In this document: piece by piece, positions 1 through 23,479 of the stretch | Numbering within the stretch: position 1 is the first letter of the stretch | Layout of the letters: every line of letters begins with the position of its first letter | DNA from: a virus | Strand: one strand, 5' to 3' | Length of the DNA: 23,479 nucleotides | Virus record (IMG/VR): IMGVR_UViG_3300025122_000165 | Coordinates: 1-23,479 of that record | Made by a program: the position numbers and the translations under genes | The notes under the pieces: model-generated | The model's database searches: none | What the model saw: the letters and a program-made list of their open reading frames with translations, nothing else | Told to the model about the DNA's origin: nothing

Positions 1-2
1 GA

Positions 3-971
3 TCAGCGTATGACCCTAAGGAAGTCTTTGACGTTTCTATACAGGTGCAGCTTCCAAATGAATGGGACCCTACCCTTGCGAAAAAAAATGTAGGCATTTC
101 AGCATTCGTAGAAACTGATATTTGCAATTCTTCATGGGTGGAATGCTGCAATCGAATGTCACATATAATTGTTCCTTCTAATCATGTACATCAGGTAATT
201 AAAAACTCCGGGGGATCCAAGACTCCCGTTAGTGTAGTTCCGGAGTCATTTTATGATGCCATATTACACGAAAATTTAGATGAATTTTTTCTTGATGTAG
301 ATACTAAATTTAATTTTTTGATTTTTGGTCAACTAACAGCTCATCATCCAGACACTGATAGAAAAAATACTTTCAATACTATTAAGTGGTTGTGTGAGAC
401 ATTCAAGGATGATCCGGATGTCGGGGTAATTATAAAAACTAACTCTGGTAAAAATACTACTATTGATAAACGGGTTACGGTTAGAACAATTAATAAATTA
501 GTAAACGAAGTAAGGGTAGGGCCATATCCTAAGATACACGTATTACATGGTCCTATGGATTTAAATGAGATAGCTTCTTTATATAGAGACCCCAAAATAA
601 AGGCGCTAGTAAGCCTAACACGAGGCGAAGGGTTTGGGTTACCTCTTCTAGAGGCCGCTGCTTCTGGCCTTCCTGTAATAGCTACCAATTGGTCTGGTCA
701 TTTAGACTTTCTTAAAATGGGAAAATTTATTCCTGTTGACTTCCAGGTGACACCCATCCCAGAGGCTCGTGTTGACGGTAATATATTTGTTACCGGAGCT
801 AAATGGGCTGAGCCCATTGAATCCAGCGCAAAACAAAGGTTTCAGAAATTTCGCAAAGCTCCATCAATTCCTCACCGGTGGGCAAAAGAATTAAGCGAGA
901 AGATAAGGCTATCATTTTCGCAAGATAAAATTAGTCAACATTATGATGAAGTTCTTGGGAATCTAATTTAA
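3..971 (+). CDS. Glycosyltransferase, GT-B fold (GT4-like), 5' end outside window
   Basis: Transfers a sugar from a nucleotide-sugar donor to an acceptor that cannot be identified here. The frame is open to the left edge: before the first possible start (GTG at 45) it reads SAYDPKEVFDVSIQ and runs straight into VQLPNEWDP, so the true start is upstream and the GTG is probably internal. Numbered from that GTG, residues 195-203 are EGFGLPLLE, the E-x7-E signature of the donor-binding domain of GT4-type enzymes. It is followed by AAASGLPVIATNWSGHLDFL, the usual helix and strand after that motif. The N-terminal half has ETD and IVPSNHV, typical of the acceptor domain. The stop overlaps the next start by one base (TAATG), so translation is probably coupled. 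Phage enzymes of this type modify DNA, virion proteins or host glycans; the target here is unknown. Confidence 0.87.
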   Translation, partial: SAYDPKEVFDVSIQVQLPNEWDPTLAKKNVGISAFVETDICNSSWVECCNRMSHIIVPSNHVHQVIKNSGGSKTPVSVVPESFYDAILHENLDEFFLDVDTKFNFLIFGQLTAHHPDTDRKNTFNTIKWLCETFKDDPDVGVIIKTNSGKNTTIDKRVTVRTINKLVNEVRVGPYPKIHVLHGPMDLNEIASLYRDPKIKALVSLTRGEGFGLPLLEAAASGLPVIATNWSGHLDFLKMGKFIPVDFQVTPIPEARVDGNIFVTGAKWAEPIESSAKQRFQKFRKAPSIPHRWAKELSEKIRLSFSQDKISQHYDEVLGNLI

Positions 972-1270
972 TGACTGGACTATGGATTACAATATCATTA
1001 GTTCTCTTTATAGCATGTTGTATTAGTATTTTTTACGTTATTAAGTTTGGAATTATTATCGTTCGAATTCAGGATGTAGTAGAGGAATCTTTGGATGTTT
1101 TAGACGATGGATATACATCGATGGATAAAATACTCAAAACTCCTTTGTTTTATGATAGCCACGAAGTAAAACAAGTTCTAAATGATATTAAGGTATGCAG
1201 GGAGTCGATAGTACAAATAGCAATTGCCTTAACAAATATAGATTCTGATGAGTATAAAAGACCACTTTAA
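971..1270 (+). CDS. Small single-pass membrane protein, unknown function
   Basis: A 99-residue protein of unknown function. Residues about 4-29 are a strongly hydrophobic helix (LWITISLVLFIACCISIFYV and following), with no cleavable signal site evident, so it is probably an N-terminal membrane anchor. The remaining 70 residues are polar and look helical, with spaced hydrophobics and a mix of acidic and basic residues, and probably lie in the cytoplasm. The ATG overlaps the stop of the glycosyltransferase gene by one base and has only a weak GGGA upstream, so coupling to the upstream gene is likely. I do not recognise the family. A holin or spanin role is possible for a small phage membrane protein but nothing in the sequence supports it. 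Confidence 0.7.
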   Translation: MTGLWITISLVLFIACCISIFYVIKFGIIIVRIQDVVEESLDVLDDGYTSMDKILKTPLFYDSHEVKQVLNDIKVCRESIVQIAIALTNIDSDEYKRPL

Positions 1271-1297
1271 TATTATAAATGCCGGAGCATAATACAG

Positions 1298-2026
1298 TTG
1301 AAAGGAGCAAAAAAAATAAAACGTCGGAAATCGGGTTCCCGGCTATATTTTAGTAAAGAAACGCAGGATCACATTATTACATATCAGCAATCAGAGTCAA
1401 GCGAAGAAAAACACACAATTTATGTGAAAGATATTTTGCCGGCATTTGACAAGTTAGTTGAAAATTTAATTTTTGTATATGGGTTTATAACCCCGCAAGA
1501 GAATTATCATGATCTTAAGAGTGATTGTGTTAGTTTTCTTTACGAAACAATCGCAAAATGGGATCCTATACGAGGCACTAAAGCATTTTCGTATTTCAAT
1601 GTGGTAGCCAAAAATTGGCTCATAATGAATTCTAGAAAATCTAAAAAGCGTGCAATGAGAAATGTTAGCTTAAGTGACCTTAGCGTATTAAATGCATTTG
1701 ATAAAAAATGTTTAGCAAATTATGATTTTATTCCTTCTCCTGATGAAATTTTAATTAAGAAAAATCTACAAAACGAAATACTGGAGATTTTACATAGGAT
1801 TGAATCCAGAGTAAAAGGTCAAAAGGAACAAATATGCATTGCTGCTATCATCACTGTATTTAATAATATAGAGCAATTAGATTTTCTTAATAAAAGGGCA
1901 ATCTTTATTTATGTGCGTGATATATCTGGATTAAATTCCAAACAACTTTCTGTTGCGATGTCTGCTATTAGGAAACACTATAGAGAGTTAGCTCATGAAC
2001 GAATTAATTCGGAGAGCATCATATGA
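1298..2026 (+). CDS. Late transcription sigma factor, T4 gp55-like
   Basis: Probable phage sigma factor that redirects host RNA polymerase to late promoters. Residues about 50-112 resemble sigma-70 region 2, which binds core polymerase and the -10 element: LKSDCVSFLYETIAKWDP, then RGTKAFSYFNVVAKNWL, like the 'F-D-P-x-R-G-x-x-F-x-x-Y' core of sigma factors and gp55. A basic segment (SRKSKKRAM) follows. Residues about 195-235, ending LNSKQLSVAMSAIRKHYREL, could form a helix-turn-helix. Length is 242 aa, somewhat longer than T4 gp55 (185 aa). The N-terminus is uncertain: TTG at 1298 has a GGAG eleven bases upstream, while ATG 1279 lies in another frame and is joined to this one only by a shift at an 8-A run (1309-1316). 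The stop overlaps the next start (ATGA). Its place before virion genes fits a late regulator. Confidence 0.77.
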   Translation: MKGAKKIKRRKSGSRLYFSKETQDHIITYQQSESSEEKHTIYVKDILPAFDKLVENLIFVYGFITPQENYHDLKSDCVSFLYETIAKWDPIRGTKAFSYFNVVAKNWLIMNSRKSKKRAMRNVSLSDLSVLNAFDKKCLANYDFIPSPDEILIKKNLQNEILEILHRIESRVKGQKEQICIAAIITVFNNIEQLDFLNKRAIFIYVRDISGLNSKQLSVAMSAIRKHYRELAHERINSESII

Positions 2027-2391
2027 CAAATATTCGGTTGGATAAATTAATAGAAAAATATGAAAAATCAAAATTACGCGTAGGAGACTTTGCCGATTTG
2101 CTAGAGTCGATTGATGGCCTTAATGAAAAAAAGAAATTATTATGGCAGGAAATATACCAAAATGCAATATTGGATAGGGAAAATGCTTCGATGTTGTTTA
2201 CGGATGCATTCAAACAAATGCAGATGGGAACAACTGAACACGTTACATTAGGGCCAATATTATCCAAGTATCTTGAGAGAATGTGTAAGTCCAATGAGCA
2301 AATTCTAAAGTTGACAGAGTTAATTTCTAAGTCTGAAGATCGATCATCCAAGATTGACCCGGATGAGATTTTTTCTGAAATTAAGGGATAA
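2023..2391 (+). CDS. Small helical phage protein, unknown function
   Basis: A 122-residue, highly charged, predicted all-helical protein. It has no transmembrane segment or signal peptide. Notable stretches are LLWQEIYQNAILDRENASML in the middle and SKYLERMCKSNEQILKLTEL near the C-terminus, followed by an acidic tail (DPDEIFSEI). From memory, similar small proteins recur beside late genes in marine and large phages, but I know of no assigned function. The start is well supported: GGAGAG at 2011-2016 lies at a normal distance, and the ATG overlaps the sigma-factor stop in an ATGA. That coupling would keep its dose near that of the sigma factor. T4 late transcription needs a small co-activator (gp33, 112 aa). 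This protein has the right size and position, but I see no sequence support for that role. Confidence 0.7.
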   Translation: MTNIRLDKLIEKYEKSKLRVGDFADLLESIDGLNEKKKLLWQEIYQNAILDRENASMLFTDAFKQMQMGTTEHVTLGPILSKYLERMCKSNEQILKLTELISKSEDRSSKIDPDEIFSEIKG

Positions 2392-2396
2392 AGATA

Positions 2397-3935
2397 ATGA
2401 CGGATGGTCTAGATTATATAGATTATGTGACTAGTGGAAGAGATCATGGTGAGTATTCTTTTGAAGAAGCAACTTCACTTGAGAATCTACCACAACCTAT
2501 TCTCCGTGCGGCCGTCGTCGCAGAGGTTCTCTATGATCCTGGTGTCATAAGCGAAGATAAGCTAGAACAGCTTGAAGATGGAGATCCCGAGACCGGCATT
2601 CCTAGGTGTATTAATAAGGTGCACCTCCAAACAGCTCCTAGAAACTCTATTCTTGCTAGAGACATCACAGATGCATCAGATAGACAACAAAGAGCATCAA
2701 TATTGGCTTACCCTCTTTTCCCACCCAGTTTGTGTCTTCCGGTCAAGCCAGGAGAAACTGTCTGGTTGATAGATGCTTCCCCTCAGGAGGGTTCAAGACT
2801 TACATATTGGGTGTGTCGTATTTCTGCTCCTGATAATGTGGACGATTTAAACTTTACTCACTATGACAGAATTTCTCTAGAACGTGCGAAACAAACCAAG
2901 GCCAAAACCAAACCGACTCAACCTGAGTTTTTCAATGGAGCCGGTCAAACGGAGAATTATACACTCCAAAAGCCGGATGATTATGAGCTTATTTTTACAC
3001 AAGCAATTCCAAATGTCAATCATACAATTACGAATGAAGCAGTGCCTCGTTTTAAAAAGCGTCCAGGTGATTTAGCACTCCAAGGATCCAATAATACACT
3101 TATCTGTTTGGGGGAGGACAGGGGTTGGACAGCTGCACCTCCTCCAATTGGGACCGGTCGTCCTTCTGATGCTACAACAGATCATGGGGGTCCCAATCCC
3201 AATATTAGTAATGCTACATGGAGGGCGGGTCCGACCGTAGGGGCTCAGGCCCCGTCAGTTCTTTTAAAGGGAACAATTGACATTGTTGCCGGAAGGGGAG
3301 TGAAGGGTACCAAAACAGCACCATTGGTAATTGAAAATTCACGAAATTTTGAGGAAACAAATAAAAACCCAGTGTTGTTTCCCCCCAATGTTGAAAACAA
3401 CTATTATACAAATCCATGTGAGGGTGATCCGGACTTTGTAGAGGATTTAAGTCGAATATATGTCTCTATGAAGACTTCTGGAGATACGAATTTCGGATTG
3501 GTGTATCCACCAATTGTAGGCGCGGACCTCGCGTTACCAATTGATGACGCCCCTTATGTGATTGTTAAGTCAACTCACGTTAGAGTAGTTGCCAGAGACA
3601 GTGTTAGGTTGGTTGCCGGTCCGGCATCAAATTGTGTTGCTAGTTTTTTGGCTGATGGAACTATGGCCTTAGCCGGTACAAAAATTGTTACTAGCGGGCC
3701 CGTAGAGCTTGGAGATGGATTAATCCCACCGACAGAGCCGCTAGTTTTAGGAAACCAGCTAGTCATTCAACTCAATGCCATAATTAGTGCAGTTAATGCG
3801 GGGTTCTTAATTGCGGACTCTAATATAACCGAGGTGGCCACCGAAACGGGATTTGCTGGTCCGCTCCAACCCCAACAACCTCTCCCCGCCCTCGATCCGA
3901 AAAATATACTGAGCACTCTGGTTAGATGTAAATAG
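2397..3935 (+). CDS. Baseplate hub/spike protein with gp5-like OB-fold
   Basis: Probable central hub or spike of the contractile tail, equivalent to the non-enzymatic parts of T4 gp5. Residues about 33-157 match the N-terminal OB-fold region of gp5-like proteins of T4-related aquatic phages: ILRAAVVAEVLYDP, then APRNSILARDITDA, YPLFPPSLCLPVKPGETVWL and YWVCRISAPDNVDDLNFTH. The middle (about 160-380) is Pro/Gly/Asn-rich and low in helix. Residues about 384-440 (VIVKSTHVRVVARDSVRLVA, then SFLADGTMALAGTKIV) are short beta repeats that look like a spike beta-helix. A helical-looking tail follows (LVIQLNAIISAVNAGFL). At 512 aa it approaches T4 gp5 (575 aa), yet I see no lysozyme-type catalytic domain. 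The start has AAGGGA about nine bases upstream. The gp25- and gp6-like genes follow after the palindrome. Confidence 0.8.
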   Translation: MTDGLDYIDYVTSGRDHGEYSFEEATSLENLPQPILRAAVVAEVLYDPGVISEDKLEQLEDGDPETGIPRCINKVHLQTAPRNSILARDITDASDRQQRASILAYPLFPPSLCLPVKPGETVWLIDASPQEGSRLTYWVCRISAPDNVDDLNFTHYDRISLERAKQTKAKTKPTQPEFFNGAGQTENYTLQKPDDYELIFTQAIPNVNHTITNEAVPRFKKRPGDLALQGSNNTLICLGEDRGWTAAPPPIGTGRPSDATTDHGGPNPNISNATWRAGPTVGAQAPSVLLKGTIDIVAGRGVKGTKTAPLVIENSRNFEETNKNPVLFPPNVENNYYTNPCEGDPDFVEDLSRIYVSMKTSGDTNFGLVYPPIVGADLALPIDDAPYVIVKSTHVRVVARDSVRLVAGPASNCVASFLADGTMALAGTKIVTSGPVELGDGLIPPTEPLVLGNQLVIQLNAIISAVNAGFLIADSNITEVATETGFAGPLQPQQPLPALDPKNILSTLVRCK

Positions 3936-3963
3936 TGTGCTATAGCACATGTGCTATAGCACA
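3936..3963. repeat. Perfect 28-bp palindrome: two tandem copies of a 14-bp palindrome
   Basis: TGTGCTATAGCACA, itself a perfect palindrome, occurs at 3936-3949 and again immediately at 3950-3963, so the whole 28 bases are also a perfect palindrome. It begins on the base after the hub/spike stop codon (TAG 3933-3935). In RNA it can form a 12-bp stem with a CAUG loop, or two small hairpins. The next bases are GT-rich (ATGTGTTGTT) with no U-run, so it is not a classic intrinsic terminator. It could be a terminator, an RNA processing or stability element between the gp5-like and gp25-like genes, or a double operator for a dimeric regulator. The rest of the gap (3964-4051) shows only a Shine-Dalgarno sequence near its end; I see no convincing promoter. 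Confidence 0.85.
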
Positions 3964-4051
3964 ATGTGTTGTTCGGCCAATTTAATGTTTATGTGCTCCA
4001 GTTATTCGCAAAGGATCATATTTAATTTGTGATACTTTAAAGAGGAATAAT

Positions 4052-4546
4052 ATGCCAGATAGTCAGAATTATAAAAAATATGATTTCAAAAGTGTGGGAC
4101 AAACACAAGCCGATATCAATGAGTTAAGAGATACGTCACTTCTTGCTGTCCCTGTGGGGATTAAGACCCCCATTCAGTGGGGGACAGAGGGAGACGGGAT
4201 TTTTGCAATGCATAAACGTTTGGCAGATCAAATTGCAGATAATCTCAGAAATTTACTTTTGACCAATCATGGAGAGAGATTGGGCCTTTATAATTTTGGT
4301 GCTAATTTATTAGAGTTAGCATTTGAGCTAGGATCAGACGCCGTGGATGCTGAAGCCATGAGAAGAATAAGCACCGCCATACGTATATACATGCCGTTCG
4401 TAAAATTACATGAATTTATTCCATTCAATGCCAATCAGGAAAGTAATACAGGCATTGCACATAAGGGATTCAGCGTTATATACAACTTGCCTGATTTAGG
4501 CGTATTTAATAAAAGAATTGACATAACATTATATGCGGTAGGATAA
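4052..4546 (+). CDS. Baseplate wedge protein, gp25-like (GPW/gp25 family)
   Basis: Probable baseplate wedge component equivalent to T4 gp25, which sits by the tail tube and sheath and helps start sheath assembly. The family core is clear at residues about 38-130: IQWGTEGDGIFAMHKRLADQ, then IADNLRNLLLTNHGERLGLY and NFGANLLELAFE, followed by AMRRISTAIRIYMPFVKL. The NHGERL segment corresponds to the conserved 'T..GERv..p.fG' motif of the family. At 164 aa it is slightly longer than T4 gp25 (132 aa), mostly from an N-terminal extension of about 35 residues. The ATG has AGAGGA at normal spacing. The gp6-like gene starts three bases after its stop; adjacency of gp25- and gp6-like genes is usual in contractile-tail clusters. 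Confidence 0.9.
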   Translation: MPDSQNYKKYDFKSVGQTQADINELRDTSLLAVPVGIKTPIQWGTEGDGIFAMHKRLADQIADNLRNLLLTNHGERLGLYNFGANLLELAFELGSDAVDAEAMRRISTAIRIYMPFVKLHEFIPFNANQESNTGIAHKGFSVIYNLPDLGVFNKRIDITLYAVG

Positions 4547-4549
4547 AAA

Positions 4550-6400
4550 ATGCCAATTGATATTAAGAAACAACTCAAGCAGGTGCGTAGTCGAAACTAT
4601 TTGTCGAAAGATTTTGATAGCTTTCGAGCAGAATTACTTTCATATGCTAGAATATATTTTCCGGATAAGATTAAAGACTTTTCGGAAGCTTCATTGGGTG
4701 GACTGTTATTGGATATGGCAGCGATGGTAGGGGATTCATTATCATTTTATATGGATCATCAATTTAATGAACTAAATCCACTAACTGCTATTGAAACAAA
4801 TAACATTATTAATCATCTTAAGAGTGCCGGAGTTCCCATTGTTACAGCTTCTCCAGCCTCTGTCACGGTTAATTTTTCAATACTGGTACCGAGTGAGACA
4901 GATTCGTTCGGAGAGCGAAGACCAAAAAGATCTGCGTTGCCAATTATCGGAATGGGCACCGTGCTCCGCGGTAATAATGGAATTAAGTATAACTTGGTGG
5001 AAGAATTAAACTTTAGTCGAATAACGGCCGGGGGTGATTTATTCGCAGCCGTTAAAATAACGGAAGTCGATTCGAGCGGGTTGCCGTCTGAGTATCTTAT
5101 GAGCTTAAACGGGATTTGCTTGTCGGGAAGGGAAAAAACTGAGGCTGTAACCGTCGGTAATGTGCATGTTCCTTTTCGTGAAATGGTGTTGGCCGAACCG
5201 AATGTGACCGATATTATTTCTGTGGTTGACAGTAACGGAAATGTTTATCATGAAGTTTCTGCTCTTACAGAAGATGTAATATTTGGGGGTACTCCAACCA
5301 TAGGTTCTGACAATACTGTCGTTGAACAAGAGATAGAGATTATACCCGCTCCTCATCGTTTTGTCAGGGTCGTAAATCCCAAATCAAAAATTACCTCAAT
5401 TCAATTTGGTTCTGGGAGAGCTGAGACACTAGATAATGATATCGTTCCGGATCCTAGTGATTTAGCTCTTCCTCTATATGGGAAAAAAACGTTTCCTAGA
5501 TTTGTGATTAACCCTAATTCATTATTAGATACTCAGACTTTGGGAATCTCTCCGACAAATACTACACTACGGATTAAGTATCGGCATGGAGGAGGTCTTT
5601 CACATAATATAGGGGTAAAAGAAATTACTACCATCGATTCTTTGATAATGACATTTGAAAGGGAGCCTCTTCCTCGCGATGCAGAGAGTGTACGTACTTC
5701 TATAACAGTTATTAATTTAGAGAAAGCTACTGGGGGTTTACCTTCTCCTACACTCGAAGATTTGAGAGCTTCGATTCCGGCTACTAGGCATATGCAGTCC
5801 AGGATTGTAAGTAGAGCTGATTTATTGGCTAGAATTTATACTCTTCCTTCACGTTTTGGGAGAGTTTTTAGGGCAGGGATTAATGCAAATCCCAATAATC
5901 CGCTAGCATCTGTTTTACATGTAATAAGTAAAGATGAAAACGGGTATTTAGTGCCCTCGTCAGATCCCTTAAAGAAAAACCTAAGTAAATATTTAAACGA
6001 ATACAGGCTAGTATCTGATGCAGTTGATGTTGTAGACACTCAGGTGTTGAATTTTGGTATACAATTTAAAGTTATTGTTCATCCCCACGCTAATAAACAC
6101 CTTGCAATCCAGAATGTTATTAATAAACTTAAGAATATTTTGGTTGTTGGAAATTTTCAAATCAACCAGCCAATCATTTTGGCGGAAATTATAAACATTG
6201 TTATTAATGCTGATGATGTTATATCTCTTGTAGAAATGCCACGTATTACATCAAAGTTTGGATCTGACGCAGACAGAGTTTATGGATATACGTCATTTAG
6301 GCCCGCAAATCTTACGGTTCGTGGGATGGTTGTTCCACCCCCGGGCGGTATTTTTGAATTAAAGTATCCGGATTTTGATATAGTCGGGACCGCAGCATAG
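4550..6400 (+). CDS. Baseplate wedge protein, gp6-like (baseplate J-like)
   Basis: Probable main structural protein of the baseplate wedge, equivalent to T4 gp6, whose dimers form the inner ring around the hub. The N-terminal region (about residues 14-95) is characteristic: RNYLSKDFDSFRAELLSYAR, then FSEASLGGLLLDMAAMVGDS and LSFYMDHQFNELNPLTAIET. The central part is beta-rich. A later segment, AGINANPNNPLASVLHVISK, and a C-terminal region with repeated hydrophobic strands (VLNFGIQFKVIVHPHANKHL) fit the J-like core. Length (616 aa) is near T4 gp6 (660 aa). The ATG follows AGGAT at close spacing, three bases after the gp25-like stop, so the two are co-translated. No truncation or frameshift is visible. 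Confidence 0.9.
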   Translation: MPIDIKKQLKQVRSRNYLSKDFDSFRAELLSYARIYFPDKIKDFSEASLGGLLLDMAAMVGDSLSFYMDHQFNELNPLTAIETNNIINHLKSAGVPIVTASPASVTVNFSILVPSETDSFGERRPKRSALPIIGMGTVLRGNNGIKYNLVEELNFSRITAGGDLFAAVKITEVDSSGLPSEYLMSLNGICLSGREKTEAVTVGNVHVPFREMVLAEPNVTDIISVVDSNGNVYHEVSALTEDVIFGGTPTIGSDNTVVEQEIEIIPAPHRFVRVVNPKSKITSIQFGSGRAETLDNDIVPDPSDLALPLYGKKTFPRFVINPNSLLDTQTLGISPTNTTLRIKYRHGGGLSHNIGVKEITTIDSLIMTFEREPLPRDAESVRTSITVINLEKATGGLPSPTLEDLRASIPATRHMQSRIVSRADLLARIYTLPSRFGRVFRAGINANPNNPLASVLHVISKDENGYLVPSSDPLKKNLSKYLNEYRLVSDAVDVVDTQVLNFGIQFKVIVHPHANKHLAIQNVINKLKNILVVGNFQINQPIILAEIINIVINADDVISLVEMPRITSKFGSDADRVYGYTSFRPANLTVRGMVVPPPGGIFELKYPDFDIVGTAA

Positions 6401-6408
6401 GAGTAATT

Positions 6409-8421
6409 GTGTATTTTATATTAACGGCTAGTAAAGATACTTACGTTACCAATAAGGTTATTAATAATGCTTTTAGCGCATCGGATGCCAATGTGGGAAG
6501 AGCATCTACATTGGATCTTTTTCGTCTATACAATGAGTCGACTCTTCCAAGCGGTTCAGGAGTTATGAGCACGGGGGTGCCAAATAATATCAATGAACTG
6601 TCAAGGTTGATGATTAAATTTAATTACGAGAAGATAACATCTTTAATGAATAATACGTTGGATTTAAATTCTTCTGATTTTCAATGCCATCTTAAGTTAT
6701 ACGATGTTATGGGAGGTCAAGCAACACCTTCAGACTTTACTGTAATGGCTTTTCCATTATCACAATCATTTGATGAGGGTATAGGAAAAAATATTGTTTC
6801 ATTCTCTGATTTAGGCTGTACAAATTTTATTACAGCGTCATATAGTAACTCCACTGTTTATCCTTGGTACATGTCGGGTGCCAACCAGGAAGGAATTATT
6901 GACCTTACGGTCTCTACCCCCGTTGCAGCCACAGCTGATCAATTTACGTTTAGCGGGATTGCAACTGAAGACGGAGTAATAACGCTTATAAGTTATGATA
7001 ATGGAACTAGCTTTACGACTAAAACTTATATTGCAAAGGCCGGTTCTACTACCGGTACGGAGCAAAGTGATGGTACGATTGCATTTGATTCCGGTGTCGA
7101 TGCTGACGCCTCGGCAGCACAACTAGAGATAGCAATTGACGGTGTAACCGGGCATAATGGAAAGATAGGTACTACTCTTGCGGGGGCTTCACTTACCTTA
7201 GCACAAACTGTGGCCGGCGTTGAAGGTAATACCAAAATTAAAACGTCGGCTGGATTTAACGATAGCTGTAGTACAAACCCTCCAGCAAGATTTACGGGAG
7301 GAACTAGTAAATATCCTGCAAATATTGATTATATTGTGTCCGGGAATTTAAATGATGGTAATGGGATGACGGGATTGGGGGTAGCTCAGCAATTTGTAGA
7401 GGGAAGCGAAAATTTATCCATGAATATTACTACGATCGTTTCGGCTACCGTTGCTGGTATTTTACCCGATTGTGGGTTGCGTATATCGTTTACCGGTTCG
7501 CAGGAACAGGATAACAAAACGCGTTTTGTGAAACGATTTGCATCTAGGCACGTTTCAAATTTTAATTTACGTCCCCGAATAGAGGTTTCATATAATGATT
7601 CCTTGATTGATAATCATAAAAACTTTTATTTTGATTTAAGTGGTTCACTATTTCTTAAGAATTTCCACCGTGGAATTCCGGCAAATATCCTATCAGGATC
7701 TTCTCTTACGGAAGTTACCGGCACAGACTGTATTTTGGTAACCCTACGATCAGGTTCATGGAGTCAAGCCATAAGCGCTTCGCAGATGCAGGCCGGAACA
7801 ATGATGAACGATACCAATAAAGGGGGTGTTGTTGAGACCTACAATTATGTGACCGGCGTATATTCTGCTTCATTTGCCATATCGTCCTCCGATAGTAGGG
7901 TTGTAGACTTTAGTACATCACTAGCAGATATGGTATCTCGAACAGGGTCAATAACGTTTGATGAATACTGGAGTTCTGCCGATGGACTAACGGGATATTA
8001 TACTGGAAGCATCACCGTAGACAGAATTCCTCGATATGCGTTTAACGTAAACCCTCGCCGATTGGAGTTAATTGTTACGAATGCTAAAAGTGAATATACA
8101 TTTGGTACTAAGGCGCTTTTTAGAGTATTCGTGAGGGATTTTGAAGAAACGCAAAAAGTCAGTAGGTTACCTTATAGTTTAAATAGCGTAATATTGGAAA
8201 AGGTTTATTATCGTATACGTGATACTGTTGATAATACAATTGTAGTTCCTTTTAAGACCACGAATGAGGGAACAAGGTTATCATCGGATTCTGGAGGGAT
8301 GTTTTTTGAGACATACGTGGATTTTGCAAAGGGAAGAACCTATACCATTGATTTTCTTATTCAGGAAGCCGGTATTGAAATCATAGAAGAGGGTAAAAAT
8401 GTTAACTTTAGTATTAGATAG
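6409..8421 (+). CDS. Virion structural protein with an inserted domain, peripheral baseplate candidate
   Basis: A 670-aa protein that I recognise, from memory, as a type of uncharacterised structural protein found beside gp6-like genes in large aquatic myoviruses. Characteristic stretches are the N-terminal 'YFILTASKDTYVTN' with 'LSRLMIKFNY', the central 'FVEGSENLSMNITTIVSATV' and 'RFVKRFASRHVSNFNLRPRI', and the C-terminal 'VILEKVYYRIRDTVDNTIVV', which precedes a conserved Ser-Asp rich beta segment. Residues about 165-300 form a separate Thr/Ala/Gly-rich beta domain that appears inserted (listed on its own). No enzyme motif, signal peptide or membrane segment is seen. The start is GTG, supported by GGAG at 6400-6403 which overlaps the gp6-like stop codon. 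Likely role is a peripheral baseplate or fibre-anchoring protein, inferred from position only. Confidence 0.75.
   Translation: MYFILTASKDTYVTNKVINNAFSASDANVGRASTLDLFRLYNESTLPSGSGVMSTGVPNNINELSRLMIKFNYEKITSLMNNTLDLNSSDFQCHLKLYDVMGGQATPSDFTVMAFPLSQSFDEGIGKNIVSFSDLGCTNFITASYSNSTVYPWYMSGANQEGIIDLTVSTPVAATADQFTFSGIATEDGVITLISYDNGTSFTTKTYIAKAGSTTGTEQSDGTIAFDSGVDADASAAQLEIAIDGVTGHNGKIGTTLAGASLTLAQTVAGVEGNTKIKTSAGFNDSCSTNPPARFTGGTSKYPANIDYIVSGNLNDGNGMTGLGVAQQFVEGSENLSMNITTIVSATVAGILPDCGLRISFTGSQEQDNKTRFVKRFASRHVSNFNLRPRIEVSYNDSLIDNHKNFYFDLSGSLFLKNFHRGIPANILSGSSLTEVTGTDCILVTLRSGSWSQAISASQMQAGTMMNDTNKGGVVETYNYVTGVYSASFAISSSDSRVVDFSTSLADMVSRTGSITFDEYWSSADGLTGYYTGSITVDRIPRYAFNVNPRRLELIVTNAKSEYTFGTKALFRVFVRDFEETQKVSRLPYSLNSVILEKVYYRIRDTVDNTIVVPFKTTNEGTRLSSDSGGMFFETYVDFAKGRTYTIDFLIQEAGIEIIEEGKNVNFSIR
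6901..7308 (+). other. Inserted beta-rich domain within the 670-aa structural protein
   Basis: Residues about 165-300 of the 670-aa protein differ from their surroundings in composition: rich in Thr, Ala, Gly and Ser, with almost no Arg. The order is an Ig-like start (DQFTFSGIATEDGVITLISY), a strand with FTTKTYIAKAG, a helix-like stretch (ADASAAQLEIAIDG), then GHNGKI, ASLTLAQTVAGVEGNTKI and a closing RFTGGTS. From memory, this 'helix - HNG - LTLTQ - GNT - FTGG' order recurs in otherwise unrelated phage structural proteins. Sequence on both sides (YPWYMSGANQEG before, YIVSGNLNDGNGMTGLG after) reads as one continuous host domain. Domain limits are estimates. Confidence 0.55.
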
Positions 8422-8426
8422 ATGTT

Positions 8427-11400
8427 ATGAGTAAAGGACTATTTAAAAACTCGGCCATGTTTGCACCTGGGATGATAAAGCAACTCATGGTCGGAAGTTC
8501 TCCTGTACTTGGGAAGGGTGATCTCCTTTCAGGATCTAATATTGAGAGTACGGCATCTTTTAGATATGATTCCCCATGGAAACCCGGTGTAAAATCTACC
8601 CAACAGATACCTTTGGATTGGTCTAACTTTGCCAATCATATATTTTTTAATTCCGCGGAATCTAAGGTAAACGTTGCATTTGATAATATCATTAATGATT
8701 ACCCTTTTGACGGAACATATAGAGAGTATGAGGCATTTTTTGATAATCTACCAGGTTTCGAAAAATATGTATATGATATTTTTCCGAAGTGGCTAGGATT
8801 TCTTCATTTTTCGGGTACAACATTCTATGAAACCCCGGCAGGAAATCCCACTACCGGTGGAACATATGCAGCAGAACTGGGGACCCATATTAAGGTTGAA
8901 GATGTTGCTGGTGCCTTATTGCCAACTTTGTCAAAAAAAGATGATGGCCAAAATGTAATAGGGCCCAAGCACGGCAAGTCAATATCATTTGATATGCAGT
9001 TATTTATTCCTCCAGTTGCTAATGAAGAACAAATAATATTACAAAAATTAAGTGATGAACAGAATGGGTTGACAATAGGCCTAGATAGAAGCACATCAGC
9101 TACAACATGTCTCTTATCCATGATAATTTCTTCAGGAAGCGTGATAAGTGACCTAGCAGTTATAACGGCTAGTATGAATGTTGAGAAAGGCCGTTTTACT
9201 CAGGTGGGCGCTATTTTTAATAACGAACAGGGTGTGAATCAGATAGAGTTATACCAAAGTGGTGTTTTGCTTGCTACTAGTAGTTTTCGCCAGACGTTCG
9301 ATAAATTTATATTTTATTCTTCTAATTTATTAATTGGTTCCGGTGTTCAACACCAATCTTCGTCAGAAGCCATGCCCAACCCTACAGACCAAGGTAATTT
9401 TTATTTTACCCCAAAACAAACGTTTTCAGGGGCTTTGGATGAATTAAGGATATTTCACGGAGTACGTAGTAAGGGAAACCAAAAGACGTATCAATTTAAA
9501 AACGTGTTCCCGACAGGCGATTTAAAGCTTTATTATAAGTTTAATGAAGTGACAGGATCTTATACAAATAATCGTTTAGTCTTGGATAGTTCAGGAAATT
9601 CGCTACATGCAGCGATTTCGAATTTTACGGAATCATTACGTGATTTAAAAATGGGAACTGACGTAACTCAATCGTTGCCTCTTAAAAACGAAAGGTTAAA
9701 CTTAAACCCCGTTTTATTTCCCAGCAGTAAAGATGTGATATCACTCAATGTTAATTTATTATTGACTGCTAGTAGATATGATGCTAATAACCCTAATCTT
9801 ATTACAAAATTAATTCCTCGCCATTTCTTGTTAGAGGGAAAAGCGGAAGAGGGATATAACACGGTCGACGGCAATGTAGCCAAACCATATGCTGAAGGGT
9901 CAAGAGATTTTCCCGGCGGGGGTCGTCTTGGATCTCCGCAAATAATAACCTTGTTAACATTAATGTGGGGAAAATACTTTGATGAGTTAAAAATATTTTC
10001 TGATCATTTTTCTAAATTATTACATGTTGATTATACAAAAGAAGACATGGTGGCAGACCAATTTCTTACATTTGTAGGTCAGTATTATGGTTTTGCATTG
10101 CCTGGATTTTATACGACTGCCACCCCAGAACAGTATAATGAGGGTGAAAATCTATTGGCAGATCCGACCTATAGCAAGTTTAGCTTGAGGCATGTTCAAA
10201 ATGAATTATGGAGACGTATTTTAGCTAGTCTTAATGATATTATGCGTAGTAAGGGAACAACGCATTCTATTAAGTCATTGATTCGGGCCGCAGGACTGAA
10301 TCCGGATAATAATTTTCGATTTAGAGAGTTTGGCGGAGCTAAAAGTCGTCTACTGTTGGAAACACGGCGCCTCAAATCCGAATATTCATCGATGTTGGAT
10401 TTTAGTGGATCACTGGCCAGTGTTACAGATCCTGAGGCGGTCAATGCACAAGGAATACACCCGAGTAGGCCTTTTATCATGTCACCCTTTTTATCGGGTT
10501 CCAGGATTGAGGTAGGGTTTCCAACTCCGGAGGGTACTTTTGTAAGTAAAAACAAGCATCCGTTACACGGTATTTCTGACGATCGGGATGATGGTTTATT
10601 CACGTCTGGGTCCTTTACATACGAGGCACTGTATAAATTTGATACGTTTCGTTCCGGTAATATTGCATACCATACATCACAGAGTCTTATGCGATTGCAT
10701 AGTACAGGGACAAGTGCATATGCAAACACACAGGCTATATTTTTTAATTTAGTGACTATATCTGAATCTTTAGAACGTAATCGTACTGGGTCAATTGAGT
10801 TATTGGGACGACCCACAGTTACTGCCGCTAGCGGCCCTGTTTTGCACTTGGTTCTAACCGGTGTTAATATTTTTGATGGAAACGTATGGCACGTATCATG
10901 GGGTCGGCAATGTGCAGAAGAGATTGGGTCATTACATTCTTCATCTTATTTTTTGCGTGTCGGTAGGCAGAATCATGGTAAGTTATTTAGGTATTATTCG
11001 TCATCTTCGCTTTTTATAGAGTGGCCACAGGGCGGTAACAAACGAGATGATGGTCTTTCTAAAGTTATGTCAACCGATAATGCTTCTGGCACATTTGTTG
11101 TTATAGGAAGCCAAAGCGTTGGAACTAATACTGCGGGATATTTTTTAAATGACGAAGCTCTTCAGCAGGGGTTATTACCTCATGTTACCAATTTCGACGG
11201 AAAGGTGTCTCAGTTGAGATTTTGGTCTAAGGCGCTAACCCCTAAAGAAGACAGAGAACATATCATAAATTTTAAATCAGTGGGTGTTCGAGACCCTTTA
11301 AAGAATTTTAATTTTGTGACTCAAGAAACCGGTTCATTTGAGCGTCTGCGTCTTGATATCCCTATGCATCAAATTATAACGTCTTCTAATCCTGTAGGAG

Positions 11401-12206
11401 GCATTAGTCTTTTTGATACTACACAAAACTTTTCTTCCGGTACTCGCGGGGGACCATGGGTTAATACGGATACAACAACACACCCATCTGATGGATATGA
11501 TAAAATGTTATTTAAAATGTCAGGTACAGGGTTTGCACCCAACTTTTCTGTTATTAAGCCACAACAGTTTTATTATAGTCATATCGATTCCAAATTTGAT
11601 GAAAGAAGTGAGTTTAATAAAATTAGAATTAGAAGCTGGGAGAATCAGGATAATATAAAGTACGATGAAGGAGCAGTTGCTGCTCCTCTATATGATGTTT
11701 TAAAAAGTGAAGAGCCTGAAGATGATAATCGTTTTCTTGTGGAGAGTTCTTTTGTACAGGCGTTGGATGAGGATATCGTTAGTATTTTTGGCGGATTAGA
11801 AATATTAAATACCATGATGGGGAATCCGGAACTAATATTTAGTCTAGATTATCCTGATTTAAGGAATTTGCGTGACGTTTATTTTAATCGTTTAAATAGT
11901 AGGATAAAAATTAAAGAGTTTTTTGAGTTTTTTAAATGGTTTGATGATTCGCTGGGAACAATGATAGAACATTTACTACCCAAGAAAACCAACTTTCTTG
12001 GGGTACAGTTTACCATTGAGTCTCACATGTTGGAACGTGCCAAGTTTCACTATAACTATGCGGATACATATCTTCCCCCTGGTCTCAATTTGCACATGTT
12101 TGGTCCCGGTGCGGGACTGCTTGAGGGTGCGACTCAAGCAATCTTTTATCCTGGTGACGGTCCCGATATACAGTTTTCAGTAATACTAGACGCAGATACA
12201 AAATAG
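8427..12206 (+). CDS. Large baseplate/adhesin protein with two LamG-like domains
   Basis: A 1259-aa modular structural protein. Residues about 180-400 look like a LamG/concanavalin-A-like lectin domain: KSISFDMQLFIPP, then NQIELYQSGVLLATSSF and FSGALDELRIFHGVRS. Residues about 500-640 look like a baseplate-type tail segment: LLTLMWGKYFDELKIFSDHF, then NELWRRILASLNDIMRSKGT and HSIKSLIRAAGLNPDNNFRF. A second LamG-like domain spans about 725-955, with FTYEALYKF, GNVWHVSWGR and FDGKVSQLRFWSKAL. The C-terminus (about 1121-1225) holds KIKEFFEFFKWFDDSLGTMI and LERAKFHYNY, which I recall as a conserved end of such proteins. LamG domains commonly bind glycans, so a receptor-binding role is plausible but unproven. 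No good Shine-Dalgarno precedes the ATG; it starts five bases after the upstream stop and is probably coupled. Confidence 0.78.
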   Translation: MSKGLFKNSAMFAPGMIKQLMVGSSPVLGKGDLLSGSNIESTASFRYDSPWKPGVKSTQQIPLDWSNFANHIFFNSAESKVNVAFDNIINDYPFDGTYREYEAFFDNLPGFEKYVYDIFPKWLGFLHFSGTTFYETPAGNPTTGGTYAAELGTHIKVEDVAGALLPTLSKKDDGQNVIGPKHGKSISFDMQLFIPPVANEEQIILQKLSDEQNGLTIGLDRSTSATTCLLSMIISSGSVISDLAVITASMNVEKGRFTQVGAIFNNEQGVNQIELYQSGVLLATSSFRQTFDKFIFYSSNLLIGSGVQHQSSSEAMPNPTDQGNFYFTPKQTFSGALDELRIFHGVRSKGNQKTYQFKNVFPTGDLKLYYKFNEVTGSYTNNRLVLDSSGNSLHAAISNFTESLRDLKMGTDVTQSLPLKNERLNLNPVLFPSSKDVISLNVNLLLTASRYDANNPNLITKLIPRHFLLEGKAEEGYNTVDGNVAKPYAEGSRDFPGGGRLGSPQIITLLTLMWGKYFDELKIFSDHFSKLLHVDYTKEDMVADQFLTFVGQYYGFALPGFYTTATPEQYNEGENLLADPTYSKFSLRHVQNELWRRILASLNDIMRSKGTTHSIKSLIRAAGLNPDNNFRFREFGGAKSRLLLETRRLKSEYSSMLDFSGSLASVTDPEAVNAQGIHPSRPFIMSPFLSGSRIEVGFPTPEGTFVSKNKHPLHGISDDRDDGLFTSGSFTYEALYKFDTFRSGNIAYHTSQSLMRLHSTGTSAYANTQAIFFNLVTISESLERNRTGSIELLGRPTVTAASGPVLHLVLTGVNIFDGNVWHVSWGRQCAEEIGSLHSSSYFLRVGRQNHGKLFRYYSSSSLFIEWPQGGNKRDDGLSKVMSTDNASGTFVVIGSQSVGTNTAGYFLNDEALQQGLLPHVTNFDGKVSQLRFWSKALTPKEDREHIINFKSVGVRDPLKNFNFVTQETGSFERLRLDIPMHQIITSSNPVGGISLFDTTQNFSSGTRGGPWVNTDTTTHPSDGYDKMLFKMSGTGFAPNFSVIKPQQFYYSHIDSKFDERSEFNKIRIRSWENQDNIKYDEGAVAAPLYDVLKSEEPEDDNRFLVESSFVQALDEDIVSIFGGLEILNTMMGNPELIFSLDYPDLRNLRDVYFNRLNSRIKIKEFFEFFKWFDDSLGTMIEHLLPKKTNFLGVQFTIESHMLERAKFHYNYADTYLPPGLNLHMFGPGAGLLEGATQAIFYPGDGPDIQFSVILDADTK

Positions 12207-12236
12207 GGAGGATGCTAGCCGGTGATGGAGAAATAG

Positions 12237-13394
12237 ATGGCATCAAGGACAACATATAGCGGATCAATAGGAAGGTTTCGACAAGGGATATCCCTTCGGA
12301 CATTTAAGCAGCTTTTTGATACTTCAATGCCTCATCTGTTTGGAGGGGATGGTTCAATGTTGATCGAGCATACTGGATCAACATCACCCAAGAACTATTT
12401 TGATGATAGGCAGGCCAACTGGACTTCACCCGGCACTATTGGATCGAACGCAAAATACAGGCTAGTCGTAAGTCACGATATCGTTCGATTAAATTTTGGC
12501 GATCTCGAATTATTTGAGCTTCCTGATCCTACATCAACAACAATCACGCCTTTCGATGATCAACAACAGAGTTTCTTAACCGGTTCACCAGAGTTTGGTT
12601 TGTGGATGATGCAACCCGAGAATACGGGTTCCGTGCCATTACGTTTGCGATATAAGAGCATCGTGGAATTGGGTCAAATGGATGGGGTGATAGAACCCCT
12701 GGGACCCATTAGAAAAATGATAGACTTTACGGCACCCCTGTCTTTTGATCGTCGATCCAGGCTTCATGTTAGTATAACGACAGATTACACGGATGAAGAG
12801 ATCCTGAGTTATAATGTGCCGGGAGTCGTTGGTATACCGTCACCGTGTCCCATGTATCCGATCACACAGTGGTTGGATTTCAGAGAGTTTCAGAATAATC
12901 CCATGGGGCAGATCCGACCTTTTGATGATCGATCAAACGGTGTTAGCGGCTCTCTTTCGGCAGCACCATCGCCATACCCTTTGGTGAACCAATCCCCTAG
13001 CGGCACAATGATTTTATCTATTCCTCCAACACAAATTACCGATATTCCGACGTACCAACGTGCAGGAACTGAGTTGTTGGGTAACGCTGATATCAATAAC
13101 GTTTTTTATCAAAATTTCATGACATCATCAATAGTTCCCTTTAGCGATATGACAGCTCAAGAGGGAAAACTAGAAACATGTTTTTCTACAAAAGGAAGAG
13201 GGATAACCATGCGATCAGGGACGATTGAGACAGAGTTTATGAAAATGACGGGAAGCACGGATGATTCGATGTTCGGGTTGGGACAGTATAGTACGTCCGC
13301 TGGATATAGCTTTCCGCCGGGTCGGTTGACTGGATCTTCGCTATCAAACGTTGCCGGTACTGACTCACTAGCATTCGGGGGTTGGTTAAAATAA
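12237..13394 (+). CDS. Structural protein, unknown function (385 aa)
   Basis: I do not recognise a defined domain. The protein is beta-rich and low in lysine, with many Pro, Ser, Thr and Gly residues typical of phage structural proteins. It begins MASRTTYSGSIGRFRQGISL and holds ITPFDD and IRPFDD, motifs that reappear as ISPFDE in the next protein. Near the C-terminus is a Met/Ser/Thr-rich section (RGITMRSGTIETEFMKMTGS). The start is fixed by an in-frame TAG immediately before the ATG and a GGAG six bases further upstream. The 949-aa gene begins after a one-base gap. Its position between the LamG protein and the fibre-like protein suggests a baseplate or fibre part. It may represent one half of what is a single protein in other phages; this is an inference. 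Confidence 0.72.
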   Translation: MASRTTYSGSIGRFRQGISLRTFKQLFDTSMPHLFGGDGSMLIEHTGSTSPKNYFDDRQANWTSPGTIGSNAKYRLVVSHDIVRLNFGDLELFELPDPTSTTITPFDDQQQSFLTGSPEFGLWMMQPENTGSVPLRLRYKSIVELGQMDGVIEPLGPIRKMIDFTAPLSFDRRSRLHVSITTDYTDEEILSYNVPGVVGIPSPCPMYPITQWLDFREFQNNPMGQIRPFDDRSNGVSGSLSAAPSPYPLVNQSPSGTMILSIPPTQITDIPTYQRAGTELLGNADINNVFYQNFMTSSIVPFSDMTAQEGKLETCFSTKGRGITMRSGTIETEFMKMTGSTDDSMFGLGQYSTSAGYSFPPGRLTGSSLSNVAGTDSLAFGGWLK

Positions 13395-13395
13395 T

Positions 13396-16245
13396 ATGCC
13401 AGTTTCAGGTTCATTAGGATACAGGTCAGGTCGCCTTAATAATCCCACTAGGGTTCTTTTAAATAATAGAGACTGCGCGTGGGATCTTTCTTATGCAACG
13501 GTGCTTCGCACCGGTGATCCGGATTTTCTTGGAAATCCTCCACTGATGTTCGACGATACACGAACACTAATATTTGCAGCATCAAAAACAAGCGGTTCGT
13601 CCAAAATATACGGTCAGGGCATTGGTAATAGTGATGCTATTGTTACATACCCCTTGATGTTTCCGGTTGATTACCCGTTGACGCTTAACGGCACGGGTAG
13701 CGCGGCAACCCCCAACGTTTCGTCCAGTATAACTCTGAAAAGACCTGTGTTTCTAGAAACAGTGGGGGAGGAATTAAATTACTTGCCAGAGTATGTGTAT
13801 ACGTTGAATCATCCTACGGGTGGAGAATCCATATCTCCGTTTGATGAAACGAGGGTGTATCTAGATAATAACCCCAGTAATCCGTTTTACTGGACTGGAA
13901 GTAATCCAAGGGTGCTACCAAACTTGGCATCAAAGTTAGCAAACAAGATTATTTTAACAATTCCATTAAATCCCGTTGAAGAAACTTCGGTTTTTTGGTC
14001 AACGGGAACATTACCTCATGGTACTCCCTATGCTAATAGAGACCTAGGTTTGGCTGCCGGTATTAATCCTGGAATATCATATTTTAATTGGGATCGACGT
14101 GTATGGGAGATTATCGGGGACACAACTACAGGCAGCAATGTTGATTACTTGAATCGTGATAATGCTGTGCGTACCGGGAGTTTGTGGGCTTTTCCTAATG
14201 GGCTATGTAGTGGTGCATTTTCCGACAAAAGTTTTATTCGGACAGCAGCTGCGTCAGGGTATCCTTCTAATTTTGCCGGATTTCCTTTATCAACAAAATT
14301 TAATGCGACAGGATCTTCAGAAGAGGGACACTACGGGCAATTATTACAGATGTCGAAATACATCAATCATCCCTTTATGGTAGAGAAGATCGTTTTTGAG
14401 TTTACGGGAAGTGTAAATACTCCTCTGCTTCAAGGAGCAGGGAGTGCTCTATTCAAGGATCAATTTCCTTCAACAACTGCGTTTTTTATTCTTAATCAAT
14501 TTGAAACACCTGTGAGTAGATCCGTCGAGACAGGAGAGACGTTTTACGCTGATACAACTGCGGATACGTATTATGTAAACAGGAATGGTCCATTCCACGT
14601 CACTAGGGAAAAAGATTTGGTGGCTTTTGGGACTATAGTACGTTCTTTAAGCAGGACGGGCAGTGATCTATCAGGATTTGAGCATCGTGATTTGACATTA
14701 GTCGGAGGTGCGAACCCGGATGGAAACGGAGGCATCACGGGTTCGTTTAGATTGGAGTTTAGCGCTTCTGCTCCTGGTATTTATCCAGATGCCCTGGGCA
14801 CAATTGTTTGTCCAGCTACCGCTGATGGTTCTACGGCTGCTTTGGATCTGCGAGTATTTGTAGGAAATCCTGATGGGGGTCGCAATCTTTTTGGGGACTC
14901 CAGCGGTCGGAGCTATATTGCGGCAGTGGTGGGCGCAGAACCCACAGGAAGTGCTTTTGATGGAACCACAACGTCGACAAACCAACAGTATGTGCAGCCG
15001 TATAAAAAACTAATTCGGGAATCTCCCTATATTCTTCTCCCGACAGACCGGCTGATTTTTGGCTTTTCAAACCAACAAACACCACTACCTGCCGGCGCCC
15101 ACCCGTCTAGATTTACGGAGCGTAATGTTGCTGAAACTCAACGGGTCGTATTGGCCCCGGGCCCTAGCAAAGTGACATTTTTTGGTTCGTTGATTGCTCG
15201 AAACGGTCCCCTAGTTTCAGAAACTAGTAATGATCCATTAATATCTGACGCCATTCATGAACCAATACAAGAAGGTTCGGAGCCCCTTGACGAATTTCAA
15301 GTTGAACCATTTTATACATACTCTGGATCGTATATCGATAATGTCATGGGGGGGAAAATGTTGATGGGTACCCGCCGGCTTGTGGGGAGCTGCGCCCGGG
15401 GAACCCAGGGTGCTACTGGTTCTTTACTGCGAGGCCGGAGGTTTTGGGATTCATCGGAGCTCTATTATGATTCATTAATGCCGGCAGTGAGCCATTATTT
15501 TCGACGTTATGCTGGAACATCACGGATATTTAGCGCTAAAAACATAAAAAGATTGCCCGTAACGGCTTATTATTTTTCCGGAGCCATGTCAATAGTGAAT
15601 AGTGACACTGGCGATGTATCTGAGTGGAATGCTGATTCTTCTCTTCCCTTTCCTTATCGGTTTAATCCACCTCGCGTTATTAAAGATGACGCTATATTGA
15701 TTATTAGTGCGTCCAGTGATGATAAGAGTTTTGAAGGAGTTCTGGGTTATGAGGATCTTAAAGATGCGTTATTTGGTGTAGGGGTAAATTCTAGGTTTAA
15801 CAACTTGTTTAAAACGCCGGGTTCCGGTGATCGTACGCAACGATTAATTGATCGAAAGAATTTTGGTAGTTCAACAGGTTTTAGGTATGGTATTATGAAT
15901 ACTTCACCGATGTTATCCTCGGCTGTTTTTAGATATGATAAATTTGGACAACTTAGAGATATGTTGGAACAGAGACTCGATTCTAGATTTTACTGTGAGC
16001 CTGATGAATCTACTGAAATAGTGGGTTTTGCTGATGACGGTCGGGCACCAACAGAGTCTCCTATCGTAATTATTTTTGTCGATGAAGACCAAAACGTAAT
16101 CAAGGCGGAGGAGACGGTATCCCAAAATCTTAGTGTGAATTCCACGTCTTCATTACCTTATTTCGATGGTGAGCCAGCAGTAGATAGATCTGATGATCCA
16201 AATAAAAAGGTGATGATTCAAATTACTGACTTGGGTGTGAGTTGA
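13396..16245 (+). CDS. Large Thr-Gly-Ser-rich structural protein, unknown function
   Basis: A 949-aa beta-rich protein with about ten Thr-Gly-Ser tripeptides and no recognisable catalytic motif, signal peptide or membrane segment. The stretch ISPFDETRVYLDNNP followed by NPFYWTGSNPRVLPNLASKL, and later FPLSTKFNATGSS with LLQMSKYINHPFMVEKIVFE, resemble, from memory, conserved parts of large structural proteins beside LamG proteins in aquatic myoviruses. A further conserved-looking segment near residue 700 is RRFWDSSELYYDSLMPAVSH. The C-terminus is acidic (VDRSDDPNKKVMIQITDLGV). It shares a '[IT]xPFD[DE]' motif with the preceding protein, one base away. A role in the peripheral baseplate or tail fibres is inferred from position and composition. 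Confidence 0.75.
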   Translation: MPVSGSLGYRSGRLNNPTRVLLNNRDCAWDLSYATVLRTGDPDFLGNPPLMFDDTRTLIFAASKTSGSSKIYGQGIGNSDAIVTYPLMFPVDYPLTLNGTGSAATPNVSSSITLKRPVFLETVGEELNYLPEYVYTLNHPTGGESISPFDETRVYLDNNPSNPFYWTGSNPRVLPNLASKLANKIILTIPLNPVEETSVFWSTGTLPHGTPYANRDLGLAAGINPGISYFNWDRRVWEIIGDTTTGSNVDYLNRDNAVRTGSLWAFPNGLCSGAFSDKSFIRTAAASGYPSNFAGFPLSTKFNATGSSEEGHYGQLLQMSKYINHPFMVEKIVFEFTGSVNTPLLQGAGSALFKDQFPSTTAFFILNQFETPVSRSVETGETFYADTTADTYYVNRNGPFHVTREKDLVAFGTIVRSLSRTGSDLSGFEHRDLTLVGGANPDGNGGITGSFRLEFSASAPGIYPDALGTIVCPATADGSTAALDLRVFVGNPDGGRNLFGDSSGRSYIAAVVGAEPTGSAFDGTTTSTNQQYVQPYKKLIRESPYILLPTDRLIFGFSNQQTPLPAGAHPSRFTERNVAETQRVVLAPGPSKVTFFGSLIARNGPLVSETSNDPLISDAIHEPIQEGSEPLDEFQVEPFYTYSGSYIDNVMGGKMLMGTRRLVGSCARGTQGATGSLLRGRRFWDSSELYYDSLMPAVSHYFRRYAGTSRIFSAKNIKRLPVTAYYFSGAMSIVNSDTGDVSEWNADSSLPFPYRFNPPRVIKDDAILIISASSDDKSFEGVLGYEDLKDALFGVGVNSRFNNLFKTPGSGDRTQRLIDRKNFGSSTGFRYGIMNTSPMLSSAVFRYDKFGQLRDMLEQRLDSRFYCEPDESTEIVGFADDGRAPTESPIVIIFVDEDQNVIKAEETVSQNLSVNSTSSLPYFDGEPAVDRSDDPNKKVMIQITDLGVS

Positions 16246-16273
16246 TGTTAATTGGGTGAATGTGGAAAAGTAG

Positions 16274-17434
16274 ATGTCTATATCAATTGAACAAGAAGCT
16301 CAGAAAATTAAGCGGGACACTTTTCTAGTTATCAGGGATTCTCAAAATTCCCATGTATTACAGATCATTTCGTTAGCCGATCTACAGATTGGTACAATAG
16401 ATATTAAAGATTCTGCCAAGGGACTAATATTACATCCAAAAACAGCTCCGGATACAGTTGTCAATAAACTGTACAATGAGAATGGCACTCTCATGTTTAA
16501 CGGAGAACCTCTTGTCGGGAGATCTTTTTTCTCCAGTACCACGAAGGGTTCGATATTCACGACCGGTTCCACCGCATTTGTTGGAGGCCAGGCAACCCCA
16601 GGAATGCCCGATGCTCCAAGTGATGTAGGACCAGATGTATTCTTCTTTGTTTCCGGAACGGCCGGCAGTAAGGATACGACCATCACAGGGTCTGCTGTAT
16701 TCGGGGGTGACGTTGTTATTTCCGGAGCATTACACGGTGGATCACCGTTACAGATCGGTGAATATCTAACTACGCTAGGTACCGATGTTGCGTTTTATGT
16801 GTCTGGTGCAAAGGATTCTAAGAATACCAGCGTTCAAGGAGCGTCTCTATTCGGCGGCGACGTCATTGTTAGCGGTACTTTGTATGCCGAGAAATATGTC
16901 GTTGAAGTTGATGAGACGGTAACCGGTTCCTTGTTGGTTTCTGGCACCCTGGTTGTGTCTCAGAGTGGTCTATTCTATGAGGGTTTGGTTGTCAATGAAT
17001 CTGGCGAGTGTGGCACTGAGAATGATTTTCGGGTTGAATCAAACAACTTTACGCATGCGATCTTTGTCGATTCATGCGCCGATCAGGTTCTGATCCTGTC
17101 CGGTGGTGCAAACGAGGATTCAGATTTTAATATTGACGAGTATACTGACACCAACTTCTTTGTTTCAGGGGCAATTGACTCAAAGGATTCATCGGTTAAG
17201 GGTACGTCGGTTTTTGGTGGCGATCTTGTGGTAAGTGGTAGCATTTTACCTGGGGCGGATAATGCAACTGATCTTGGAAGTGCCACCAATCGCTTTGCCA
17301 ACGTGTATACAGGCGACCTCCATCTTAGAAACGATAAGGGGGATTGGACTATTGTGGAGGAACGGGATGCTCTTATTGCGGTGAATAACATAACGGGAAA
17401 GAAATATGAGATGATGCTTAAGCCGCTGGATTAA
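16274..17434 (+). CDS. Tail-fibre-like protein with three internal repeats
   Basis: A 386-aa protein that looks like a trimeric fibre or fibre-tip protein. Three 35-residue repeats lie at about residues 119-153, 169-203 and 290-324. They share the plan 'FxVSGAxxSKDTSVxGxSxFGGDVxVSG', as in FFVSGTAGSKDTTITG, FYVSGAKDSKNTSVQG and FFVSGAIDSKDSSVKG. A further region (about 219-250) holds degenerate 'VSG' strands. Such repeats commonly form beta-helical or beta-prism shafts in phage fibres. The C-terminus has DLGSATNRFANVYTGDLHLR and GDWTIVEERDALIAVNNITG, a recurrent end of phage fibre and structural proteins where it may mark an attachment or chaperone-like region. No intramolecular chaperone catalytic pair is evident. 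The Shine-Dalgarno is weak (GTGGAAAAG). The gene follows a 28-base gap. Confidence 0.78.
   Translation: MSISIEQEAQKIKRDTFLVIRDSQNSHVLQIISLADLQIGTIDIKDSAKGLILHPKTAPDTVVNKLYNENGTLMFNGEPLVGRSFFSSTTKGSIFTTGSTAFVGGQATPGMPDAPSDVGPDVFFFVSGTAGSKDTTITGSAVFGGDVVISGALHGGSPLQIGEYLTTLGTDVAFYVSGAKDSKNTSVQGASLFGGDVIVSGTLYAEKYVVEVDETVTGSLLVSGTLVVSQSGLFYEGLVVNESGECGTENDFRVESNNFTHAIFVDSCADQVLILSGGANEDSDFNIDEYTDTNFFVSGAIDSKDSSVKGTSVFGGDLVVSGSILPGADNATDLGSATNRFANVYTGDLHLRNDKGDWTIVEERDALIAVNNITGKKYEMMLKPLD
16628..16732 (+). repeat. Fibre repeat, copy 1
   Basis: First 35-codon copy of the repeat in the fibre-like protein (residues 119-153). It reads DVFFFVSGTAGSKDTTITG and then GSAVFGGDVVISGAL. The 'FGGDVVISG' half is the best conserved part between copies. 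Confidence 0.75.
16778..16882 (+). repeat. Fibre repeat, copy 2
   Basis: Second 35-codon copy (residues 169-203), 15 codons after copy 1. It reads DVAFYVSGAKDSKNTSVQG and then ASLFGGDVIVSGTL. Base identity to copy 1 is low compared with amino acid similarity, so the duplication is old. Confidence 0.75.
17141..17245 (+). repeat. Fibre repeat, copy 3
   Basis: Third 35-codon copy (residues 290-324), 86 codons after copy 2. It reads DTNFFVSGAIDSKDSSVKG and then TSVFGGDLVVSGSI, directly before the conserved C-terminal module. Confidence 0.75.
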
Positions 17435-17457
17435 TATTTCATGTGGGCTAAGCCGCT
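17419..17457 (+). repeat. Short in-frame direct repeat across the fibre gene stop
   Basis: TAAGCCGCT occurs at 17419-17427, in the last codons of the fibre-like gene, and again at 17449-17457, exactly 30 bases later. Both copies are in the same frame: the gene ends Lys-Pro-Leu-Asp-stop, and the second copy would read Lys-Pro-Leu-stop if the TAA were read through. The remaining gap (to 17488) holds AAGGAT, the ribosome binding site of the next gene. Confidence 0.6.
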
Positions 17458-17488
17458 TTAGAATTGGGATTAAGGATATTTAAATAAC

Positions 17489-18991
17489 ATGGCCGGAATA
17501 TTAAACAGTAAAAATCGTATATTAGACGTTCTTATAACTCCTCCCGGGAGGGCCCAAGCCGCCAATGGTCATATGCAGTTTCGTTATGTGACGCTCACAG
17601 ATGGGCATGCTTTTTATGAGGCGGGTACGGGATTACCAACGGCCTCAAACGTTGCGTCAGATGCAGGGGATAGAATATATTTTGAAGCCACGAGTCGTTT
17701 TCAAGACACTATTACTCTAGAGACCGATTTAAACGGAGTAATTACTTTTGAGGATTTTAAACTGCAGGTACCGGATTCAGCTATAGCTGGACAAATGGAA
17801 TCAAAAGGAAATCACTTGGTTGTGAGTGGCGTATTTCCAACGGGATCCATTATAAATCCCTTGATAGGTGGTTTACCTGACGAAATTACACGTGGAATGA
17901 CCGCGAGTTATGGACAACAATATTTTCTTTCTACGCATGATCCCTTTGGTAGAAGTGATGAATTTAATACCGACAAGGACACCGTAGACTTTTCTTTTAG
18001 GCCCCAGCCGCAATTCGATGCCGCGGGGATTGTCATTCCGGATATCCCCGGTGCCCCCCCGGCGTTGATCGATGGCGGTGACTCGACTTCCTTAAAAAGC
18101 CATTTTTCGGAGATATGGAAGGATGAGAAATTATATAAACATGTTAATTTTATGTTTCTACCTCCCGTCAATAAACTTCCTGCTGAGGTTCACATATTGG
18201 AGATATTACCATATCTCATGATGAATCTGGATTTAGCGAATATTCCTGACATAAAAACGTTTAAGACTTCTCCTGCGTCGGATAAGTTTGATGATTATGT
18301 GAAAGTATTGAGGTGGTTGATACAGTCGTCGGTTTCTAACGAGGATGTTAATTGGAAAGAGGCTTTTTCGTCGACACTTTCTGATCCGTTCATAGTAGAC
18401 TCTAGTTCAAAAAAGCCATTGCAGAATATAATTGACAAAAACATAACATTTTTAGATCAACAAACTGATGAAATACTTACTGCGGCCAAGATGGTCTATA
18501 TGGGAAATTATCCCAGTTTTGTTGTTCCCGATTATAGTTTAGTAAAACGCTATAAGGTATTACAGTCATATGTTGATATGCAAAAAACGATAATGGACAT
18601 AAATCTAAATTGGAATAAAATCGATTTTACTGAATCATCTTCGGACAACAATATCATAATGCAGATTTTTGAGTTTCCAGAAAACGAGAACGTAATTAAC
18701 AAATTAGCAGTTATTGATGGTGGAACTTTGATTGATAATAATAAGTTCGGTCCAGATCAGAGACTTTTTCATGTGGGTAAAATTTATCAAACAAATCAAT
18801 TAAACTGGGAGAATTCGGGAGATGTTGATGGGGGTGGAGAATTATCTCTTACAAAATTTGTAAATATATTTGATATTGTGATGCATGATGACACATATGA
18901 CATTAGGACTAAAGAGACATACCTCGGTCTAGGGGGTGATACATATAATCTTTCTACTGAGTTGCTTGATAGTATGGTCGGCACCAATTAA
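17489..18991 (+). CDS. Virion structural protein, unknown function (500 aa)
   Basis: A 500-aa protein whose N-terminus (GILNSKNRILDVLITPPGRA, then MQFRYVTLTDGHAFYE) matches, from memory, a widespread group of unassigned phage structural proteins that begin 'GILd.KsRi.D..iT..GR.q.a.G.m...y...tD'. The rest is not recognised: a Pro-rich linker near residues 165-195 (VIPDIPGAPPALIDGGDS), a mixed helix and strand region, and a C-terminal part with FGPDQRLFHVGKIYQTNQLN and KFVNIFDIVMHDDTYD. There is no membrane segment, signal peptide or enzyme motif. AAGGAT eleven bases before the ATG acts as ribosome binding site. The gene after it begins 17 bases past its stop. Its constant company with baseplate genes suggests a tail or baseplate component. 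Confidence 0.75.
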   Translation: MAGILNSKNRILDVLITPPGRAQAANGHMQFRYVTLTDGHAFYEAGTGLPTASNVASDAGDRIYFEATSRFQDTITLETDLNGVITFEDFKLQVPDSAIAGQMESKGNHLVVSGVFPTGSIINPLIGGLPDEITRGMTASYGQQYFLSTHDPFGRSDEFNTDKDTVDFSFRPQPQFDAAGIVIPDIPGAPPALIDGGDSTSLKSHFSEIWKDEKLYKHVNFMFLPPVNKLPAEVHILEILPYLMMNLDLANIPDIKTFKTSPASDKFDDYVKVLRWLIQSSVSNEDVNWKEAFSSTLSDPFIVDSSSKKPLQNIIDKNITFLDQQTDEILTAAKMVYMGNYPSFVVPDYSLVKRYKVLQSYVDMQKTIMDINLNWNKIDFTESSSDNNIIMQIFEFPENENVINKLAVIDGGTLIDNNKFGPDQRLFHVGKIYQTNQLNWENSGDVDGGGELSLTKFVNIFDIVMHDDTYDIRTKETYLGLGGDTYNLSTELLDSMVGTN

Positions 18992-19008
18992 TTCTAGCGG
19001 AGAAGACG

Positions 19009-21657
19009 ATGGCAATATTTAAGGGTACTCGTACAATTAAGGATGATCTTCTACACATTCCGCGCAATTGTTTATTCTATATAGGCAATCATCATAGCGA
19101 TTATGACAGGGGTCGTACTGGTGGGGAAATTTATGGGATAAAATTTTTAATCAATTTAGGGAAGGCTATCAAGAAAGGAGTCACGAACGTAAAAGTAACT
19201 GCATATTATGAACACCCTGATAGATGGAGGAAAGGTAAACGTCCATACAAATCATCACCCAAACTCAAGGCGTTGGCTTTAAAGCAAAGTGTTCCTCGAA
19301 AAGATAGAAGATCTTATGATAGGCTATTAACGGTAGTGGGTGCTGAGATAATTGATGTTACTCATCTCATTAATAACGAAGTAGCTAGTTCCATTGATAA
19401 ATATCCTTTATCAACCAAGATTTTTAATGAGAGGATTTTACCAAGAAAGGACGTTTTTCAAGTCATTTCCTCTAATGTTGATCGACGTATAGGGTTATCG
19501 GCAGCTACGACCATGACAGCTATACCAATTGGTTTCCCAACACGGGGGACTGATGAAATTACCAATTCACATAGATATATCATCATGCTGCAACAGGGTC
19601 ATGATCCTGCATCTATTTTAAAATATCCCTTTCCACTAATCCCGCCACAATTAAGGATGCAAAATACTCACGGTTATTCAAAGTCTTCTGGCTATAGTTT
19701 TCTTGCTCCACCCATGAGAAGACTGGGCACGGGTGCAGTCGATCTAAACGTAGATTTAGCTTTCTTCTATCATGACGATCATTATTCCGACAGTACAATG
19801 GAAATGCAGGCCGTTAGACTTGCAACAATTAATTCTGCGGAGGGTAAAGTAGGGGAATCTATTATAAAGCAATCACTAACCTTAGAGTGGCACCGTGTTG
19901 AGGCTGAGTTTAAGTTTTCTAGACCACTTCACCTAGCTTTATCATCAATGATTTATTTTGAATTTTTAACTATCGATGCCCGTGGTAATACTCGTGATCG
20001 TCATGTATTACCCATACAGATAAGTGATTCATTAAAGCTAGCTTCATACCCTGTAACTGCCCCTACCATAATGGCGAAATGGTCCAACGAAGGTAATTTA
20101 ATTACCGTGCTACAAACAGATTACCGCGCATACTCCGTCGTAGTGTATGCTAAACAAATAGACATGCCGACTTTGATTTCGGGGGGATACCCCGGGTGGT
20201 CCAGGTTGAAGGAGCTTTATGCTTCAAATACACGTTCGGCAACCTATGTGCATCGTGTAATAAATAATGGGCCAACAATTTATAGGGCATTTGCAATATC
20301 ATCCAATGGAAAGATAAGTCATGAATTTTCATCTGTTGTGGTGTGGCCGACCACGTTTGAAGTTTCTGGTGTTAGATCATTTCCAGTTCAGAAAATACAG
20401 GATATCAGCAACGCTATATTAATTCCTAAGAGGGTAGGTCCTGCAGTCCAGATTGAAGTGACAAATATACTAGGCATTGATATCACAAAGATAGCAATCC
20501 AGGTTACAAATGTCACATGCAGCACGTCAGATATAGGAACCCCGTATAGAAGGGTAAACGTTCTTACGATGGATGGCGAAAACGGGGGACCAATTGGGTT
20601 AAGTACAACAAAACAAAATTCTGTTTTCTATCATTCTACACCTGAGGATAACAATGCATATCAGTATACAGCCGTTTTTCAGAAGAGTGATGGAACAATT
20701 AGTCAGGGGGGATACCGCGCTTATTTTGAGTATTTAGGGAGAACAAAGTATGATGAGGGTGTCCGGATAAGTACGGGTCCCGCGGTAATGACAAATACTG
20801 GTCCTCGTTTTAAGATTTTGATGGGATTTAATGAGCCAGGATTTTCAGATGTATTGACAACACTAGCCGCCGGTGGTGTTTCCACTCCCTTCTTAGATGA
20901 AATTAGGTCAAATAGAGGTCGGGTAGAGTCTTTACTTAAGGCTCACGTTATAAGATATGATAAAACGACTGGAGGCACCACAGATTACGGACTAGTTGAA
21001 GCGGGAGAATTTCTGGATTCGGCAAATGTCGTCCGCGGCCATGAATATCTATACGAAGTCAGATTATTACGAGCATCAATTTTTGATTTGATTCGTGGTA
21101 TTACTTTAGACGAAAAAGACGCTTTAACGTTACGGAATTATGCGAAAGATCGGGCTAAATTTGAAAATTCGACGACACTGAGGACAAATACACTACCCGC
21201 AGTTAATGCATTAACAATAAAGAATGATCCGGATACATTGAAAATTAAAGATGTTTTTTGGAAGGGCCGAACATCCCATGTTAGTTATGTAGAATTATCT
21301 GTACCGGTGATGGATGTGTCTATAGAAAAATTAGTAGCCATTTTTTCAGAAGATACAGAGATAGGTCCTTCAGTTACGGTAAGTGGTTTTATACATGGAG
21401 CGGTGAAGATGGTTGATTCTGTCATTATATATGCGGAAACGTCGCGACAAAAGGCAGTTGTAGGAGTTGTACATATGCATGGTAGCGATAGGGGTTTTAC
21501 ATTTCGTGATACAACCCTTGGAAGCCTAGTGGGCACTCGTAAATACAGTGCCAGGATTCTTAAGAACAATTATGCAATGTCTTCTGAAACTCCCCAGTAC
21601 ACTATAACAAAACGAACCAGTTTATCTTTTGACGAGGAACGAGCAAATGGCATTTAA
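19009..21657 (+). CDS. Large structural protein with fibronectin-III-like stretch
   Basis: An 882-aa protein of unknown function. The N-terminus is not recognised; residues about 73-105 are unusually basic (RWRKGKRPYKSSPKLKALAL and following), which could bind nucleic acid or an acidic partner. Residues about 348-450 look like one fibronectin type III or similar Ig-like domain: VTAPTIMAKWSNEGNLITVL, then YSVVVYAKQ, a Trp-containing loop and IYRAFAISSNGKISHEFSSV. A further beta-rich domain of the same general type may follow at about residues 620-700 (PRFKILMGFNEPG to YLYEVRLLRASIFDLIRG). No catalytic motif or membrane helix is seen. The start has CGGAG at good spacing. The end overlaps the next gene by 11 bases. 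A baseplate or fibre role is inferred from neighbours. Confidence 0.72.
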   Translation: MAIFKGTRTIKDDLLHIPRNCLFYIGNHHSDYDRGRTGGEIYGIKFLINLGKAIKKGVTNVKVTAYYEHPDRWRKGKRPYKSSPKLKALALKQSVPRKDRRSYDRLLTVVGAEIIDVTHLINNEVASSIDKYPLSTKIFNERILPRKDVFQVISSNVDRRIGLSAATTMTAIPIGFPTRGTDEITNSHRYIIMLQQGHDPASILKYPFPLIPPQLRMQNTHGYSKSSGYSFLAPPMRRLGTGAVDLNVDLAFFYHDDHYSDSTMEMQAVRLATINSAEGKVGESIIKQSLTLEWHRVEAEFKFSRPLHLALSSMIYFEFLTIDARGNTRDRHVLPIQISDSLKLASYPVTAPTIMAKWSNEGNLITVLQTDYRAYSVVVYAKQIDMPTLISGGYPGWSRLKELYASNTRSATYVHRVINNGPTIYRAFAISSNGKISHEFSSVVVWPTTFEVSGVRSFPVQKIQDISNAILIPKRVGPAVQIEVTNILGIDITKIAIQVTNVTCSTSDIGTPYRRVNVLTMDGENGGPIGLSTTKQNSVFYHSTPEDNNAYQYTAVFQKSDGTISQGGYRAYFEYLGRTKYDEGVRISTGPAVMTNTGPRFKILMGFNEPGFSDVLTTLAAGGVSTPFLDEIRSNRGRVESLLKAHVIRYDKTTGGTTDYGLVEAGEFLDSANVVRGHEYLYEVRLLRASIFDLIRGITLDEKDALTLRNYAKDRAKFENSTTLRTNTLPAVNALTIKNDPDTLKIKDVFWKGRTSHVSYVELSVPVMDVSIEKLVAIFSEDTEIGPSVTVSGFIHGAVKMVDSVIIYAETSRQKAVVGVVHMHGSDRGFTFRDTTLGSLVGTRKYSARILKNNYAMSSETPQYTITKRTSLSFDEERANGI

Positions 21658-23479
21658 AATTCGCAGGGGTAAATTTAAAACGCCCATTCGACGTCTTACA
21701 CTATTCGAGACACATTCATCCCTACAGAATGATGCTCTAGTTCGGCGACAAAGAGTAAGTTCTTTAGTAAAATCGACACCGCCAGCGAAGCTCCGCGCCG
21801 CAATGGGCGCTTTACCCAGGACAAATTTACGTAGTTCTCTTTCACGTCGAAGTGGCATGCCGGCATTTGTTCCAGCTCAAAAAGTCTCTAGAAAAGCAAT
21901 ACAAAATGTAGGCATACCTACTTTGTCACAAGTTATAGGTTCGATACATGCTGGATTTATTAGTGAGGCAGTTGATGCTCCTACTCCCGGTGGCCGTAGA
22001 CTTTTAGTTTCAAAGCCGGATTCTAGTGATGAAAAAAAACGAGCTCTTTTTCATCAAAGACACATTAGTGAGCTAAGTAAATCAGCCACGAACCAGATAA
22101 AGAAAAGAAGCACAGGTACACACCTATTATTTCAGGGTGACGAAGGTAAGACTATCGAAAAGCAGGAGACGACCCAACAGTCTAAGCCATATATGGCGGG
22201 GGGTGAGGATCTAGAGGGTCACCTTATTCCTCCTGGGGGGGGTGGTCGAGCTACAATTCTTGCATTTTTGAACTATCATGCCATTGATAATTATTACGGG
22301 GATGCGGACATGGACGCCAGTAATAAAAGCGATAATGAGCTCAACGTTACTCCCATTACAATAGGCGAGCTTTTAGAGCTTCGTATAAGAAATAATCACC
22401 TTCGGTATGCAAATGCCAAATATTGCCATAATGAACTTAGCAAGATAACATCCAATACCGGTGGAACACTTGTAGGTTTACGAAATGAGGCAAATAAGGT
22501 GATGCAATTCTTCCATGAACATGTTTGGATCGCTGATGCTATATTAGGCTGGATTCGTCAAGCTGAAGAATCACTAGACATTCTGGGTAGTTGGCAACAA
22601 TTTTCGTATGGAGATGTACAGAGTATCTATAATAATTCATATAAGGACTATTCCTATCTTCCACCACCAACTAATTTTGTAGACGGTATTGGTGAATATT
22701 TGGGGTTCGATAGTGTTGAAGTACAAGCAAATTTCTCAAATACTCGTGCGTATTTACAAATTGTGCATGATTTGAAGATGTCTCTATCGAGGAAGTGGGG
22801 AGTGGGATCCCCTCTATTGTATTGGCCAGATAATGTAAAGACATGGGCACGAACCGAATTTGCACCGGAAAATAATATTGAGGGTTTACCAAGAAAACTG
22901 GAGCCCATTTTAACTGTTAACGGGTATATTTTTGGCAGTGGTATAATCACCGGTGAAGATACCATGGAGACCCAGGGACCGGGCGTATTTAAGGGAGGGG
23001 GGTTCTTCAATAAGGGCGGGGTTAACCCCGCCGGTTGGGACATTACAGTACCTCAAGTGGGGGTACTGGATGTTTTCGGTACAATGGATGGTATATATGA
23101 AATTAAGCACGCTGATAAATCTCTGGAAATATCTAGCTTTTTTTTACCTCTTATGGTTTTATCTAGAGAGTTGACACAATCATCAGGGTTGGGATATCTT
23201 CATTCTACACCAGGCGGCGCAATTTTGGGTCGTGATTTAATGGAGAATCACGTGGATGATGTTTTTGGGTCGGTCCATACGGACGGGATTTTAAAAGCAG
23301 GTGAACACCATAACACGTTACGCTTTTTTCCCATGGGAAAGGACCCGGATTCGGGCCTTGAGGGCGCATGGATGCCCGAGATACTGCACCCCAACACTGA
23401 ACCCGTAGTTAATCCAATATACGCAACAAATCTAAACTGGGATATAGTGAAACTAATGCCGTTCAATCCACCCGGCACC
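21647..23479 (+). CDS. Large protein of unknown function, 3' end outside window
   Basis: An uninterrupted frame of 611 codons runs from ATG 21647 to the last base of the window without a stop, so the gene continues to the right. GAGGA at 21634-21638 gives a good ribosome binding site, and the start overlaps the upstream gene by 11 bases. The first 70 residues are very basic (MAFKIRRGKFKTPIRRLTLF, later RTNLRSSLSRRSG) and nearly free of acidic residues. A central helical-looking region holds ELLELRIRNNHLRYANAKYC, GTLVGLRNEANKVMQFFHEH and LGWIRQAEESLDILGSWQQF. A Gly-rich beta-like part follows (GPGVFKGGGFFNKGG, then VPQVGVLDVFGTMDGIYEIK). I do not recognise the family. It is probably another virion protein by context. 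Minus-strand frames in this interval are shadows. Confidence 0.7.
   Translation, partial: MAFKIRRGKFKTPIRRLTLFETHSSLQNDALVRRQRVSSLVKSTPPAKLRAAMGALPRTNLRSSLSRRSGMPAFVPAQKVSRKAIQNVGIPTLSQVIGSIHAGFISEAVDAPTPGGRRLLVSKPDSSDEKKRALFHQRHISELSKSATNQIKKRSTGTHLLFQGDEGKTIEKQETTQQSKPYMAGGEDLEGHLIPPGGGGRATILAFLNYHAIDNYYGDADMDASNKSDNELNVTPITIGELLELRIRNNHLRYANAKYCHNELSKITSNTGGTLVGLRNEANKVMQFFHEHVWIADAILGWIRQAEESLDILGSWQQFSYGDVQSIYNNSYKDYSYLPPPTNFVDGIGEYLGFDSVEVQANFSNTRAYLQIVHDLKMSLSRKWGVGSPLLYWPDNVKTWARTEFAPENNIEGLPRKLEPILTVNGYIFGSGIITGEDTMETQGPGVFKGGGFFNKGGVNPAGWDITVPQVGVLDVFGTMDGIYEIKHADKSLEISSFFLPLMVLSRELTQSSGLGYLHSTPGGAILGRDLMENHVDDVFGSVHTDGILKAGEHHNTLRFFPMGKDPDSGLEGAWMPEILHPNTEPVVNPIYATNLNWDIVKLMPFNPPGT

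Follow-up and report, generated by a model that had tools for sequence, protein, structure and literature searches.

What does a perfectly doubled palindrome do inside a phage baseplate cluster, where it begins on the base after a stop codon? The window analysed here is an entire virus record of 23,479 bases, to which our searches for further copies apply, and its phage baseplate genes all run in one direction. At 3936–3963 the perfect 14-bp palindrome TGTGCTATAGCACA occurs twice, exactly and without a spacer, each copy being a perfect 5-4-5 dyad; the whole 28 bp reads TGTGCTATAGCACATGTGCTATAGCACA and is a direct repeat of the 14-bp palindrome and also one 28-bp palindrome. Neither copy is assigned a strand; copy 1 (3936–3949) forms the 5′ arm of a 28-nt hairpin and the identical copy 2 (3950–3963) its 3′ arm. 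The stop codon TAG of the ORF at 2397–3935 occupies 3933–3935, and the element begins on the very next base. An exact sequence check agrees with the first-pass annotation on this arrangement. It had also said that the 14-mer occurs nowhere else in the window, and no third site within 3 mismatches of TGTGCTATAGCACA was found in the record, the search giving these two alone; the gap that it called the longest is indeed so (3936–4051, 116 nt; the runner-up between main ORFs is 54 nt at 17435–17488). TRF reports an array at 3936–3968 with 2.3 copies, that is, with a partial third copy.

The flanking genes are on the plus strand. The upstream ORF (2397–3935, 512 aa) adjoins gp25 and gp6 genes in relatives too; it had been called a hub or spike gene, a label that no family or structure search confirmed, as profile searches of PHROGs, Pfam and PDB returned nothing meaningful. 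Profile searches do bear out the name given to the downstream gene, a gp25-like baseplate wedge protein at 4052–4546 (PF04965, 31.7 bits against a cut-off of 27.2), and a profile search identifies the next, at 4550–6400, as a gp6-like baseplate wedge protein. Relatives differ from the window here, with a small ORF or two separating the 512-aa gene from gp25 (186 and 95 aa at 4555–5402 of locus L012, one of them with a cysteine-rich segment; 89 aa at 7797–8066 of locus L011), where the window has 116 nt and none of these. A 22-codon ORF opens at 3964, straight after the hairpin, with no sign of being a gene. Read-through of the stop codon was considered and rejected: only 7 codons would be added before another in-frame TAG, within copy 2, so that nothing is gained.

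The doubled element is not a product of chance at this composition. It is the sole perfect hairpin in the window with arms of at least 10 (loop 0–8), for which about 0.25 are expected per window in 200 order-1 simulations, and none of 200 such simulations produced arms of 14. Exact 14-bp tandem copies number one in the window against 0.00 expected (200 simulations). The 14-bp unit taken singly is unexceptional, since this genome carries an excess of palindromes (seven others in the window have arms of at least 7, against about 1.7–1.9 expected, most of them within ORFs); it is the exact tandem doubling that is exceptional.

Folded as RNA, the 28-mer forms a 12-bp stem with a 4-nt CAUG loop at −17.2 kcal/mol (z −4.5 against shuffles). 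The copies pair with each other at this energy and not as two separate 14-nt hairpins, one copy by itself reaching −4.7 kcal/mol. The best local minimum free energy in the region from the stop codon to gp25 is −18.8 (z −4.7), and the 28-mer as single-stranded DNA folds at −11.6. Rfam 15 gave no matches above gathering score in the window.

Among viral_contigs we found 66 loci by the gp6-like protein, 8 by the gp25-like protein and 1 by the 512-aa protein; the nearest relative is a 267-kb record (locus L012, genome G001) with about 60% identity in the gp6-like protein. Regions upstream of gp25 were reduced from 54 to 31 non-redundant ones, the window included. A hairpin score was possible for 22 of the 30 relatives; in 7 the gap was too short, and 1 lacked an upstream stop codon in its contig. 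A comparable hairpin precedes gp25 in none of the 22, where the most extreme values are −10.3 for energy (L041) and −3.1 for z (L012); conservation therefore supports no function. The first-pass annotation had made the weight of the element depend on its presence at the same junction in close relatives; it is absent there in all 22, the nearest of which is just ~60% identical in the gp6-like protein. The palindrome, at up to 2 mismatches, is likewise missing from this junction in 10 of 10 related records, two of which have one unrelated 2-mismatch match elsewhere, near chance level. Neither the exact 28-mer nor the doubled 12-mer core with 0–12 nt between copies occurs in viral_contigs, and a DNA similarity search of 3800–4100 in the phages collection gave nothing. 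Missing from the junction in relatives, and in doubled form from viral_contigs, the doubled palindrome is, judging by sequence comparison, apparently specific to this lineage.

The doubled 12-mer core has a single match in genome_contigs, an intergenic array of Aminicenantes with no link to this phage. At 3438–3550 of that locus (L080) stand three palindromes of the TTCGTGCYATAGCACGAA type, a pair of which lie 21 bp from each other, in an arrangement that resembles an operator array; that Aminicenantes genome has no other site that matches the 14-bp core with up to 2 mismatches.

As an intrinsic terminator the hairpin has the stem but not the tail. Its 12 bp, with 5 G-C pairs by the scan count, make the stable stem that a terminator needs, if only a moderately G+C-rich one. 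The first-pass annotation had remarked on the lack of a U-run, rightly: the tail ATGTGTTGTT (3964–3973, plus strand) is U-rich but interrupted, and scores 1.28 against 4.0–6.0 for six hairpins of G001. A consensus terminator scan picks the hairpin at its minimum threshold only (5 U in an 8-nt window), and finds 2 terminator-like sites in the window against a shuffle mean of 2.9, which is no excess. We also applied a terminator score of the d'Aubenton-Carafa type. The window hairpin receives −34 on the plus strand and −32 on the minus strand by this score. G001 hairpins after stop codons receive 32 to 69 in six cases and 6.8 and 2.1 in two more; one at 183009–183032, with a weak U tail and far from any called stop, receives −14, and one at 36826, within a called ORF, 57. 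Intergenic hairpins with arms of at least 8 number 22 in G001 (about 5 expected by area), 4 in G002, 2 in G003 and 4 in G006.

Position separates the window hairpin from the G001 terminators as well. These are likewise perfect intergenic stems, of 10–13 bp and in some cases spacer-less at the centre (177771, 187002), but the strong ones after stops are mostly U-tailed and start 22–31 nt past the stop; the one at 177771 starts 8 nt past, and one at 226002–226025, with a weak U tail, 4 nt past. The window stem starts 0 nt past the stop, and its tail is interrupted. A stem placed so close to the stop codon would have its 5′ arm covered by a ribosome that is terminating. Because of its scores relative to the G001 hairpins, its tail and its distance from the stop, the 28-bp hairpin is a poor intrinsic terminator, and the doubt voiced earlier about a standard terminator is upheld on all of these grounds.

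Hairpins behind genes need not be terminators. In E. coli, hairpins that lack a U-tract are found at defined 3′ ends, where exonuclease trimming stops after Rho-dependent termination, as described in PMC13289151. The window element is like these U-tract-less hairpins and the REP elements, as described there, in being a strong hairpin behind a gene with no usable U-tract. It is also placed as they are, between a gene end and the next predicted unit, 54 nt before the octamer described below. REP elements form repeated families, whereas the window element is single in its record and much less G+C-rich. The stretch after the hairpin (3964–4016) has 8 C and 12 G; it is not C-rich, and there is therefore no rut-like sign. 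Only 1 of the 10 merged hairpins with arms of at least 8 in the window is intergenic, so that position by itself is weak evidence. On anatomy, the U-tract-less 3′-end hairpin is the closest mechanism that would fit, with the proviso that it is an E. coli mechanism and may not be that of the host.

Downstream of the hairpin, 35 nt before the gp25-like start, lies the late-promoter-like octamer CATATTTA (4017–4024, plus strand), such that the element is 54–81 nt upstream of it. Octamers of the form ATATTTAT or ATAATTAT recur in the last 70 nt before gp25 among relatives. The best octamer, at up to 1 mismatch, is present in 19 of the 31 upstream regions; across 30 shuffled sets, the top octamer of each set was present in 9–13. 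The broader pattern NATA(T/A/C)TTA, set after the sequences had been viewed so that the octamer count against shuffles is the independent part, precedes gp25 in 23 of the 31 non-redundant regions, window included, and is missing in L003, L006, L011, L019, L033, L047, L068 and L069; 21 of the 23 sites fall 13 to 38 nt upstream of the start. The window has 10 plus-strand instances of the pattern. One of these, the late-promoter-like octamer GATATTTA, is found at 17475–17482, 14 nt before the ORF at 17489; CATATTTA and GATATTTA occupy the two longest gaps in the window. The octamer was also considered as a genome-wide promoter in G001 and found unconvincing: the scanned segments have 26 occurrences before starts in the forward sense and 26 for the reversed control pattern, no overall excess, with a small rise at −40 to −30 from starts.

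A possible reader of this motif is encoded in the same cluster. The ORF at 1298–2026 (plus strand, 242 aa), which is conserved beside the baseplate genes in relatives, was modelled with AlphaFold2 (mean pLDDT 79.8, pTM 0.45) and is called sigma-factor-like from its Foldseek matches, of which those listed are almost all transcription-initiation or sigma entries, none below E 0.001 and with low TM-scores. It has no Pfam or PHROG match, and its sequence profile gave chance matches only against PDB. On the structural model it is a weak candidate for a late sigma factor with the octamer as its target. Our inference, a lead and not proof, is that gp25 is preceded by a late promoter which a phage sigma factor would recognise. 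In T4 the late promoter pairs with the sigma factor gp55. The window resembles the T4 late system in that one AT-rich octamer precedes structural genes and is accompanied by a small sigma-like protein of the phage, and differs in the octamer itself, here NATA(T/A/C)TTA, and in that the sigma-like ORF lacks a Pfam or PHROG match. The T4 late promoter is given as TATAAATA in PMC3014915.

T4 also has a hairpin in the leader of gene 25, which sits between the Shine-Dalgarno sequence and the AUG (PMC3014915), and both this split ribosome-binding-site hairpin and the window element are hairpins upstream of a gp25 gene. The T4-type arrangement was rejected for the window: 88 nt separate the end of the stem from the ATG at 4052, and the stem is upstream of the octamer. 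Lying upstream of the promoter-like octamer, the hairpin would therefore not be in a message begun there.

The reading that we tentatively prefer is that duplication of a 14-bp palindrome gave this lineage its own U-poor RNA hairpin, sited where the upstream transcript has its 3′ edge. A palindrome of a kind common in this phage group would have been doubled exactly once, in tandem, behind a stop codon, and the doubled copy would have yielded a single 12-bp stem. The stem would most probably stop 3′-to-5′ exonucleases, and at most pause RNA polymerase or weakly terminate it. It would mark the end of a message with the sigma-like, 122-aa and 512-aa genes, and the wedge genes would have a late-type promoter to themselves, at about 4017. 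We infer the RNA end at the element, its protection by the hairpin and the role of the octamer as promoter. Arguing for such a 3′-edge hairpin are the strong fold, the intergenic site, the shared octamer, the sigma-like ORF in the same cluster, and the strong intergenic hairpins that G001 likewise has behind stop codons, some of them weak-tailed. Arguing against it are the absence from 22 relatives, the lack of a rut-like sign, the zero distance from the stop and the octamer result in G001. The first-pass annotation had offered an operator, an mRNA processing site and a hairpin separating the expression of neighbouring genes; of these three the boundary hairpin fits best, by its strong fold and the shared octamer before gp25, and the operator gets no support.

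A functionless duplication is nearly as likely as the 3′-edge hairpin, and we give it considerable though lesser weight: slippage or template switching at a tolerant intergenic site would have produced a tandem duplication that folds but is unseen by selection. The partial third copy reported by TRF agrees with this, as do the absence of the element from relatives, the absence of the doubled core from viral_contigs, and the seven other palindromes with arms of at least 7 in the window, which belong to a group-wide excess. It has against it that no other exact 14-bp tandem copies occur in the window, and that a gene end with a promoter-like motif downstream is the usual place for meaningful hairpins, position being weak evidence. 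An operator, with two dyad sites at which a dimeric regulator of phage or host would control the downstream genes, is decidedly unlikely. Each copy is a perfect 5-4-5 dyad, and the Aminicenantes intergenic region has the same 12-bp core in two places 21 bp apart, plus a near-copy; but the centres in the window are 14 bp apart, which, unlike the 21 bp in L080, puts them on different helix faces, the site is 54 nt upstream of the octamer and behind a translated gene, and there are no further copies in the record and none, at up to 2 mismatches, at the junction in 10 related records. We think it very unlikely that the element is an ordinary intrinsic terminator with a degenerate U tail, even with a 12-bp stem free of mismatches, an 8-nt stretch with 5 U picked by the scan, and related genomes that clearly use hairpin terminators: its score is −34, whereas six of the eight G001 hairpins after stops reach 32 to 69, and its stem is 0 nt past the stop against 22–31 nt (one at 8) for the U-tailed ones. 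Least credible is an assembly or polymerase artefact, in which the second copy was added in sequencing or assembly; the record is a single metagenomic contig and no independent copy of the phage was found, but there is no positive sign of error and the flanking ORFs are intact.

The element is thus real, apparently lineage-specific and folds well, and is likeliest a U-poor 3′-edge hairpin between transcription units, with neutral duplication close behind. Taken singly it matters little: it probably marks where one late transcription unit gives way to another in an uncultured phage group, and it exemplifies a hairpin that would have arisen in one step through the doubling of a palindrome. We regard it as mostly ordinary.

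The palindrome excess, if it holds, would matter more than the single element. The window has 167 spacer-less perfect palindromes with arms of at least 4 against 114 in order-3 Markov simulations, or 164 against 110 with the element cut out. In G001 the excess appears in 14 of 14 pieces, at 1.26 to 2.23 times order-3 Markov simulations, with inverted repeats of loops 3–6 near expectation (0.94–1.19), and 237 of the 256 possible 8-bp palindromes are present, so that the excess does not depend on particular sequences. G002 and G006 have ratios of 1.14–1.56 in every piece, and G003 is mixed (0.95–1.35). When synonymous codons were shuffled within ORFs (arms at least 5), the ratios were 1.77 for the window, 1.90 for G001, 1.79 for G002, 1.35 for G003 and 1.52 for G006, against 0.64–1.10 for six control phages. 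Ten control phages in 11 segments (T4, lambda, phiKZ, immuto, Mel-JY01, S-PM2, LR756508 twice, SPO1, crAss001 and CcrColossus) ranged from 0.57 to 1.22 at arms of at least 4, the 1.22 of S-PM2 equalling its own spaced control. The excess palindromes are 8 bp and longer, mostly within ORFs, and neither composition nor codon usage accounts for them.

Over 53 non-redundant relative loci, mostly baseplate genes, the effect is weak and uneven (pooled ratios 1.11, 1.08, 1.27, 1.14 and 0.89 by falling identity), and in 166 alignments of relatives at 75–98% identity palindrome arms diverge about as much as flanks and spaced controls, which gives no signal that palindromes are either retained or newly created. 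A literature search on palindrome excess in phages found nothing addressing it. Most controls have no excess or a deficit, and an excess calls for a mechanism. It is possible, if rather unlikely, that a process which makes or favours spacer-less palindromes of 8–14 bp operates in this phage group, with the doubled palindrome as its most extreme outcome; that would mean either an unrecognised mutational process, such as strand exchange at the symmetric centre, or selection on two-fold symmetric DNA. The excess spans the window, L081–L094 (G001), L095–L100 (G002) and L107–L113 (G006), and is strongest in L087–L088. The window also has an 18-bp perfect palindrome, GGCGGGGTTAACCCCGCC, at 23015–23032 within its last ORF.
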